A DNA stretch of 64,000 bases from an alpha proteobacterium SCGC AAA536-K22 (GCA_000421325.1 ATWQ01000001.1:1-64000), one strand, 5' to 3'. Counted from the first letter of the stretch, positions 1 through 64,000 are shown. Program-made: numbers and translations. The notes: generated from the letters alone by a model not told the origin.

Positions 1-24
1 CTGAGAACATAAAAGGCTTGCACA

Positions 25-1782
25 ATGTTTGCAAAATTATCCTTAGAACAAACTCTGACTAAAGCAAGATCTCATGTAAAGAGGGATGAGATATTAGAAG
101 CCCAAAAGTTATATCAAGCTGTCTTACTAATGTTTCCTAAAAATGTAAGAGCGCGTCAAGGACTTGATGCCTTAAATAAGTTTGAACAAAGCAATATTAA
201 GCAAAGTCCACCTGAAGAAATAGTAAATGAATTAGTAAATCTTTATAACCAAGAAAAATTTTTAATTGTAGTTGAGCAGGCTCAAGCTATAGTAAAGCAA
301 TATCCAAAAGTATTTATTTTTTGGAATATTCTTGGTGCGTCATTGGCTCAAACAGGAAAGTTAGATGAGGCAATAGAGGCGTATAATAAAGCACTTTCAA
401 TTAAGCCTGATTATGCTGATGCCTACAGCAACATGGGTGTTGCCCTTAAAGACCAAGGTAGGTTAGATGAGGCAATAGAGGCATATAAAAAGGTGCTTTC
501 AATTAATCCAAATTATGTTGACGCTTATTATAATATGGGAAATGCTTTCCAAGACCAAGGTAAACTAACCGAGGCAATAGAGGCATATAAGAAGGCACTT
601 TCATTAAAACCTGATTATGCTGAAGCTTACAGTAACATGGGAGTCACTCTTCAAGATCAGGGAAAGTTAGATGAGGCAATAGAGGCATACAGTAAGGCAC
701 TTTTGTACAATCAGTATTATGCTGAAACTTTCAATAACAAGGGTATTACCCTTCAAGATCAGGGAAAGTTAGATGAGGCAATAGAGGCATATAAGAAGGC
801 AATCTCTCTCAAGCCTGAATACGCTGAGGCACATCAAAACTTAAGTTCTGCTTTTTTGAATTGTGGTAGATTAAAAGAAGGCCTTAATGAAAATGAATGG
901 CGCTGGAAAACTTCAAAATTTTTATTACAGCAGCGACATTTTTCACAAACTTTGTGGGACAGGCAAAAAAGCCTGAATGACAAAAGAATCCTTCTTTGGT
1001 GTGAACAAGGGGTTGGAGATACTATAAATTGGTCTTCTTACTTATCACTTGTAAGCTCCGAGGCTGAACAGTGTATTTTGGAATGTCAGGATAAATTAGT
1101 CCCTTTATTAGAACGTTCATTTCCAAATGTAGAAGTTAAGGCTGAAAATAGAAGCTTAGATTTAGAAAGAGATGATTTTGACTTTCACTTACCCATGGGA
1201 AGTCTACACAAGGAATTTAGTCAAGAAATTTTAAAAAACACTAAACCAAAAGCCTTTCTTTTTCCCAATCCAGTCAGGATTAATTTTTGGAGGGAACGCC
1301 TTTATTCTGTGGGAGAAGGACCTTATATCGGTATCAGTTGGAAAAGCTCAAATATATCGCTCAAACGTTTGCCAAACTACGCCTCTATATCTGAGTGGTT
1401 TCCTTTACTCAGAGTTCCTAACGTAACATTTATAAATCTTCAAAATATAGATTTTGCAAATGATTTAGAGCAAATTCAAAATCAACTTGGGATAACAGTA
1501 CATAACTTTAATGATTTGGATCATTACAATAACATAGATGATGTGGCTGCACTTTGCGCAGCACTTGATGTAGTTGTGTCTACCAAAACGACAGTACCAT
1601 TAATTAGTGCAGGAGTTGGAACTTCAACTAAACTTGCTAATTGGCGCCAAAGTACTTGGAATAATATTTACCTTAACCCTGTTGGTTCGGAGGTTGATAT
1701 ATTTGAAAAAGACACGTGGGAGTCGTGGGATAATGTATTTAACTTAATAGCAAAAGATATTTTTAAGTTAACTAAAAAATGA
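25..1782 (+). CDS. TPR protein with C-terminal GT9-like glycosyltransferase domain
   Basis: This 585-aa protein has an N-terminal and central array of tetratricopeptide repeats (about residues 10-290). At least five consecutive 34-residue units carry the core GKLDEAIEAYKKAL. The C-terminal part (about 300-585) starts with LLWCEQGVGDT and carries GISWKSS. This is the arrangement seen in bacterial TPR proteins ending in a family-9-like glycosyltransferase fold. No signal peptide is visible, so it is probably cytoplasmic. It lies 7 bp upstream of a CMP-sugar synthetase gene, which suggests a role in surface glycan or protein glycosylation (inference). The TPR units are nearly identical at the DNA level with a 102-bp period, so recent unit duplication is likely. 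Substrate unknown. Confidence 0.8.
   Translation: MFAKLSLEQTLTKARSHVKRDEILEAQKLYQAVLLMFPKNVRARQGLDALNKFEQSNIKQSPPEEIVNELVNLYNQEKFLIVVEQAQAIVKQYPKVFIFWNILGASLAQTGKLDEAIEAYNKALSIKPDYADAYSNMGVALKDQGRLDEAIEAYKKVLSINPNYVDAYYNMGNAFQDQGKLTEAIEAYKKALSLKPDYAEAYSNMGVTLQDQGKLDEAIEAYSKALLYNQYYAETFNNKGITLQDQGKLDEAIEAYKKAISLKPEYAEAHQNLSSAFLNCGRLKEGLNENEWRWKTSKFLLQQRHFSQTLWDRQKSLNDKRILLWCEQGVGDTINWSSYLSLVSSEAEQCILECQDKLVPLLERSFPNVEVKAENRSLDLERDDFDFHLPMGSLHKEFSQEILKNTKPKAFLFPNPVRINFWRERLYSVGEGPYIGISWKSSNISLKRLPNYASISEWFPLLRVPNVTFINLQNIDFANDLEQIQNQLGITVHNFNDLDHYNNIDDVAALCAALDVVVSTKTTVPLISAGVGTSTKLANWRQSTWNNIYLNPVGSEVDIFEKDTWESWDNVFNLIAKDIFKLTKK
361..870 (+). repeat. 102-bp tandem repeat inside the TPR gene
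   Basis: The 20-mer ttagatgaggcaatagaggc, or a two- to three-base variant, recurs at 361, 463, 565, 667 and 769. The spacing is exactly 102 bp, which equals one 34-aa TPR. The nucleotide identity is higher than protein constraint alone would need, so the array probably expands and contracts by recombination. Confidence 0.85.
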
Positions 1783-1789
1783 GGTTTTA

Positions 1790-2515
1790 ATGAAAAAAAT
1801 TGCTATAATACCTGTAAGATCTGGTAGTAAACGGTTGCCTAAAAAAAATTATATACCGTTTAACTTTAGAACCTTGGCTGAAATTGCTAGAGATAAATGT
1901 TTAGCCTCTGGTATTTTTGATAAAGTTATAATTAGTAGTGACGATCCAGTTTTCGAAGAACTTGTAAACTGTGAAAATGTTAAATTTTTATTGAGAAATC
2001 AGAACTTAGCAGGTGATAATGCAACGACAGATATTGTGGTTGATTTCTTTTTTGAAAATTTTTTTTCTTGCGAGTCTATTATTTGGGTTAATAGTGTTAG
2101 TCCACTCCAGTCAATTGAAGATATTAAAAACTGTGGTCTTCGTTTGAATGATCCTAATGTTGACTGTGTAATGACAGTAAATACTTTATACCAGCATTGT
2201 TGTATGAGGAATGAGCCTATCAATTTCAATCCTAATAATTCTTTTGAAATGACTCAGAATCTAGAACCTATAACAAGATATATCTATAGCTGTATGGGAT
2301 GGAGAAGGTCAACTTATGTTAAGCATAGAAGTAATGGTTTTAAGGGCTTGTTCCCAGGGAATATGGCACTCGTTGAGGCAAGCGTACTTGCGGGTATGTT
2401 AATTAAGTATGAAGAAGATTTTATACTTTGTTCAAAAATTGAACAAGCAATGGGATTAACCTCTAGAGAGTATAAAACAAGTTGTAATTCAATTCAGGAT
2501 TTTGCGGCGATTTAA
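1790..2515 (+). CDS. Acylneuraminate (CMP-nonulosonate) cytidylyltransferase
   Basis: The 241-aa protein matches the NeuA/PseF/KdsB-like family that activates nonulosonic acids such as sialic, pseudaminic or legionaminic acid with CTP. The nucleotide-binding motif IPVRSGSKRLPKKN is at residues 7-20, and NSVSPLQSIEDI corresponds to the family's SPLRxxxDI block. Length is normal for the single-domain form. It follows the TPR glycosyltransferase by 7 bp with a gaggttttaATG start region, so the two are probably co-transcribed. No nonulosonate synthase (NeuB/PseI) is in the window, so the exact sugar cannot be assigned. Confidence 0.82.
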   Translation: MKKIAIIPVRSGSKRLPKKNYIPFNFRTLAEIARDKCLASGIFDKVIISSDDPVFEELVNCENVKFLLRNQNLAGDNATTDIVVDFFFENFFSCESIIWVNSVSPLQSIEDIKNCGLRLNDPNVDCVMTVNTLYQHCCMRNEPINFNPNNSFEMTQNLEPITRYIYSCMGWRRSTYVKHRSNGFKGLFPGNMALVEASVLAGMLIKYEEDFILCSKIEQAMGLTSREYKTSCNSIQDFAAI

Positions 2516-2789
2516 GCAAATAAATATTTCTAATAAATTTTAGGATAAAATTATATTAAAAAATTAAAATTGATTCCTCAAATAAATCAATTAATTCTTG
2601 CAAATTATAATCTAACTGAAATAATATATAGAATAACTACTTACCTAATGATTATTTTTATATTTTTGTTCATAAACTCAGTATTAATTAGAAATTTATT
2701 TTAAAATTACCAATATTATAATAAAAAATCATAGTACTATTGATTGATCTAGTCTTTAGTTGATATTATGCAATTTTTTCGGAGATTTT
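2516..2789. other. 274-bp AT-rich spacer without a supported gene
   Basis: This stretch is almost entirely A and T. The only ATG-initiated frame, near 2648, gives an 18-residue peptide with no ribosome binding site. I see no tRNA, no stem of convincing stability and no operator. It probably holds the end of the glycan transcript and the promoter of the small zinc-ribbon gene. Confidence 0.5.
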
Positions 2790-3011
2790 ATGTCAAAAAA
2801 AGAAATTTTAAACGTCCAAGAGTTAATTTTAAAATTTCAAAAAGTTCACAACAATAATTTTGATTACTCAAAAGTTGTATTTGAAAGTTTAACATCAAAA
2901 GTAATAATTATATGTCCTGATCATGGTGAATTTACTCAACAACCAAGACTTCATTTGAGAGGAAGTAATGGCTGTAAAACTTGTATTAAGCTAAGGAAAA
3001 AAATAAGATAA
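2790..3011 (+). CDS. Small DUF723-like zinc-ribbon protein
   Basis: I start this 73-aa protein at the ATG at 2790, preceded by ggag at 2781, rather than at the upstream codon in the ORF track. It reads FDYSKVVFESLTSKV, then ICPDHGEF, QQPRLHL and GCKTC. This is the recurring unit found as DUF723-type zinc-finger repeats in phage and endonuclease-like proteins (HG.YDYS ... CP.HG.F ... GCP.C). Likely metal ligands are Cys42, His45, Cys62 and Cys65. Only one unit is present and there is no nuclease domain, so it is a stand-alone DNA- or RNA-binding module or a remnant of a larger gene. Function unknown. Confidence 0.6.
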   Translation: MSKKEILNVQELILKFQKVHNNNFDYSKVVFESLTSKVIIICPDHGEFTQQPRLHLRGSNGCKTCIKLRKKIR

Positions 3012-3025
3012 ATGTTCATTTTATT

Positions 3026-4234
3026 TTATCTATTTTTATTAATTATATTATTTGCTACACACGCACCATTAGATATACAAGCTTGTAATAAATACCCTCC
3101 AGTAGGCGCTTCCCAATCTAACATTTCTCCAGCAACGTAGGTGTTTGGTTTATTGATAAGCGTGAAATCCTTATTAACAGATTTAAAACTAATCCCACCA
3201 GCTGTCGAAACGCATCGATCTATTGAAAAAGGTTTATCTAAAATTATTTTATAATTTTTTATAATGTAAGCAAGATTACTTATTTTTTGATTATTCTTAC
3301 CTTCTTTATTTTTAAATTCCATAAGCAAGCCAATTGCAACCTCAGACAAATTAAGAATTTTACGCAAATAATTTGTAGTTGATAATTTTAACTTTGGCTT
3401 TAAAAGAAGGCGTCTTATTTTTTCAATAGAAAAATCAGGTTTTAAATCTATTATAACTTCTGCATACCCCATTTCATTTATATTTTCTCTTAACATAGAT
3501 GATACAGAATAAATAACCCCTCCTTCTATTCCTTCTTTAGTGATAATAAGTTCTCCTTTGATTTTTTGATCTTTAAAACTCAATTCAATAGATTTAAGAG
3601 GATATCCTGCAAATCTATTTTTAAAAATATTAGACCATCTTACAAAAAAACCACAATTTGTAGGTTGTATTTTCGATATTTTAATATCGTCCTTTTCTAG
3701 AATTTCAATCCAAGATCCATCAGAGCCTAATTTAGGCCATGATAATCCTCCCAATGCTAATAAAGTAATGTTTGGGTCGACTATAATATTTGTCGTTTCA
3801 GTCTTAAAGATTAGTTTATTATCATCCCAACCAATCCAATCATGATTATTTTTTATTTTAACATCCTGGTTTTTTAACTTATATAACCATGATCTTAGAA
3901 GCGGGGAAGCTTTAAAACTTTTAGGAAAAACTCTTCCACTAGAACCAATAAAAGTTTTTTCACCTAACATTTCACAAAAATCCATAAGGTTTTTTTTAGA
4001 AAAATTTTCCAATATCTTTTCAAAAATATTTGCAGCTTTTCCGTATTTTTTTAGAAATTCTTCTTTACATTCTGAGTGCGTTATATTTAAACCACCCCGA
4101 CCAGCTAACAAAAATTTGCGCCCTAACGTTGGCTTTCTGTCATAGATTGTTACATTAAAATTGTTTCGAGATAATATATACGCAGCCATAAGGCCAGTTG
4201 GTCCGCCCCCAATTATAGTAACTTTAGTTTTCAA
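3026..4234 (-). CDS. BaiN/HI0933-family FAD-dependent oxidoreductase
   Basis: The 402-aa protein opens with a Rossmann dinucleotide motif, VTIIGGGPTGLMAAYIL, followed by GRKFLLAGRGGLNITHS. It ends with YVAGEMLDWEAPTGGYLLQ, which is diagnostic of the HI0933/BaiN-like flavoprotein family (the TIGR03862-type branch). Cytoplasmic; the physiological substrate of this branch is not established. It lies 33 bp downstream of ppnP on the same strand and ends 14 bp from the convergent zinc-ribbon gene. Confidence 0.85.
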   Translation of the reverse strand: MKTKVTIIGGGPTGLMAAYILSRNNFNVTIYDRKPTLGRKFLLAGRGGLNITHSECKEEFLKKYGKAANIFEKILENFSKKNLMDFCEMLGEKTFIGSSGRVFPKSFKASPLLRSWLYKLKNQDVKIKNNHDWIGWDDNKLIFKTETTNIIVDPNITLLALGGLSWPKLGSDGSWIEILEKDDIKISKIQPTNCGFFVRWSNIFKNRFAGYPLKSIELSFKDQKIKGELIITKEGIEGGVIYSVSSMLRENINEMGYAEVIIDLKPDFSIEKIRRLLLKPKLKLSTTNYLRKILNLSEVAIGLLMEFKNKEGKNNQKISNLAYIIKNYKIILDKPFSIDRCVSTAGGISFKSVNKDFTLINKPNTYVAGEMLDWEAPTGGYLLQACISNGACVANNIINKNR

Positions 4235-4267
4235 AGTATAAAACCATTTTCAATTTAAATTTTATTC

Positions 4268-4579
4268 CTAAAAGTATGAACAAGTATAATTAACCAACTT
4301 TTTAACTTTGACTTTAAATGAGGAATTTTTGCGGACATCGAAGTTCATACCTCCTCTAATTATTTTCCATTCTGGACTATCTAGTAACTTTAGATCTAGT
4401 TCACCTGAAATTATCTCCATTATTTCTTTTGATTGGGTGCTGAATTCATATTCACCTGGAAGCATAACTCCAAGAGTTTTTTTTGATCCGTCTTGAAATG
4501 TAATATTACGACTAATTACATTTCCATTAAAATAAATGTTTGCTAGCTTTTCGACAGTTACATTTTCATAATTGTTCAT
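4268..4579 (-). CDS. ppnP: Pyrimidine/purine nucleoside phosphorylase
   Basis: The 103-aa single-domain cupin matches PpnP/YaiE (DUF1255), which phosphorolyses several nucleosides to base and ribose-1-phosphate. Family marks are the N-terminal LANIYFNGNVISRNI, the central GVMLPGEYEFST and the C-terminal FDVRKNSSFKVKV. Length is the usual 90-105 aa. It is the first gene of a two-gene minus-strand unit with the flavoprotein and is divergent from the small gene at 4719. Role: nucleoside salvage. Confidence 0.85.
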   Translation of the reverse strand: MNNYENVTVEKLANIYFNGNVISRNITFQDGSKKTLGVMLPGEYEFSTQSKEIMEIISGELDLKLLDSPEWKIIRGGMNFDVRKNSSFKVKVKKLVNYTCSYF

Positions 4580-4661
4580 GGACTTACTTTCTTTTGTGTT
4601 TATAGAAATTACTTTTATAATCTCTAAAATATAATTTTATGATAATAGTACTACATTAATT

Positions 4662-4718
4662 TTATTTTTGACGTATTATTTATATGATGAATAAAAATAA
4701 TTTGTTACGGAGTTTTAT
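4662..4718 (+). promoter_or_regulatory. Candidate promoter and RBS for the 4719 gene
   Basis: TTGACG is followed, about 16 nt later, by an AT-rich aataaa segment, then acggag 8-9 nt before the ATG at 4719. The -10 element is poor, so only the ribosome binding site is convincing. Confidence 0.3.
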
Positions 4719-4943
4719 ATGTCTGTTTATGCAATAAAAGTGTGGCTTTCAAAAAGTGAGAAAGACTGGTTTTTGTATAAAGATTTAGAGGACCATGTGG
4801 TTCATACATGGAGTAGAAAAGAAAAGGCAGAAGAAGTGATGAATTTACTAGAATGTAATAAAGCTGAAATCACTGAAGATATTCCACCTCCTGCTCTTGC
4901 TAGGTCAACTGAAAAAAAACAAAAACTAAAAATACAAGAATAG
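4719..4943 (+). CDS. Conserved-looking hypothetical protein, 74 aa
   Basis: I do not recognise this protein. It starts SVYAIKVWLSKSEKDWFLYKD, has a charged middle with SRKEKAEEVMNLLE, and ends in a proline- and lysine-rich tail (PPPALARSTEKKQK). It looks soluble, with no membrane segment or cysteine pair. The start has a good acggag ribosome binding site. It is followed after 15 bp by another unknown small gene, so the two may form a unit. Confidence 0.55.
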   Translation: MSVYAIKVWLSKSEKDWFLYKDLEDHVVHTWSRKEKAEEVMNLLECNKAEITEDIPPPALARSTEKKQKLKIQE

Positions 4944-4958
4944 TTTGTTATTTCAAAA

Positions 4959-5258
4959 TTGGAAAATATTATTACAAAAAATGAATGGAGGGTTAGATTT
5001 GAAGTTACATTTTATGGTAACGATCTAACAAGAGGCTCTTTTAGAGAAATTAAAGAAGATACAATAGTAATAAATGAAGAGTTTCAAATTAATAATAAAG
5101 TAAATTTTGATACTGCGGAGAATGTTGAAATTAATTTTTTACTTTGGGTAGATAAATTACCAATTGAAAAACTTACTAAAGTTCCTCATGATTATAATAA
5201 TACCGATGTAAGGTATGGCCAAGAATCAATTGAAGTATTAGAGGTTACAAAGATATAA
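4959..5258 (+). CDS. Hypothetical protein, 99 aa
   Basis: Not recognised. A TTG start gives a 99-aa acidic protein with predicted beta strands (WRVRFEVTFYGNDLTRGSF) and no cysteines or transmembrane segments. No ribosome binding site is visible before the TTG, and there is no internal ATG in a useful place, so the start is uncertain. It lies between the 74-aa gene and the GFA gene, all on the plus strand. Confidence 0.5.
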   Translation: MENIITKNEWRVRFEVTFYGNDLTRGSFREIKEDTIVINEEFQINNKVNFDTAENVEINFLLWVDKLPIEKLTKVPHDYNNTDVRYGQESIEVLEVTKI

Positions 5259-5288
5259 TAATTTAAAAAAATATTTTGGAGTTTTCTT

Positions 5289-5690
5289 ATGAATATAGAG
5301 GGTGGATGTTATTGTGGTGAAATTAGGTATGTCTCTAATGGAGATTCTCAAGCTTCAGTACAGTGTCATTGTAGGCAATGTCAATACATTACTGGAGGAC
5401 ATCCAAACGTATTAATGATTATGCCTTTAGATGGCTTTAAATTTGTATCAGGTAAACCTCAAGAATTTAAAAGAAGTGATTTAGAAAATGCTGTTACTCG
5501 TTTGTTTTGTAGTAAATGCGGTACTGCTATTGGAACTCGAAATCCAATGAGGCCAAATTCAATTATTTTAAAAGTTGGAACCTTTGATGATCCAACTATT
5601 TTTGAACCCGAAATAGCTATATTTACTTCTGATAAACAAAAATTTCATTATATTGGCGATAATGTAAAGTCTTTTGATAAAAGGCCTTGA
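5289..5690 (+). CDS. GFA-family (formaldehyde-activating-like) zinc protein
   Basis: The 133-aa protein has the complete zinc-ligand pattern of the GFA/CENP-V fold: CYC at residues 7-9, CHCRQC at 26-31 and CSKC at 74-77. GFA itself condenses formaldehyde with glutathione, but most family members have unknown substrates, so I call only the family. The start has tttggag 8 bp upstream. It is followed after 18 bp by the GT2 gene on the same strand. Confidence 0.82.
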   Translation: MNIEGGCYCGEIRYVSNGDSQASVQCHCRQCQYITGGHPNVLMIMPLDGFKFVSGKPQEFKRSDLENAVTRLFCSKCGTAIGTRNPMRPNSIILKVGTFDDPTIFEPEIAIFTSDKQKFHYIGDNVKSFDKRP

Positions 5691-5708
5691 CGTTAATTAA
5701 GAAAATTT

Positions 5709-6569
5709 ATGACATATAAGTGTGCCATAGAAGATATTTCTGTTGTAATTCCGACGTTTAACAGACGTAATTTATTAAAAAGAGCAATCCATTCTGTTAT
5801 AAAACAAACTATTGAACCTAGAGAAATTATTGTTATTGATAACGGTTCAACTGATCAAACTTATCAAATGGTATCATCATTATTTCCAGATATAAATTAT
5901 TTTACTGAAAAAAAAAGAGGTGTAAGTGCTGCTAGAAATAAAGGAATCATAGAAAGTAAATCAAAATGGATTGCCTTCTTAGATTCCGATGATACTTGGG
6001 AACCAAAAAAATTAGAAAAACAGTTGGAATTTTCTCTACTTAATCAGAATAAATATAGACTTATTCACACTGATGAAATTTGGTATAGAAATAATAAATT
6101 TTTAAACCAATTAAATAAACATAAAAAATCAGGCGGAGATATATTCAAAAACTCTCTTAAATTGTGTTGTATTTCTCCAAGTAGTGCTTTTGTTAACAAG
6201 CAAGTTTTTTACGATTATGGCTTATTTGACGAGAATTTAGAGGTTTGCGAAGATTATGATATGTGGATAAGAATAACCTCAAAAGAAGAAGTTGGATTCT
6301 TAGATAGCCCATTAGTGTTAAAATATGGAGGACATAGTGACCAACTATCTAAAAAATTTTGGGGAATGGACAGATTTAGGATAGAAGCATTAGAAAAAAA
6401 TTTAAAAAATAAATGTTTTACAAAAATACAAAAAAAAATTGTTCTAGATATTTTAATTGAAAAACTAACCATAGTTTCCAATGGTGCTCAGAAAAGAGGA
6501 AATAACGACACTTTTAAAAAATATAGTGATAAACTTCAATACTGGTCAATAGAGTTAGATAAAATTTAA
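5709..6569 (+). CDS. Family 2 glycosyltransferase
   Basis: The 286-aa protein has a GT-A domain: VVIPTFNRRNLLKRAI near the N terminus, IVIDNGSTDQT for nucleotide-sugar binding, and the metal-binding LDSDD at residues 91-95. CEDYDMWIRI (about 180) fits the catalytic-base region of the family. No transmembrane segment. It ends 1 bp before the nucleosidase-like gene, so it is in the same transcript as the SPL group, although its function may be separate. Acceptor unknown. Confidence 0.85.
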   Translation: MTYKCAIEDISVVIPTFNRRNLLKRAIHSVIKQTIEPREIIVIDNGSTDQTYQMVSSLFPDINYFTEKKRGVSAARNKGIIESKSKWIAFLDSDDTWEPKKLEKQLEFSLLNQNKYRLIHTDEIWYRNNKFLNQLNKHKKSGGDIFKNSLKLCCISPSSAFVNKQVFYDYGLFDENLEVCEDYDMWIRITSKEEVGFLDSPLVLKYGGHSDQLSKKFWGMDRFRIEALEKNLKNKCFTKIQKKIVLDILIEKLTIVSNGAQKRGNNDTFKKYSDKLQYWSIELDKI

Positions 6570-6570
6570 A

Positions 6571-7422
6571 ATGATTAAGAATAATTTTTTAAAAAAAACA
6601 TCAGTAAGATGGGTTGTCGCTCTCAAAGAAGAAGCTGAAGTAATTTTAGATAATTATAAAATGGTGCTTGTAAATGAAAAAACTTTGTACCCAATTTATA
6701 AGAATGTTGAAGAAACACATTGGCTTACCTTATCTGGAATAGGTAGGCATAATTCCGCAGCTTCCACTTCATATCTTTACACGATAAGTAAAGCATCTAA
6801 ATGGACTTCATGGATCAATGTGGGTATTGCTGGATCTGGAAAAGGGGATTATGGAAATATATATCTAGTAGATAAGATTTTTAATCAAAACGCTAATACC
6901 ACATATCCAGCAACCATGCCTAAATCTAATTTATCTAAGATGACTCTATTAACAACGGATATCCCGATAACGGACTATTCTTCAAAGGAATTAATAGATA
7001 TGGAAGGAAGTGCATTTTTTGATATAGCCAGTAAATTAACAACAAAAGAATTCATCTGTATTATGAAAATTGTTTCTGATGGCCCTAGTAATGATATTAA
7101 ACAATTAAATAAACTAAAGATAATTCAATTGGTGAAGTCTAATCTTAGTAAGATTAGTGAAGTTATTTCATATTATGAAAAACTTTCTGAAAATGAAAAT
7201 CAAATTAGAGCAAAGCCTTACATTTTTTATAAAATATCATCAAATTGGCATTTTTCAGTAACTCAACGAACCCAATTGGAGAATTTATTAAGACGTCTTA
7301 GAGTTTTTTGTGGTAATGACGATATTATGGAATTAATTAAACAATGTGAAAATTCAAGTTTTGTAATCAATGCTTTAAATAATAAAATTAAAGGTAACAA
7401 GGTTAACTGGAGCGACGTTTGA
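6571..7422 (+). CDS. MTA/SAH-nucleosidase-like phosphorylase-superfamily protein
   Basis: The first 200 of 283 residues resemble the PNP/UDP/MTA-SAH nucleosidase fold: VVALKEEAEVIL, NVGIAGSG at 83-90 and IDMEGSAFFDIAS with Glu145 in the ribose-binding MEG motif. The last 80 residues are an extra domain I do not recognise (SNWHFSVTQRTQLENLLRRL), rich in basic helices. The stop overlaps the TTG start of the SPL-like gene, indicating translational coupling. I infer a nucleoside- or base-cleaving role linked to the radical SAM partner, for example removal of 5'-deoxyadenosine or a damaged nucleoside. This is not shown. Confidence 0.65.
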   Translation: MIKNNFLKKTSVRWVVALKEEAEVILDNYKMVLVNEKTLYPIYKNVEETHWLTLSGIGRHNSAASTSYLYTISKASKWTSWINVGIAGSGKGDYGNIYLVDKIFNQNANTTYPATMPKSNLSKMTLLTTDIPITDYSSKELIDMEGSAFFDIASKLTTKEFICIMKIVSDGPSNDIKQLNKLKIIQLVKSNLSKISEVISYYEKLSENENQIRAKPYIFYKISSNWHFSVTQRTQLENLLRRLRVFCGNDDIMELIKQCENSSFVINALNNKIKGNKVNWSDV

Positions 7423-8411
7423 TTGAAACAATTTACATTGAAAAAAAAATAAAAAATCATCCTAGAACTAAATTTATCCTGAAAAAGTTCAAAAAGGCTC
7501 GTGTTTTAGAAATAGATAAATATGCTGAAATTTTTAATAAGCGAAATCAAAATTTCAGAATACAAAAAGCTAACCCTGATTTAATACTTGCACATAAAAA
7601 TGATGGTTTTGTTCTCCCTGCTCCAGAAGGGTTTGGAATAGGATCTTCAGAAAACTTTTATTTTTCACACATGTACAATTGTATTTATGACTGTAGATAT
7701 TGTTTTCTTCAAGGCATGTTCTCTTCAGCAAATTATGTTATTTTTGTTAATTTTGAAGATTTTGATACTAGTATAAAAAATGTTATCAATAAGAATATTA
7801 ATTCTAAAATAACTTTTTTTTCTGGTTACGACTGCGATTCACTTGCCCTTGAAAATGTAACAGGGTTTGCAAAACATATATTGCCACTATTTCAACAATA
7901 CCCAGAAGTTGATATTGAGTTTAGAACGAAAAGTATTCAAAGAGAGCCATTTATGTCAATAGAACCAATGAAAAACGTAATTATGGCATATAGTCTTATG
8001 CCAGACTTGATGTCGTCTTCATTAGACAATAAAGTTCCTTCAATATCAAAACGCATTCAAGTTATTTCTGATTTAGCTTTAAGAGGTTGGAAAATTGGAC
8101 TAAGATTTGATCCATTGATTCATGGAGAAGATTGGAAATCTTTATATGAAAATTTATTAGAAAAGGTTTACAACTCAATACCGTTGGAGTCCATTCACTC
8201 CGTTAGTGTAGGGCCATTACGTTTTCCAAAAAAAATGTTTAAGGATATTTTAAAACTTTATCCGGATGAACCTTTGTTCACTAGCCCTTTAGCTAGTAGT
8301 AAAGGTGTAGTTTCTTATGATGAAAAAATTGAAGAAGAAATGTCATCTTTTTGTAAAAATCTTACATTAAAATATTTGGATAATAGTCAAATTTTTAGAT
8401 GTTATGCTTAA
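7419..8411 (+). CDS. Spore photoproduct lyase-like radical SAM protein
   Basis: The 330-aa protein carries the SPL cluster motif CX3CX2C at Cys88, Cys92 and Cys95 (YNCIYDCRYCFLQGM). A further cysteine at 139 (GYDCDSLALENVTG) lies 51 residues later, matching the spacing and context of the conserved H-atom-donor cysteine of Bacillus SPL. The family uses SAM to reverse 5-thyminyl-5,6-dihydrothymine in spore DNA. Members in non-sporulators have unproven substrates. TTG start, overlapping the previous stop; the next gene, an SDR, follows after 18 bp. DNA-photoproduct or related base repair is a reasonable inference. Confidence 0.75.
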   Translation: MIETIYIEKKIKNHPRTKFILKKFKKARVLEIDKYAEIFNKRNQNFRIQKANPDLILAHKNDGFVLPAPEGFGIGSSENFYFSHMYNCIYDCRYCFLQGMFSSANYVIFVNFEDFDTSIKNVINKNINSKITFFSGYDCDSLALENVTGFAKHILPLFQQYPEVDIEFRTKSIQREPFMSIEPMKNVIMAYSLMPDLMSSSLDNKVPSISKRIQVISDLALRGWKIGLRFDPLIHGEDWKSLYENLLEKVYNSIPLESIHSVSVGPLRFPKKMFKDILKLYPDEPLFTSPLASSKGVVSYDEKIEEEMSSFCKNLTLKYLDNSQIFRCYA

Positions 8412-8429
8412 TTATATTGGTATAAATTT

Positions 8430-9134
8430 ATGAAAGATAAATGTATTTTAGTTACAGGAAGTTCTAGTGGAATAGGTGAGGCGATAACTACTAAACTACT
8501 TGATTTGGGAGCCAAAGTATTCGGAATTGCTCGAGATCATAAAAAATCTGCAATAAAAAATGATAATTATATTACATATACTTTTGATATTAGCGACTTA
8601 AGAAACTTAGAAAAAAATATAAAATCAATATTAAAAGACTATCCGGAAATTAATGGTTTAGTAAGTAATGCAGGTTATGGTGAGTTTGGTCCTCTCGAAA
8701 ATTTTTCTATCGATCAAATTGATAATTTTATTTCAATGAACTTAACTTCTCACTTAGTTATAACTAAAAGCTTACTCCCACATTTCAAAAAAATAAAAAA
8801 AGGGGATATAATATTTATAGGATCTGAAGCTGGATTGTCAGGAGCAAAAAATGGAAGTCTTTATTGTAGCTCAAAATTTGGCTTAAGGGGTTTTGCACAA
8901 TCATTAAGTAAAGATGTTGCAAGTAATAATATTCGTGTATGCATAATAAATGCAGGTATGGTTAGAACAAATTTCTTTGAAAATTTAAATTTCTTGCCTG
9001 GGGATGATATAGAAAACGCTATAAGTGTTGATGACATATCAAATTCGGTTGCTAATATTTTAACACTTAATAGAAATACGGTTGTAGATGAAATTAATTT
9101 GTCGCCAGCAAAAAAAGTAGTTAGGTTTAAATAA
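8430..9134 (+). CDS. SDR-family oxidoreductase (SPL-linked)
   Basis: This 234-aa classical short-chain dehydrogenase has the cofactor motif VTGSSSGIG (8-16), the NAG motif (VSNAGYG), a catalytic Ser in FIGSEAG and YCSSK. It lacks a membrane segment. It follows the SPL-like gene by 18 bp and precedes a secreted rhodanese by 19 bp. The conserved neighbourhood suggests it belongs to the SPL/nucleosidase run rather than to central metabolism, but the substrate is unknown. Confidence 0.8.
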   Translation: MKDKCILVTGSSSGIGEAITTKLLDLGAKVFGIARDHKKSAIKNDNYITYTFDISDLRNLEKNIKSILKDYPEINGLVSNAGYGEFGPLENFSIDQIDNFISMNLTSHLVITKSLLPHFKKIKKGDIIFIGSEAGLSGAKNGSLYCSSKFGLRGFAQSLSKDVASNNIRVCIINAGMVRTNFFENLNFLPGDDIENAISVDDISNSVANILTLNRNTVVDEINLSPAKKVVRFK

Positions 9135-9153
9135 TTAATTATGGTTAATTTTT

Positions 9154-9561
9154 ATGGTAAATAGAACGTATATACTTTTTATAATCTTTTTTTTAATTAT
9201 TAGATCTGCATTTGCAGAAGTTATTGATATAAATAATGATCAAATAAAAGAATTAATGAAAAGAAACACTCCAATAATAGATATCAGAACAAGTCCTGAA
9301 TGGGATCAGACTGGGGTTATTCCTAATAGTTTGTTACTCACTTTTTTTGATGATAATGGAAAATATAATTTTCAAAGTTGGTACAATAAATTAATAAACA
9401 TTACTAAAAAAGATCAGCCTATTATTTTGATTTGTAGAAGTGGCAGAAGAACTAAAATAGTTGCGGAAATGATAAATAAAAAATTTGATTATGAAGTATA
9501 CAATGCAAAATATGGAATCAAATCTTGGATTAAATCTAATTTGAAAACTGTAAAACCTTAA
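9154..9561 (+). CDS. Exported rhodanese-domain protein
   Basis: This 135-aa protein has a clear Sec signal peptide (hydrophobic residues 5-17, cleavage after SAFA). It is followed by a single rhodanese domain with the DIRTSPEW motif and an active-site loop CRSGRR with Cys94. It is therefore a periplasmic sulfurtransferase-like protein. It ends only 4 bp from the convergent class V aminotransferase gene, leaving no room for a separate terminator. Confidence 0.82.
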   Translation: MVNRTYILFIIFFLIIRSAFAEVIDINNDQIKELMKRNTPIIDIRTSPEWDQTGVIPNSLLLTFFDDNGKYNFQSWYNKLINITKKDQPIILICRSGRRTKIVAEMINKKFDYEVYNAKYGIKSWIKSNLKTVKP

Positions 9562-9565
9562 TTGA

Positions 9566-10819
9566 TCAATTACATATTTCTTTTATTGCAATTAGAAACT
9601 GGTTAACTTCTTCAATTGAATTGTAATGGCATAAAGAAACTCTAACACAACTATCTTGTTTCAATGGATTTAATATATTTCCAGAGTAATGATCTGCTTT
9701 TCTGAGATGGGTTCTTATACCTTCATTATTAAGTTTTTTAACTATTTCAGCAGATGGCATATCGTCAACGTAAATTGATACAAGTCCCTCTCTTGCAGGA
9801 TTGTCTAATCCACCAATTATATTAACTTTATCAATCTGAGACAAACCAGGTATATTACCATTACCAAATATCATTGTATCAGTTAAACTTTTTTCATGTT
9901 TATGAATAGCCTTACCTGCTGCAAGAAATTTGTCCCTTCTATTATTACTATTTGTAAAAAATTCACCTAACCATTCAAAATATGAAACTACTTCTGATAA
10001 TGTCGCGTAAGCACCAGTGTCTCTCGTTCCTAGTTCCCAAGTTTCTTGTGGACCATCAATTAACATATCATGAGGTAAGTTTGTTAATTTGTTAGAAATC
10101 CAGGCTAACCCATATCCATGTCTTGAAAACATTTTGTAGGGAGAGATTACGTAAGCGTCTATATCGTAACTATCAATGTCTATTTGACCATGAGCAGCAT
10201 GTTGAATTCCATCTACGATAATGAAACAATTAGGAGAAACATCTTTAATTTCTTTTGCAATTTTTTTTATATCCATACCCATGCCAGTAACTGGCGATGT
10301 ATGTAGAATTGTTGCTACCTTTGTATCTTTAGTAATATACTTTGAATATTGTTTGCTGCACACTAAACCTTTTTCATCATTATGTGGAATTAAGACGTGA
10401 TTTTTCCCAGAAATCTTAGACCATCTTGAACAAGCACTTCTTGTAGCAGGATGTTCTACTGTGGATCCTAATACTATTCCATCATTATCTGTTCCTAAAC
10501 ATGCATTCATAATAATTCTAAATAATAATTCAGTTCCACTTTCTCCAACAAAAAATTGACCTGAAGAAGCATTCATAAAAATTCTCATATCTTCTTTGGC
10601 TTTATGAATAGTCTTTACAAGTTCGTGTGAACCAGCATTGTCTCTTCCTTGATTGTCAGGAATTGCAGCATAGTTCATTGAACATTTTACTACTGATTTA
10701 AGAGTTAATGCTCCACCAGCATTCTCAAAAAAAACTCTTTTTCCCTGAACTGGACATTCTTCTATTTGTTCAAATTTATTACGAATATCGTCTAAGATTT
10801 GGTTTGATAATTCTTGCAT
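9566..10819 (-). CDS. Class V aminotransferase / cysteine desulfurase-like PLP enzyme
   Basis: I prefer the ATG at 10819 (417 aa) over the GTG three codons upstream. Family marks are FFENAGGA near the N terminus, TVEHPATRS, IIVDGIQHAAHG (PLP-binding Asp and His), and ISPYKMFSRHG with the Schiff-base lysine near residue 229. TWELGTRDTGAYA corresponds to the C-terminal substrate region. This is the CsdA/isopenicillin-epimerase-like branch. There are no iron-sulfur scaffold genes nearby, so a true desulfurase role is not supported by context. It lies 164 bp downstream of pal. Confidence 0.78.
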   Translation of the reverse strand: MQELSNQILDDIRNKFEQIEECPVQGKRVFFENAGGALTLKSVVKCSMNYAAIPDNQGRDNAGSHELVKTIHKAKEDMRIFMNASSGQFFVGESGTELLFRIIMNACLGTDNDGIVLGSTVEHPATRSACSRWSKISGKNHVLIPHNDEKGLVCSKQYSKYITKDTKVATILHTSPVTGMGMDIKKIAKEIKDVSPNCFIIVDGIQHAAHGQIDIDSYDIDAYVISPYKMFSRHGYGLAWISNKLTNLPHDMLIDGPQETWELGTRDTGAYATLSEVVSYFEWLGEFFTNSNNRRDKFLAAGKAIHKHEKSLTDTMIFGNGNIPGLSQIDKVNIIGGLDNPAREGLVSIYVDDMPSAEIVKKLNNEGIRTHLRKADHYSGNILNPLKQDSCVRVSLCHYNSIEEVNQFLIAIKEICN

Positions 10820-10849
10820 TATGAACACTCAAATTTGAAATTATATAGG

Positions 10850-10919
10850 ATTGTAATTAAATATTTTTTAGACAGATAAATAATCTAAGTAAAGACAATA
10901 ATTACAATTATAAGGAGGT
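10850..10919. other. Inverted repeat with a Shine-Dalgarno-like core in the pal to aminotransferase spacer
   Basis: ATTGTAATTA (10850-10859) and TAATTACAAT (10899-10908) are perfect 10-bp complements separated by 39 nt. Immediately after lies aaggaggt on the plus strand, but no reading frame follows it. On the minus (transcribed) strand this reads acctcctt, identical to the anti-SD end of 16S rRNA. Function unknown. Confidence 0.4.
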
Positions 10920-10983
10920 ATCAATTAAGCTGATTAAATTTTAGTTTATTATAAATATGTTATATTAATGATATATATTAAAA

Positions 10984-11502
10984 TTAATCAATAATGGTTA
11001 CAGCACGTCTATTTTTTGACCAGGCCATTCCATTCGAGCCAACAACTGCAGGCTTTTCTTTTCCATAAGAAATCACTTTAATTCTGTCCGGATCAATTCC
11101 ATTTATGACTAAATAATCTCTTACAGCAGTTGCTCTTTGCTCACCTAAGGCTAAGTTGTACTCACGAGTACCTCTTTCATCACAATGGCCTTCAACAATA
11201 AAGTTCATATCTGTGTTAGCTCTTAAGAATCTTGATTGTGCATCCAGCATTATTTTAGCACTTGAGTCTAATTTAGCTGAGTCATAGTCAAATAAAACTC
11301 TATCACCAACCGCAATTAATTTATCTGAGGCTGATTGCTTAGCTTGAGCAAATAAACTTTTCTTTTTATCAACTGAGCTTGAAGCTGAAGCAGACCCACT
11401 TGAAGATGATGCAGTACTACCTGTAACTACTTTTTGAGATGCAGTCTCACAAGCTGAAAGTAAAGCCACAGCTCCAATTAAAGCAATAATATTCTTATTC
11501 AT
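10984..11502 (-). CDS. pal: Peptidoglycan-associated lipoprotein Pal
   Basis: The 172-aa protein has a lipoprotein signal peptide with lipobox LSAC (Cys18), a Ser/Ala-rich linker, and an OmpA-like peptidoglycan-binding domain from about residue 65 (VLFDYDSAKLD, VEGHCDERGTREYN, ISYGKEKP). Pal anchors the outer membrane to the cell wall and works with TolB. Usually it sits in tolQRAB-pal; here no tol gene is near. Its start overlaps the stop of an 88-aa unknown gene by 8 bp, so expression is coupled to that gene. Confidence 0.93.
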   Translation of the reverse strand: MNKNIIALIGAVALLSACETASQKVVTGSTASSSSGSASASSSVDKKKSLFAQAKQSASDKLIAVGDRVLFDYDSAKLDSSAKIMLDAQSRFLRANTDMNFIVEGHCDERGTREYNLALGEQRATAVRDYLVINGIDPDRIKVISYGKEKPAVVGSNGMAWSKNRRAVTIID

Positions 11503-11761
11503 TTGATTTTCCTGTAGAGTAACCTTTGTTTATAATTTTTGTGAATAACCTGGAAACTGAATTATGAGGTTTTTCACAATGTTTTGCATCAGTAATAAAT
11601 CTGTCATTAATTGCAAATTCGCTTAAAACAATTTCTCCTGAATTTTCAGATTTAAGTTTATAATGCAATATACCATTTAATAATTTTTTACCAGTTATAG
11701 AATAAACTATATCTAAGTTATCCTTTTTAAAAATTTTTGTATTTAATTCAATTTCGGTCAT
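11495..11761 (-). CDS. Hypothetical protein upstream of pal, 88 aa
   Basis: Not recognised. It is a soluble-looking protein with beta-rich sequence (KDNLDIVYSITGKKLLNGIL, HYKLKSENSGEIVLSEF) and a basic C terminus. It has no signal peptide, so it is unlikely to be an envelope protein despite the overlap of its last codons with the pal start. The translational coupling and clean ATG start argue that it is real. It may be a cytoplasmic regulator or a lineage-specific protein. Confidence 0.55.
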   Translation of the reverse strand: MTEIELNTKIFKKDNLDIVYSITGKKLLNGILHYKLKSENSGEIVLSEFAINDRFITDAKHCEKPHNSVSRLFTKIINKGYSTGKSNE

Positions 11762-11935
11762 TGATAAGATCCTTCGCCAAAGAAATTTACAATACCATTT
11801 TTTTTATTAGGGAGCGGCCACCTAAACTTAGAAAAATTAAAACTAATTAAGACACTATAAAAAGTCCAATTATATATTTCACGTTTCGGGAATATATATA
11901 GTTGATTTTTACATGAGTTTTTATTTTAAATGAGC

Positions 11936-11982
11936 AATGTGAGCTCAGATTATTTTCCAACTAGCATGTCTGAGTTCACATT
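11936..11982. promoter_or_regulatory. Paired TGAG(C/T)TCA palindromes forming a 14-bp inverted repeat
   Basis: AATGTGAGCTCAGA (11936-11949) and TCTGAGTTCACATT (11969-11982) are complementary over 14 bp with one G-U pair and a 19-nt spacer. Each arm is itself a near-palindrome, TGAGCTCA and TGAGTTCA, with centres 31 bp apart, about three helical turns. That suits two operator half-sites bound by a dimeric regulator, or an RNA hairpin in the leader. Confidence 0.6.
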
Positions 11983-12026
11983 TAATTAACATGATAATAA
12001 ATAAATATAGCCAATTTTCAAGCTTT

Positions 12027-12057
12027 CAACTAGTTTTTCTTTATCTATAACTAGTTG
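12027..12057 (+). promoter_or_regulatory. Hairpin abutting the Shine-Dalgarno of the 12070 gene
   Basis: CAACTAGTT (12027-12035) and AACTAGTTG (12049-12057) form a perfect 9-bp stem with a 13-nt loop. The last base of the stem is the first G of the ggagg ribosome binding site (12057-12061), which is 8 nt from the TTG start. Each arm also contains the palindrome AACTAGTT, so it could be a DNA operator instead. Confidence 0.5.
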
Positions 12058-12069
12058 GAGGATTAGTAA

Positions 12070-12558
12070 TTGGGGGAAAAAGGAAGCGATTTTTTACAAA
12101 ATAATTTTTTATCTATTTGGCATCATTTTCTATTGTTTGAAATTGAAAGATCTAAAGCGGCTGTAAAAGCATGGGGCAATGCAAATGGTTACTTAGTCTT
12201 TCAAGTGATTGCTTGGCATCATGTTGTAATATTAACAGCAAAGTCAGACTCAAAGTTTAGAGATGACGCCGTAAAATTATGGAACAAATACAGTAAAATT
12301 GGATTTGAAACTAACTCAGTACTAACATACACTTTAATATCAGAGTTAACGTCATTAAGTATTGAAACAGTTAGAAGACAAGTAAAAAAATTAGTAGATA
12401 ATAATTGGGTTGCTTATTCAAAAAAAAATGGTGTTACATTTAATCCAAATGAAGAGAATAATAATTATTTAGCAAATACTTTTAATAAAAAAGAGGTTGA
12501 TAATCTAGGAGATTTTTTAGATTTAATAGTCAAAAAAAAGTTTAATTTAAGCAATTAA
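12070..12558 (+). CDS. Winged-helix transcriptional regulator
   Basis: I accept the TTG start because of the strong ggagg 8 nt upstream. The 162-aa protein has a helical N-terminal half (NFLSIWHHFLLFEIERSKAA). A helix-turn-helix with wing follows at about residues 88-126 (LISELTSLSIETVRRQVKKLV, then WVAYSKKNGVTF), similar to MarR/Crp-type wHTH but not clearly either. It is followed after 12 bp by an SDR gene in the same operon. The palindromes in its leader suggest autoregulation (inference). Confidence 0.65.
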   Translation: MGEKGSDFLQNNFLSIWHHFLLFEIERSKAAVKAWGNANGYLVFQVIAWHHVVILTAKSDSKFRDDAVKLWNKYSKIGFETNSVLTYTLISELTSLSIETVRRQVKKLVDNNWVAYSKKNGVTFNPNEENNNYLANTFNKKEVDNLGDFLDLIVKKKFNLSN

Positions 12559-12570
12559 AAGGAAGAAAAT

Positions 12571-13329
12571 TTGGAAATTACAAATAAAGTTATAGTTGTG
12601 ACTGGAGGAGCAGGAGGAATTGGGTTAGCTATAGCTAAAGAATTTATAAAACAAGGCCCTAAGATAGTAATTCTGGTAGATATTAGTTTTAAAAATTTTA
12701 ACTTTAAAGATAAAAAAATTTTATGTGAGCAATGTGACGTTACTAATGAATCAAGCATTCAAAATTTAATTGATAAAATCAATCTTGATTTTGGGTTAAT
12801 TGATATTTTTTGTTCTAATGCTGGAATTCTCTCTTTGGGTAGTGAGCAATCGTCAAACGAAGATTGGAGTAAAAACTGGAATTTACATGTTATGTCCCAT
12901 GTTTTTGCAGCAAAGAAACTATTACCAGACATGTTAAGAAGAGGCAGTGGATATTTTGTTAATACTGCATCTGCTGCTGGGTTATTAAGTCATATTGATT
13001 CTATTACATATTCCACTACAAAACACGCAGCCATTGGTCTAGCTGAATGGCTGGCAATTACATATGGAAAAGAAGGTATAGGTGTTTCAATATTGTGTCC
13101 ACAGGCTGTCGAAACGGCAATGACAAAAGGAAGAGAAAAAGAAGTTTCTGCTTTGGATGGTATGATGAAGCCTGAAGATGTAGCAATAGATGTTATAAAC
13201 GCCATTAAGGATGAAGTTTTTTTGATTTCTCCTCATGATGAGGTTGTTGGTTATTTTCAAAACAAAGCTAATAACTATTCAAGGTGGATTGGTGGAATGC
13301 AGAAATTAAGGCAAACACTCAAATCTTAG
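12571..13329 (+). CDS. SDR-family oxidoreductase
   Basis: The 252-aa protein has TGGAGGIG at residues 11-18, CSNAGI, NTASAAG and the catalytic YSTTK near residue 147, so it is a classical SDR. The TTG start is supported by ggaag 6-7 nt upstream. It is co-directional with the wHTH regulator and ends 4 bp from the convergent DmlA-like gene. Given the L-fuconate dehydratase 2.7 kb away it could be a 2-keto-3-deoxy-sugar-acid dehydrogenase, but sequence alone does not show this. Confidence 0.8.
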   Translation: MEITNKVIVVTGGAGGIGLAIAKEFIKQGPKIVILVDISFKNFNFKDKKILCEQCDVTNESSIQNLIDKINLDFGLIDIFCSNAGILSLGSEQSSNEDWSKNWNLHVMSHVFAAKKLLPDMLRRGSGYFVNTASAAGLLSHIDSITYSTTKHAAIGLAEWLAITYGKEGIGVSILCPQAVETAMTKGREKEVSALDGMMKPEDVAIDVINAIKDEVFLISPHDEVVGYFQNKANNYSRWIGGMQKLRQTLKS

Positions 13330-13332
13330 AAT

Positions 13333-14403
13333 TTAAATTGCATCGGCTACTGCTGAACCACAACTAACAGTATTTGCCTTACCTCCCAAGTCACCAGTTC
13401 TATATGCTTCCTTTTCCAGAACTTCTTCAATAGCGCTAACAATATTGTGTGAAGCCTGCTTATGACCTAAATGCTCGAGCATCATTGCACCAGCCCAAAT
13501 CTGACCAATGGGGTTTGCAATACCTTTCCCAGCAATGTCGGGCGCAGACCCATGAACAGGCTCAAACAACGAAGGGAATTTTTTTTCTGGATTAATATTA
13601 CCAGACGGAGCTATTCCTATTGTTCCAGTACAAGCGGGGCCTAAATCTGATAAAATATCCCCAAATAAATTTGAAGCCACAACTACATTGAATTTATCAG
13701 GATTAAGTACAAAATGAGCACAAAGAATATCGATATGATATTTATCCCATTTCACATTAGTATATTTTTTAGCCATTTCTTCAACTCTTTCGTCCCAATA
13801 GGGCATAGTAATTGAGATCCCATTGGATTTGGTTGCTGATGTTAAGTGCTTTTTATGTGTATTTTGAGCTAATTCAAATGCAAATTTTAGCACTCTGTCT
13901 ACACCAATTCTTGACATTACTGTTTCTTGCATAACAATTTCTCTGTCAGTGTCAGGAAACATTTTTCCTCCTATTGATGAATACTCTCCTTCTGTATTTT
14001 CTCTTATAATGTAAAAATCTATATCTCCAGGGTTCCTATTAGCTAATGGTGAAGGAACACCAGGCATTAATTTTACTGGTCTGAGATTAATATATTGATC
14101 AAAATCTCTTCTGAACTTTAATAATGATCCCCAAAGAGATATATGATCAGGGATTTTCTCTGGCCATCCAACTGCCCCAAAAAATAGGGCATCATGAGAT
14201 CCAATTTGGGTTTTCCAGTCATCTGGCATCATTTGACCATGCTTAGAAAAATACTCATATGAACTGAAATCAAAGTGGTCAAAGTGAAGATTAATACCAT
14301 ATTTATTCGATATCACTTCCAACACTTTTAAAGCTTCTGGCATTACCTCAGTTCCTATTCCATCTCCTGGAATTACAGCAATATTATATTTATTTTTTGT
14401 CAT
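13333..14403 (-). CDS. Tartrate/D-malate dehydrogenase-like decarboxylating dehydrogenase
   Basis: The 356-aa protein belongs to the isocitrate/isopropylmalate dehydrogenase fold. VIPGDGIGTEVMPEAL opens it. The block ISLWGSLLKFRRDFDQYINLRPVKL is typical of the DmlA/TtuC branch, followed by RENTEGEYSSIGG. The metal-binding region is ASNLFGDILSDLGPA and the NAD-binding region EPVHGSAPDIAGKGIANP. It oxidises D-malate or tartrate-type acids with decarboxylation. It forms a minus-strand pair with a NIPSNAP gene 9 bp upstream. Exact substrate not settled. Confidence 0.82.
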   Translation of the reverse strand: MTKNKYNIAVIPGDGIGTEVMPEALKVLEVISNKYGINLHFDHFDFSSYEYFSKHGQMMPDDWKTQIGSHDALFFGAVGWPEKIPDHISLWGSLLKFRRDFDQYINLRPVKLMPGVPSPLANRNPGDIDFYIIRENTEGEYSSIGGKMFPDTDREIVMQETVMSRIGVDRVLKFAFELAQNTHKKHLTSATKSNGISITMPYWDERVEEMAKKYTNVKWDKYHIDILCAHFVLNPDKFNVVVASNLFGDILSDLGPACTGTIGIAPSGNINPEKKFPSLFEPVHGSAPDIAGKGIANPIGQIWAGAMMLEHLGHKQASHNIVSAIEEVLEKEAYRTGDLGGKANTVSCGSAVADAI

Positions 14404-14412
14404 AATGTATTC

Positions 14413-14748
14413 CTAGTTATTTTGATATGGTGTCCATGGAGCAGCCGTCATTAGTTTATTTTCTTGTGTTAATACAAGTGGTCGAAATTCAGTGGCAAAC
14501 TTCATAAAGTCTTTGTCATTATATATTATTTTCCATAATTCCCTTCTGGCATTGTCGTCCTCAAATTGCCAAACATGGATAATCTGATTTAAGGCACCTA
14601 CGTCACCAATATAATATCTTATTATATTTTTTTTATATTTTTGAAGAGCAGGCCATCCTAAATCTTGATAAACCTCTATTGCTTTAGATAATTTACCAAC
14701 ATGCAAAGTGTAAGTTCTTAATTCAAAAATGTTCAATATATCCTCCAA
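14413..14748 (-). CDS. NIPSNAP family protein
   Basis: This 111-aa single-domain ferredoxin-like dimeric barrel starts IFELRTYTLHVGKLSKAIEVY and has QIIHVWQFEDDNARRELW, both typical of NIPSNAP. In bacteria these small proteins often sit beside hydroxy-acid or aromatic catabolic enzymes, but a defined activity is lacking. It is the first gene of the pair with the DmlA-like enzyme and is divergent from lldD. Confidence 0.85.
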   Translation of the reverse strand: MEDILNIFELRTYTLHVGKLSKAIEVYQDLGWPALQKYKKNIIRYYIGDVGALNQIIHVWQFEDDNARRELWKIIYNDKDFMKFATEFRPLVLTQENKLMTAAPWTPYQNN

Positions 14749-14842
14749 TAAGAAATTTTTGGTTTTTTTACTAAGAAAGTATGATTGAGTTTTACTCTAT
14801 TATTAACTACTAATTATATATCAGAAAATATAAGGAAATTTA

Positions 14843-15982
14843 ATGGATATTTTAGAAATCAAAGATTTAGAAACTTTAGCTCAAAAAAGAGTTCCAAAAA
14901 TGTTTTTCGATTATGTAAATTCAGGTTCTTGGACTGAAACTACTTACAATGAAAACATATCTGATTTTCAAAAAATAAAACTAAGACAAAGAGTTGCAAT
15001 TGACATGTCAAATAGAACCATGGCAACTAAAATGGTTAATCAATCTGTTTCAATGCCTGTTGCTATAGCGCCTACAGGTCTTACAGGGATGCAAAGAGCA
15101 GATGGAGAAATATTAGCTGCCCAAGCAGCTGAAGAATTTGGAATTCCTTTTACTCTATCTACAATGAGTGTGTGCTCTATAGAAGCTGTTGCAGAAAAAA
15201 CAAAAAATCCATTTTGGTTTCAATTATATGTTATGAAAGATAAAAAATTTATGGCTGGTCTTATAGATAGAGCAAAAGAAGCTAAATGTAGTGCTTTAGT
15301 TTTAACACTAGACTTACAAATCTTAGGACAAAGACATAAAGATGTCAGAAATGGATTGTCTACGCCTCCTAAATTAATTCCAAAACACATTTATCAAGTT
15401 TTAACTAGGCCTATGTGGTGTTTAAGAATGCTTACTACCAAAAACCATTTTTTTGGTAATATTGTTGGGCATGTTGAAGGAATAAAAGATGTAAGATCTT
15501 TGGGTTCTTGGATAAGTACTCAATTTGATCAAAAGCTTGATTGGAAGGAAGTTGACTGGATTAGAAAGAGGTGGGGGGGCAAACTTATTATTAAAGGGAT
15601 TTTGGATTCTGAGGACGCGCTTTTAGCAGCAAAAACAGGAGCTGATGCGATTATTGTTTCTAATCATGGAGGAAGGCAACTTGATGGAGCATCTTCAACA
15701 ATTAATATTTTACCGGAGGTAGTTGATAAGGTTGGCAAGTTAGTTGAAGTCCATTTGGATGGTGGTATTAGATCTGGTCAAGATGTCATAAAAGCTATGT
15801 GCCTTGGAGCAAAGGGTACATATATTGGTAGAGCTTTTCTATATGGTTTAGGAGCTCTTGGAAAAGAAGGTGTAACCAAAGCTTTAGACATTATAAAAAC
15901 AGAAGCAGACATGACTATGGCTTTATGTGGAAAAAGAGATGTTCACGATTTAAATAGGGACAATATTTACACGCCTAGATAA
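14843..15982 (+). CDS. lldD: FMN-dependent L-lactate / alpha-hydroxy-acid dehydrogenase
   Basis: The 379-aa protein is a full-length FMN alpha-hydroxy-acid dehydrogenase: FDYVNSGSWTETTY near the N terminus, PVAIAPTGLTGM, FQLYVMKD, and the active-site SNHGGRQLDGASS with the base histidine, then DGGIRSGQDVIKA and YIGRAFLYGLGA for phosphate binding. L-lactate dehydrogenases of the respiratory type fit best, though glycolate- or mandelate-type substrates are possible. The L-fuconate dehydratase gene starts 22 bp downstream, so the two are likely co-transcribed. Confidence 0.85.
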   Translation: MDILEIKDLETLAQKRVPKMFFDYVNSGSWTETTYNENISDFQKIKLRQRVAIDMSNRTMATKMVNQSVSMPVAIAPTGLTGMQRADGEILAAQAAEEFGIPFTLSTMSVCSIEAVAEKTKNPFWFQLYVMKDKKFMAGLIDRAKEAKCSALVLTLDLQILGQRHKDVRNGLSTPPKLIPKHIYQVLTRPMWCLRMLTTKNHFFGNIVGHVEGIKDVRSLGSWISTQFDQKLDWKEVDWIRKRWGGKLIIKGILDSEDALLAAKTGADAIIVSNHGGRQLDGASSTINILPEVVDKVGKLVEVHLDGGIRSGQDVIKAMCLGAKGTYIGRAFLYGLGALGKEGVTKALDIIKTEADMTMALCGKRDVHDLNRDNIYTPR

Positions 15983-16004
15983 CTTATATAAGGCAAAAAT
16001 TTAA

Positions 16005-17282
16005 ATGACAAAAATAATAAAATTAACGACTTATGATTTAAGGTTTCCAACTTCTGATAATCTTGACGGTTCTGATGCAATGAACCCTGACCCTGATTAT
16101 TCTGCGGCTTATGTAATTCTTGAAACTGAAAATAAATTGTTAAAAGGTCATTCTTTTGCATTCACACTTGGCCGTGGTAACGACTTATGTTGTGAAGCAA
16201 TCGAAGCATTGCAACATATAGTGCTTGGACTTGATATAGAATGGATAAAAGATAACCTTTCATCTTTTTCAAGATTGATGACATCGGATTCCCAGCTAAG
16301 GTGGGTAGGTCCAGAAAAAGGCATTATTCACATGGCTAGCGGAGCAATTATAAATGCGGTATGGGATATTTTGTCGAAATTAAATAATAAACCTCTTTGG
16401 AAACAAGTGTCAGATATGAGCTCAGAGGAAATATCTGGATCAATCGATTTTAGGCACATAACTGATTTTCTCAATCAAGATGAAGCAAATCAAATTTTAC
16501 AATCTCATCAACAAACAAAATTAACCAGAATTTCTACATTAGAAAAAGAGGGTTACCCCTGTTATGTAACTTCTGCGGGCTGGCTTGGGTATAGTGATGA
16601 AAAATTGAAAAGATTATGTGTTGATGCAAAACAAAAAGGGTTTGAATATGTAAAATTAAAAGTGGGTAAAAATCTTAAAGATGATATGAGGCGTCTGGCA
16701 ATAGCAAGAACTACATTGGGACCTGAGATTAAAATTATGATTGATGCAAACCAGGTTTGGGAAGTCGATCAAGCTATTAAGTGGATGAAATCTCTTTCTG
16801 AATTTAATCCGTATTTCATTGAGGAACCAACGAGTCCAGACGATATTATTGGTCATAAAAAAATAAGAGAAGCTATCTATCCTATAAAAGTAGCAACAGG
16901 TGAAGCTGTTCAAAATAGAATTATATTTAAACAATTAATATCAGAGAATGCTATTGATATAGTCCAAGTGGATGCCTGCCGGATGGGAGGTTTAAATGAA
17001 GTGTTAGCAGTACAATTAATGGCTGCTAAAAACAATCTTCCAGTTTGGCCTCATGCGGGTGGAGTAGGGCTATGTGAATATTCGCAACACCTTGCAATGA
17101 TTGATTATGTATGTATATCAGGCAGAAAAGATAAACAAGTCATAGAATATGTAGATCATCTTCATGAACATTTTATTAATCCGTGTACAATAAAAAATGC
17201 TGCATATATGCTACCAAAAGAAAGTGGATTTTCAGTGGAAATGAAGCCTGAGACCCTAAAAAATAATTTATTTATTTCCTAG
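16005..17282 (+). CDS. L-fuconate dehydratase (enolase superfamily)
   Basis: The 425-aa protein matches FucD/ENOSF1: LTTYDLRFPTSDNLDGSDAM at the start, AYVILETE, FAFTLGRGND, and RWVGPEKG. Catalytic elements are the KxK base in YVKLKVGKN, metal ligands Asp in MIDANQVW and Glu in FIEEPTSPDD and VATGEAVQN, and the general base His in WPHAGGVGLCEYSQHL. It dehydrates L-fuconate to 2-keto-3-deoxy-L-fuconate. No FAH-type hydrolase or aldolase is in the window. Downstream steps would end in pyruvate plus L-lactate or lactaldehyde, which fits the adjacent lldD. The 3' end overlaps the convergent esterase by 11 bp. Confidence 0.88.
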   Translation: MTKIIKLTTYDLRFPTSDNLDGSDAMNPDPDYSAAYVILETENKLLKGHSFAFTLGRGNDLCCEAIEALQHIVLGLDIEWIKDNLSSFSRLMTSDSQLRWVGPEKGIIHMASGAIINAVWDILSKLNNKPLWKQVSDMSSEEISGSIDFRHITDFLNQDEANQILQSHQQTKLTRISTLEKEGYPCYVTSAGWLGYSDEKLKRLCVDAKQKGFEYVKLKVGKNLKDDMRRLAIARTTLGPEIKIMIDANQVWEVDQAIKWMKSLSEFNPYFIEEPTSPDDIIGHKKIREAIYPIKVATGEAVQNRIIFKQLISENAIDIVQVDACRMGGLNEVLAVQLMAAKNNLPVWPHAGGVGLCEYSQHLAMIDYVCISGRKDKQVIEYVDHLHEHFINPCTIKNAAYMLPKESGFSVEMKPETLKNNLFIS

Positions 17283-18225
17283 AAAATATTTCTATCGCAG
17301 CATTACTCATTTCTTTTATGCATGTTAAAGCTGTTGGTAGTTGTACTGAATTACTCACAAAAGCATGCATTTGTCCTTCAAACAATCGATAATGGACTTC
17401 ATTCCCAAAAGATAAAAGTCTTCTTTTATATGCATCACCTTCATCGACTAGAGGATCCAGTCCTGCTCCAAAAATATATGTAGGGGGAAGGTTAGACAAG
17501 TCAGGGGTTAATAGTGGTGATGCTCTCCAATCTACCTGCTCTTCATAAGAATTTAAGTAATGGTCTGCAAAATATTCTATAGTTTTCTTATTTAAAATCA
17601 TACCTTCAAGGTCTATATCCATTGATCTGCGACACATAGTCATATCTACCCACGGATAAACTAGAATTTGCCCATGGACTTTTGGAATTAATTTATCTCT
17701 GGACATTATAGTCCCAACAGCAGCTAAAGCTCCTCCAGCACTATCACCACACAAAATAACTTTATTTTGATCAATATTAAATTCATCTGCTCTACTTATA
17801 ATCTCGGTTATAGAATCTATTGTGTCTGTAATTGCTGCTGGAAATTTATGTTCGGGGGCTAGTTTGTAATCAACAGCTATTATAGTTGCATTTGTTTGTT
17901 TACATAAATGTCTGCAAACTAAATCATGACTTTCAAGGTCTCCCATCACAAAACCACCACCATGAAAATAAATAATTAAAGGTGATTTTTGGTTTGAAAC
18001 CGTATTTGATTGTTTATTAAAATATTTTCTAACAGTTATAGGCCCTAGAGTACCCCTAAGAGTAAAATCTACTACATCCGAGATATATACTCTGAGTTCT
18101 TCTGGTGTTTCTGCCATTTTCGCTCTCAAAGCTCTAAGTTCCTGAGGAGTAAAGGTCTCAAGAGGTGGCGCATTATTTTTAATACGTTCATCAATTAAAG
18201 TTTGTGTATCTTTATCAATTTTCAT
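17272..18225 (-). CDS. HSL-type alpha/beta hydrolase (esterase)
   Basis: The 317-aa protein has the hormone-sensitive-lipase-family oxyanion motif YFHGGGFVMGD and the nucleophile elbow GDSAGGALAA. The acid is in GLDPLVDEGDAY and the catalytic histidine in GQMHAFVSNS. No signal peptide, so it is cytoplasmic. It probably hydrolyses short acyl esters or lactones. It overlaps the L-fuconate dehydratase end by 11 bp and has an 18-bp palindrome about 34 bp upstream of its start. Confidence 0.85.
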   Translation of the reverse strand: MKIDKDTQTLIDERIKNNAPPLETFTPQELRALRAKMAETPEELRVYISDVVDFTLRGTLGPITVRKYFNKQSNTVSNQKSPLIIYFHGGGFVMGDLESHDLVCRHLCKQTNATIIAVDYKLAPEHKFPAAITDTIDSITEIISRADEFNIDQNKVILCGDSAGGALAAVGTIMSRDKLIPKVHGQILVYPWVDMTMCRRSMDIDLEGMILNKKTIEYFADHYLNSYEEQVDWRASPLLTPDLSNLPPTYIFGAGLDPLVDEGDAYKRRLLSFGNEVHYRLFEGQMHAFVSNSVQLPTALTCIKEMSNAAIEIFSRK

Positions 18226-18258
18226 ATTAAATATTCTCCAAACAATTCGTTTATTTAT

Positions 18259-18276
18259 AACCTTAATTTTAAGGTT
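18259..18276. promoter_or_regulatory. Palindrome AACCTTAA-TT-TTAAGGTT
   Basis: A perfect 8-bp inverted repeat with a 2-bp centre sits 34 bp upstream of the esterase start. The 2-base centre is too short for an RNA hairpin loop, so a protein-binding DNA operator is more likely. Confidence 0.4.
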
Positions 18277-18379
18277 TTGAAAATGATATTTTAGCTAACT
18301 AATTAATCTTATTTTTGATAAATATTTAAAATTATAGAATAAATTCGAATTTAATTAAAACCTTTTAGGGGTATTAATA

Positions 18380-18475
18380 ATGATCCTTATATTTTTAGTA
18401 ATAATTTTTATAGCTTTAATAATCTTTCCATTATGGGTTTCAAGGAAAGCTGAAATTAAGTCTAAGAGAAAATAA
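18380..18475 (+). CDS. 31-aa single-pass membrane protein, absent from the ORF track
   Basis: An ATG at 18380 follows aggggtattaata, a good ribosome binding site. It opens a 31-codon frame: a very hydrophobic stretch of about 20 residues (MILIFLVIIFIALIIFPLW) followed by a basic tail (SRKAEIKSKRK). The positive-inside pattern predicts N-out, C-in topology. It ends 35 bp before the putative manganese transporter gene on the same strand. Function unknown; it might be an accessory subunit or regulator of that transporter (inference). Confidence 0.55.
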   Translation: MILIFLVIIFIALIIFPLWVSRKAEIKSKRK

Positions 18476-18477
18476 TA

Positions 18478-18491
18478 TTAGCCTAGGCTAA
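18478..18491. promoter_or_regulatory. 14-bp perfect palindrome TTAGCCTAGGCTAA
   Basis: The site lies 18 bp before the GTG start of the putative Mn transporter. It is one of the most GC-rich short stretches of this spacer. The half-site ttagcc resembles the core of DtxR/MntR-family operators (ttaggttagcctaacctaa), so a metal-responsive repressor site is a reasonable guess. Confidence 0.5.
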
Positions 18492-18509
18492 CTTTATTAG
18501 ACCATTGAC

Positions 18510-19736
18510 GTGAATAATGTCATGTGCAATATAAAATGTGCCATCAATTTTTTTAGATTAAACATGATAAACAATCCTACTAAACAATTTTCAGTCCCAT
18601 TTGTAATTAAATATCAAAAGATTTTTAGTTATACTTTTTTACTAATAGGAGTTTACTTATTCTTTAATATAGGTAATGACACTTGGGATATCATAAAATC
18701 TTCAATTGCTGACGCTTATATACAAGTGACAAGTTTTGTTGCAGGAACGCTATTGTTTTTCTATTCATTGGAAAAATATCTAAAAATTGATTTAGAAAAA
18801 GTTCTTAATAAAAGACCAAAATTAGAAATCTTTCTTAGCTCATTTCTTGGTGCACTTCCAGGTTGTGGGGGGGCTATTATAGTCTTAACTCAATATTCTC
18901 GTGGAAAAGTTTCTTTTGGTTCAGTTGTAGCAACATTAACTGCTACGATGGGTGATGCAGCTTTTTTACTAATAGGTAAAGAGCCTAAAATTGGATTATT
19001 TATAATGTTTATTGGGTTCTTCGTAGGTTTTGTCTCAGGGATATTAGTAAATTTAATTCATAAGAAAAATTTTATGAAAATGAATGGTTGTGACGTCATA
19101 AAACTAAATAGTAAAGCATCAAAATATAAGACTTCAAAAAGTTTAGATTTTATTTGGATTGTTTTAATTATTCCTGGAATATTTTTTGGAGTTTTAACAG
19201 CTTTTCAAATTGACTTAGATTTATATTTTGCAAATAAATTTATAGAAAATCCAATTACTTTTTTTGGGTTTTTTGCTGGTTCTTTATGTTTCATCATGTG
19301 GACATTACCAATTATTAGTGGTTTTAGATACACTCCTTCTGGATCAGATGAAAAAATTGTAAGAAGAACTGTATCAGATACTAACTTTATTACAGGTTGG
19401 GTTATTTTAGCTTTTCTTGCATATGAATTAACTGTCCATTTAGGAGAGTTTGATTTAGAGGCTATTTTTAAATCTTATTATTTTTTTATTCCATTGATAG
19501 CTATTTTAATAGGGTTTTTACCGGGTTGTGGTCCTCAAATATTAGTTACTACTTTATATCTAAATGGAATAATTCCTTTATCTGCTCAGATTGGAAACGC
19601 AATTGCAAATGATGGAGATGCGTTATTCCCAGCAATTGCCCTACACCCAAAAGCGGCTTTTATTGCCACTATATATTCGGGTATTCCTGCAATAATAGTA
19701 AGTTATAGCTATTTTTTCATTTTTGAATTTTACTAA
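18510..19736 (+). CDS. Putative manganese transporter (10-TM duplicated membrane protein)
   Basis: The 408-aa integral membrane protein has an internal duplication. GALPGCGGAIIVLTQYSRG (about 110-130) is mirrored by GFLPGCGPQILVTTLYLNG (about 335-355), and MGDAAFLLI by NDGDALFPAIA. This is the pattern of the family annotated as putative manganese transporter (ArsP_2-like), thought to export metal. The GTG start has no ribosome binding site; ATGs at 18522 and 18564 are alternatives, and the first transmembrane segment begins near residue 38. A DtxR/MntR-like palindrome and a tiny membrane protein gene lie upstream. Confidence 0.75.
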   Translation: MNNVMCNIKCAINFFRLNMINNPTKQFSVPFVIKYQKIFSYTFLLIGVYLFFNIGNDTWDIIKSSIADAYIQVTSFVAGTLLFFYSLEKYLKIDLEKVLNKRPKLEIFLSSFLGALPGCGGAIIVLTQYSRGKVSFGSVVATLTATMGDAAFLLIGKEPKIGLFIMFIGFFVGFVSGILVNLIHKKNFMKMNGCDVIKLNSKASKYKTSKSLDFIWIVLIIPGIFFGVLTAFQIDLDLYFANKFIENPITFFGFFAGSLCFIMWTLPIISGFRYTPSGSDEKIVRRTVSDTNFITGWVILAFLAYELTVHLGEFDLEAIFKSYYFFIPLIAILIGFLPGCGPQILVTTLYLNGIIPLSAQIGNAIANDGDALFPAIALHPKAAFIATIYSGIPAIIVSYSYFFIFEFY

Positions 19737-19812
19737 ATCTGATTTTTAATGAATATGTTCATTGTTTCTATTATATTGATATTATATAATCTAACAAAAT
19801 AGAAGTAAAAAA

Positions 19813-20625
19813 ATGACATTTAAACCTGCTAATATTCCGACAAATGATAGTAAAAGAGTACAAGCTGTAGTTCGAACAGGTGTATTAGATACAAACTCAA
19901 CAGAACTTTATGATGTTTATTGTCTTTTAGCCAAAGAAATTACAGGATGTCCAGTAAGTTGGACCGGGGTAATAGATGCTGATAGACAGTTCGTCCTTGC
20001 TAGAGATGGATTTCCTGATGAAGTTCCAATTGAGACGCCAAGAAAACAAACTTTATGTCAATTTGCTTTGGAGAAAACTAATCCGCTCATAATTAATGAT
20101 ATGACAAAAGATAAGCGATTTATGTTGCATCCAGCAGTAACAGAAATTGGTGTTAAGTTTTATGCAGCATTTCCAATTATTACTTCAGACGGATATATAT
20201 TAGGAACATTGTGTGTAAGTGATAATAGGGTAAGAAAGTTATCAAAACACAAGATAGACCTGTTAATAAGTTTAGCCCAAAAATTGGCATATCAATTAGA
20301 AGTTCAAGTTGCTCAAAGAAAAAGTACTGCAGAAACTACTATAAATATAATGCATAAATTAATGTCTAATTTTGCAGATATAAATCTTCAAAATGCTATA
20401 TCAATATTAAAATTTTTAATAAATGATGTAATTACAAGTGAAGAAAAAAAAATAATTATTAAGCTTGGTATTGGAGAAAACAATGAAGGCGATATTTATA
20501 TTTCTAAATATGGGATAAAACTACAAGAACACTTAAATATGAATATAGGTACTTTGAAAAGAATTAAAAACTTATCTTCGGATGAAAATGAATTAATGGC
20601 TATGCTTAGTAAGATAGAAGGTTAA
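19813..20625 (+). CDS. GAF-domain sensory protein
   Basis: The 270-aa protein has an N-terminal GAF domain (about residues 20-165): CPVSWTGVIDADRQFVLAR, PLIINDMTKDKRF and FYAAFPIITSDGYILGTLCV, typical of free-standing bacterial GAF proteins. The C-terminal 100 residues have no histidine-kinase, GGDEF or HTH domain. They are mostly helical (INIMHKLMSNFADINLQNAI). It is followed after 2 bp by an unknown 103-aa gene. Ligand and output unknown. Confidence 0.75.
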   Translation: MTFKPANIPTNDSKRVQAVVRTGVLDTNSTELYDVYCLLAKEITGCPVSWTGVIDADRQFVLARDGFPDEVPIETPRKQTLCQFALEKTNPLIINDMTKDKRFMLHPAVTEIGVKFYAAFPIITSDGYILGTLCVSDNRVRKLSKHKIDLLISLAQKLAYQLEVQVAQRKSTAETTINIMHKLMSNFADINLQNAISILKFLINDVITSEEKKIIIKLGIGENNEGDIYISKYGIKLQEHLNMNIGTLKRIKNLSSDENELMAMLSKIEG

Positions 20626-20627
20626 AG

Positions 20628-20939
20628 ATGTTTGGGAAAATTTTAAATTTTAAATTCACCTCAGTAAGTGAAGCTAAATTAGCAGCCTCTTTTTGTTCAG
20701 AAAAGTTTGGGTCTAAAATCTCCGAATATAATATAATTGGTCTTAATATTTTTATAAGTCAATCTGGTGATTTGAACGTTTCTATTAAATTTGAAAATCC
20801 AGAAGCATTAAAAAACTTTGAAAATAATTACATTAACATTATTGCAGATTTAAAAGGAAGTCTGGTTTTTAAAGAAAATAACTTTGTTGGTGTTTGTACT
20901 TTTACCTATGAAAAAGAAGCAGCAAGTACTGAAATATAA
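20628..20939 (+). CDS. Hypothetical protein downstream of GAF gene, 103 aa
   Basis: Not recognised. The sequence is a small alpha/beta protein (FTSVSEAKLAASFCSEKFG, VSIKFENPEALKNFEN) without a signal peptide or metal motif. It starts 2 bp after the GAF gene stop and ends 23 bp before the dehalogenase-like gene, so all three are probably on one transcript. The composition is like its neighbours. Confidence 0.5.
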   Translation: MFGKILNFKFTSVSEAKLAASFCSEKFGSKISEYNIIGLNIFISQSGDLNVSIKFENPEALKNFENNYINIIADLKGSLVFKENNFVGVCTFTYEKEAASTEI

Positions 20940-20962
20940 AATTTTATTTGGAGACTTCAAGA

Positions 20963-21886
20963 ATGATAAAGGCATCAGAAACTTTTGATGGAACATGGCC
21001 GTTTAATCCAAATTTTTTTGATGGTAATGGATTTTCACAACATTACATAGACGAAGGACCTAGAGAAGCAAAACCTATTATAATGTTACATGGTGAGCCA
21101 ACTTGGGGTTACATATATAGAAAATTTATTCCAGAACTATCAAATCTTTATCGTGTTATAGTTCCAGATATGATGGGCTTTGGCAAATCAGAAACACCTC
21201 AAGATAAAGAATATACTCTTAAAACTCATGTTGAAAATCTTAGTGGATTAATAGATTTCTTAGGTTTAAGAGATATTACATTTGTTGGGCAAGACTGGGG
21301 TGGTCCAGTCACAGGTGCTTATTCAATTAGAAATGTAGACAAGGTTAAGGGCTATGTTTTGATTAATACTTTGTTTGGATACAGTAAAGAAGAAAGACCC
21401 AAAAATTTATCACCTTGGTTTCAGTGGATTAAAAAACATTATGAGGCTAATACTCTAGACGGAATTTTAGGTGAATTGAGTTCAACATTATTATCAGTTA
21501 TGAAAATTCCAAATTTTACAAATAACCATGTAATAAATGAAAATTGGATTAGGGCGTACTCTTCACAATTTCCAGATCGAGCGAGTTGCAAAGGTGCTAT
21601 AAACTTTCCATTAGATGCTCTATTAAATAGAATAGTTCCATATGTTATTGAAGGTATAAAACAAGGGGATTTAAAATCACTTTGTTCCAAGCCAGCTGTT
21701 TTGGCTTATGGAATGCAGGATAGAGCTATTGAACCAGATTATGCAATTAGAGATTTCAAATCTCTTTTTCCTAGTTCAAAAGTGATTGAGATGCCAAATG
21801 CAGGTCACTATTCACAAGAAGATGAACCAGAAACTTTAGTAAAAATAATTAAAGAATTCATGTTAGCAAATGAAAATATTAAATGA
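20963..21886 (+). CDS. Haloalkane dehalogenase-like alpha/beta hydrolase (DhlA type)
   Basis: I start at the ATG at 20963 (307 aa), which has ggag 9 nt upstream, not at the TTG 15 bp earlier. Motifs match subfamily I dehalogenases: HGEPTWGYIYRKFIP (the Glu-Pro-Thr-Trp variant seen in DhlA), VPDMMGFGKSETP, nucleophile GQDWGG with the halide-binding Trp after Asp, a possible acid Asp in YGMQDRAIEP, and His in NAGHYSQEDEPE. Activity on halogenated compounds is plausible but unproven, as many relatives are plain esterases or epoxide hydrolases. It overlaps the DUF952 gene by 4 bp. Confidence 0.68.
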   Translation: MIKASETFDGTWPFNPNFFDGNGFSQHYIDEGPREAKPIIMLHGEPTWGYIYRKFIPELSNLYRVIVPDMMGFGKSETPQDKEYTLKTHVENLSGLIDFLGLRDITFVGQDWGGPVTGAYSIRNVDKVKGYVLINTLFGYSKEERPKNLSPWFQWIKKHYEANTLDGILGELSSTLLSVMKIPNFTNNHVINENWIRAYSSQFPDRASCKGAINFPLDALLNRIVPYVIEGIKQGDLKSLCSKPAVLAYGMQDRAIEPDYAIRDFKSLFPSSKVIEMPNAGHYSQEDEPETLVKIIKEFMLANENIK

Positions 21887-22230
21887 GCATAGTGTATAAA
21901 ATATGTTCTAAAAGTGAATGGGACAAAGCAGTTATAGAAAAAATTTATACTGGATCTGAAGTTGACAATAGAGATGGTTTTATTCATTTATCTACTAAAG
22001 AACAACTAAAAGAAACAGTTGTAAAACATTTCAAAGGCCAAGAAAGTCTACTTATAATTTGTTTTCGGCTTAAAAAAATAGAAGATAAACTCAAATGGGA
22101 AATATCTCGGAATGAAGAACTATTTCCTCATTACTATGGAAATTTAGAAACTAACAACGCTGAACATATTTATAATTTGAATTTAAATAGTAATGGTGTC
22201 CACGAGTTTCCTAAAAACCTTTTCTCCTGA
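21883..22230 (+). CDS. DUF952 family protein
   Basis: The 115-aa protein begins VYKICSKSEWDKAV and has RDGFIHLSTKEQLKETVVKHF and LFPHYYGNLE, the three conserved blocks of DUF952, a small domain related to the ADP-ribosyltransferase-like fold. Activity is unknown. It is translationally coupled to the dehalogenase-like gene (4-bp overlap). Its last 48 bp overlap the 3' end of the convergent glycosyltransferase gene, an unusually long tail-to-tail overlap. Confidence 0.82.
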   Translation: MSIVYKICSKSEWDKAVIEKIYTGSEVDNRDGFIHLSTKEQLKETVVKHFKGQESLLIICFRLKKIEDKLKWEISRNEELFPHYYGNLETNNAEHIYNLNLNSNGVHEFPKNLFS

Positions 22231-23262
22231 AAAGTAATCCATAAAATCTTTTTGTGCTTGTAAGCCATATTCTTCTCTTTTCTTTTCATTATTAATAGCG
22301 TCCTTAAGAGTGTCCGTTAGCTCTTTTAGACTTAAAGGATCAATACACCATCCAGTTTTTAAGTTAGTTACAGCGTCTAAAACCCCACCTTCAACACCTG
22401 CAATGGATGGAATTCCATAAGCAGCTGCTTCTATGTAAGAAATTCCAAAACCTTCTATAGAATTTTTAACTTTATATGACGGCATTACAAAAAGATCACA
22501 ATTTTGTATAAAATCAACTTTTGCATGTCCTGGTATTTTCCCGATCAATTTTACTTGTTCTGATAAGCCGAAACTTTTTATACATTTTCTTATTTCATTT
22601 GTTTGCGGACCTTCACCACAAATATTCCAAAGGAAAGGTTTTAAAAATTTATTTTTATTTAATTCTGACAAAGATTTCAAAACTGGAATAATTCCTTTTC
22701 TCTCTTCTAATCTAGATATTGTTAAAAGTGATACTAATTTTGATTTTTTTTTAAATTTTGTTCTACTTTTAGGTGGAACTTCAATTGAATAAGTAGGTGG
22801 TATAACTATTTTTTTAGTATCTGTGACTTTAAATTCTGTTATTAAATTTTCTGTATAATTTGAACTACAAATAATGCAACTAGCTCTGTCTAATGATTTT
22901 TTGATTGACCCAAACTTCTTATTGGTGGATAAAAACTCCTGCCCATGAGCTAAGACGAATATTTTTTTTATTTTTGAGGGAACAGCATTAATAGATTTCC
23001 AGCTATCACAAATGACTACATCATTATCTTTATAAACTTTATCAATTAAATATTTTTTTATAAAAGGTCTGAATAATTTTGGAGAAAAATTATTATGTAT
23101 TTGTAATTGTGAGTTCGAAAAGTTATTTTTTTTTGATAAAAAGTGATCTGGAAAAACATGTGTGTCTTCTAATGATGCAAGTCTTTCACTTATTGCAGCC
23201 ATTACATTTTGCATTCCACCAATTCTTGGAGGATAAGTTTGTGTAACTATTATGTATTTCAT
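22183..23262 (-). CDS. Family 4 (GT-B) glycosyltransferase
   Basis: The 359-aa protein has the GT-B architecture: IVTQTYPPRIGGMQNVM near the N terminus, FVLAHGQEF, then TISRLEERKGIIPVLK, GEGPQTNEI and the GT4 signature EGFGISYIEAAAYG with the catalytic EX7E, followed by GVEGGVLDAV. It transfers a sugar from an activated donor to an unknown lipid or saccharide acceptor. No other glycan genes surround it. The C-terminal 16 codons overlap the DUF952 gene on the other strand. Confidence 0.87.
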   Translation of the reverse strand: MKYIIVTQTYPPRIGGMQNVMAAISERLASLEDTHVFPDHFLSKKNNFSNSQLQIHNNFSPKLFRPFIKKYLIDKVYKDNDVVICDSWKSINAVPSKIKKIFVLAHGQEFLSTNKKFGSIKKSLDRASCIICSSNYTENLITEFKVTDTKKIVIPPTYSIEVPPKSRTKFKKKSKLVSLLTISRLEERKGIIPVLKSLSELNKNKFLKPFLWNICGEGPQTNEIRKCIKSFGLSEQVKLIGKIPGHAKVDFIQNCDLFVMPSYKVKNSIEGFGISYIEAAAYGIPSIAGVEGGVLDAVTNLKTGWCIDPLSLKELTDTLKDAINNEKKREEYGLQAQKDFMDYFSGEKVFRKLVDTITI

Positions 23263-23284
23263 AAAAATCTTCTAAAAAAAATAA

Positions 23285-23319
23285 ATAGTATTAAATCAAA
23301 TTGTTTTATTTAATACTAT
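23285..23319. promoter_or_regulatory. 12-bp perfect inverted repeat in the GT/GST divergent spacer
   Basis: ATAGTATTAAAT (23285-23296) and ATTTAATACTAT (23308-23319) are perfect complements with an 11-nt spacer. The element lies centrally between two divergent starts (23262 and 23358). A shared operator or a leader hairpin are both possible. Confidence 0.45.
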
Positions 23320-23357
23320 CTTAGAATTAAAGATAAATAAATTTTATTGAGGTATTT

Positions 23358-23963
23358 ATGTATAAATTGACTTTCAGTCCAGCTTCTCCATACGTACGTA
23401 AAGTATTATTATCAGCTTACAGAGTTGGAATTGAAGACCAAATGAAACTTGTAACAACCGACACTCAAGATGATAATCTATTGAGAAGCCAAAACCCTCT
23501 TGGAAAAATCCCAGTTTTACAAAAACCAGACGGATCGTTTTTGTTTGATAGCAGAGTTATCATTGACTATTTCAATAGATTGGGGGGAAGATTGATACCC
23601 AAAGATGGTCCTGAAAGAGATCTTGTTTTAAGCAGATCTGCTCTTGCTGAAGGTTTAATAGATGCTTCTCTTTTAGTTGTCTACTCAGATAGATATTCAG
23701 GTGGAGAGATTCCTTCTAAAGTATGGTTAGATTTACAAATGGGTAAAATTGATAAAACATTAGATTTTTTAGAAAAGGATCTTATTAATTGGTCTAATCC
23801 AAGTGGTTTTGATGCTGCTAACATTGGTCTTGGCACTGCATTGGGCTACATATCTTTTAGAAATGTACAAGACTGGAAAAAAGGCAGACCAATATTGCAA
23901 AAATGGTTTGATGAAGTTGCCTCCAGCCTCCCAGGATTTTCAAAAACAATGCCTGTAGCATAA
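23358..23963 (+). CDS. Glutathione S-transferase family protein
   Basis: The 201-aa protein has the thioredoxin-like N-terminal GST domain (LTFSPASPYVRKVLLSAYR, with the Ser/Pro active-site region; NPLGKIPVL; FDSRVIIDYF for glutathione gamma-glutamyl binding). An all-helical C-terminal domain follows. Length is normal. It is preceded by gaggtatttATG. The physiological substrate is unknown; such GSTs are common in alphaproteobacteria and support use of glutathione as thiol. Confidence 0.87.
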   Translation: MYKLTFSPASPYVRKVLLSAYRVGIEDQMKLVTTDTQDDNLLRSQNPLGKIPVLQKPDGSFLFDSRVIIDYFNRLGGRLIPKDGPERDLVLSRSALAEGLIDASLLVVYSDRYSGGEIPSKVWLDLQMGKIDKTLDFLEKDLINWSNPSGFDAANIGLGTALGYISFRNVQDWKKGRPILQKWFDEVASSLPGFSKTMPVA

Positions 23964-23970
23964 TATTAAT

Positions 23971-25218
23971 TTAAGGATTAATTAATACGGCCCTGAAATC
24001 ATTTACATTGGTTAGTGTCGGTGATGTAAATATTAAATCATTAATTTTTTTAAAAAATGAATATGAATCATTGTTGTCTAAATAAGTTTGTGGATTAGCT
24101 TTTTTAAACATTGCTTTATTTAGCGTCTCTTGAGAAATATATGCTCCTGCGTTATCCTCAATACCATCTATTCCGTCTGTGTCAACAGCAAGGGCACTTA
24201 TATTTTTTGCTTTTTTTAGATTAATCGCCATTGATAACATTAGTTCCGTATTTCTTCCTCCTTTACCGTTTCCTATAACTTTTACTGTAGTTTCACCTCC
24301 AGATAAAAGTAAAATTGGTTTACTTAAACTAATATTTTTATATTTTTTTTCATTACTTATCTTTATTGCTAATTCAGCCATTTTTTTACCTTCAACCCTT
24401 GCTTCTCCTTCAAGACAATCAGACAAAATTATAGGAATGTAACCTTCTTTTTCTGCTACATTTGCAGCGCTTTTGAGAGCCATTATAGGATTAGCTATCA
24501 TGTATTGAGGAGATTTTATTAATTGAGGTAACGTGTTTTTATAAATAATTTTTTTAATTTTATCACTTATGGATATTTTATAATGATCTAATATAGATAT
24601 TGAATCTTCATTTGAGCCAGTTGCTTGTATTGTTGGACCAGAGCCAATGTAGGCTGGATCATCTCCTGGAATATCTGATATCATATAGGTCGATAGTTTT
24701 GCTGGAAAAATTGTTTGTGCAAGGCGTCCACCTTTTAATTGAGATAGAGAACGTCTTACAATATTCATTTCATCAATAGGAGCACCACTAATTAAAAGCT
24801 CTTTATTTATTCTTTGTTTGTCTTCAAAACTGACACCACTCAAAGGTAATGTTAATAAAGATGATGCTCCTCCAGAAATAAGAAAGACAACATGGTCGCT
24901 CTGAGTTGAGTTTGAAGCTATATCAAATATTTTCTTTGATGCAAGTAGACCATTTTTATCTGGTTCTGGATGTGAAGCTTCAATTACTTCTACAAATTTA
25001 GTTTTGGTGAAGTGCCCATATCTTGTTATAACTAATCCTTCAACAGGTCCTTCATAATTATTTTCAAATTCCTGAGCCATACTTGCTGCGGCTTTTCCTG
25101 CACCAAGAACTATAAGTTTACCTTGAGGTTTAGTTGGAGTTTTTTTAAACTTTCCTTTTGGACTAGCTGCTTCTAGAGCAGCATTCATAATTAATTTTAA
25201 TGATTTTTCGTTATTCAT
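23971..25218 (-). CDS. Glycerate 2-kinase (MOFRL/DUF4147 family)
   Basis: The 415-aa protein has the GckA/TtuD two-domain layout. The N-terminal DUF4147 domain has VLGAGKAAASMAQ, EASHPEPD, LISGGASSLL and ISDIPGDDPAYIGSGP. The C-terminal MOFRL domain has LLSGGETTVKVIGNG, GGRNTELMLS and VDTDGIDGIEDNAGAYI. It phosphorylates D-glycerate to 2-phosphoglycerate. In this window D-glycerate could come from glucosylglycerate phosphorolysis (operon at 27.6-32.7 kb) or from hydroxy-acid catabolism. It is monocistronic here and convergent with the GST. Confidence 0.88.
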   Translation of the reverse strand: MNNEKSLKLIMNAALEAASPKGKFKKTPTKPQGKLIVLGAGKAAASMAQEFENNYEGPVEGLVITRYGHFTKTKFVEVIEASHPEPDKNGLLASKKIFDIASNSTQSDHVVFLISGGASSLLTLPLSGVSFEDKQRINKELLISGAPIDEMNIVRRSLSQLKGGRLAQTIFPAKLSTYMISDIPGDDPAYIGSGPTIQATGSNEDSISILDHYKISISDKIKKIIYKNTLPQLIKSPQYMIANPIMALKSAANVAEKEGYIPIILSDCLEGEARVEGKKMAELAIKISNEKKYKNISLSKPILLLSGGETTVKVIGNGKGGRNTELMLSMAINLKKAKNISALAVDTDGIDGIEDNAGAYISQETLNKAMFKKANPQTYLDNNDSYSFFKKINDLIFTSPTLTNVNDFRAVLINP

Positions 25219-25308
25219 AATATATTTGCAATTTTATTTATTTTCTTAAAGAATGACTTAGCAAATGTTTAAATTCAACCTTAAAATAAGTTATAACATA
25301 GGAATTAT

Positions 25309-26094
25309 ATGTCTATTATTGAAAATGAAAAAATTGGTAATACCTCAGTCGTTACCTTGAATAATCCTTCAAAAAGAAACTCAATGATTAAGGGGTTTCA
25401 TGACGAATTTCAGTCAGCTATAAAAATAGCAGAGGAAGATAAAAATATTTGCTCTGTTGTTATTACAGGTGCTGGAGATTTTTTTTGTGCAGGTGGTGAT
25501 CTGAATGCTCTAAAAACAAGAAGATCAATGACTGAACAAGAGAGGTACCGAACTTTAAATCAATTAAATGGGACTATCGAATCTATTTATAATTGTTCAA
25601 AACCAATTATAGCCGCTATCGAAGGAGGGGCAGCAGGAGCAGGTGTTTCATTAGCAATGGCTTGTGATTTAGTAGTTATGAGTGAGCATAGCTTTTTTTC
25701 TCTGGCTTATGTTAAAATTGGTTTAACACCTGATGGTGCGGCCACTAAATTTTTATCTGAAACCATGCCTCGTCAAATGTTAGCTGAGATGGCAATGATA
25801 GGAGGAAAAATTGATTCATCAAGACTATATAATATTGGCGCAATAAATGTATTAGCTCAAAAAGGTAATGCAAAAGAGACTGCTGTAGAATTATCTAAAA
25901 ACTTTGAAAATCTTCCTAAAAACTCTATTTCGAGAATTAAAAAGCTATCAAGATTAGCTTATGGTAATGATTTCTCAGAACAGATAAAATTGGAAACAGA
26001 CTATATGGTTAAATCTCAAGGTGATACTGAGAGTATGGAGGGCATAGACGCCTTTTTAGAAAAAAGAGCACCAGATTATAAAAAGTTGAGATAA
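25309..26094 (+). CDS. Enoyl-CoA hydratase/isomerase (crotonase) family protein
   Basis: The 261-aa protein has the crotonase fold: GAGDFFCAGGDLNALK for CoA and oxyanion binding and IAAIEGGAAGAGVSLAMACD. The two glutamates of classical hydratases are absent: the GGGCE position reads GAGVS, and the GQPE position reads SLAY. An Asp follows in GLTPDGAAT. It is therefore more likely an isomerase, thioesterase or other crotonase than a standard hydratase. Single gene with taggaattatATG start context. Confidence 0.8.
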   Translation: MSIIENEKIGNTSVVTLNNPSKRNSMIKGFHDEFQSAIKIAEEDKNICSVVITGAGDFFCAGGDLNALKTRRSMTEQERYRTLNQLNGTIESIYNCSKPIIAAIEGGAAGAGVSLAMACDLVVMSEHSFFSLAYVKIGLTPDGAATKFLSETMPRQMLAEMAMIGGKIDSSRLYNIGAINVLAQKGNAKETAVELSKNFENLPKNSISRIKKLSRLAYGNDFSEQIKLETDYMVKSQGDTESMEGIDAFLEKRAPDYKKLR

Positions 26095-26129
26095 TTTTTT
26101 ATCTGGCATAGTGATTGCTAATATATAAT

Positions 26130-26816
26130 ATGATTGTATTTAAGAGCCTTTTCATATTTATAAGTTTTTTTCTTTTTATAATAAAAGATACTTATGCTTC
26201 TACCCAAAAAAAAAATGAATCCTGTGAAAAGGTAATTGAAACTATAGAGGACCTTACGGATATTCCAAAAAATCTTCTCTTAAGTATTGGCAAATCTGAA
26301 TCAGGTAGGATATTAAAAAGTAATAAACATGTTATCTGGCCATGGACAGTAAATCATGCTGGAAAGAGCCTTTTTTTTGATACTAAAAACCAAATGAAAA
26401 AGTATGTTTTAAAATATGTAAAGAAACAGGATTATAACCTTGATGTTGGTTGCATGCAAATAAACCTAAAGTGGCATAAAAATAATTTTAAAAAAATAAG
26501 CGATATGTTTGCTGTTGAACCAAATGTGTCTTATGCGGCGTCTTTTTTGTTACAATTAAAGAATAAACACGGTTCATGGGATAAAGCTATAAAATATTAT
26601 CACTCTTCAGATCCAAAAAAAAATAAACCCTATTTGATCAAAGTGAACCATTTTTGGAAGATTAAAGAAGACACTACGGTAAAGTCAGCAATAAATATAA
26701 AGAAAAAAGAACCTAATACAAAATCACTTTCAAGTATCATAAAAGATAGGCAGCCTTATCTATTTGCAAGGATTGAAAAGGTAAAATTTTTTAGGAATAT
26801 ATTCTCACAAAATTAA
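26130..26816 (+). CDS. Periplasmic lytic transglycosylase-like (SLT domain) protein
   Basis: I choose the ATG at 26130 (228 aa) because it places a signal peptide (FKSLFIFISFFLFIIKDTYA) directly at the N terminus. The mature part has ESCEKVIETIEDL, the catalytic glutamate in SIGKSESGR, DVGCMQINLKWH (SLT MQI motif) and KAIKYYHSSDP. It would cleave peptidoglycan between MurNAc and GlcNAc. The long insert WPWTVNHAGKSLFF also occurs in lytic transglycosylase-like proteins tied to secretion or flagella, but no such genes are nearby. Confidence 0.8.
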   Translation: MIVFKSLFIFISFFLFIIKDTYASTQKKNESCEKVIETIEDLTDIPKNLLLSIGKSESGRILKSNKHVIWPWTVNHAGKSLFFDTKNQMKKYVLKYVKKQDYNLDVGCMQINLKWHKNNFKKISDMFAVEPNVSYAASFLLQLKNKHGSWDKAIKYYHSSDPKKNKPYLIKVNHFWKIKEDTTVKSAINIKKKEPNTKSLSSIIKDRQPYLFARIEKVKFFRNIFSQN

Positions 26817-26847
26817 ATTTATTAATTGATTAAAAATCAAATATGTA

Positions 26848-26869
26848 AATAGTTAAAGAGTTAACTATT
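26848..26869. promoter_or_regulatory. Inverted repeat AATAGTTAA-AGAG-TTAACTATT
   Basis: A 9-bp perfect inverted repeat with a 4-nt centre ends 25 bp before the nitroreductase start. It is not followed by a T tract, so it is not an obvious terminator. An operator for the nitroreductase gene is possible. Confidence 0.4.
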
Positions 26870-26894
26870 AAGAACAATTTGTGAGGTTATAAAT

Positions 26895-27566
26895 ATGAAT
26901 GTTAAGGAAGCTTTTGTATCAAGAAGGTCTGTCAGAAGATTTTTATCCAAGCCAGTGCCTAAAGATAAAATAAAAAATATATTAGAGTGTTCTGCTTTTG
27001 CGCCAAGTGGTCATAACATTCAACCTTGGCATGTATATGTAGTAGAAGGTAAGAAGAAAGAAACCATTACTAACTCTATATTAGAATCAATTAAAGATGG
27101 TTCTGCTAAAAATTTTAAACAAGAATTTGATTATTATCCCACGGAATGGTTTGAACCTTTTATTTCAAGAAGAAGAGCCGTTGGTTTTGAGCTTTACAAA
27201 TTACTTAATATTGGACGAGAAGATTTTGAAGCTAGAGATAAGCAAATGCAAGAAAACTTCCATTTTTTTGGTGCCCCACTAGGAATGTTTATAACTATGG
27301 ATAGAAGGCTTGCTACTGGTACATTTATGGATGTTGGTATGTTTATCCAAAGTATTTTAGTTGGTGCTAGAGGAGAAGGTTTACATTCATGTGGTCAGGT
27401 AGCATTTACAAAATTTCATACATTAATAGCAGATCATCTTAACTTTAAAGAGAATGAGATGTTAGTTTGTGGCGTATCAATTGGATATGAAGATACTAAT
27501 GCACCAGAAAATGCATTAAGAGTAGAAAAATTGGATTATACTGACTATACAACTTTTCTATCGTAA
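26895..27566 (+). CDS. Nitroreductase family protein
   Basis: The 223-aa protein has the FMN-binding N-terminal block AFVSRRSVRRFLSKPVP, APSGHNIQPWHVYVVEG, and C-terminal HSCGQVAFTKFHTL and MLVCGVSIGYED. It is an FMN-dependent oxidoreductase using NAD(P)H; natural substrates of this branch (quinones, nitro compounds, flavins) cannot be told from sequence. A ribosome binding site tgaggt lies about 8 nt upstream. It is followed after 35 bp by the MFS gene of the glucosylglycerate operon. Confidence 0.88.
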   Translation: MNVKEAFVSRRSVRRFLSKPVPKDKIKNILECSAFAPSGHNIQPWHVYVVEGKKKETITNSILESIKDGSAKNFKQEFDYYPTEWFEPFISRRRAVGFELYKLLNIGREDFEARDKQMQENFHFFGAPLGMFITMDRRLATGTFMDVGMFIQSILVGARGEGLHSCGQVAFTKFHTLIADHLNFKENEMLVCGVSIGYEDTNAPENALRVEKLDYTDYTTFLS

Positions 27567-27601
27567 TAAAGTAGAAATAGCGTTTTACGAGGGTATTAAT
27601 C

Positions 27602-28828
27602 ATGAAAATGATTACTTTAGATAGTACAAAATCTTATTCAATTCCTGATATCTATTTGAATATTGGACATTTGTTAGATCATTTTATGATGTTAATTTTT
27701 GCCAAGGCTGCTTTTGATGCTGGAAGGGAATTTGGATTATCGTATGAACAAATTATCGTTTATGGTACTTTAGGTGTTGTTTTGTTTGGAGCTGCCGCAC
27801 CACTAGCTGGTTGGTTGGCGGATAAGTATTCTAGGGCAATATTAATAACTATATATCCATTTGGTTTAGCTTTGGGGTCTATTTTAGCAGCATTTTCAAG
27901 TTCGACAGTTATGTTAGGTATTTCTCTTGGGATTGTAGGTTTTTTTGCAGCAATATATCACCCTGTTGGAATTGCCATGATAACAAAGAGACCAGGAAAA
28001 GTAGGTTTGAGGTTGGGGGTTAATGGAGTTTGGGGAAATATGGGTGTTGCAATAGCTCCAATATTAACTGGCTTTTTAATACTCTATAGTGATTGGAGGT
28101 TAGCATTTATTATTCCATCATTAATATGTTTCTGCTTTGGAATTTCACAAATATTTGCCTTTATTGAATTAGAGGAAAGTAAACCACAAGACAATTCACA
28201 AAATACCAAAAAAGACCCCTCTATAACATCGGAAGGTTGGCAAACTGTTCTAGTTTGTTTAAGTATTGTTACCCTATCTGGTGGGTTTATTTTTGGATCT
28301 TTGACATTTCTTATACCAAGACTATTTGAAGTAAATATGTTGCAAATTTCAAGTGATGTTGCAGTTACCGGTGTATTAGCAGGATTTGTTTATGCAATTG
28401 CTTCATTTTCTCAAATAGGCACGGGGTGGTTGGTAGATAAAATTCCTCCAAAATTTGTTTTATCTGCTATGGGTTTAGGCCAATTAATTTTTATATATAT
28501 TGCAAGTTATTCTTATGATTATAGTTTGTTATTCATCATGTTAGCAGCTATGATTTTTGTTTTTGGACAAGTTCCTATAACAGATGTAATATTAGTAAAG
28601 TACGTTCAAGATAACTGGAGAGGTAGAGTCCTCTCAATAAAATTTATGGTTAATTTATGCGCTGGAGCTTGCGTGTTACCTGTGACATCGTATCTATTGA
28701 AAAATGGATATAATTTTTCATTCATACTCGAGTCACTAGCATTAATTTCTATAGCGGTCATTATCTCAGGATTACTTTTGCCTAATAAAACATCAAATAT
28801 ATATATTGCAAAACAAAAATATTTATAA
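27602..28828 (+). CDS. MFS transporter at head of glucosylglycerate operon
   Basis: The 408-aa protein has about 12 membrane segments and the MFS motif A variant GWLADKYSRA in the first half, with GWLVDKIPPKF as the second-half counterpart. The start has gaggg about 9 nt upstream. It overlaps the upstream region of the phosphatase gene and is co-directional with the next three genes, so an osmolyte or precursor transport role is likely, but the direction of transport and substrate are unknown. SxxYHPVG in the fourth helix recalls the fosmidomycin-resistance-like branch. Confidence 0.82.
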   Translation: MKMITLDSTKSYSIPDIYLNIGHLLDHFMMLIFAKAAFDAGREFGLSYEQIIVYGTLGVVLFGAAAPLAGWLADKYSRAILITIYPFGLALGSILAAFSSSTVMLGISLGIVGFFAAIYHPVGIAMITKRPGKVGLRLGVNGVWGNMGVAIAPILTGFLILYSDWRLAFIIPSLICFCFGISQIFAFIELEESKPQDNSQNTKKDPSITSEGWQTVLVCLSIVTLSGGFIFGSLTFLIPRLFEVNMLQISSDVAVTGVLAGFVYAIASFSQIGTGWLVDKIPPKFVLSAMGLGQLIFIYIASYSYDYSLLFIMLAAMIFVFGQVPITDVILVKYVQDNWRGRVLSIKFMVNLCAGACVLPVTSYLLKNGYNFSFILESLALISIAVIISGLLLPNKTSNIYIAKQKYL

Positions 28829-28856
28829 TGTTGAAATTACAGTTAAGTTGCCCATC

Positions 28857-29681
28857 ATGAAACATGAAGATATATTAATATTTACAGACCTTGATGGATC
28901 TTTATTAAATCATAATGACTTTGAATTTAAAGAAATTAAAAGTTTCATATTAAATTGCCTTGATAAAGGGATAAAAATAATTCCTAATTCAAGCAAAACT
29001 AAAAGTGAAATTGAATATTTTTTTCATCAATTAGGAAAAAAATTACCCTATATTTTAGAGAATGGAGCTGCAATACATAATTTGAATTTACTTAATAATA
29101 ATTTTAAATTGAAAGAAAACTCAATAATTTTTAGTCGATCAATTGATCAGATTTTAGAAATTTTTTATACTACTGTTCCATTAGAATTTCGTAAGAAATC
29201 TGTTTTTATTAAAGATATGACAAAAGAAAAGCAAATGAAGATACTTGGTTTAAATGATAAATATTTACCATTTGCATTAGATAGAGAATATTCAATTCCA
29301 CTAATTTTCGAGGGATCACAAAAAGTTATTGATGAGTTTAGTTCTTTTTTAAAAAGTTTAGGACTTAAATTACATGAAGGTGGAAGAGTTTTTAATATTT
29401 GTGACGATTGTTCAAAGGGTTTTGCAATGAAATGCATAGTTGAAAAATTAAAAAATCAATATTCTGCTAATCCACATACTATTGTTGTTGGTGATAGTCC
29501 AAATGATATATCTATGTTGATGCAATCAGATCAGCCTTGTGTCATTCCATTACCTAATAGAAATAACTTAATTAATTTAAAAATAAAAAACATTTTAAGA
29601 GCAAAAAAATGTGCGCCAAAAGGCTGGGAAGAAGTTATTAAATCTTCCCTAAAAAAAATAAACATGAATTTGACAGGATAA
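28857..29681 (+). CDS. Glucosyl/mannosyl-3-phosphoglycerate phosphatase (HAD)
   Basis: I start at the ATG at 28857 (274 aa), giving the usual family N terminus KHEDILIFTDLDGSLL. The HAD nucleophile motif DLDGS is followed by IPNSSKTKSEIEYF, a cap domain, and motif IV GDSPNDISML. This is the MPGP-type COF branch, which dephosphorylates mannosyl- or glucosyl-3-phosphoglycerate. Because the next gene is a GpgS-like synthase, glucosyl-3-phosphoglycerate is the likely substrate. The gene starts 28 bp after the MFS stop and ends 3 bp before the synthase. Confidence 0.78.
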   Translation: MKHEDILIFTDLDGSLLNHNDFEFKEIKSFILNCLDKGIKIIPNSSKTKSEIEYFFHQLGKKLPYILENGAAIHNLNLLNNNFKLKENSIIFSRSIDQILEIFYTTVPLEFRKKSVFIKDMTKEKQMKILGLNDKYLPFALDREYSIPLIFEGSQKVIDEFSSFLKSLGLKLHEGGRVFNICDDCSKGFAMKCIVEKLKNQYSANPHTIVVGDSPNDISMLMQSDQPCVIPLPNRNNLINLKIKNILRAKKCAPKGWEEVIKSSLKKINMNLTG

Positions 29682-29684
29682 GAA

Positions 29685-30923
29685 ATGGGTAGCTTTTATC
29701 AAAATGGTATTGTTGCCAATTTACACGACTTTTCTTACGGATCATCGTCAGAAAATAATTATAAAAAATTAGAAAATGAATTAGTTCATTTTTCAAAAGA
29801 CAATCCTATGGAATTAATACTGCCCAGTTTGTTTAGTGAGATAAATGGAAGTGCACTTCCGAATATAGTAAATGAAATTAATAAAACAAAGTTTTTAAAC
29901 CATGTGGTTGTTGGGCTGGACAAATCTAACTCTCAAGAAAGCAAAACCGCTTTCAAATTCTTTGATCAATTAAAAATACCTTTTTCTATACTATGGAATG
30001 ATGGCCCAAGGTTGATGGAACTTGATGAAGAACTCAAGGAAAAAGGGTTGGCTCCACGTGAGTTTGGGAAAGGTAGAAACGTTTGGTATTGTATAGGTAT
30101 GACTTTAGCTAGAGGAGAAGCTGAATCTGTGGCCTTACATGATTGTGATATACTTACCTATGAAAAATCACTTTTGGCTAAATTATTTTACCCTGTAGCT
30201 AATCCTTTTTTTAATTTCCAATTTTGTAAAGGTTATTATCCAAGAGTTGCAGATGGAAAAATGAATGGAAGAGTTTCTAGGTTACTCGTTTTTCCATTAC
30301 TGTTAGCAATGGAAAAAACTATTGGAAAAAGTGAATATTTAGATTTCATGAAATCCTTTCGCTATCCACTTGCAGGTGAGTTTTCTTTTAGAAAAAATCT
30401 ATTGCCAGAATTAAGAATTCCCTCTGATTGGGGATTAGAAATAGGTGTGTTATCTGAAATGCAACGAAATCACTCTAGTAACAGAATATGTCAAGTAGAT
30501 TTAGCTCAAAAATATGATCACAAACATCAGGATTTATCTGAAAATGATGATAATTCAGGACTCTCAAGAATGTCCATTGATATAACAAAAGCCTTAATAA
30601 GGAAATTAGCAACACAGGGAAATATATTTAGTCTAGAAACATTCAGGAGCATTAAGGCTACCTATTACCGAACTGCTCTAGACATGATTGATATTTATAG
30701 AAGTGATGCCAAAATGAATGGGCTATCTTTTGACTCCCATACAGAAGAAAAAACTGTTGAATTGTTTGCTTTAAATATTATGAAGGCAGGAGAAACTTTT
30801 TTTGAAAATCCTATGGAAACGCCATTCATACCGACTTGGAATAGAGTTGTGAGTGCAATTCCTGATTTTTTAGATAGATTTAAATCAAGTGTTGAATTAG
30901 ATAATGCAGAACTTAGAAAATAA
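29685..30923 (+). CDS. gpgS: Glucosyl-3-phosphoglycerate synthase
   Basis: The 412-aa protein begins SFYQNGIVANLHDF, a hallmark of the GpgS-type (GT81-related) family. It contains ILWNDGPRL, GKGRNVWYCIG, and the metal-binding DxD in ALHDCDILTYEKSL. It condenses an NDP-glucose with 3-phosphoglycerate to give glucosyl-3-phosphoglycerate, then dephosphorylated by the upstream HAD gene. The product glucosylglycerate is a compatible solute typically made under nitrogen limitation and salt stress. The gene overlaps the downstream phosphorylase gene by 20 bp. Confidence 0.82.
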   Translation: MGSFYQNGIVANLHDFSYGSSSENNYKKLENELVHFSKDNPMELILPSLFSEINGSALPNIVNEINKTKFLNHVVVGLDKSNSQESKTAFKFFDQLKIPFSILWNDGPRLMELDEELKEKGLAPREFGKGRNVWYCIGMTLARGEAESVALHDCDILTYEKSLLAKLFYPVANPFFNFQFCKGYYPRVADGKMNGRVSRLLVFPLLLAMEKTIGKSEYLDFMKSFRYPLAGEFSFRKNLLPELRIPSDWGLEIGVLSEMQRNHSSNRICQVDLAQKYDHKHQDLSENDDNSGLSRMSIDITKALIRKLATQGNIFSLETFRSIKATYYRTALDMIDIYRSDAKMNGLSFDSHTEEKTVELFALNIMKAGETFFENPMETPFIPTWNRVVSAIPDFLDRFKSSVELDNAELRK

Positions 30924-32670
30924 AATTAATGATAATATTAATTTAGATATTTTAAAAAGGTTAAAATATATTTATAGGGCAACTATTTCTGCCAATAAAA
31001 CCTTAGATTATTCAAAAAAAATTAATCAATTAATAAATATTTATAAATCAAAAAATAGTTCTATCGATGTAAATGAGCCCTGGTCTGAAAAAACCGTCTT
31101 ACTGATTACTTATGCAGATAACGTAAATAATGGATTGGTTGGGAAGACAATTCGTGATTTTATTATGTTTTATAATAAATATTTTTCTACATTTATAGAT
31201 AGCATTCACTTTTTACCATTTTTCCCATCGAGTGGTGATGGAGGCTTTTCTGTTAAAAATCATGAAGAAATAGATCCTGTATTTGGAAATTGGGAAGAAA
31301 TAAAAGAATTATCAAAAAATGCTAATATTATGACAGACTTAGTTTTAAATCATGCTTCTTCTGAAGGGAAATGGTTTCACAACTTTAAAACGGGCAAAAG
31401 TCCAGGCAAAGACTACTTTTTTACAATTAACAATAATTATGATTATAGCAATGTTATTAGACCAAGAGATCATGATCTTCTTAAAGAGATAAAAATATTA
31501 AATGATACCAAAAATTTATGGTGTACGTTTAGTTATGACCAAATTGATTTAAATTTTAGAAATCCGGAAGTTTTATTAGAGTTTATTACTTTAATACTAA
31601 AATTATCTAGTTACGGAGTTAAAATATTTAGACTAGATGCAGTAGCATTTATTTGGAAAGAAACTGGTACCAGTTGTCTAAACTTACCTGAAACACACGA
31701 AATAATTAAGTTACTTAGAGATATTGTTGATCAACTTGATAAGAACATAATTATTGTAACAGAAACAAATTTACCAAAGGAAGAAAATTTAAGTTATTTT
31801 GGAAAAAATGATGAGGCTCACTGGATATATAATTTTCCTTTGCCTCCTTTAATTATACATACTTTTTTATTTGGAGATTCTACTTCATTGACAAAATGGA
31901 GTATGAAAATGCCACCTGCTCAAGTTGGGAATGCGTATTTAAATTTTATTGCATCTCATGATGGAATAGGTATGAGACCTGCTGAAGGTATCTTATCAGA
32001 AGAAGAAATAAGTGATATGTTGAAGAGATTAAAAAAGAATGGAAGTCAATTTTCAATGAGAAAGTTGCCATCTAAGCAAGAAAAAGTTTATGAGGCTAAC
32101 ATATCATTATTTAGTGCCTTACAATACACTGATATCGATAGTACAGGAAAATTTGCTCTAGAACGATTTATCGCATCACATTGTATTATTTTATCTATTG
32201 AAGGTGTTCCTGCTTTTTATTTCAACTCTTTTTTTGCTACTAAAAATGACGATAAATCTTACTTAAATAGTAAAGTTAAAAGAGATCTTAACAGGCATAA
32301 ATGGAATTATTCAAATTTAGAAGCTACTTTCAATGATGAAAAATCTGTTGAAAATAATTGTTATGAACTTCTGAAAAAATTAATATCTATTAGAAAAGCT
32401 CAACCTGCTTTTCATCCAAATGCAACTCAATTTACCTTGAATTTAAATAAAAACATTTTTTCAGTTTGGAGACAAAGTAGGGATAGACGTCAAAGCATTT
32501 TTGCAATAACAAATGTCACTAAAAAAAATATTGAGTTGAATACTAATATGATAAATCTTATTGATGATGAGCAATGGTATGATTTATTAAATCCTGAAAT
32601 TCGTTTCAAAGATGAACAGAAAATCAAACTTGGTCCTTATCAAACAATTTGGATAACGAACTTCAAATAA
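30904..32670 (+). CDS. Glucosylglycerate phosphorylase-like GH13_18 enzyme
   Basis: The 588-aa protein is a sucrose-phosphorylase-type GH13: HFLPFFPSSGDGGFSV and DLVLNHASSEGKWF near the N terminus. The nucleophile Asp is in IFRLDAVAFIWKE, the acid Glu in IVTETNLP and the transition-state Asp in IASHDGIGMRPAEG. Members of subfamily GH13_18 split sucrose, glucosylglycerol or glucosylglycerate with phosphate. Being fused by overlap to gpgS and its phosphatase makes glucosylglycerate the best substrate, giving glucose-1-phosphate and D-glycerate. This provides a recycling arm in the same operon. Confidence 0.82.
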   Translation: MQNLENKINDNINLDILKRLKYIYRATISANKTLDYSKKINQLINIYKSKNSSIDVNEPWSEKTVLLITYADNVNNGLVGKTIRDFIMFYNKYFSTFIDSIHFLPFFPSSGDGGFSVKNHEEIDPVFGNWEEIKELSKNANIMTDLVLNHASSEGKWFHNFKTGKSPGKDYFFTINNNYDYSNVIRPRDHDLLKEIKILNDTKNLWCTFSYDQIDLNFRNPEVLLEFITLILKLSSYGVKIFRLDAVAFIWKETGTSCLNLPETHEIIKLLRDIVDQLDKNIIIVTETNLPKEENLSYFGKNDEAHWIYNFPLPPLIIHTFLFGDSTSLTKWSMKMPPAQVGNAYLNFIASHDGIGMRPAEGILSEEEISDMLKRLKKNGSQFSMRKLPSKQEKVYEANISLFSALQYTDIDSTGKFALERFIASHCIILSIEGVPAFYFNSFFATKNDDKSYLNSKVKRDLNRHKWNYSNLEATFNDEKSVENNCYELLKKLISIRKAQPAFHPNATQFTLNLNKNIFSVWRQSRDRRQSIFAITNVTKKNIELNTNMINLIDDEQWYDLLNPEIRFKDEQKIKLGPYQTIWITNFK

Positions 32671-32689
32671 GAATAAATTAATAGGTTTA

Positions 32690-35248
32690 TTAATGATAAT
32701 TTTTATTCACAGACTTTAGAACTCGTTCAAAATCTTTTCTAAATAAATCAATATTAAACAGTGGTTTAAGCTTTAAATTTTTATTGAGCTTATTTTTTAT
32801 TTTTAAATAAAAGTCTGTATTTTTTCCAAGTTTTATGGCCATTTTTTCATATTGTGATTGACTAGAAGTTATCATTTCATTTAACTCGGCAGCATTTAAA
32901 ATACTTGCAGCCATTCTGCTTGAAAAAGTTTTTCCCATACAAGTCAAAAGTGGTAATCCACTCCATAATGCATCACTTGCAGTTGTTCCAGCATTATAAG
33001 GTGTTGTATCTAAAAAAAGATCAGCTAACCTTAATCTAGCAAGATATTCACTTCTTTCCACTTTTTCTAAAAAAAATAAACGATTAACATCTACATTTAA
33101 ATTTTGAGCTTCTTTTTTCAAATTTTCTTTAGCCCATATATTTTCAACGTAAATTAATAAAACACTACTATTAACAGCTTTCAAAATTCTCATCCAGCTA
33201 TGAAAAATTTTAGGACTGATTTTGTAGTTATTATTAAAGGAGCAGTATACAAAACTTTTTTTTGGTATATTATATTTTTCTCTTGAAACTTTAATATTTG
33301 ATATTTGTTTTTGAGTATCATTTACTTGATAATGATTAAGGTATAAAATTTTCTCTGAGTAAAATGGCTTTAAATCTTTTGGAATTATAGTTTTGTCTGC
33401 AAGAATGTAATCATAGTAATTTGCTCCTATAGTACCTAAATATCCTATGTAACTCATTTGAATATTAGCAACTCTGTGAGAAAAAATTCCTATTCTACCT
33501 CCCTTAGTATGTCCAGTTAAATCAATTGCAATGTCAATTTTTAATTTTCTACACAGTGTTGCAACCTCTTTGTCAGTTTTGTTTTTAACATTTATAAAGC
33601 TGTCGAAAGATTTAGAGACTCTGTCATAAATATTTCCATATCTATTGGGACCATAATAAACACCAATAATTTCAAATTCATCTCTATTATGTTTTTCGAT
33701 TAATTCAGCAATAAGATAGGATACTGGATGTTCACCAAAATCATAAGAAAAATAACCTAAAACAATCTTATTTGTTTTTGGCTTTGTCTTGATTTTGTTT
33801 GTTACTATTTGTTCGGGATAGTATTTATTAACGAATCTTTCGCTTATTAATTTTTGTTCTGCTGGATCAGTTAATATATTTAAAGAAGTAAAAGGAAAAT
33901 GTGTATTAGATTTATTTATTAAATAACTTTTATATTTCTTACAATCTTCAGTATAATTCTTCCAATCACATATTGTTAATTTAGTGTATATCAAAGTTCC
34001 GAATAGTAACTCAAAATTTGGTTCTAAATTAAGTGCTGTATTATATGCAACAATTGCCTCGTCATATTTTTTGTATGAACTTAAAACATCACCCTTGTTA
34101 CTATAAGCTTTTGTATAAGATTGATTAATTTCAATTGCTTTATTATAATTGTCCAGAGCTTCCTTTCTTTTACCAATTTGTAAATAAGTATTTCCAAGAT
34201 TAAGTAATGCTTCAGTAGAAGTTGGATTTATCGAGAGTGATGTTTTAAGATGTTCAAGTGCTTTCTGACCCATTCTCAAATTATAATATGCGAGGCCAAG
34301 ACTTGCATGAGCATCTGAAAACTTTGTATTAATAGATATAGCATCTTTATAAAAACTTATTGCCTTTTCAGTTTCTTTTAAACTGAGATAAGCATTACCT
34401 TTTCCATTTAAACATAAAGAATTTTGAGAATTAATTGAAAGACATTTGTTATAATTTGTTATGGCCGAATGGGGCTCATTCATTTTTAACAAGATAATAC
34501 CTTTTAAAACATAAGCATCTTCAAATTTATCATTTATATTAATCGCAATTTGACATTTTTTTAAAGCTAGTTCGTATTCACTTTTATACAAAAATAAATT
34601 GCTTAAACTAATATATGCTTCCATGTATTTGGGATTGATTTCTATTGCTTTATTATAATGTTCAAGTGCTAACTTCAAATTATTAATATTGAATAAACTA
34701 TTACCTTTATTGTTATATGCTTCAAAGTAATTTTGTTTATACTTAATTGCATTATCAAATGAATTTATTGATTTTTCAAATCGAGACTTTTTGGCATGAA
34801 TTATACCTTGAATATTATATGCTTCAGCATAACTTGGATTCAATTGAATAGCTTTATTACAATAAAACAAGGCTTTTTCTATTTTTTCTAAACTTGTATA
34901 TGCAATTGCAAGATTAAAAAAAGCTTCTGTATAATTAGGATTTATAGAAATTACTTTTTCAAAATCTTTAACAGCAGAATAATTATTATTAATATTTCGA
35001 AAAGCAATGCCGCGATTATTATAAGCTAAATACATTTTCGGTTCTAGGTTTATGACCTTATTTAATAATTTTATTGCAATCAAAGATTTTTGATTTTGGA
35101 TTGCTAAAATTGCAAGATGGTGCAATGAGTTCACTTCGTTGGGATTTTTATGAAGGATATTGTTATACAATAGTTCAGCTTTTTTAAAATCTCCTTTCTC
35201 ATGGAATTTTAGAGCAATAAAAAATTTTTCACGAATATTGTTTGTCAT
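32690..35248 (-). CDS. TPR protein with OGT-like (GT41) glycosyltransferase domain
   Basis: The 852-aa protein has about twelve TPR units (residues 1-430; recurring pattern NKAIEINPKYMEAY) and a C-terminal GT41 domain (about 490-850). The latter has LGYFSYDFGEHPVSYL, IDIAIDLTGHTKGGR, FCSFNNNYKISP and LFLDTTPYNAGTTASDALW, conserved in O-GlcNAc transferases and SPINDLY. It should transfer a sugar to Ser/Thr of target proteins in the cytoplasm, for example flagellin, pili or S-layer, but no target gene is nearby. It is convergent with the glucosylglycerate operon and lies 98 bp downstream of ureG's 3' side as the next upstream minus-strand transcript start. Confidence 0.87.
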   Translation of the reverse strand: MTNNIREKFFIALKFHEKGDFKKAELLYNNILHKNPNEVNSLHHLAILAIQNQKSLIAIKLLNKVINLEPKMYLAYNNRGIAFRNINNNYSAVKDFEKVISINPNYTEAFFNLAIAYTSLEKIEKALFYCNKAIQLNPSYAEAYNIQGIIHAKKSRFEKSINSFDNAIKYKQNYFEAYNNKGNSLFNINNLKLALEHYNKAIEINPKYMEAYISLSNLFLYKSEYELALKKCQIAININDKFEDAYVLKGIILLKMNEPHSAITNYNKCLSINSQNSLCLNGKGNAYLSLKETEKAISFYKDAISINTKFSDAHASLGLAYYNLRMGQKALEHLKTSLSINPTSTEALLNLGNTYLQIGKRKEALDNYNKAIEINQSYTKAYSNKGDVLSSYKKYDEAIVAYNTALNLEPNFELLFGTLIYTKLTICDWKNYTEDCKKYKSYLINKSNTHFPFTSLNILTDPAEQKLISERFVNKYYPEQIVTNKIKTKPKTNKIVLGYFSYDFGEHPVSYLIAELIEKHNRDEFEIIGVYYGPNRYGNIYDRVSKSFDSFINVKNKTDKEVATLCRKLKIDIAIDLTGHTKGGRIGIFSHRVANIQMSYIGYLGTIGANYYDYILADKTIIPKDLKPFYSEKILYLNHYQVNDTQKQISNIKVSREKYNIPKKSFVYCSFNNNYKISPKIFHSWMRILKAVNSSVLLIYVENIWAKENLKKEAQNLNVDVNRLFFLEKVERSEYLARLRLADLFLDTTPYNAGTTASDALWSGLPLLTCMGKTFSSRMAASILNAAELNEMITSSQSQYEKMAIKLGKNTDFYLKIKNKLNKNLKLKPLFNIDLFRKDFERVLKSVNKNYH

Positions 35249-35346
35249 TTGATCATCTCAAAATTTAATTTTAATTCATTAAATTATATTTATCAAAATG
35301 ATATTTAAATTTTTGAGATTATTTAGAATGTTCTGATCATTTAAAT

Positions 35347-35967
35347 TTAATTTATTGATAATCCACCTTGTTGGACGAGAAAGGATGTAATTTCTTCAAT
35401 TCCTTGATTATTTTTCATCTGACCAAAAATATAAGGTAATTTATTCCTCGCAATTTCAACATCATTTTCCATTAAATCTAAGTTAACTTCAACATGTGGA
35501 GCTAAATCTGTTTTATTTATTAAAAGTAGATCTGATCTCGTTATTGCTGGACCGCCTTTCCTTGGAATGTCACCTCCCATAGCGACATCAATAACATAAA
35601 TTGATAAATCAACTAGCTCTGGACTAAATGTTGCAGCTAAATTATCGCCCCCAGACTCAATTAAAATTAAATCTAAATCAGGAAACTTCTCTTTTAACTC
35701 GTCAACTGCGAGTAAATTAATAGATGCATCTTCTCTAATAGCGGTATGAGGACAACCTCCGGTTTCTACACCCTTAATTCTATCTAAAGGTAAAGCCTGT
35801 ACTTTCATGAGATATTCAGCATCTTCTATAGTGTATATGTCGTTAGAAATTACTGCCATTGAGATTCGCTTTGACAGTTTTTTGCAAAGAGCTTCAGTTA
35901 AACTAGTTTTACCTGCTCCTACAGGGCCTCCAATACCAACTTTAAGTGGTCCAAATTTATTAATCAT
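35347..35967 (-). CDS. ureG: Urease accessory GTPase UreG
   Basis: The 206-aa protein has the P-loop [11 protein letters not shown] at residues 13-23, [14 protein letters not shown], the metal-binding [11 protein letters not shown] (Cys-Pro-His) and [13 protein letters not shown], ending in [11 protein letters not shown] (NKxD). UreG uses GTP to drive nickel delivery into urease with UreE and UreF. It is the last gene of the operon. Its ATG overlaps the ureF stop by 4 bp. Confidence 0.96.
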
Positions 35968-36620
35968 GTTTGATAAATCCTATTTTTTAAAGTTTCATGA
36001 TACATGCTTGTTAGATCAGATATAAATGCAGAGGTTCCTAAATCATCAATTTCATAATCTTTGTAATTCAAAGCTAATTTTTTAATAGTAGGTAATAGCT
36101 TTATCAAAATTTTTTGACCGTCACTTTGCCCTAATGGAATATGTTTAATACCGACATTCACCAAATTTGAAACAAAGCTCTGCATGAATGATATTAAAAG
36201 TTGTTCTAGAGGTATTTTAAAAAAAGCTCCAGCTTTGCCGACAGCAACAGAATATGCTAAGTCATTTCCAATACTGAATGACCAATTTTCATTTATATTT
36301 TTACAGAAAGCATTTCCTAATTGCTTTGTTTCAATCCATCTTTCTTTTGAAGGGCATAAAGCAAAGGCAAGCTCATTTACATTTTTACCTTGGTATGAGT
36401 TAGATAATAAAATACAGTCGGTTTTACCAGATCCACAATTAATTAAATAAGTTATCCAATTTTCTAAACTTAGAATATCTTTAATATAATCCATATCTAT
36501 GGCAGCTTCTAATCCATGAGAAAAATTATAACTACCTATAGGAAAGTTAGGAGAAAACCATGAAAGCAATAATTGATGGTAATCAAATTTTGGCTCTATT
36601 TCTTTAATGCTTGTGTCCAT
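35964..36620 (-). CDS. ureF: Urease accessory protein UreF
   Basis: The 218-aa all-helical protein starts the conserved region with [21 protein letters not shown]. It contains [17 protein letters not shown] and [12 protein letters not shown], all typical of UreF, the scaffold that joins UreD and UreG on apo-urease. It overlaps ureE by 17 bp upstream and ureG by 4 bp downstream. Confidence 0.94.
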
Positions 36621-37044
36621 GTGTTCTTCCTAGGCCGTAAGCTCCACCCACTGGACAAAACTTTTCATTTATTTTTTTAATTTTACCGCCTAATTTTATT
36701 ATTAGTTCTTCAATTACTTTATCTTCTTGAATTAATAAACGATCCAGTTCAATTTGACACGGTATATGTCTATTGCCTATATGCCAAACTATTTTCATTA
36801 AGTTTTCACTCACTATTTCTAATAGGGGTTCTTTTGCATATTTAATTAAAATTACAGAGCCATTTTCTAACAAAAACGAGCTATCTTCCTCTAATGAAAT
36901 AGTCTCCGGTAGATTAACTAAAAACTCAACTTTATTATCTGAAACAAGTTTTTTTCGTCTTATAAACCTATCGTGATAAGTTAATGTTATTGTATCTTTT
37001 ATTTTTTCATTTGAAGCATCAGTTATTACTTTTTCTACTATCAT
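36604..37044 (-). CDS. ureE: Urease accessory nickel chaperone UreE
   Basis: The ORF track starts upstream inside ureC; the real start is the ATG at 37044, which has taggtg 5-6 nt upstream, giving 146 aa. The protein has LTYHDRFIRRKKLVSDN, VWHIGNRHIPCQIE (the nickel-binding His region) and [14 protein letters not shown]. The C-terminal His tail is short (three His). UreE supplies nickel to UreG. It overlaps ureF. Confidence 0.94.
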   Translation of the reverse strand: MIVEKVITDASNEKIKDTITLTYHDRFIRRKKLVSDNKVEFLVNLPETISLEEDSSFLLENGSVILIKYAKEPLLEIVSENLMKIVWHIGNRHIPCQIELDRLLIQEDKVIEELIIKLGGKIKKINEKFCPVGGAYGLGRTHGHKH

Positions 37045-37052
37045 AAATACAC

Positions 37053-38762
37053 CTAAAATAAAAAATATCTTTGAGCTAGCGGAAGCTCGGTTGCTGGCTC
37101 GCAAGTAAGTATATTACCATCTGCTGTAACTTCATATGTTTCTGGATCTACTGATATATCAGGACAGCAATTGTTAAATACCATATCTTTTTTTGAAATA
37201 TCTCTTGTTTTTTCAACAGCAATTGTCTTTTTAGCTAAGTTTAAACTATCTAAACTTCCAGTTTTAATCGAATCTTTACTTACAAAAGTTATTGATGAAG
37301 CTTCAAGCGATCTTCCAAAAGATGAGAACATAGGCCTAGTATAAACTGGTTGGGGAGTAGGAATAGACGCATTTGGATCACCCATTTGTGCGCAAGCGAT
37401 ACTGCCACCTATCATTACTATTTCAGGTTTAACACCAAAAAAAGCAGGATCCCATAAAACTATATCTGCTCTTTTTCCTTCATTTATTGATCCGATATGT
37501 TGAGAAATTCCGTGTGTAATTGCAGGGTTGATAGTATATTTGGCTATATATCTTTTCACTCTTACATTATCGTTATCACCATTTTCTTCTTTAAGTCGAC
37601 CTCTTTGTATTTTCATTTTATGAGCTGTCTGCCAAGTTCTTATTATAACCTCTCCAACTCTTCCCATAGCTTGACTGTCAGATGCAATTATTGAAAAGGC
37701 ACCCATATCGTGGAGTATATCCTCAGCGGCTATTGTTTCCTTTCTTATTCTACTTTCTGCAAAAGCAACGTCTTCAGGTATTGATTTATCTAAGTGATGA
37801 CAAACCATAAGCATATCAAGATGTTCCTCTAGCGTATTAATTGTATAAGGTCTTGTTGGGTTTGTTGACGATGGAATAACATTTTCATTTCCACACACTT
37901 TTATAATGTCCGGTGCATGTCCTCCACCAGCACCTTCAGTATGAAAAGCATGAATAGTTCTATTTTTAATTGCGTCAATAGTATTTTCTACAAATCCACT
38001 TTCATTCAATGTGTCGGTATGTATCATAACTTGCACATCCATGTTATCTGCAACATTCAAACAGTTATCAATAGCACCTGGTGTAGTACCCCAGTCTTCG
38101 TGAAGTTTTAAAGCACATGCGCCAGCATTAACTTGTTCAATTAACCCTTCAGGTTTTGAAGAATTTCCCTTTCCTGCAAATGCTAAATTCATAGAAAAAG
38201 CATCTGCAGATTGGATCATTCTACTTATATGCCAAGAGCCAGGTGTGCAGGTGGTAGCTAAAGTTCCGTGAGCTGGACCAGTGCCGCCACCAAGCATTGT
38301 TGTTAAACCAGAGTGAAGAGCATCTTCAATTTGTTGGGGACATATGAAATGAATATGAGAGTCAAAACCTCCAGCTGTTACTATTTTACCCTCTCCGGCA
38401 ATTATTTCTGTTCCTGGGCCTATTATTATATCAATTTGAGGTTGAGTATCAGGGTTTCCTGATTTTCCAATTTTATTTATTAAACCATCTTTTATTCCAA
38501 TGTCTGCTTTATAAATTCCATTTATGTCAACAATCAACGCATTAGTAATTACAGTGTCAACAGCACCGTCTTTTCGGGTAACCTGAGATTGCCCCATGCC
38601 GTCTCTTATAACTTTCCCGCCTCCAAATTTTACTTCCTCACCATAGACTGTAAAATCATTTTCCACTTCTATGAATAAATCTGTATCTGCCAATCTAATC
38701 TTGTCACCAGTTGTTGGGCCATACATCTCACTGTAAGAAGATCTTGAAATCTTTGAACTCAT
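37053..38762 (-). CDS. ureC: Urease subunit alpha
   Basis: The 569-aa catalytic subunit has the full set of marks: [14 protein letters not shown] (nickel His pair), [13 protein letters not shown] with the carbamylated lysine near residue 220, [32 protein letters not shown] with the mobile-flap histidine, and [20 protein letters not shown]. It hydrolyses urea to ammonia and carbamate. The length is standard for the three-subunit bacterial enzyme. Its start overlaps the ureB stop (TAATG). Confidence 0.98.
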
Positions 38763-39067
38763 TATAGTGCTCCCATAACTTCTTGATTAAATCCAAAAAT
38801 ATTTCTTTTCCCTTTTATTTCTATTAATTCCACGTCCCTAGTTTGACCTGGTTCAAAACGAACAGCTGTACCTGCTGCAATATTTAACCGCATACCTTTT
38901 GTTTGTTCTCTTTCAAATGAGAGAAATTTGTTACTTTCAAAAAAATGATAATGACTACCTACTTGAATTGGTCTGTCTCCAGTATTAGAAACTTTGAGAT
39001 ATTTTACTTCCGAGTTTTTATTTAAGTTTATATCTTCATCAAGTGTAATTACTTCACCAGGTTTCAT
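38762..39067 (-). CDS. ureB: Urease subunit beta
   Basis: I start at ATG 39067 (101 aa), preceded by aaggagaatac, instead of the track's upstream ATG. The protein begins [13 protein letters not shown] and has [16 protein letters not shown] and [15 protein letters not shown], as expected for UreB. It is separate from UreA, as in most proteobacteria. Confidence 0.97.
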
Positions 39068-39078
39068 TGTATTCTCCT

Positions 39079-39381
39079 TCATCTAATAGGGTGGTGAACT
39101 GTTACTAGTTTTGTTCCGTCAGGAAAGGTGGCTTCAACTTGAACATCACTAATCATATCTGGAATACCAGACATACAGTCATCTTTTTTAATTACGTGAG
39201 CACCTGCTTCCATAAGTTCAGCTACGCTTTTCCCGTCTCTGGCTCCTTCTATAACAAAATCAGTTATAAGTGCAATGGCTTCAGGATAATTAAGCTTAAC
39301 ACCTCTACTTTTTCTGTTTCGTGCAACTATAGCAGCTAAGCTCACTAAAAGTTTATCCTTCTCTCTGGGTGATAACTTCAT
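39079..39381 (-). CDS. ureA: Urease subunit gamma
   Basis: The 100-aa protein starts [17 protein letters not shown] and contains [19 protein letters not shown] and [18 protein letters not shown], diagnostic of UreA. It lies 9 bp after the ureD stop and 11 bp before ureB; the start has ggagaaaaaATG context. Confidence 0.97.
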
Positions 39382-39390
39382 TTTTTCTCC

Positions 39391-40200
39391 TCAACTATTC
39401 CATACTTTTGGTAAATTTTTATCTGATAAATATGATATTAATTTCTTTTTTATTAATTTCAATTCATAGGCATCTTTGGAAACTATTCTGATAAGCATTT
39501 TATCATTCCATTTTGAATGGGAGGATAAAATAATTTCTGAATTTTTGAGTGTCTTAGTTAATAAATCTTCTTTAGATAAGAAATGTTTTCCAGATATAAA
39601 AATATTACAAATAGCTACACCATTATCAGTGCAGGCTATGCTTGATAGTTTATCCTTTATATTACCAGTTAAACTTAATGCTTCAGCATGAATTAATTTT
39701 TTATTTAAGTAAATTTTCCAATTATCTTTAAAGAACCCTTTTTCTAAAATTTCACCCATCGCAGTTCTTCCAAATATAGTTGATTCAGCTAACAGAAAAT
39801 TTGAATTTGATTTTAAATTAACTTCAATTTTTCTGTTCAGATTACAATTATTAAATAATATAAGTTCTTGAGGTATCCAAAAAAGGTCGCTTGTATCATC
39901 CACTAATAATGTAACTTTAATTTCAGCATTTTCATTTATTCCTTTGTAAACTCTCTCTGCCGTTTGTGTTGTTACAAAAATTTTCGATTTATTAATTATA
40001 TCAATGTTATAAAAAAAATTATCACCACTAGTTAATCCACCAGCAGTATTTACTAAAACTAATTCTTTAATTTTTTGGGAAGACTTTGGGTAAAAAACTT
40101 TAGCAGAACCTGACTGGTAAAAACGATTGATTTCGTTATTATTAATTTTGACATTAATATTACCATTTGCCCTTTGAAATTTTTTTTGTACGTTTAACAT
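39391..40200 (-). CDS. ureD: Urease accessory protein UreD (UreH)
   Basis: The 269-aa protein has VNTAGGLTSGDNFFYNI, FVTTQTAERVYKG and ESTIFGRTAMGE, the conserved UreD blocks. It is the scaffold that binds apo-urease first and forms a nickel tunnel with UreF and UreG. Its ATG directly follows the urtE stop codon (TAAATG), which ties the transporter and enzyme halves of the operon into one transcript. Confidence 0.94.
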   Translation of the reverse strand: MLNVQKKFQRANGNINVKINNNEINRFYQSGSAKVFYPKSSQKIKELVLVNTAGGLTSGDNFFYNIDIINKSKIFVTTQTAERVYKGINENAEIKVTLLVDDTSDLFWIPQELILFNNCNLNRKIEVNLKSNSNFLLAESTIFGRTAMGEILEKGFFKDNWKIYLNKKLIHAEALSLTGNIKDKLSSIACTDNGVAICNIFISGKHFLSKEDLLTKTLKNSEIILSSHSKWNDKMLIRIVSKDAYELKLIKKKLISYLSDKNLPKVWNS

Positions 40201-40896
40201 TTATATGCTTACAGCTTTCCTTAATTTTCTTTTATCTATAATGCCTTTTTTTCCTTCGTATACGATTTCACCACGAGTAATTGCAAATATATGATCAGCT
40301 CTTGCAAATGCAAAATCAAAATATTGTTCAACCAAAATTATAGCCATATTCTTTTGAGACTTCAAATAATCGATAACCTCTCCGATCAAAGTAATTATAT
40401 TAGGTTGAATTCCTTCTGTAGGTTCATCTAAAAGCAAGAGCTTAGGTTGCATTATTAATGCTCGCGCAATAGCTAGTTGTTGTTGTTGTCCACCAGATAA
40501 ATCTCCTCCTTTTCTAGATAACATTTTTTGTAAGACAGGAAATAATTCATAAATTAACTTAGGTATGTATCTTTCATCTTTTTTTAAAAGTACAAAACCA
40601 GACATAAGATTTTCCTCGACTGTAAGTAATGGAAAAATAAAACGACCCTGAGGAACATATCCTACACCTCGCGAAGCTAGTTCATGAGCTTTATAATTAG
40701 TAACGTCTTTTTCATTTAAAATATAATTTCCTGAGCTACTTGGATGATTCCCAGACAAAACCTTTAGCAATGATGTTTTGCCAACACCATTTGAACCCAT
40801 TAGGCAAGTAATTTCTCCAATCATAGCTTCTATAGAAATATTGTATAAGATTTGAGAAGAGCCGTAATGAAGACATATCTCATTAGTTTTTAGCAT
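40201..40896 (-). CDS. urtE: Urea ABC transporter ATP-binding protein UrtE
   Basis: The 231-aa ABC ATPase has Walker A GSNGVGKTSLL, Q-loop GYVPQGRFIFPLLTV, signature LSGGQQQQLAIARAL and Walker B LLLLDEPTEGIQP. It is the LivF-like member of the urea system; the EGIQPNII motif after Walker B and the gene order identify it as UrtE. It follows urtD by 2 bp. Confidence 0.95.
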   Translation of the reverse strand: MLKTNEICLHYGSSQILYNISIEAMIGEITCLMGSNGVGKTSLLKVLSGNHPSSSGNYILNEKDVTNYKAHELASRGVGYVPQGRFIFPLLTVEENLMSGFVLLKKDERYIPKLIYELFPVLQKMLSRKGGDLSGGQQQQLAIARALIMQPKLLLLDEPTEGIQPNIITLIGEVIDYLKSQKNMAIILVEQYFDFAFARADHIFAITRGEIVYEGKKGIIDKRKLRKAVSI

Positions 40897-40898
40897 TC

Positions 40899-41639
40899 TT
40901 ATCTTCCTAAATAAACATCAATAACTTTATCGTTTTGGGACACATAATCTAGTGAACCTTCTGCAATAACACCTCCGTCATGTAAAACAGTTACCCTGCA
41001 TTCCAATGATTTAACAAATTCCATATCGTGCTCAACAACTATAACAGATTGATTTCGAGATAATCGTTTTAAAAGTTCTACCGTTTTTTTCCTTTCGGGA
41101 GCAGTCATACCAGCGGCAGGCTCGTCAATTAGAAGTAAGTCTGGTTTTTGTGCTAACAACATTCCAATTTCAAGCCATTGCTTTTGACCATGGCTGAGCT
41201 GACCTGCTAAAACACTTAAGCTTTCTATTAAATTCACTTCATTAGCAATAATGTTTATTTCTTTTTCATCAGCTATTGATAATTTATAAAAAAGTGTTGA
41301 TAAGGGATTTCTAGACTTTTTTAGAGATAACAATAAATTTTCAAAAACAGTTTGTGTTTCGATTAGTGTAGGTTTTTGAAATTTTCTACTAATACCTGCT
41401 TCTACAATTTGTGATTCACTCATTCTGAGTAACGAAAGATTTTTTTCTCCCCATAAAACAGTACCTTCGTCAGGTTTTGTCTTTCCAGTAACAATATCCA
41501 TAAATGTAGTTTTACCAGCACCATTAGGACCTATAATTGCACGCAGTTCTCTATTTGATATTGAAAAACTAAGATTATTAATTGCCTTAAAACCATCAAA
41601 GGAGACACTAATCCCGTTTACTTCTAACAAAACACTCAT
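40899..41639 (-). CDS. urtD: Urea ABC transporter ATP-binding protein UrtD
   Basis: The 246-aa LivG-like ATPase has Walker A GPNGAGKTTFMDIVTGKTKPDEG, quoted here only as family signature, plus GISRKFQKPTLIE, LSHGQKQWLEIGMLLAQ and LLLIDEPAAGMTAPE. ISRKFQKPT and SHGQKQWLEIG are typical of UrtD. I favour the ATG at 41639; a TTG two codons upstream overlaps the urtC stop. Confidence 0.94.
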   Translation of the reverse strand: MSVLLEVNGISVSFDGFKAINNLSFSISNRELRAIIGPNGAGKTTFMDIVTGKTKPDEGTVLWGEKNLSLLRMSESQIVEAGISRKFQKPTLIETQTVFENLLLSLKKSRNPLSTLFYKLSIADEKEINIIANEVNLIESLSVLAGQLSHGQKQWLEIGMLLAQKPDLLLIDEPAAGMTAPERKKTVELLKRLSRNQSVIVVEHDMEFVKSLECRVTVLHDGGVIAEGSLDYVSQNDKVIDVYLGR

Positions 41640-41641
41640 AT

Positions 41642-42820
41642 TCAACTTCTTCTAAAAATTCGTTCAATTAAGCCCCCAATCCCTTTAGGGGCGTAAAGAG
41701 TTGTGATAACAAAGCTTAGTCCTAAAATTACTACCCACCAGTCAACCCATTTGAGTGTAAATATCCCAAAATTAATGTTAGGTATTTGTCCACCGGTGAA
41801 ATAGCTAGATGCTAAAGAAACAAAAGCTGCTCCAATAAGAGCACCGTATAAATAACCTCTTCCACCAATAGCGACCCATACTGCCAAATAAATGGAAGCA
41901 ATTGGTGCAAGTTCTGCAGGATTAATAATTCCTGCTTGGGGATAATAAAGCGCTCCGGCAACTCCAGAAATGATAGCGGTTATAACAAAAATGAATAATT
42001 TATAACTCTCAACTTTATATCCTAAAAACCTGATTCTAGTTTCGTTGTCCCTAATACCTGTTATTATGTTTCCGAGTTTACTATTTACAATTAAATTACA
42101 TATATAATAGGTAAATATTAATGTTAGTGAACTTAATATCAGAAACCACACTGATAATTCTGCTTGAGAAAATTCATCTAAATTTGGAATGTTTTGTAAA
42201 CCTGATAAACCATTATTCCCCCTTAGACCACTGTCATTTTGAAATAAATATAAGGAAAGAGCTAGTGTCATTGCTTGAGTTAAAATTGAAAGGTAGACCC
42301 CTGTCACCCTTGACCTAAAAGCTAACCAACCAAAAATATAAGCTAGAACACCAGGCACCAAGAGAATTAGTATGATATGAATTAAAAGTGAGTCAGCAAA
42401 ATACCAAATTAGAGGTATCTCTGCACCACCGACAACTCCAAAAATTTGGGTTCCTACAGCTTCATTAATCTCTGTTTCAGTTAAGGGAAGTATATTATTT
42501 TGAGTTGACTCTACAACAATATTTTTAGTTCTTTTAAACATAAGCCACATACCAATCATATAGCCACCAAGTCCAAAAAATGCAAAATGCCCTAAAGATA
42601 AAATCCCACAATATCCCCAAACTAAATCCATGGCTAAAGCAACAATGCATAAGCATAAAGTTTTTCCAAGCACTTTGGTAAAACTAGTTGAAACTAAATT
42701 AAGACCATATGATTCGCTAAGTAAAATTATAATTAGTGTGAATAAAATAACTATAGATGAAACCCAAAAAAAAGAGTTTGCTTTATTGATATAGTTTAAG
42801 AAGTCTTTTTTCATTATCAA
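41642..42820 (-). CDS. urtC: Urea ABC transporter permease UrtC
   Basis: The 392-aa LivM-like permease has about ten membrane segments. Family marks are LVWGYCGILSLGHFAFFGLGGYMIGMW (start of the core), YVYLSILTQAMTLAL-like region read here as GVYLSILTQAMTLALS, GNNGLSGLQNIP, and the C-terminal GGRGYLYGALIGAAFV and TLYAPKGI. It overlaps urtB by 4 bp. Confidence 0.94.
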   Translation of the reverse strand: MIMKKDFLNYINKANSFFWVSSIVILFTLIIILLSESYGLNLVSTSFTKVLGKTLCLCIVALAMDLVWGYCGILSLGHFAFFGLGGYMIGMWLMFKRTKNIVVESTQNNILPLTETEINEAVGTQIFGVVGGAEIPLIWYFADSLLIHIILILLVPGVLAYIFGWLAFRSRVTGVYLSILTQAMTLALSLYLFQNDSGLRGNNGLSGLQNIPNLDEFSQAELSVWFLILSSLTLIFTYYICNLIVNSKLGNIITGIRDNETRIRFLGYKVESYKLFIFVITAIISGVAGALYYPQAGIINPAELAPIASIYLAVWVAIGGRGYLYGALIGAAFVSLASSYFTGGQIPNINFGIFTLKWVDWWVVILGLSFVITTLYAPKGIGGLIERIFRRS

Positions 42821-44838
42821 TCCTCAGAAGCTCTTCCTTTTAAAGCCATTATTCCCTTTGGCCTGAATTGAATGAACAATATTATAAAAATGATCATGTA
42901 GGTTTGAGCAGCAAGAGTATTTGACGGGTTAAACCATTCAATAAATTTTTGTAGCATACCAATCATAGTCGCTCCAGCAAGGGTGCCCCAAATGTTACCA
43001 ACCCCACCAACTACAACAGTCATAAAACTTTGTACTATATAATCTGTACCTAACTCAGATGTTACTTTAGAAAATAATCCTATAGCCACACCTGCAATTC
43101 CGGCAATCCCAGATCCAAATCCAAATGTTAACATATTTATTCTGTCAGGATTAATTCCCATGCTTGAGGCCATCATTGGGTTTTGTGTAACTGCTTTTGT
43201 TTCAAGTCCTAACCTTGTCTTATTCATCACTAGCAAAAGCAATACTAAGAAAATTAACCCTAAAATAAAAATAGCAATTCTTATTAAACTTATAGATAAA
43301 ACATCATTGACTACCAAAGCTCCATCCAACCATTCGGGAGAAGTTAGAGGTCTAGCCTGTGTGCCAAAAATATTTTTTGCAATTTGTTGCAAAGCTATAC
43401 TAATTCCAAAAGTGGCTAATAAGGTATCTAATGGATTTCTATATAAGTATCTAATAACCAATCTTTCCATAGCAACTCCTCCTAAAAAAGTTACTAAAAA
43501 TGCTAATGGAAAGGCTACAAGAAGCGAAATTGTGTGATTAGGTATGAATAACTGAACCACATAACCAGTATATGCACCAATCATTATGAATTCACCATGA
43601 GCCATGTTGATAACTCTCATTACTCCAAATGTGATAGCAAGACCGATAGCACCTAAAAAATATATAGAAGCTAAACTCAATCCGTCTAAAATGAGATCTA
43701 GATATTCATAAAAATTAACCTCATAATTTATGTCATTTAAAACTATTTTTGCGGTATTGATTACTTTTGGTGATTTTTCTTTATAGACTGCATAAAAAAA
43801 ATGACTCTTAATTACATCATCAATTTCCTTATTCGATTTTAGTGGAATAGCTTTCCCTAATTTTACTAAAAGATTATAAGCATTATTTCGTTCATCATTT
43901 GAATTTAATTGTTCTACAGGTATTCCCTCAATATGGGAGTTTGAGATATTTTTTTTTAAAATTTCATCTCTTTTTGACGGTGTAATATAATTTTTTAAAA
44001 AATTATTTTTAATAAGTAATTCTATTGCTTCTGATCTTGAAATTTCTGGTTTTTTATTAAAATAAAAAAATGGCTTATCACTCGAACCATCAGCATTTTT
44101 ATATGAATTATCAGGTATGATATTTCTAGCTAAATTTGGTAAATTAGGCATTTTATTAGAAACGTACAATTTTGTTTCAAGTAAAGATGCAATAGTCCCT
44201 CTTGCCTCTATAGACATGTTACCCTTAAGGGAGTTTAAAGATGATATTTTTTCGTTTTCATTTTGAGAATATTTAATAGTTCCAAAAACTAGTAATTCAG
44301 ACATTCTTTTTTTTAAATCTGGATTATTTTCTTTTTTAAGAGCGTTCTTTAAGGGTATTAAATACTTTGCATTGAATTTTCTTGTAAGTGTTTCCAAACT
44401 TTTAGATCTAACTTTTGGATCATCATTTAATAGTTGAAAACCTATAAGAGCATTAGATATTTTTGATCTAACACCACTATTTGGTTTAATTGCTTTTATT
44501 TCTTTCTTTTTAAAGAAACCTAGATTGGTTTTGTCTGAGAACTTTAATAGTTCGTAACCATTAGAGTTTTTTTGTTTTAAAATCGCTATAAGCTTCGATT
44601 TTTTGACATAATATAATTTTTTATTTTTCCACCTTTTGAGAAATTCTTCAAGATTAGTTGATTTGGTATTTAACAAATCTTCAATTACAGGCTCAATAGT
44701 TCTTGAAGAACTTTTTATAATAAGTTTGAAATTATTATTTAAAACTTTTTCGAGATTATTAGATTCTGATGCATGTAGAGGGTTAGAAAAAATTAAAACG
44801 AAAAAAATTTGGAAGATTAATTTTAAAAAAGTATTCAT
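42817..44838 (-). CDS. urtB: Urea ABC transporter permease UrtB with long periplasmic N-terminal extension
   Basis: The C-terminal 290 residues are a LivH-like permease (IYFLGAIGLAITFGVMRVINMAHGE, GGVAMERLVIRYLYR, ILVVVLLLVMN region, GVGNIWGTLAGA). The N-terminal about 380 residues comprise a signal peptide (LIFQIFFVLIFSNPLHA) and a soluble helical-repeat region (DDPKVRSKSLETLTRKF). Proteobacterial UrtB often has such an extension, but at 673 aa this one is longer than the roughly 520-550 aa I would expect. The extension is presumably periplasmic and may contact UrtA. Confidence 0.9.
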   Translation of the reverse strand: MNTFLKLIFQIFFVLIFSNPLHASESNNLEKVLNNNFKLIIKSSSRTIEPVIEDLLNTKSTNLEEFLKRWKNKKLYYVKKSKLIAILKQKNSNGYELLKFSDKTNLGFFKKKEIKAIKPNSGVRSKISNALIGFQLLNDDPKVRSKSLETLTRKFNAKYLIPLKNALKKENNPDLKKRMSELLVFGTIKYSQNENEKISSLNSLKGNMSIEARGTIASLLETKLYVSNKMPNLPNLARNIIPDNSYKNADGSSDKPFFYFNKKPEISRSEAIELLIKNNFLKNYITPSKRDEILKKNISNSHIEGIPVEQLNSNDERNNAYNLLVKLGKAIPLKSNKEIDDVIKSHFFYAVYKEKSPKVINTAKIVLNDINYEVNFYEYLDLILDGLSLASIYFLGAIGLAITFGVMRVINMAHGEFIMIGAYTGYVVQLFIPNHTISLLVAFPLAFLVTFLGGVAMERLVIRYLYRNPLDTLLATFGISIALQQIAKNIFGTQARPLTSPEWLDGALVVNDVLSISLIRIAIFILGLIFLVLLLLVMNKTRLGLETKAVTQNPMMASSMGINPDRINMLTFGFGSGIAGIAGVAIGLFSKVTSELGTDYIVQSFMTVVVGGVGNIWGTLAGATMIGMLQKFIEWFNPSNTLAAQTYMIIFIILFIQFRPKGIMALKGRASED

Positions 44839-44850
44839 TTTATTTCCACT

Positions 44851-44874
44851 GTAGAGCTTTAAGGAAAGCTCTAC
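44851..44874 (-). other. Intercistronic hairpin between urtA and urtB
   Basis: GTAGAGCTTT and AAAGCTCTAC form a perfect 10-bp stem with a 4-nt loop in the 58-bp gap. In the direction of transcription it is followed by agtggaaataaa, not by a U-run, so it is not an intrinsic terminator. It ends 12-13 bp before the urtB start. It probably stabilises or processes the urtA mRNA and thereby raises binding-protein output. Confidence 0.65.
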
Positions 44875-44896
44875 AGAATATTTTTTAAATTGTAGA

Positions 44897-46183
44897 TTAA
44901 TAATTAGATTTCATTTGGACGCATGTTTTAGTATCTTTATTATACATGCCGCAACCTAACGATTTCCAATCAGATACTAGAGGCTTTGATTCTGCTAAGA
45001 AATCGGTCCACGCATCACCAGGCACTTCTTTGGTTTGACTTATTATGTCAAATTGTCCATCAGCTTGTATTTCGCCAATAAGAACTGGCTTTGACAGGTG
45101 ATGATTAGGTAACATTTCAGCAATACCGCCAGTTAAGTTAGGTACTTTTATTCCATACATAGCTTTTCTAACAGCATCAACATCGGTAGTGCCAGCTTTT
45201 TCAACTGCCTTTACATACATTTTAAATCCAATTACATGTGCCTCCATTGGGTCATTAGTAACTCTTTTATCACCCATTGTTGATTTCCATTGTTTAATAA
45301 AATCAGTATTTAAGTCTGATTCTGCTGATTGAAAATAATTCCATGCGGCTAGATGCCCAACTAGGTTTTTTGTATCTAGACCAGACAATTCTTCTTCACC
45401 AACGGAAAATGCAACAACTGGAATATCATCAGCTTTAATGCCTGCTGCTGCTAGTTCTTTATAAAAACCAATATTTGCATCACCATTAATTGTTGAAATC
45501 ACACCTACTTTTTTACCATCCGCACCAAGGCTTACAACGTCTGCGACAATTTTAGACCAATCTGAGTGACCAAATGGTGTATAGTTTACAAAAATGTCAG
45601 ATTCTGGAATGCCTTTGTCTATGAGGTATTGTTTTAAAATTTTATTAGTAGTTCTTGGGTACACATAATCTGTTCCAAGTAGAGCAAACTTTTTAACACC
45701 TAATTCTTCTAAATAATAATCAGTTGCAGGTATTGCCTGTTGATTAGGAGCTGCTCCAGTGTAGAAAACATTTTTTGAACTCTCTTCACCTTCATATTGA
45801 ACAGGATAAAACAATAATCCGTTTAATTCTTCAAGAACAGGAAGAGCTGACTTCCTAGAAACTGAAGTCCAACATCCAAACATAACATCAACTTTTGATA
45901 CAGTTAAAAGTTCTCTTGCCTTTTCAGCAAATAAAGGCCAATTAGATGCCGGATCAACGACCACTGGTTCTAATTTTTTTCCTAAAAGACCACCTTTTTT
46001 ATTCTGTTCATCTATTAGCATTAACATTGTGTCTTTAAGAGTGGTTTCAGAAATGGCCATAGTTCCAGACAATGAATGTAAAATACCTATTTTGATTTTA
46101 CTGTGACCGTCGGCTAAAGCAGTATTTCCTATAAAAAGAACTAACGTAATAAATGTTAGTTTTTTAAAAAACGTAGATAACAT
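44897..46183 (-). CDS. urtA: Urea ABC transporter substrate-binding protein UrtA
   Basis: The 428-aa protein has a Sec signal peptide (FFKKLTFITLVLFIGNTALA) and the UrtA blocks KIGILHSLSGTMAISETTLKD, VVDPASNWPLFAEKARELL, FGCWTSVSRKSALPVLEE, LFYPVQYEGEESSKNVFYTGA and DYVYPRTTN. This is the family of amide/urea-specific LIV-like binding proteins. A ribosome binding site gaaagga lies about 7 nt before the ATG. It heads the operon urtABCDE-ureDABCEFG. Confidence 0.96.
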   Translation of the reverse strand: MLSTFFKKLTFITLVLFIGNTALADGHSKIKIGILHSLSGTMAISETTLKDTMLMLIDEQNKKGGLLGKKLEPVVVDPASNWPLFAEKARELLTVSKVDVMFGCWTSVSRKSALPVLEELNGLLFYPVQYEGEESSKNVFYTGAAPNQQAIPATDYYLEELGVKKFALLGTDYVYPRTTNKILKQYLIDKGIPESDIFVNYTPFGHSDWSKIVADVVSLGADGKKVGVISTINGDANIGFYKELAAAGIKADDIPVVAFSVGEEELSGLDTKNLVGHLAAWNYFQSAESDLNTDFIKQWKSTMGDKRVTNDPMEAHVIGFKMYVKAVEKAGTTDVDAVRKAMYGIKVPNLTGGIAEMLPNHHLSKPVLIGEIQADGQFDIISQTKEVPGDAWTDFLAESKPLVSDWKSLGCGMYNKDTKTCVQMKSNY

Positions 46184-46273
46184 AAAATTTCCTTTCGTTA
46201 AATAAACTTAAAAAAAAATGATATGCGTTATTGTTATGATTTTTTGGAATATTAAAAAATATAGATGATAAAT

Positions 46274-46311
46274 ATTATAAAAGGGTAAAAATTCATCAAT
46301 TAAATTGATGA
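46274..46311 (-). promoter_or_regulatory. Candidate urtA promoter with 19-bp palindrome
   Basis: TCATCAATT-A-AATTGATGA (46293-46311) is a perfect 9-1-9 palindrome. A TATAAT box on the minus strand lies at 46274-46279, so the palindrome covers the expected -35 position. Repressor or activator binding there would control the whole urea operon. It does not match the NtrC enhancer consensus. Confidence 0.5.
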
Positions 46312-46387
46312 TTTGAATTTATGATTAATTTATTTGCATTTAAGTATCGTTTTGATCTTAAAAATTTAGTTTTGGTCTATGGATTAA

Positions 46388-47401
46388 CTACAAGCAAGAA
46401 TAATGAACGGTACCTCTATCATCCATTTCACTCTTCGCCTGTCCAGTCACATCTAAATGGATTAAATGAGCTCTAGCTTCTCCAATAGCAAAATGCATTT
46501 GTTCGTCTCCAATTTTTCTATCAAAAATAATTTCAATTGAATCCATAATAGTTATGCTTCTATTTTTTAACTCATCTAAAATTAATTTAAGCCTATGATT
46601 GTGATGTTTAATTAAATCTTTTGCTCTCACAGAACCATCCTTAAAGGGCCAATCGTGACAAGGAAAAACTTTTGTATCTGAACCAATTACTTGAATTTGA
46701 TTTAAGTATTTAAAATAACCTCCTAGTCTATCATCAAGAGGATCAAAAAAATTATCAGAAATGTTCGGAGATATACGAGGTAATAAAAAATCTCCTGAGA
46801 GGTATAACTGTCTTTTTTTGTCCAATAATGAAATATGTTCTGGAGAATGACCTGAGTCAGTTCTTACTAACCAATTACCATCATTTGATTCAATTTCATG
46901 TCCAGACTTGATAATCTCAAATTCTGGAAGTTCATAAACTCTATTTTTATAAAGTCTTGTGGCTGGTCCCTTTGCGATAATATCTTCTTCACTCATACCA
47001 GCCCTAACAAAAACATTTCTGAAGATATCAGCATATTTATCATCTGGCATTGAGCGAAATGTTTTTGCAGTAAAAAGTTCTTTTTTACTAGTGTAACATT
47101 TTATGTTTAATTTATTTTGAAGCCACCCAGCCATTCCTATGTGATCAGGGTGATAATGAGTTATTAATAATCCAGCAAATTTTTTTGATTTGAGTGGTCC
47201 ATTAATCAATGCCTCCCAATGTTCTTCTGAGTGATCTGATTTTAAACCTGCGTCTAAAATTAAAATACCTTTTGGGGTGTCCATAAGAAATAAATTTACA
47301 TGGTTCAATCTAAAAGGAAGCTCGAAATGTGCCCAATATAAATCAGAAGCTATCTGAGTTAATTCACCAAATTTAGGCTTGCTAATTTCTAGTTTTGTCA
47401 T
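46388..47401 (-). CDS. MBL-fold metallo-hydrolase
   Basis: The 337-aa protein has the metallo-beta-lactamase zinc motif LLITHYHPDHIGMAGW, GHSPEHISLLD and YLSGDFLLPRISPN, with the last His in FPCHDWPF. The C terminus (GEARAHLIHLDVTGQAKSE) is a winged-helix-like extension common in LACTB2-type hydrolases. It probably hydrolyses a thioester or lactone. It is divergent from the CoA transferase gene, which fits a CoA-thioester role. Confidence 0.83.
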   Translation of the reverse strand: MTKLEISKPKFGELTQIASDLYWAHFELPFRLNHVNLFLMDTPKGILILDAGLKSDHSEEHWEALINGPLKSKKFAGLLITHYHPDHIGMAGWLQNKLNIKCYTSKKELFTAKTFRSMPDDKYADIFRNVFVRAGMSEEDIIAKGPATRLYKNRVYELPEFEIIKSGHEIESNDGNWLVRTDSGHSPEHISLLDKKRQLYLSGDFLLPRISPNISDNFFDPLDDRLGGYFKYLNQIQVIGSDTKVFPCHDWPFKDGSVRAKDLIKHHNHRLKLILDELKNRSITIMDSIEIIFDRKIGDEQMHFAIGEARAHLIHLDVTGQAKSEMDDRGTVHYSCL

Positions 47402-47573
47402 TTAAATCTCATGAATAAGTTTATTTGTAATTAATATTTAAGATGTTAAGAATATACATTAAAAATAATTATGTTCTAGTAAATCTAAAATTAAATTAAA
47501 ACAATGCATATTTCAGTTATTTTGTATATGTTTCAAATCAAAAATTTAACACTGTAAGAAAAGATAACATAAC

Positions 47574-48791
47574 ATGAACAATTCACTTAAAGGCATTAGA
47601 GTACTAGATTTAACCAGGGTATTAGCTGGTCCATATTGTACCCAAATGTTAGGAGATTTAGGAGCAGATATAATTAAAGTTGAAAGACCTGGTGGTGGTG
47701 ACGATACTAGAGGATTTGCTCCACCTTTTGTAAAAGATGATGGTGGTGAGGAAACTGATCTTAGCGCATATTTTTGTGGTGCCAATAGAAATAAAAGATC
47801 AATTACAATCAACCTTAGTACAAAAGAAGGTCAGGGGTTAGTTAAAAAATTATTAGCAGAATGTGATATTCTAGTTGAAAACTTTAAAACAGGTACCTTG
47901 GAAAAATACGGTCTTGGATATAATGATTTAAAATCAGATTTTCCAAAATTAATCTATTGTTCTATTACAGGTTTTGGACAAACTGGGCCATACGCATCCA
48001 GACCTGGATATGATGGATTAATTCAAGCAATGGGTGGTGTGATGGCCTTAACTGGAGAGCCTGAAGGTGAGCCTATGAAAGTTGGAGTTCCCATTGGTGA
48101 TCTAATGGCAGGTATGTTTGCTTCCGTTGGGATATTAGCAGCAGTTAGACATCAAATTAATACTGGTGAAGGTCAGTTTATAGACATTGGAATGTTAGAC
48201 ACACATGTTGCATGGCTAGCAAATCAGGGTATGAATTATTTATCTACTGATAAAAACCCTGATAGATTGGGTAATCAACATCCAAATATTGTTCCTTATC
48301 AAGTTATGCCAACATCGGATGGTTATATTGTTCTATCAATTGGCAATGATCCTACATTTGAAAGATTTTGTAAGTTGTCTGGAGAAGAAAAATTAATAAA
48401 TGATCCTAAGTTCAAGACAAATGCAGATCGTGTATCTAACAGAGAATTTGTGACAAACACTCTTAACGAAATTACGAAGAGAAATACTTCAGAATGGTGG
48501 CTTACTGAGTTAGAAAAACAAAAAATAGGATGCGGTCCAATAAATACTTTGAATGAAGTTTTTTCAGATCCACATGTGAAGGCTAGAGAAATGATTATTG
48601 AAATGGAGCATGCTAAAACAGGAAAAGCTCCACTGAAGTTAATAGCTAATCCAATAAAAATGCATGAGACACCTCCAAGCTATAGATTGTCGCCGCCGTT
48701 ATTAGGAGAACATACCGAAGAAATTTTATCCGAAAAAATTGGTTTGTCTTTAGATGAAATTAAAAATTTAAAGGATCAAGGCATAATATAA
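47574..48791 (+). CDS. CaiB/BaiF family CoA transferase
   Basis: The 405-aa class III CoA transferase begins GIRVLDLTRVLAGPYCTQMLGDLGADIIKVERPGGGD in family-typical fashion; also RNKRSITINLSTKEG, YCSITGFGQTGPYASRPGYD (region preceding the catalytic Asp) and GNQHPNIVPYQVM. It moves CoA between carboxylic acids. The MFS gene follows 28 bp downstream, suggesting uptake and activation of the same acid. The acid itself is unknown. Confidence 0.9.
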   Translation: MNNSLKGIRVLDLTRVLAGPYCTQMLGDLGADIIKVERPGGGDDTRGFAPPFVKDDGGEETDLSAYFCGANRNKRSITINLSTKEGQGLVKKLLAECDILVENFKTGTLEKYGLGYNDLKSDFPKLIYCSITGFGQTGPYASRPGYDGLIQAMGGVMALTGEPEGEPMKVGVPIGDLMAGMFASVGILAAVRHQINTGEGQFIDIGMLDTHVAWLANQGMNYLSTDKNPDRLGNQHPNIVPYQVMPTSDGYIVLSIGNDPTFERFCKLSGEEKLINDPKFKTNADRVSNREFVTNTLNEITKRNTSEWWLTELEKQKIGCGPINTLNEVFSDPHVKAREMIIEMEHAKTGKAPLKLIANPIKMHETPPSYRLSPPLLGEHTEEILSEKIGLSLDEIKNLKDQGII

Positions 48792-48819
48792 TCTAACTAA
48801 ATTTAATTAAAAATAATTT

Positions 48820-50061
48820 TTGGTGGCTATCATAAACGCGAGTAATACTATTCCAAACATTGAGCATGATAGTTTTAATTCTTGGATTAGGCTCATTCTT
48901 TTATTTACAATTGGAGTTATAGGTACAGTTGGGATGTGGTCAGTTGTGGTTGTGATGCCTGCAATTGAAAAAGAATTTAATATAGATAGGGGGCAGGCAA
49001 GTTTACTTTATGCAACTACAATGGTTGGATTTGGACTTGGTAACTTTTTAATTGGAAAAATTATTGATAAATTTGGATTAAAGTTACCCATTATTTTTGC
49101 AATAATCATGCTTGTTTCTTCTTATTTAATAGCAATGATTTCAACTGAATTTTGGCATTTGTTGATTTTGCAAATTTTCATGGGAACGGCTGCTGCTACT
49201 TTTTTTGGCCCCTCTATGGCAGATATAGGAAATTTTTTTGAAAAAAGAAGGGGGTTAGCTGTTGCCATTATTGCTAGTGCAAATTACGTGGCTGGAGCTT
49301 TTTGGCCTTTAGTAATAAGTTATTTTCTTGAGTTTACTACATGGAAACAAGTATATTTGTATATAGGAATAATCTGCATAGTTGTTATGTTTCCAATTGC
49401 TTTATATTTAAAAAACAATGTTGCAAATAACGAATCCAATAATAAATTCGGTTCAGAGACAAACACTTTGAACAATTTATCTCCAAATACATTACAAATC
49501 TTATTAATTTTGGCAGGAATTGGTTGTTGTTTAGCGATGGCAATGCCTCAAGTGCATATTGTCGCCTTATGTGTAGAAAGAGGTTTTGGATTAAGCTTTG
49601 GTGCAGAAATTTTAGCTGTTATGCTTTTTTCTGGAATGATAAGCAGAGTTGGGTTTGGATACTTGTCTGACAAGATTGGTCCTGTTTACACTTTATTTAT
49701 TGGATCATTATTGCAAATGCTTTCACTTGTATTTTTCTTGCCTTTTGATAGTCAATTATCACTTTATATTGTCTCGTTAATGTTTGGACTATCCCAAGGT
49801 GGTATTGTACCTGCATATGCTATGATAATAAGAAAATATCTTCCAATTGAACAAGTTGGGGAAAGAGTTGGTTTAGTAATTATGGCAACTATTGTTGGTA
49901 TGGGGTTGGGTGGATGGATGTCTGGTGAAATTTTTGATATCACTCAATCTTACAAATTAGCTTTTGTAAATGGAATATTTTGGAATTTCACAAATCTTTT
50001 GATAGTAACGTTCATTATGTGGCAGATTTACTTTAAAAAAGATAAACTAGTTTTAGGTTGA
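48820..50061 (+). CDS. MFS transporter (monocarboxylate/oxalate-type)
   Basis: The 413-aa protein has about 12 membrane helices, GFGLGNFLIGKIIDKFGLK as motif A, and GFGYLSDKIGPVYTL in the second half. RGLAVAIIASANYVAGAFWP in helix 4-5 fits the monocarboxylate/OFA-like branches. The start is TTG or the adjacent GTG; a clear ribosome binding site is not visible. Located between the CoA transferase and a Gate-domain membrane protein; likely imports a carboxylate (inference). Confidence 0.82.
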   Translation: MVAIINASNTIPNIEHDSFNSWIRLILLFTIGVIGTVGMWSVVVVMPAIEKEFNIDRGQASLLYATTMVGFGLGNFLIGKIIDKFGLKLPIIFAIIMLVSSYLIAMISTEFWHLLILQIFMGTAAATFFGPSMADIGNFFEKRRGLAVAIIASANYVAGAFWPLVISYFLEFTTWKQVYLYIGIICIVVMFPIALYLKNNVANNESNNKFGSETNTLNNLSPNTLQILLILAGIGCCLAMAMPQVHIVALCVERGFGLSFGAEILAVMLFSGMISRVGFGYLSDKIGPVYTLFIGSLLQMLSLVFFLPFDSQLSLYIVSLMFGLSQGGIVPAYAMIIRKYLPIEQVGERVGLVIMATIVGMGLGGWMSGEIFDITQSYKLAFVNGIFWNFTNLLIVTFIMWQIYFKKDKLVLG

Positions 50062-50074
50062 TTAGGAATTACAG

Positions 50075-51046
50075 ATGAACAAGGTTAAAGAGTTAACAAG
50101 ATCATCACTTGAGATCACATATGAACTATTCATAATAATGATACCTACATTAATAGTAGTAAAAATTCTTGATGAGCTAGGTTTTGTTGAAATATTAAAT
50201 AAGTTCTGTGCTCCTTTAATGTTTTTGTTAGGATTACCAGAGGCTATATCATTAGTTTTTACCACTTCATTGCTCACAAGCCCATATGCAGGTTTAATAG
50301 TTTTTTCAGGTCTACCAGCGGACATGCCATTTACTGCTGCTCAGGCAAGTGTATTAGGACTTCTAATTTTATTCACACATTCATTGCCTATTGAAGTTAT
50401 TATTTGTAGAAAAGCGGGAGTAAGAGCCCGTGCTATGATATTTATAAGATTAGGCCTTGGTATTTTATCATGCTATTTTTTAAATCTTTTTTTTCAACTT
50501 ACTGGTTATATGAATTATCCAGCAACAATTTTATTACCAAGTTTAGAAAGTGCACCTGATTTGTTTAGTTGGGGTTTATCTCAACTAAAAGGGCTGGGAA
50601 TGATCTTTATTATTATTATAGCACTAGTAATAATTTTAGATTTTTTAAAATACATAGGCGTTGAAAGATTAATAGAAAAAGCTTTAAAACCCTTTTTAAA
50701 CTTTCTTGGAGTTGGTGAAAAAGCTTCTACAATTGCAATAGTAGGTGTAACCCTTGGGATTGGCTTTGGTGCAGGACTTTTAATTAAAGAAGTTAAAACT
50801 GGAAAACTTCACTACAAAGATGTTTTTGGAGTTTTAGTATTAGTAGGAATGCTTCATAGCATAATTGAAGATACTGCAGTCATTTCACTTATAGGTTCAA
50901 ATATTATAATATCACTTTTTTTAAGAGCGGTTTTAACATTATGTATCGTTTATATTTTTATGAGATTAGGGACTAAATTAACTCAAGAATTTTGGCAGAA
51001 ACATCTTACTAATTATAATATACCAGAATACAAACCTAATTCTTAA
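50075..51046 (+). CDS. Nucleoside-recognition (Gate) domain membrane protein
   Basis: The 323-aa integral membrane protein has two copies of the Gate domain: IMIPTLIVVKILDELGFVEIL and IALVIILDFLKYIGVERLIEKAL, each followed by PLMFLLGLP or PFLNFLGVG. It also has HSLPIEVIICRKAGVRA. Such proteins resemble spore-maturation SpmA/B and FeoB core helices; substrates are unknown. It starts 13 bp after the MFS stop and overlaps the convergent SDR gene by 4 bp. Confidence 0.75.
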   Translation: MNKVKELTRSSLEITYELFIIMIPTLIVVKILDELGFVEILNKFCAPLMFLLGLPEAISLVFTTSLLTSPYAGLIVFSGLPADMPFTAAQASVLGLLILFTHSLPIEVIICRKAGVRARAMIFIRLGLGILSCYFLNLFFQLTGYMNYPATILLPSLESAPDLFSWGLSQLKGLGMIFIIIIALVIILDFLKYIGVERLIEKALKPFLNFLGVGEKASTIAIVGVTLGIGFGAGLLIKEVKTGKLHYKDVFGVLVLVGMLHSIIEDTAVISLIGSNIIISLFLRAVLTLCIVYIFMRLGTKLTQEFWQKHLTNYNIPEYKPNS

Positions 51047-51741
51047 TAGGGAATAATTTTATTATTCCAATCATATATTTTACCATTATCTTGCAAAGTC
51101 ATTGCGTCAATAACACTTACCAACTTTTCTGCAGAATATTCGGGAGTAAAATATTCTTTATCTTTTTTTTGAAAAGGTTTCGATAATTTTGAATCTACTG
51201 TACCTGGATGAAGTCCAAAGATGATACTATCTGGATTTGATCTTTTTTGTTCAATTGATAGTCCTTTTAAAACCATATTTAATGCAGATTTAGATGCTCT
51301 ATATGAATACCAACCACCTAGTTCGTTGTCTTCTATACTTCCAACTCTAGCAGAAATTGAAGCAAATTTTGTTATTCTATCCCTATGAAGGTAAGGTAAA
51401 AAATATTTGGCAATTAATGCCGTTGGAATAGTATTAGCTACAAACATATCAATAAATTTATCTGAAGAAAGATCTCGTATTGATTTTTCTGGTTGTTCAA
51501 GAGCGCCAATCGCTACAACAATAATATCCAACTTACATTTAAGTGATTGAGCGGTCTCAGCTAAGCTGTCCTCATTTAAATAATCAACTTGTTTTGAAAT
51601 TATAGATTGATGATTTAATTGATCGCCATTCCTAGAAAGGGCAAATATTTTATTTATCTTTTTATTTTTTGAAAACTCAATACATAAAGCTTTTCCAATT
51701 GCACCAGAACTTCCAAAAACAGCAATATTGATTGGTTCCAT
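51043..51741 (-). CDS. SDR-family oxidoreductase (C-factor-like)
   Basis: The 232-aa protein has an N-terminal AVFGSSGAIGKALC cofactor motif, VVAIGAL in place of NAG, SISARVGSI, and the catalytic SYRASKSALNMV. It lacks the standard TGxxxGxG spacing but has the same fold, like CsgA/C-factor-type SDRs. Single minus-strand gene between plus-strand genes; substrate unknown. Confidence 0.8.
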   Translation of the reverse strand: MEPINIAVFGSSGAIGKALCIEFSKNKKINKIFALSRNGDQLNHQSIISKQVDYLNEDSLAETAQSLKCKLDIIVVAIGALEQPEKSIRDLSSDKFIDMFVANTIPTALIAKYFLPYLHRDRITKFASISARVGSIEDNELGGWYSYRASKSALNMVLKGLSIEQKRSNPDSIIFGLHPGTVDSKLSKPFQKKDKEYFTPEYSAEKLVSVIDAMTLQDNGKIYDWNNKIIPY

Positions 51742-51792
51742 TTTTAATTTCTTTTATTTTAAATTGATTGAAACATATATTTTATATTAATG

Positions 51793-51804
51793 GTAATATA
51801 TTAC
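51793..51804. promoter_or_regulatory. 12-bp palindrome GTAATATATTAC
   Basis: A perfect 12-bp palindrome sits in the 93-bp divergent spacer between an SDR and an alpha/beta hydrolase gene. AT-rich background makes chance occurrence possible. Confidence 0.25.
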
Positions 51805-51834
51805 AATCTTATAGATTAATTTAAAGAGAGGGTT

Positions 51835-52557
51835 ATGAAAAATAATAAACCTAATTTTGTCTTAGTTCATGGCGCTTGGCACGGAGGGTGGATTTGGAAA
51901 GAAGTTGCAGACCTTTTGTTATATCAAGGTTATAACGTAACTTGTCCTACTCAAACAGGTTTAGGTGAAAGAAGACATTTATTATCCTCTGAGATAACTT
52001 TAGATACATTTATTGATGATATTGTTAATCATATTTTATTAGAAGATTTAGAAAATGTAGTATTAGTAGGACATAGCTTTGCTGGAAGCACGATAAGTGG
52101 TGTTGCAGACAAATTAAAAGATAGAATTGATAGGCTTATTTACTTTGATGCAATGATTTTATCCAGTGGTCAAAGTCCTTTTGATATTGCTCCAAAAGAA
52201 ATAGTTAAAGAAAGAATGGCTTTAGCCGAACAATCTGAAGGTAAGCTCTCAATTCCTCCTCCTCTACCTGAAGCGTTTGGAGTATTTGATATAAGAAAAT
52301 CATTAATCTTGGCTAAAAAATTAACCCCACATCCTGTAAGCACTTTTAAATCAAAACTAAACTTAGAAAATAAAATTGGGAATGGACTTTCTGTTGCTTA
52401 TATATTTTGTACTGATCCAGTTTATCAATCTTTAGAAAGTTCAAGGGCGTCTGTAAGAGAAATGAATTGGCCAGTTTTTGAATTGAAGGCCGGTCACAAT
52501 GCCATGTTTACACACCCAAAAGAAACTTTAAATTTACTTATGAAAATTTGTAATTAA
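51835..52557 (+). CDS. Alpha/beta hydrolase (esterase-like)
   Basis: The 240-aa protein belongs to the plant-esterase/MES-like bacterial branch: FVLVHGAWHGGWIWKEVADLL, TQTGLGERRHLLS, nucleophile VLVGHSFAGS, and catalytic His in LKAGHNAMFTHPKE. It has agagaggg about 6 nt upstream. It precedes the thiolase gene by 23 bp, so it may remove an ester or thioester in the same pathway. Confidence 0.85.
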   Translation: MKNNKPNFVLVHGAWHGGWIWKEVADLLLYQGYNVTCPTQTGLGERRHLLSSEITLDTFIDDIVNHILLEDLENVVLVGHSFAGSTISGVADKLKDRIDRLIYFDAMILSSGQSPFDIAPKEIVKERMALAEQSEGKLSIPPPLPEAFGVFDIRKSLILAKKLTPHPVSTFKSKLNLENKIGNGLSVAYIFCTDPVYQSLESSRASVREMNWPVFELKAGHNAMFTHPKETLNLLMKICN

Positions 52558-52580
52558 AATATTTATTTAAGGAGAATAGA

Positions 52581-53747
52581 ATGTCATCTTGTATAACTGG
52601 CTGGGCCCATAATAAATTTGGTGTAAATAAAGATCAATCTTCAGAGAATATGATTGCAGAAGTAGTTGAACAGGCCATAAATCATGCTGAAATTTCTCCA
52701 AAAGATATAGATGCAATTTATGTTGGAACATTTAATAATGGGTTTCAAAAGCAAGACTTTCATGGCGCATTACCAGCTGTTTCACAAACAGACTTGAGGT
52801 ACGTACCCGCTATGAGAGTTGAAAATGCTTGTGCGACAGGTTCAGCTGCTATTCATACTGCGATGAATGCAATTGAGGCAAAAAGAGCCAAAACAACACT
52901 TGTTGTTGGCGTTGAGAAAATGACAGATACTTCTTCGGAAAAAGTTGGTGATATTCTTTTAGGTGCTAGTTATCGACCTGAAGAAGGAGACACTAAAGGA
53001 GGCTTTACGGGTGTTTTTGCAACTATTGCAAATGCTTATTTTCAAAAATATGGGGACAAATCAGACATTTTAGCTAAGATTGCCGCTAAAAATCATGAAA
53101 ATGGAAGTGTAAATCCTCTTGCACATATGCAAAAAAATTTAGGTTTTGATTTTTGTAATTTTGTATCCGAAAAAAACCCGTATGTTGCAGAACCGTTAAG
53201 AAGAACTGACTGCTCTATGGTATCTGATGGAGCAGCTGCTCTAATAATTCAAGATTTTGATCTTGCTCTTTCTGCGAAAAGGGCAATTGCATTTAGAGCA
53301 AGAAGACACGTAAATGATATTCTTCCATTGAGTAAAAGAGAAAAAACAGAGTTTGAAGGTGCTCGTCAGGCCTGGAGTTATGCCTTACAAGACGCTAAAA
53401 TTAATTTAGAAGATTTATCTTTTGTGGAAACGCATGACTGTTTTACAATTGCAGAACTGATAGAATATGAAGCAATGGGTTTAACAAAATTAGGTGAAGG
53501 CTATAAGGCTATTGAAGAAGGTTGGGTTCAAAAAAATGGAAAGCTCCCTATAAATCCTTCAGGTGGTCTTAAGTCAAAAGGACATCCAGTCGGTGCCACT
53601 GGAGTATCTCAACACGTAATGTCTGCAATGCAACTCACTGGGGAGGCAGATGATATGCAGGTTAAGGATGCTAATTTAGCAGGTATTTTTAATATGGGTG
53701 GGGCGTCTGTAGCAAATTATGTCTCAATTTTAGAGAGAATACGTTAA
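52581..53747 (+). CDS. SCP2-type thiolase / acetyl-CoA acetyltransferase
   Basis: The 388-aa protein has the nucleophile cysteine in VENACATGSAAIHTAM, VVGVEKMTD, the HDCFTIAELIEYEAMGL motif in place of NEAF (typical of SCP2 thiolases), and GGLKSKGHPVGATGVSQ. SCP2-type enzymes cleave branched or side-chain 3-ketoacyl-CoAs. Together with the two acyl-CoA dehydrogenases and crotonase on the opposite strand it gives a near-complete beta-oxidation set. Confidence 0.88.
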   Translation: MSSCITGWAHNKFGVNKDQSSENMIAEVVEQAINHAEISPKDIDAIYVGTFNNGFQKQDFHGALPAVSQTDLRYVPAMRVENACATGSAAIHTAMNAIEAKRAKTTLVVGVEKMTDTSSEKVGDILLGASYRPEEGDTKGGFTGVFATIANAYFQKYGDKSDILAKIAAKNHENGSVNPLAHMQKNLGFDFCNFVSEKNPYVAEPLRRTDCSMVSDGAAALIIQDFDLALSAKRAIAFRARRHVNDILPLSKREKTEFEGARQAWSYALQDAKINLEDLSFVETHDCFTIAELIEYEAMGLTKLGEGYKAIEEGWVQKNGKLPINPSGGLKSKGHPVGATGVSQHVMSAMQLTGEADDMQVKDANLAGIFNMGGASVANYVSILERIR

Positions 53748-53783
53748 TTTAAAATTTATAATTTTATTTTCAAATATTATAAA

Positions 53784-54581
53784 CTAAGAATTTGTATAGT
53801 TGGGTCTTCTCTTTTCTAACAGTGCGTCAATTGCTTCTCTATGGTCATCAAGCTGTTGAAGAATACTCTGTTGACTTGCTGCCATTTCCAAAGCTTTGTC
53901 CAGAGGAACGTTTTGTGACATTCTTAACAATCTTTTAGCTCTTCTGGAAGCTTCTGGTGGTTGTGAGGCTATTTTATTTGCAGTTTTATGAGCTTCATCT
54001 AAAAGCTCTTCATTCTTTACAACCTTTGAAACAAGACCCCAATCTAGAGCTTTTTGGGAATCAAGAACGTCACAAGTTAAAATCATCTCATTTGCTCTTG
54101 CTAGTCCTATTATTTTTGGAAGAAACCAGGATCCTCCATCACCAGGAATAATTCCAATTCTAAGAAAACTCTCTGAAAACTTTGCATCTTCTGCTGCAAT
54201 TCTAATATCGCACATAGTACATAAATCATTTCCAGCACCAATGGCGTGCCCATTTACAGCTGCTACAATTGGAACATCAATACTATTCATTGTAAGTGGA
54301 ATTTTTTGTATTCCAAATCTATACCAATCTTCTAACTCTGTTAAAGACATATTGTCCTTAGTGGTCATATCTTTGATCTCTTGAAGATTTCCTCCAGATG
54401 AAAAGCTTTTCCCAGCACCAGTTAAAATTACACAACCTATGTTTTTATCTTTATCAGCTTTATTCAAAGCATCTACTAAACCCTCTATAATATCTCCGGA
54501 AAGGGCGTTTCTTGTATCTGGTCTATTTAGTGTTATTTTTACAATTCTATTATCTTTTTCATATAAAACTGACTCAGTCAT
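53784..54581 (-). CDS. Crotonase family protein (enoyl-CoA hydratase/isomerase)
   Basis: The 265-aa protein has AGKSFSSGGNLQEIK, VAAVNGHAIGAGNDLCTMCDIRIA and LRIGIIPGDGGSWFLPKIIG. The first classical glutamate is replaced by Asp (GAGND) and the second by Phe (SESF), while Asp in IPGDGG may act instead, as in isomerase-type members. It is 25 bp downstream of the acyl-CoA dehydrogenase pair on the same strand, so all three probably act on one CoA thioester. Confidence 0.85.
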   Translation of the reverse strand: MTESVLYEKDNRIVKITLNRPDTRNALSGDIIEGLVDALNKADKDKNIGCVILTGAGKSFSSGGNLQEIKDMTTKDNMSLTELEDWYRFGIQKIPLTMNSIDVPIVAAVNGHAIGAGNDLCTMCDIRIAAEDAKFSESFLRIGIIPGDGGSWFLPKIIGLARANEMILTCDVLDSQKALDWGLVSKVVKNEELLDEAHKTANKIASQPPEASRRAKRLLRMSQNVPLDKALEMAASQQSILQQLDDHREAIDALLEKRRPNYTNS

Positions 54582-54606
54582 TTTTCACCTCGGATAAAAA
54601 TAGTAT

Positions 54607-55635
54607 TTAAGTTAAATATTCCCATAAATTTTTATTGTTTTTTTCTAAAAAATCTTTTCCTATAAAATCTTCCCAATAACTCTCATTTCCAAAATCGTTT
54701 CTCCAACTATTTAGATTACGAGTAAAGTAAGCTAATTCATACTCTTGGGTAAAACCAATTGCGCCATGAACTTGATGAGATATTGCTATAATTTTTCCTG
54801 CAGCAGATCCCGCTCTTATTTTTAAAATAGCAATATCCTTGTTATTTTTATAAAAAACTTCAGAATTTGTTATTGTTGATAATGCTGCAGAAGATGCAGC
54901 TAGCTCAACAGCCATTTCAGATATTTGATGTTGAATGGCTTGAAATTTTGATAGTGCTCTTCCAAATTGTTTTCTTTGTGAACAGTAATCAATACATAAG
55001 TCTAAAATTTTTTCCATTGCACCAATCATTTGAGCTGATCTAACTATAGCGCCTAAATATTTAAAATTTATACTTAAGTTTAGTGGTTTAATATCAAGGA
55101 TTTTACATTTTTTTAATTTTAAATTATAACGTGGTTCAGATAAAAAATTCTTTTTCAGCTCTTTTTCTTCAGTATTACTTTTAACAAGAATAACTTGTTT
55201 TGAGTTATCAATTTCAGTAATAAAAATAATTTTGTCAGTAAGATTTAAATATGGAACAGAAATTAAATCTCCTGAAATTTCATTACCTATAATTTTAAGG
55301 TCCTTTGCATCTATTGCATAGGTTATAATTCCATTAGGTGGATTTATCTCACTCTCTGACAAAATATAATTAGATAATATCGTTTCAGATAGAGGAATAG
55401 GTGTTCCTATATTATTTGATAATTTGATTATTGGCAAAGTAGAGGAAAGAGGCAAGCCTGATCCATTAAACTTATCTTTAACAGCTATTTTAGGAAGACC
55501 TAGTTGCTCAACTTCAGTCCATAAATTAGCTAAATCAGGATTTTCATTATCTACATTTTGTCTTAATTTATGGTTTACATGTTTGCTAAGAATTTTTGAG
55601 GTTGTTTCTAAAATAATACCAAGTTCTTCATTCAT
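54607..55635 (-). CDS. Acyl-CoA dehydrogenase, smaller partner
   Basis: The 342-aa protein has a degenerate N-terminal domain and a recognisable C-terminal one: RKQFGRALSKFQAIQHQISEMAVELAAS and HQVHGAIGFTQEYELAYFTRNL. The central FAD-binding beta domain is weakly conserved. It overlaps the full-length acyl-CoA dehydrogenase gene by 4 bp, the layout of heteromeric acyl-CoA dehydrogenases in which two dissimilar chains share the FAD sites (as in actinobacterial ChsE1-ChsE2). Confidence 0.8.
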   Translation of the reverse strand: MNEELGIILETTSKILSKHVNHKLRQNVDNENPDLANLWTEVEQLGLPKIAVKDKFNGSGLPLSSTLPIIKLSNNIGTPIPLSETILSNYILSESEINPPNGIITYAIDAKDLKIIGNEISGDLISVPYLNLTDKIIFITEIDNSKQVILVKSNTEEKELKKNFLSEPRYNLKLKKCKILDIKPLNLSINFKYLGAIVRSAQMIGAMEKILDLCIDYCSQRKQFGRALSKFQAIQHQISEMAVELAASSAALSTITNSEVFYKNNKDIAILKIRAGSAAGKIIAISHQVHGAIGFTQEYELAYFTRNLNSWRNDFGNESYWEDFIGKDFLEKNNKNLWEYLT

Positions 55636-56786
55636 CTTAGACCTAACTGTCTTGCTATTATCCCTCTCATAATTTCAGTAGTTCCACCTCTTAGAGAGTT
55701 TGATGGTATTCTGAGTGTGGCGTCTTCAAATAAATTTTGCAGTTGAGAAGGCCACTCATAAAGTGGAATTATGTTTGAAAACTCTCTTAATGTTTCTACC
55801 ATCATTTTCTCAAATTTATTGCCCAACTCTTTAACAAAAGCTGCTTGTGTCTCAGGAGATTCTCCATTTTGTAACATTGAGGCTATAGAAAAACTCATTC
55901 TTCTTAATGTTTGAAGTTCAGCAATTAATTTACCTATTAATTTTGACCCTGATTTTATTAAAATATCTTTGAATTCATTTATAAAGCTCTCAAGTAATGT
56001 GAAATGAGACAAAAATCTTTCAGGACCAGATCTTTCAAGCGCAAGTTCACCAACTACCTGAGACCAACCTTTACCTTCAACTCCAAGTAATGCATCTTCA
56101 GAAAGTATGACATTATCAAATAGAGTTTCGTTAAAATGGCGTTGACCTGTCATGTCGGGTATGCCTTTTACACTCACATTTGGAAGTGATAAATCAACTA
56201 AAAACTGAGATAGACCCTCATGTCTATTTTTTTCTGATGCAGGACTAGTTCTTGCAAGTACAATCATGTAATTTGATAAATGAGCGCCAGTAGACCAGAT
56301 TTTCCTACCTTCGAGGTTCCACCCATTTTCTATCTTAGTAGCTTTAGTTTTAACAGACGCAAGGTCTGAACCAGAGTCTGGTTCACTCATTCCAATAGCA
56401 AAAAAGCATTCTCCTGATGTTATTTTTGGAATAATTGATTTTTTTTGCTCTTCACTTCCATATCTTAAAATTTGACTTCCGCTTTGTCTGTCAGCTATCC
56501 AATGAGCGGCAACAGGTGCTCCAGAAGCTAAAAGCTCTTCAGTGACAACATACCTTTCAAGTGCAGTTCTTTGATTCCCGCCATATTTCTTAGGAAATGA
56601 CATTCCAAGCCATCCCATTGATCCAAGTTTTTTACTGAACTGTGGGCTAGCAGAAAATACCCAAGCATCAGCAGCAGGCTCAAATTCTTTATCATTTAAC
56701 GAGTTTGTTATAAAACTTCTTACATCCTTTCGAAGTTCTGATAAATCATTTGTTTCTTCAATAGAAGGAAAATTAAACTTAGACAT
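55632..56786 (-). CDS. Acyl-CoA dehydrogenase, larger partner
   Basis: The 384-aa protein has LGWLGMSFPKKYGGNQRTALERYVV, FFAIGMSEPDSGSDLASVKTKA, KIWSTGAHLSNYMIVLART and C-terminal RGGTTEIMRGIIARQLGL. The Glu376-type catalytic base of medium-chain enzymes reads Gly here (RGGT), so the base must be elsewhere or in the partner. It heads the minus-strand unit of two dehydrogenases and a crotonase. Confidence 0.87.
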   Translation of the reverse strand: MSKFNFPSIEETNDLSELRKDVRSFITNSLNDKEFEPAADAWVFSASPQFSKKLGSMGWLGMSFPKKYGGNQRTALERYVVTEELLASGAPVAAHWIADRQSGSQILRYGSEEQKKSIIPKITSGECFFAIGMSEPDSGSDLASVKTKATKIENGWNLEGRKIWSTGAHLSNYMIVLARTSPASEKNRHEGLSQFLVDLSLPNVSVKGIPDMTGQRHFNETLFDNVILSEDALLGVEGKGWSQVVGELALERSGPERFLSHFTLLESFINEFKDILIKSGSKLIGKLIAELQTLRRMSFSIASMLQNGESPETQAAFVKELGNKFEKMMVETLREFSNIIPLYEWPSQLQNLFEDATLRIPSNSLRGGTTEIMRGIIARQLGLR

Positions 56787-56793
56787 TTATAAT

Positions 56794-56823
56794 ACTTATT
56801 TTGTTAATTAATTTAAAATAAGT
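56794..56823. promoter_or_regulatory. Inverted repeat ACTTATTTT-N12-AAAATAAGT upstream of acyl-CoA dehydrogenase
   Basis: A perfect 9-bp inverted repeat with a 12-nt spacer ends 8 bp upstream of the acyl-CoA dehydrogenase start, in a divergent spacer shared with the RraA-like gene. Candidate operator; the AT-rich arms lower confidence. Confidence 0.35.
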
Positions 56824-56927
56824 TAAATTATATAGGATAAAGGTCAATATAATTAATAGAAAAATTACTCTGGTAATAATATTCTAAATTAATAGTATAA
56901 TTATTTTAGATACTTGGGAGTTTTAAA

Positions 56928-57578
56928 ATGTCTATTGATGATGAAGTCTTAAAAAGGTTAAAAAAAATTGCTACCCCAACCTTGGCTAATGCACTGGATG
57001 ATGTTGGTTTTAATGGGGTTATGTACAACCTTGCTCCTGCAGGTTTTGGTATGAAGGTAGTAGGAAGAGCTATTACAGTTCAAGAAACAACAGGTCCTTT
57101 TGGTAGTTTTTCATCAGACGATTTTAAAGTCGGGCATATGATTGATGCGGCTAATACTGGAGATGTGATTGTTGTCGCCAACAATGGAGCTCAGGTGTCT
57201 ACGTGGGGTGGAATGGCTTCTTATGCTGCAAAGTTGAAAGGTGTTGGAGGTCTTGTAGTGGATGGAGGCATTCGTGATAGAGAAGAAATTATAGAATTTT
57301 CTTTTCCGGCATTTTCTAGACACATGGTACCAACACCTGGAAAAACTAGGATAAAAGTTTTATCCATAAATGACCCCATTGTTTGTGCAGGAGTAAGAGT
57401 AAGAAAAGGTGATATTATTGTTGCTGATGGGACAGGTGTATTATGTATTCCAATTGAGCATGCTGAGAATATAATTGATGCTGCCGAAAAGTTTTCTGCC
57501 GATGACAGAAAGGCAATGGAAGAAATGGATGCCGGATTAACTTTTACAAATGCTCTAAAGAAGTTTTCTAAAATTTAA
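56928..57578 (+). CDS. RraA-family protein (HMG aldolase / oxaloacetate decarboxylase-like)
   Basis: The 216-aa protein has LANALDDVGFNGVMYNLAP, GDVIVVANNGAQVSTWGGMAS (metal/substrate site), VVDGGIRDREEI and GDIIVADGTGVLCIP. Catalytic HMG/CHA aldolases share these motifs (GDVxVxD, GGxxRD). Because it stands beside a sugar-acid kinase and a decarboxylating dehydrogenase it is probably a metabolic aldolase or decarboxylase rather than an RNase E regulator. It is convergent with the kinase gene (8-bp gap). Confidence 0.83.
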   Translation: MSIDDEVLKRLKKIATPTLANALDDVGFNGVMYNLAPAGFGMKVVGRAITVQETTGPFGSFSSDDFKVGHMIDAANTGDVIVVANNGAQVSTWGGMASYAAKLKGVGGLVVDGGIRDREEIIEFSFPAFSRHMVPTPGKTRIKVLSINDPIVCAGVRVRKGDIIVADGTGVLCIPIEHAENIIDAAEKFSADDRKAMEEMDAGLTFTNALKKFSKI

Positions 57579-57586
57579 TATTAAAG

Positions 57587-58858
57587 TTAAGCAAAAACTT
57601 TGAGAGCTCTCTCAAAAAAATCTGTTTGGCCAAAATTACCAGATTTAAGTGTCACAGATATTGGCTTATCACCATTAGAATGAGGGGACCATAGGGCAGG
57701 AACACCATGAGAAATTTCTTCGCCTATTTTTAACTCTTGGACACCCAATCCTTTTATAACTGCTCCTGAAGTCTCACCCCCAGCTGAAATAAATGTTCCA
57801 AAATTATCTTTTACTAGTTTGTTTGATAGTAATTCAAAAAAATTTTCAATTTTATTTGCTAAGATTTCTTGGCCATATTGTTTTTGTTTTTCTGTGACAG
57901 TCTTTGTGTCAGAAGACGAGTAAATAAGAGGAGATAATGTTTCATTAACTTTAATCCATGAAAACACCTTTTCAACCAAGTCTTCATTATTAATTACTTC
58001 ATCAGGAGAAATATATAAGGATGGGTTTTTTTCTTTATAAATATTTATTTGATTTATTGTTGCAACTGAGCATGATCCTGACAAAATAATGGCATTGGAA
58101 TTATTTTTTGGAATTTCAAAATTAGTTGCTGACAATAAACCTCTATCTTTATAAATTTTTGGTAATCCAAGCGCAATACCAGATCCACCAGTTAGAAATG
58201 GTAAGTCTTTTACGCCATTACAAATAATATCAAAGTCATCATTTTTAATAGTGTCAACAATTGCATACTTATATCCATCTGTTTTTAACGTTTCAATTCT
58301 CTCTTTTACGCTATTCTCTCCTTTTGAAATAGTTTGAAAATCTATCAGGCCAACATTATTTTTGGTTTGATGATTAAGCCACCTAACTAAATTATGATCT
58401 ATCATTGGAGTTAGAGGATGATTTTCCATGCCTGATTCATTTAATGGTTTGCCATTAACGAACATATGTCCAAAATAAACAGTTCGTCCAGCATCAGGAA
58501 AGGACGGGCACGCTATAGTAAAATCTGTATTTAATTCTTTCATAATGGCATCAGTTACAGGCCCTATATTTCCTTTTTTTGTGGAGTCAAACGTTGAGCA
58601 ATATTTAAAAATAAATTGTTCACATCCACAATCTTTTAGCCATGCAAGAGCTTTTAAGCTCTCCGATATTGCTTCTTCAATTGGTATGGTTCTAGTTTTG
58701 AGGGCAACTACGGCGGCGTCAGTTGGTTCTTTTTTAATTTCCGAAGGAAGTAGAGATGGAATACCAGCATACATGGATACTTGCATTCCTGATTTTTTAA
58801 GGTTATTTGCAATATCAGATGAGCCTGTAAAATCATCACCTATTATACCTAGTTTCAT
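57587..58858 (-). CDS. Four-carbon acid sugar kinase (DUF1537, OtnK/DtnK-like)
   Basis: The 423-aa protein has the two-domain four-carbon acid sugar kinase layout: GIIGDDFTGSSDIANNL (N-terminal substrate domain), FIFKYCSTFDSTKKGNIGPV, CPSFPDAGRTVYFGHMFVNG, and the C-terminal nucleotide domain with FISAGGETSGAVIKGLG and GVPALWSPHSNGDKPISVTLKSGNFG. Characterised relatives phosphorylate D-threonate, D-erythronate or 3-oxo-tetronate at C4. Usual partners (PdxA2, OtnC, OtnI) are absent; an isopropylmalate-dehydrogenase-like gene is present instead. Confidence 0.87.
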   Translation of the reverse strand: MKLGIIGDDFTGSSDIANNLKKSGMQVSMYAGIPSLLPSEIKKEPTDAAVVALKTRTIPIEEAISESLKALAWLKDCGCEQFIFKYCSTFDSTKKGNIGPVTDAIMKELNTDFTIACPSFPDAGRTVYFGHMFVNGKPLNESGMENHPLTPMIDHNLVRWLNHQTKNNVGLIDFQTISKGENSVKERIETLKTDGYKYAIVDTIKNDDFDIICNGVKDLPFLTGGSGIALGLPKIYKDRGLLSATNFEIPKNNSNAIILSGSCSVATINQINIYKEKNPSLYISPDEVINNEDLVEKVFSWIKVNETLSPLIYSSSDTKTVTEKQKQYGQEILANKIENFFELLSNKLVKDNFGTFISAGGETSGAVIKGLGVQELKIGEEISHGVPALWSPHSNGDKPISVTLKSGNFGQTDFFERALKVFA

Positions 58859-58873
58859 AATCCGCTCTTTATT

Positions 58874-59164
58874 CTATAATGCTTGTTTTTCTAATTGTGT
58901 TACAATTTTTTCTTTAACCCAAGGTGTTACTTCTTCATTAAATGATAGATAATGTTTGCTGTTGAGGTGAATGTCAAAAGCGTCTTTGTCGGTGTAAGTT
59001 TCATATAAAAATACTATATTTTTATTATTAGGGTCGTGGCAGACATCAAATTCATGACAATCTTTTTCAAGTTCAAGAGAGTCTCTAGCTTGCTGTAAGA
59101 TTCTTACTTTAAATTTTTCTGTGTCTTTTTCGTGAATTACAAATTTAACAGTTATTACAAACAT
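58874..59164 (-). CDS. ABM-domain (putative quinol monooxygenase-like) protein
   Basis: The 96-aa protein is a single antibiotic-biosynthesis-monooxygenase domain: FVITVKFVIHEKDTEKFKVRI, ARDSLELEKDCHEFDVCHDP, FLYETYTDKDAFDIHLNSKH. In proteobacteria such proteins are frequent in sugar-acid operons (LsrG/YgiN-like) and may isomerise small phosphosugars. It lies 15 bp from the kinase and 18 bp from the dehydrogenase, so it is in the same operon. Confidence 0.83.
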   Translation of the reverse strand: MFVITVKFVIHEKDTEKFKVRILQQARDSLELEKDCHEFDVCHDPNNKNIVFLYETYTDKDAFDIHLNSKHYLSFNEEVTPWVKEKIVTQLEKQAL

Positions 59165-59182
59165 TATTAATTTTAACTCCTA

Positions 59183-60310
59183 TTAGGTTAATACTTCATT
59201 CTGAACATTTTTATCTTTTAATAATGTGATTAATTTTTCAGTTACTGCTTTTGTTCCCATATCACCACCAAATTCAATTGGCCTTAGCTCATTTCTTTCA
59301 AAACCTGTTTCAATTGCGGCCTCTATTAGTTTTGAGCCTTCAGAGGCACTTTTACATCCCTTTTTATCCGATAAATAGTCAAGCATCAAAGTAGAGCTAA
59401 GAATAGTCGCTAATGGATTTGCCTTGTCTTGCCCCATTATATCTGGAGCGCTTCCATGAGCGGGTTGAAATAAACCATGGTTGTCTCCAATTTCTGCACA
59501 TGAAGCCATCCCCATTCCACCTACTAATCCTCCGCCAAGATCTGACAATATGTCGCCAAACATGTTTTCCATTACCATAACATCATATTCCCAAGGATTC
59601 CTTATAAGGTTTAATGCCATTGCATCAACATAACAATGGTCCGCTTCTATATCTGTAAAATTATCTTTCCTTTCATCAAATATTTTTCTAAACAAAGCCT
59701 GAGAACGAAATACATTGGCTTTATCCACACAAGTAACTTTACCTAATTTTCCCTTACTCTTTCTTTGTCGTGCTAATTTAAATGCAAAGTTATGCAATTT
59801 TTCTGTTGTTTTTCTAGTAATACGCATAATATCTTGAACTTCTTCATTGTTATCCACGGGGCATCTGTTGTGAACAGCTGCTGTGTAGAACAAACCTTCA
59901 GTAGATTCTCTTAATATAATTAAATCAATATTACTTGCTAATTTATTACTTAACCTGTTTGTAATGTTTGGGTAAGCCTTAACTGGTCTTATTCCAGCAT
60001 ATAATCCAAACATTTCTCTAAATCTGAGGTGAGGGCATACTTCTGTCCCATCTTTATGTCTTATCGTAGGTAGTCCAATCGCCCCAAGGAAAATACTGTC
60101 AGCATTACTTATTCTATCTTCACCGCCTGGTTCTACATCACAACCTGCTTGTGCAAAATATTCTGCACCAGCATTAATATTTTCCCAGTTGCATTTAAAA
60201 CCACCAATAATTTCAGATGAGAGATCAACTATTGATATCGCTGAGTTTACTATGTCTTTACCTATTCCATCTCCAGGTACTGTAGCTATCTGAAATTCAT
60301 TATTATTCAT
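59183..60310 (-). CDS. Isocitrate/isopropylmalate-family decarboxylating dehydrogenase
   Basis: I start at the ATG at 60310 (375 aa) rather than the TTG four codons earlier. Motifs are IATVPGDGIGKDIV, LRFREMFGLYAGIRPVKAYP, ILRESTEGLFYTA, catalytic Lys in GKVTCVDKANVFR, MVMENMFGDILSDLGGG and FQPAHGSAPDIMGQDKANP. It is distinct from the DmlA-like enzyme at 13.3 kb. It heads a three-gene minus-strand operon with the ABM protein and the tetronate-type kinase, where PdxA2, a distant member of the same fold, would normally be. Confidence 0.85.
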   Translation of the reverse strand: MNNNEFQIATVPGDGIGKDIVNSAISIVDLSSEIIGGFKCNWENINAGAEYFAQAGCDVEPGGEDRISNADSIFLGAIGLPTIRHKDGTEVCPHLRFREMFGLYAGIRPVKAYPNITNRLSNKLASNIDLIILRESTEGLFYTAAVHNRCPVDNNEEVQDIMRITRKTTEKLHNFAFKLARQRKSKGKLGKVTCVDKANVFRSQALFRKIFDERKDNFTDIEADHCYVDAMALNLIRNPWEYDVMVMENMFGDILSDLGGGLVGGMGMASCAEIGDNHGLFQPAHGSAPDIMGQDKANPLATILSSTLMLDYLSDKKGCKSASEGSKLIEAAIETGFERNELRPIEFGGDMGTKAVTEKLITLLKDKNVQNEVLT

Positions 60311-60433
60311 GTTTGATACCAAATATTTTTAATAAAATATTACTTAGGTCGATTAACATTTACAATGATTTAATAGATATTTGTAATTTATAAAAAATAA
60401 TCTTTTAGAGTTATAAATTTTTAAATGAAAATG

Positions 60434-60475
60434 TGGATGAACTTATAATCTTGGGAGATATATTGAGTTCATCCA
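60434..60475. other. Structured inverted repeat upstream of mbfA
   Basis: TGGATGAACT (60434-60443) pairs perfectly with AGTTCATCCA (60466-60475). Inside, TA(U) pairs and ATCT-TGGG-AGAT extend the stem, for about 17 bp with two small bulges and a UGGG tetraloop. It is not followed by a T-run. It could be a leader RNA fold or a protein site. Confidence 0.5.
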
Positions 60476-60487
60476 TAATCAAACAAT

Positions 60488-60506
60488 AATGATAATCATT
60501 ATCATT
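60488..60506. promoter_or_regulatory. Fur box upstream of mbfA
   Basis: AATGATAAT-C-ATTATCATT is a perfect 9-1-9 palindrome. Set against the classical 19-mer gataatgataatcattatc (shifted by three) it matches 18 of 19 positions. It lies 114 bp upstream of mbfA and 178 bp upstream of the divergent IMDH-like gene. Confidence 0.75.
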
Positions 60507-60619
60507 GTCAATAATTTATTTAATAATTTTAATAATTATTATCATTTGCAAAAATAAATAATAAATTCAATGACTTATCAATTAAATTAATATATTTAAA
60601 AAATGTTTGGGAATGCATT

Positions 60620-61594
60620 ATGTACAAGTTTTTAATAAAAAAGAAATTTCAAGACTTAAATGATAATGAAATATTATCTCTTGCAATTGTTAGTTTAGAA
60701 GAAGATATAAAATTATATGATGAGTATTCTTCTCATTTTCTTATAAATTACCCAGAAACATCAAAAATGTTTAAACAAATGTCTATTTTAAAAAATAAAA
60801 ATAGAAAAAAATTAGTTGAATTACATAAAAAAAAATTTGGTGAGACTCTAAGCATTACTAACCAAAAAAAAATTACTAATTATTTCAAAAGAAAACCTGA
60901 ATGGTTGGTGATAAAGAATTCTATTGAAAAAGTTAGAAATGAAATTATTGAAATGGAAACTATTTCTGCCGAATTTTATAATTCATTTGCTAAAAAATCC
61001 CAAAATATTGAAATTAGAAATTTACTTACTGACTTAGCATTAATGAGTAGAGAGCAGAAAGATAATGCTAAATTTATATTATTGAATGCTCAAAAAACAA
61101 TAAGTGCCAAAGAGGAAGTTACTAAAGATAAAAGACAGTTTATTTTAACATGGGTCCAGCCAGGTCTTGCCGGTCTTATGGATGGATCAGTTTCAACTTT
61201 AGCTCCAATTTTTGCTACTGCTTTCGCAACAAAAGATAGTCATACAACATTATTAGTTGGTTTAGCAGCATCTATAGGAGCTGGGATTTCAATGGGTTTT
61301 ACAGAAGCTGTACATGATGATGGAGTAATATCAGGTAGAGGTTCACCAATAAAGCGAGGATTTTCCTCAGGTATTATGACCACAATAGGGGGGTTAGGTC
61401 ATGCACTTCCATATTTGATTTCTGATTTTTATGTTGCAACAGTGATTGCAATGTTTTTTGTACTAGTTGAGCTTTGGGCTATTGCATGGATACAAGCTAA
61501 ATATATGGAAATTAAATTTACAAAAGCTGTGTTTCAAGTGGTTTTTGGGGGATCACTAGTTCTGGCTGCTGGTATATTGATAGGCGGAGGTTAA
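60620..61594 (+). CDS. mbfA: Membrane-bound ferritin-like iron exporter MbfA
   Basis: The 324-aa protein joins an N-terminal rubrerythrin/ferritin-like domain (residues about 15-150; SLEEDIKLYDEYSSHFL, EMETISAEFYNSFAKKS) to a C-terminal VIT1/CCC1-type membrane domain. The latter has WVQPGLAGLMDGSVSTLAPIFA, GAGISMGFTEAVHDDG, GIMTTIGGLGHALPYL and a last hydrophobic segment LVLAAGILIGGG. In rhizobia MbfA exports iron and is controlled by Irr. Here a Fur-type box lies upstream. It precedes the iron-binding-protein gene by 82 bp, which has its own site. Confidence 0.9.
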   Translation: MYKFLIKKKFQDLNDNEILSLAIVSLEEDIKLYDEYSSHFLINYPETSKMFKQMSILKNKNRKKLVELHKKKFGETLSITNQKKITNYFKRKPEWLVIKNSIEKVRNEIIEMETISAEFYNSFAKKSQNIEIRNLLTDLALMSREQKDNAKFILLNAQKTISAKEEVTKDKRQFILTWVQPGLAGLMDGSVSTLAPIFATAFATKDSHTTLLVGLAASIGAGISMGFTEAVHDDGVISGRGSPIKRGFSSGIMTTIGGLGHALPYLISDFYVATVIAMFFVLVELWAIAWIQAKYMEIKFTKAVFQVVFGGSLVLAAGILIGGG

Positions 61595-61604
61595 AAAAAA
61601 TATA

Positions 61605-61658
61605 TTGACATTGATAATGGTTATAGTAATTATAATTATAATGATAATGATTATTAAT
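61605..61658 (+). promoter_or_regulatory. Promoter and Fur-like box upstream of fbpA
   Basis: A perfect TTGACA (61605-61610) is followed by AT-rich TATAAT copies with longer than usual spacing. AATGATAAT-G-ATTATTAAT (61640-61658) gives 16 of 19 matches to the Fur consensus when aligned as for the mbfA site. Position between promoter and start suits repression. Confidence 0.6.
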
Positions 61659-61676
61659 TACATAATGGTGTTTTAA

Positions 61677-62714
61677 ATGAAAAGTCTTAAATCTTTATTA
61701 TTTTGTATTTTCAACTTAATTTTTTGTTTATCTATCTTAATTTTTGGAATTCAACGCGCTAGTGCAAAAGAGATAAATATTTACTCTTACCGAAGTCCTA
61801 CTCTTTTGGAACCATTTACTAAAGAATATGAAAAAGAATTTTCAGTAAAATTTAACGTGTTACACGCTAAGAAAGGCCTCGCGCAGAGGCTCAAATCCGA
61901 AGGGAAAAATTCTCCTGCTGATGTGATTCTTACCGTCGATATTTCAAGATTATCTGAACTTGCGGATATGGATTTAGTTAAAAATGTTAACTCAGACATA
62001 ATAAATAAAAATGTTCCAGATCATTTAAGAGATATCAATAAAAAATGGATTAGTTTATCGACTAGAGCAAGAATAATAGGTGTTTCCAAAGAAAGGGTAA
62101 ATAAAAACGAGATTAATGATATTGAAGATTTAGCAAAACCAAAGTTTAGGGGTAAAATATGTACAAGAATTGGAAGTCACCCATATAATAGAGCATTATT
62201 GGCTTCAATAGTTGCACATAAAGGTGAGATAAAAGCAAAATCATGGGCAGAAGGTTTAGTTTCAAATTTTGCAAGAAAACCAAAAGGTAATGACAGAGCA
62301 CAAGCAAAAGGAATTTACTCAGGTGAGTGTGATATAGTTTTAATGAATACCTATTATTTTGCATTAATGAAATTTAATGAAAAGAAACCTGAACAAAAAA
62401 ATTGGGCACGAGCTACTGAAGTAATATTCTATAACCAAGGTAACAGAGGGCAACATATTAACATTTCAGGTGCAGCTATTGCAAAATATTCAAAAAATAG
62501 TGAAGAAGCTTTGAAATTTATTGAATGGCTTACTATGCCAAAAGCACAGAAAATTTATGCAAATGTTAATTTTGAATATCCAGTAAATCCTAAAGTTAAA
62601 CTTGATGGTAAAATAATGGAATGGGGTACATTTAAGTCAGATAGTTTACCAATAAGTGAGATTGCTAAAAATGCAAAAAAAGCACAAATGATAATTGATC
62701 AGGTGGGTTGGTGA
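61677..62714 (+). CDS. Iron(III) ABC transporter substrate-binding protein (FbpA/FutA-like)
   Basis: The 345-aa protein has a signal peptide (LLFCIFNLIFCLSILIFGIQRASA) and the family start EINIYSYRSPTLLEPFTKEYEKEF. It contains GLAQRLKSEGKNSPADVILTVD and the iron-binding tyrosine pair in CDIVLMNTYYFALMKF, then FYNQGNRGQHINISGAAIAKYSKN. It binds ferric iron in the periplasm. No FbpB permease or FbpC ATPase gene follows in this window; the next gene is on the other strand, so the rest of the transporter must be elsewhere. Confidence 0.92.
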   Translation: MKSLKSLLFCIFNLIFCLSILIFGIQRASAKEINIYSYRSPTLLEPFTKEYEKEFSVKFNVLHAKKGLAQRLKSEGKNSPADVILTVDISRLSELADMDLVKNVNSDIINKNVPDHLRDINKKWISLSTRARIIGVSKERVNKNEINDIEDLAKPKFRGKICTRIGSHPYNRALLASIVAHKGEIKAKSWAEGLVSNFARKPKGNDRAQAKGIYSGECDIVLMNTYYFALMKFNEKKPEQKNWARATEVIFYNQGNRGQHINISGAAIAKYSKNSEEALKFIEWLTMPKAQKIYANVNFEYPVNPKVKLDGKIMEWGTFKSDSLPISEIAKNAKKAQMIIDQVGW

Positions 62715-62864
62715 TTAAAAGAAATAACTAATACCAAAATAACCAACTAATAGCCAAGCTATACCTTTAATTAAAAAAAACAGGAATAAAACAAGTCCTG
62801 TTTTTTTTATATTTATCTTTGAAATTTTAATATAATCTAGATATTTAGACAGTCTGACCGCCAT
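62715..62864 (-). CDS. Hidden 49-aa membrane protein overlapping the SDR 3' end
   Basis: This frame is too short for the ORF track. From the ATG at 62864, which overlaps the last 20 bp of the SDR gene, it gives a basic N-terminal segment (VRLSKYLDYIKISKINIKK) followed by one strong membrane helix (TGLVLFLFFLIKGIAWLLVG) and YFGISYFF. G-starting codons recur (ggt, gct, gtt, ggt, ggt), unlike random AT-rich spacer. It stops 1 bp past the fbpA stop on the other strand. Doubt: it contains the hairpin 62773-62808, which could be a plain terminator. Confidence 0.5.
   Translation of the reverse strand: MAVRLSKYLDYIKISKINIKKTGLVLFLFFLIKGIAWLLVGYFGISYFF
62773..62808. terminator. Symmetrical intrinsic terminator-like hairpin
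   Basis: AAAAAAAACAGGA and TCCTGTTTTTTTT form a perfect 13-bp stem around a 10-nt loop. The stem has an A-tract on one side and a T-tract on the other, so it can terminate in both directions between the convergent fbpA and SDR genes. It lies inside the possible 49-aa ORF. Confidence 0.7.
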
Positions 62865-63585
62865 TTATCTGGATTTCCGTTCCGTTTACATATGAAAATG
62901 TTTCTGAACACATTGAGTGAATAACGCCTGCTACTTCTTCAGGAGTCCCAAAACGTTTCATGGGTATTTTTTCTGTAAGCATTTTTTTACTATCTGGTGT
63001 TACCATTGAAGTTTCAATTTCACCTGGGGCAATTGCATTAACTCTTATACCCTCATGTGCCAAATCTGACGCCATTTCACGAGTTAAAGATTTTAAAGCT
63101 GCTTTAGAGGTAGCATATGCTGGTCCAGCAAATTGATGAACATTATCACTAGCAATTGACGTAACATTAATAATTACGCCTTTAGCTAATTTTAGGTTAT
63201 TAATGATTGACTGAGAAATTATTATTGGGGCAAAAAAATTAACATTAAACACTTTTCTCCAGAGGCTCAAGTCAGTATCTGCAAATCCCAATCTCTTATT
63301 ATCAGAATTTTTAGGAGAAATTGCTGCGTTATTTATTAGAGCTTTTACAGGTCTGCCATCAAGAAATTTATTTAATTCTAATAATGTTTTGTCTAAAGAG
63401 ATTTGATTTTCTAAATCTACTTGAAAATGCAATTGTTTATTATTAGACCAAGGGCATTGTGGCGCAACTTCTGAGCGTGAAAAGGTAATAACTGTCCAAC
63501 CATCATCCCAGAACTTTTTTGATGTAGCATGGCCTATACCACGACTTCCACCTGTAAGAATTATAATTTTATCATTATTTTTCAT
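62845..63585 (-). CDS. SDR-family oxidoreductase
   Basis: The 246-aa classical SDR has ILTGGSRGIGHA, INNAAISPKN, NVTSIASDN, YATSKAALKSL and the C-terminal GGTEIQINGGQTV-like ending (VNGTEIQINGG). It resembles 3-ketoacyl-ACP reductase-like SDRs but with no fatty-acid genes around. It is located between the iron-binding protein and fur, and a Fur-like box lies 13 bp upstream of its start, so it may be iron-regulated. Confidence 0.83.
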   Translation of the reverse strand: MKNNDKIIILTGGSRGIGHATSKKFWDDGWTVITFSRSEVAPQCPWSNNKQLHFQVDLENQISLDKTLLELNKFLDGRPVKALINNAAISPKNSDNKRLGFADTDLSLWRKVFNVNFFAPIIISQSIINNLKLAKGVIINVTSIASDNVHQFAGPAYATSKAALKSLTREMASDLAHEGIRVNAIAPGEIETSMVTPDSKKMLTEKIPMKRFGTPEEVAGVIHSMCSETFSYVNGTEIQINGGQTV

Positions 63586-63597
63586 TAATTAATTTCT

Positions 63598-63616
63598 GAT
63601 ATTGATAATCATTCTT
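63598..63616 (-). promoter_or_regulatory. Fur-like box between fur and the SDR gene
   Basis: GATATTGATAATCATTCTT matches the classical Fur 19-mer at 16 of 19 positions. It starts 13 bp upstream of the SDR start and 52 bp downstream of the fur stop. Confidence 0.5.
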
Positions 63617-63667
63617 AACTTTAACACTAGTAGTTAACATTGCAACAATTTTTTCTTATTAGAAAGT

Positions 63668-64000
63668 TTATTTTTTTATCTTCTTTCCAAATAGTTCTAA
63701 ACGGTGATCCACCAACTCGTAACCCATATTAAGTGCTACTTGTCTTTTCATTTCTTCTAGTTCTTCGTTCTGAAATTCAATGATTTCACCACTCTCAACA
63801 TCAATTAAATGTTCATGATGTTCCCCAGCTTCTTCATATCTTGATCTACCATCTCCAATATCTAGTTTTTCAATTATACCAGCCTCTTCAAACAATTTGA
63901 TCGTTCTGTACACAGTTGCGATTGAGATTGAACGATCTTTTTCAACAGCTCTTCGATACATCTCATCCACATCAGGGTGATCAACTGAATCTTCGATTAC
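63668..64000 (-). CDS. fur: Fur/Mur family metalloregulator, 5' end outside window
   Basis: The frame continues past the GTG given in the ORF track to the window edge, reading VIEDSVDHPDVDEMYRRA before it, so the gene is truncated by the window and the N terminus is missing. The visible part has ISIATVYRTIKLFEEAGI (recognition helix), GDGRSRYEEAGEHHEHLIDVESG with the metal-binding HHEH (HHxH), and GYELVDHRLELFGKKI. This is the alphaproteobacterial Fur/Mur pattern. It controls iron or manganese uptake genes; the three Fur-like boxes next to it are obvious targets. Confidence 0.92.
   Translation of the reverse strand, partial: VIEDSVDHPDVDEMYRRAVEKDRSISIATVYRTIKLFEEAGIIEKLDIGDGRSRYEEAGEHHEHLIDVESGEIIEFQNEELEEMKRQVALNMGYELVDHRLELFGKKIKK

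What the first reader, a model, noticed from the sequence alone, without database searches (positions are those of the whole stretch)
6571..9134. SPL-like radical SAM enzyme coupled to a nucleosidase-like protein and an SDR
A spore photoproduct lyase homologue keeps the CX3CX2C motif and the H-donor cysteine at the right spacing, yet nothing here suggests sporulation. It is translationally coupled (overlapping stop/start) to an MTA/SAH-nucleosidase-like protein with an unknown 80-aa C-terminal domain, and an SDR follows after 18 bp. This may be a base- or nucleoside-repair system for sunlit surface waters, with the nucleosidase clearing 5'-deoxyadenosine or a damaged nucleoside.
Basis: partly seen in the sequence, partly recalled or inferred. 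Interest (0 to 1): 0.65.

Follow-up and report, generated by a model that had tools for sequence, protein, structure and literature searches.

The report
Radical enzyme with dedicated nucleosidase partner
Unrelated bacteria (ocean surface, predatory, human-associated) share a small gene set in which a DNA-repair look-alike radical enzyme sits beside, and once is fused to, its own adenosine-cleaving partner, usually with a reductase; it probably makes or modifies a small molecule rather than repairing sunlight damage, and its product is unknown.

Summary
Two corrections. First, Cys139 is not the SPL hydrogen donor: three alignments put the SplB cysteine on Tyr137 and Cys139 on a serine. Phe96 also replaces the SplB relay tyrosine, and the basic C-terminal segment is shortened. 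Second, a GT2 glycosyltransferase (5709-6569) belongs to the set.

The coupling is real and wide. NUC-SPL with a carbonyl reductase recurs in marine Alphaproteobacteria (SDR), Bdellovibrionota (aldo/keto reductase) and human-gut contigs (SDR); in Fusobacterium NUC and SPL are one 623-aa protein followed by an SDR. GT2 accompanies it in most proteobacterial and bdellovibrionotal loci. Predators and anaerobes argue against a sunlight-repair system.

NUC has a confident MTA/SAH-nucleosidase fold with the catalytic triad (Glu21, Glu145, Asp170) plus a helical C-terminal domain. One SAR116 clade lost the triad yet keeps the gene under purifying selection.

Best reading: a SAM-consuming, SPL-derived radical enzyme with a dedicated nucleosidase and reductase in an unknown biosynthetic or tailoring pathway. 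Substrate and activity are untested.

The parts
5709..6569 (+). GT2 glycosyltransferase, 286 aa, 1 bp upstream of NUC; part of the conserved set
   Evidence: PF00535 E 3.8e-33; directly upstream of NUC in all 56 loci that reach it except L060; same family (>300 bits) next to the AKR in 11 of 16 Bdellovibrionota loci; the family is found strongly in only 4 of 289 alphaproteobacterial genomes, the cluster carriers
6571..7422 (+). NUC: MTA/SAH-nucleosidase-fold protein, 283 aa
   Evidence: AlphaFold2 pLDDT 90.2, Foldseek to MTANs E 5.7e-12, profile hits to solved MTANs 1.8e-6; triad E21/E145/D170 aligned with MTAN E12/E174/D197 and invariant in 36 intact members
7210..7422 (+). C-terminal helical domain of NUC (about aa 214-283), motif W-H-F-S/T-x-S/T-Q
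   Evidence: helices 217-225, 230-243, 249-256, 262-275 in the model; motif shared with Bdellovibrionota and kept in members whose nucleosidase site is lost; absent in L053-L055
7419..8411 (+). SPL-fold radical SAM enzyme, 330 aa, TTG start overlapping the NUC stop by 4 bp
   Evidence: PF20903 E 5.5e-18; TM 0.82 to 4FHC/4FHG; tree places it with other cluster-type SPLs, apart from SplB and TIGR03886
7680..7703 (+). Radical SAM cluster motif C88-x3-C92-x2-C95; Phe96 follows where SplB has the relay Tyr (Gt Y98 / Bs Y99)
   Evidence: sequence; alignment; SplB roles from PMC3742179
7827..7838 (+). Y137-D138-C139-D140: Tyr137 occupies the SplB H-donor cysteine position; Asp140 is conserved in all SPL families aligned
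8430..9134 (+). SDR-family oxidoreductase, 234 aa
   Evidence: PF00106 E 1.8e-45; downstream of SPL in 54 of 59 loci and after the Fusobacterium fusion; an AKR takes this role in Bdellovibrionota
5289..5690 (+). GFA-family protein, likely same transcript, lineage-specific (window clade only), not part of the core
   Evidence: PF04828 E 9.3e-28; seen only in window-like loci
9154..9561 (+). Rhodanese-like protein, 19 bp after the SDR, found in part of SAR116 only, not part of the core
   Evidence: PF00581 E 3.2e-14

Best explanation
A small metabolic module, not a DNA-repair unit. The SPL-fold radical SAM enzyme cleaves SAM and, lacking SplB's cysteine-tyrosine relay, does not regenerate it; each turnover therefore leaves an adenosine-containing product, either free 5'-deoxyadenosine or, my first guess, a 5'-deoxyadenosyl adduct on the substrate. 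The dedicated partner NUC, held next to the radical enzyme through its C-terminal domain or by fusion, removes adenine. If the product is an adduct this exposes a reducing ribose end, which the SDR (AKR in Bdellovibrionota) reduces and, where present, the GT2 enzyme glycosylates. This is the logic of HpnH-HpnG-(reductase)-HpnI in hopanoid side-chain synthesis, done by a different radical SAM family on a different, unknown substrate. Shown: gene set, folds, catalytic triad, loss of SplB relay residues, cross-phylum conservation, fusion, purifying selection. Inferred: SAM consumption, which nucleoside NUC cleaves, order of steps, substrate.
For: Gene set conserved: GT2-NUC-SPL-SDR in marine Alphaproteobacteria; NUC-SPL divergent from AKR, mostly with GT2, in Bdellovibrionota; NUC-SPL-SDR in gut contig L080 and a NUC-SPL fusion followed by SDR in Fusobacterium. 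Reductase present in most members but non-homologous between groups, as expected if the chemistry (carbonyl reduction) is what is selected. SplB donor Cys replaced by Tyr or Glu and, in the window, relay Tyr by Phe; SplB C141A and Y99F mutants consume about one SAM per turnover (PMC3742179). No Cys in residues 1-87, so the clostridial-type donor position is empty too (sequence; PMC5368176). MTAN triad intact in all but one alphaproteobacterial clade and L081. A separate housekeeping nucleosidase exists in the window's genome (186 aa) and most others checked, so NUC looks dedicated. SPL's basic C-terminal segment is shortened by 6 residues. L054 has a carbamoyltransferase gene inserted between NUC and SPL, a natural-product-type tailoring enzyme.
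Against: No substrate, product or activity is known. One SAR116 clade (L044, L046, L047, L049-L051, L056, L057) has lost E145 and D170 of NUC but keeps GT2, SPL and SDR, and L081 has lost most of the nucleosidase domain: an obligatory hydrolysis step would then need another nucleosidase. L059 and L053-L055 lack an adjacent reductase, L060 lacks both reductase and GT2, and L064/L065 have neither nearby. GT2 is absent from the anaerobe loci, so glycosylation is not universal. SPL homologues elsewhere (TIGR03886) do sit by DNA-repair genes.
Confidence: 0.42

Rival explanations
1. Same non-repair module, but NUC only clears free 5'-deoxyadenosine (and perhaps MTA/SAH) to relieve product inhibition of the radical enzyme; the SDR/AKR and GT2 act on the radical enzyme's real product, not on a ribose end.
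For: Loss of the nucleosidase triad is tolerated in one SAR116 clade and the nucleosidase domain is largely lost in L081 while the rest stays, as expected for a helper activity that housekeeping nucleosidase can cover; the pseudo-enzyme is still under purifying selection (dN/dS 0.15-0.39 against 0.19-0.27 for intact), so NUC has a second, structural role; SplB relay residues are missing, so 5'-dA should build up.
Against: Radical SAM enzymes rarely carry a dedicated, once fused, nucleosidase; the reductase's presence is not explained by this alone.
Confidence: 0.3
2. A DNA- or nucleotide-repair system for a lesion other than the spore photoproduct, with the nucleosidase removing a damaged nucleoside.
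For: SPL fold; other SPL-family proteins lie next to uracil-DNA glycosylase and dinB in Deinococcus and a photolyase in Streptomyces; splB homologues are reported as LexA-regulated in alpha- and beta-Proteobacteria (PMC3323433).
Against: Donor Cys and relay Tyr gone, basic C-terminal segment shortened; partners are a glycosyltransferase and carbonyl reductases; present in a Fusobacterium, gut contigs and predators; no LexA-type box in the window; tree separates it from SplB and TIGR03886 (support 100/99).
Confidence: 0.13
3. Salvage or breakdown of a modified nucleoside (analogous to queuosine salvage by QueK and QueL): NUC frees the base, the radical enzyme cleaves it.
For: QueC-QueE-QueD genes lie directly upstream of GT2-NUC-SPL in the L053/L055/L131/L136 lineage; Fusobacterium is listed as a queuosine-precursor consumer (PMC11130926).
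Against: The Que genes are next to the set in that single lineage only; QueK is a different nucleoside hydrolase family (IPR023186); no solved radical SAM enzyme other than SPL is hit by the profile up to E 10; marine lineages with QueCED make queuosine de novo, so salvage explains neither GT2 nor reductase.
Confidence: 0.07

Closest known systems
Spore photoproduct lyase SplB (TIGR04070 / PF20903; PDB 4FHC, 4FHG, 4RH0)
   Same: Fold (TM 0.82), CX3CX2C motif, tyrosine inside the motif (Y94), conserved Asp140
   Different: Donor Cys replaced by Tyr137 (Glu in Bdellovibrionota), relay Tyr replaced by Phe96 in the window, basic C-terminal segment shortened, always beside a nucleosidase, score 79 bits against a cut-off of 400
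TIGR03886 'spore photoproduct lyase family protein'
   Same: Family-level similarity (82.5 bits, E 3.2e-23)
   Different: Cut-off is 437.55 bits; separate branch in the tree; its neighbours are DNA-repair genes, not NUC
MTA/SAH nucleosidase and futalosine hydrolase (PNP_UDP_1 superfamily)
   Same: Fold and catalytic triad; chlamydial CT263 and H. pylori futalosine hydrolase are among the matches
   Different: Extra helical C-terminal domain; below curated cut-offs; coupled or fused to a radical SAM enzyme; one clade is a maintained pseudo-enzyme
HpnH-HpnG-HpnI hopanoid side-chain pathway (PMC12583986)
   Same: Functional roles: radical SAM adenosylation, nucleosidase, (unknown) reductase, GT-type glycosyltransferase
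   Different: Different radical SAM family; HpnH over cut-off only in the L053 genome among seven checked, so the window's genome, Bdellovibrionota and Fusobacterium do not make adenosylhopane this way. Analogy only
Aminofutalosine synthase MqnE with MqnB-type nucleosidase
   Same: SAM's adenosyl group is built in and adenine then removed by an MTAN-like enzyme (established knowledge); MqnE is among the weaker fold matches
   Different: No menaquinone genes seen; SPL lineage, not MqnE

Membership tests
Spore photoproduct lyase (SplB, TIGR04070) | Radical SAM CX3CX2C motif in an SPL fold | tested here: met
   C88/C92/C95; TM 0.82 to 4FHC
Spore photoproduct lyase (SplB, TIGR04070) | Catalytic H-donor cysteine at Bs C141 / Gt C140 position | tested here: not met
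   Tyr137 there; Cys139 aligns with Ser
Spore photoproduct lyase (SplB, TIGR04070) | Alternative clostridial-type donor Cys (C74 of SPL(Ca), before the cluster motif) | tested here: not met
   No Cys in residues 1-87 of the window protein; position from PMC5368176
Spore photoproduct lyase (SplB, TIGR04070) | Relay tyrosine Bs Y99 / Gt Y98 | tested here: not met
   Phe96 in the window and all alphaproteobacterial members aligned; Tyr in Fusobacterium, gut and most Bdellovibrionota members
Spore photoproduct lyase (SplB, TIGR04070) | Family score over curated cut-off | tested here: not met
   79.1 of 400 bits; PF20903 is met, 65.4 of 27 bits
Spore photoproduct lyase (SplB, TIGR04070) | Repairs spore photoproduct in DNA | not testable with these tools
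   needs an enzyme assay
MTA/SAH nucleosidase superfamily | Fold of the phosphorylase superfamily | tested here: met
   Foldseek E 5.7e-12 to MTAN
MTA/SAH nucleosidase superfamily | Catalytic triad E12/E174/D197 (E. coli numbering) | tested here: met
   E21/E145/D170, invariant in 36 intact members; not met in the L044-L057 pseudo-enzyme clade
MTA/SAH nucleosidase superfamily | Score over curated MTAN/PNP_UDP_1 cut-offs | tested here: not met
   PF01048 16.4 of 25.1 bits; 26 of 36 members match at E<=0.01
MTA/SAH nucleosidase superfamily | Cleaves 5'-substituted adenosines | not testable with these tools
   needs an assay
Hopanoid HpnH/HpnG pathway | Adenosylhopane synthase HpnH (TIGR03470) | tested here: not met
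   Window genome best hit 28 of 225 bits; only the L053 genome is over the cut-off
Queuine salvage QueK/QueL | QueK-type nucleoside hydrolase (IPR023186) | tested here: not met
   NUC has an MTAN fold; QueK family from PMC11130926
Queuine salvage QueK/QueL | QueL-type radical SAM lyase | tested here: inconclusive
   No non-SPL solved enzyme in the profile search up to E 10; no QueL reference sequence was compared directly

The most novel reading that the evidence does not exclude
A previously undescribed biosynthetic pathway shared by SAR116 and other marine Alphaproteobacteria, Bdellovibrionota, Fusobacterium and gut bacteria, in which an SPL-derived radical SAM enzyme transfers a 5'-deoxyadenosyl group to a substrate, a dedicated nucleosidase strips adenine, and a reductase (with a glycosyltransferase in many) finishes a ribitol-type head group: a second, independent invention of the HpnH/HpnG strategy.
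Probability: 0.25. Interest if true: 0.85.

Novelty: new variant of a known kind. Interest (0 to 1): 0.6.

Why it matters
SPL is a textbook case of a radical SAM enzyme that repairs DNA and recycles SAM. Here a sister family has lost the residues for that trick and gained a dedicated nucleosidase, once by outright fusion. That gives a directly testable case of how a repair fold was re-used, probably for small-molecule chemistry. Genes of this family match 'spore photoproduct lyase' models, a name likely to mislead. If the adduct model holds, it would add a second family of 5'-deoxyadenosyl-transferring enzymes and an unknown metabolite in abundant ocean bacteria and in predatory bacteria. The maintained pseudo-nucleosidase clade points to a structural partner role that can be tested by complex prediction and co-purification.

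Tried and rejected
SplB-type H donor at Cys139: rejected by three alignments. Sunlight-specific repair: rejected on distribution and partners. SOS control: no GTTC-N7-GTTC in the window; the promoter scan was no better than shuffles. Viral carriage: no relative in viral contigs; the two 'phage' records with relatives are unverified faecal contigs, so I treat them as probably bacterial. Hopanoid synthesis proper: HpnH lacking in most carriers. Queuosine link: seen next to the set in one lineage only. Papers on this gene set: none found by the terms tried. Phylum-wide sampling of Pseudomonadota found only the window's own genome among 399, so the set is rare outside its main groups.

Full report
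OBSERVATION. The three ORFs are at the stated coordinates on the + strand: 6571-7422 (NUC), 7419-8411 (SPL-like, TTG start, 4-bp overlap) and 8430-9134 (SDR, 18-bp gap). A GT2 glycosyltransferase (5709-6569) ends 1 bp before NUC, and GFA- and rhodanese-type genes flank the set with 18-19 bp gaps, so a longer transcript is likely (inference from spacing). Related contigs identify the window as SAR116-type Alphaproteobacteria (90-92% identical SPL-like proteins).

THE RADICAL SAM PROTEIN. It passes the Pfam SPL cut-off (65 of 27 bits) but is far below the NCBIfam cut-offs for SplB (79 of 400) and for TIGR03886 (82 of 438). The AlphaFold2 model (pLDDT 87) matches solved SPLs at TM about 0.82, with every other fold much weaker. 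It has C88-x3-C92-x2-C95. In the pairwise HMMER alignment, the profile alignment and two MAFFT alignments including B. velezensis SplB, SplB's F-E-A-S-C-T-S-D lines up with F-F-S-G-Y-D-C-D: the donor cysteine falls on Tyr137, Cys139 on the SplB serine, Asp140 on the shared Asp. Cys139 is Ser in L064, L060 and all strong Bdellovibrionota members examined, Thr or Ala in the anaerobe members. The position of Tyr137 is Glu in Bdellovibrionota. SplB's relay tyrosine (Bs Y99) is Phe96 here, though Tyr in Fusobacterium, gut and most Bdellovibrionota members. In B. subtilis SplB, C141A and Y99F give about one 5'-dA per repair, i.e. no SAM recycling (PMC3742179). I infer, without assay, that the window enzyme consumes SAM. 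The donor of clostridial SPL lies before the cluster motif (PMC5368176); the window protein has no cysteine in residues 1-87. The basic stretch KRRYKWGRYGIGKYIY near the SplB C terminus is shortened by six residues and not basic here; from memory this is the DNA-contacting hairpin, which I could not confirm in a held paper.

THE NUCLEOSIDASE. Single-sequence scores are weak (PF01048 16 of 25 bits), but the profile finds solved MTANs (1.8e-6), 26 of 36 members match PNP_UDP_1 individually, and the model (pLDDT 90) has MTANs as its best fold matches at about 1e-11. E21, E145 and D170 line up with MTAN E12, E174 and D197 and are invariant in the 36 members aligned without the degenerate clade; they are also kept in the Bdellovibrionota members examined, Fusobacterium and L080. 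The C-terminal helical domain carries a W/F-H/Y-F-S/T-x-S/T-Q-type motif shared with Bdellovibrionota. In one SAR116 clade (L044, L046, L047, L049-L051, L056, L057) E145 and D170 are lost, yet reading frames are open and dN/dS is 0.15-0.39, close to intact copies (0.19-0.27). In L081 most of the nucleosidase domain is gone (160 aa). Conversely L053-L055 keep the nucleosidase and lack the C-terminal domain. The window's genome has a separate 186-aa nucleosidase, as do most carriers checked, so NUC is not the housekeeping enzyme.

NEIGHBOURHOOD. Of 59 related contigs, SDR follows SPL in 54, and GT2 lies upstream of NUC in 56 of the 57 that reach it. L053-L055 and L059 lack the SDR. L054 has a carbamoyltransferase and a TPR gene inserted between NUC and SPL. 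L064 and L065 have NUC-SPL with a methyltransferase upstream. In Bdellovibrionota 50 of 114 genomes have an SPL-like match; 25 score above 310 bits, and in the strong loci examined NUC-SPL is divergent from an aldo/keto reductase, except L060, with the same GT2 family next to it in 11 of 16. A gut contig, L080, has NUC-SPL-SDR, and L081 has SDR, a NUC remnant and SPL. In Fusobacterium vincentii NUC and SPL are one 623-aa ORF, followed by an SDR. Within the window's order 45 of 136 genomes have the SPL-like gene; in a class sample the GT2 family appears strongly in only four of 289 genomes, three of which show the SPL-like gene and the fourth of which (G155) carries GT2-NUC at a contig end. A tree places all cluster-type SPLs together (93/85), with a Bdellovibrionota-only sister group, and SplB plus TIGR03886 on the other side of a fully supported branch (long branches, so deep order is tentative).

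INTERPRETATION. A natural fusion, tight adjacency across distant phyla and a maintained pseudo-enzyme make the NUC-SPL partnership the firmest conclusion. The partners (carbonyl reductase of two unrelated families; GT2 in many) and the habitats (surface ocean, predators, oral and gut anaerobes) fit metabolism better than UV repair. The hopanoid pathway offers the same four roles: HpnH adds 5'-deoxyadenosyl, HpnG removes adenine, an unidentified enzyme reduces ribosylhopane, HpnI glycosylates (PMC12583986). HpnH itself is missing from most carriers, so this is a working analogy only. The main alternative within the same frame is that NUC merely clears 5'-dA; the tolerated loss of its active site speaks for that. 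I give the adduct version 0.42 as a combined statement (module plus likely route), the clearance version 0.30, repair 0.13, salvage 0.07.

LIMITS. No substrate, product, expression or phenotype is known. Sampling of Fusobacteriota and Bacillota was not possible beyond single records. Some genomes are incomplete, so absences are weak evidence. No QueL sequence was compared directly.

Noticed in passing
L117-L120 (Bdellovibrionota): A sister group of SPL-like proteins without NUC or GT2 nearby; in L117 the gene just upstream encodes a ParB N-terminal domain protein with a 4-bp overlap.
   Followed up: partly
L054:1581-4623: A carbamoyltransferase and a TPR-protein gene are inserted between NUC and SPL.
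   Followed up: partly
L131:7250-8995 and L136:3-1726: QueC-QueE-QueD lie directly upstream of GT2-NUC-SPL in one marine alphaproteobacterial lineage.
   Followed up: partly
L057:6001-6998 and G844:C6:13924-14906: The SPL-like gene appears broken (L057 as two ORFs in one stretch; five stop codons inside the G844 match), by real decay or assembly error.
   Followed up: no
L070 (NZ_CP084075.1): The 2.1-Mb record labelled a Fusobacterium plasmid looks like a chromosome.
   Followed up: no
L080 and L081 (MT835770.1, MT835514.1): Unverified 'bacteriophage' contigs from human faeces carry this set beside ordinary metabolic and transporter genes; probably bacterial DNA.
   Followed up: partly
window 4268-4579 (-): A pyrimidine/purine nucleoside phosphorylase (Ppnp) gene sits 1.1 kb upstream of GT2 on the other strand, near an HI0933-like flavoprotein; seen only in window-like loci.
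   Followed up: no
L063 (G250:C34:57190-58053): A distant SPL-family protein that does have a Cys at the SplB donor position (GCSTD), in another alphaproteobacterial family.
   Followed up: no
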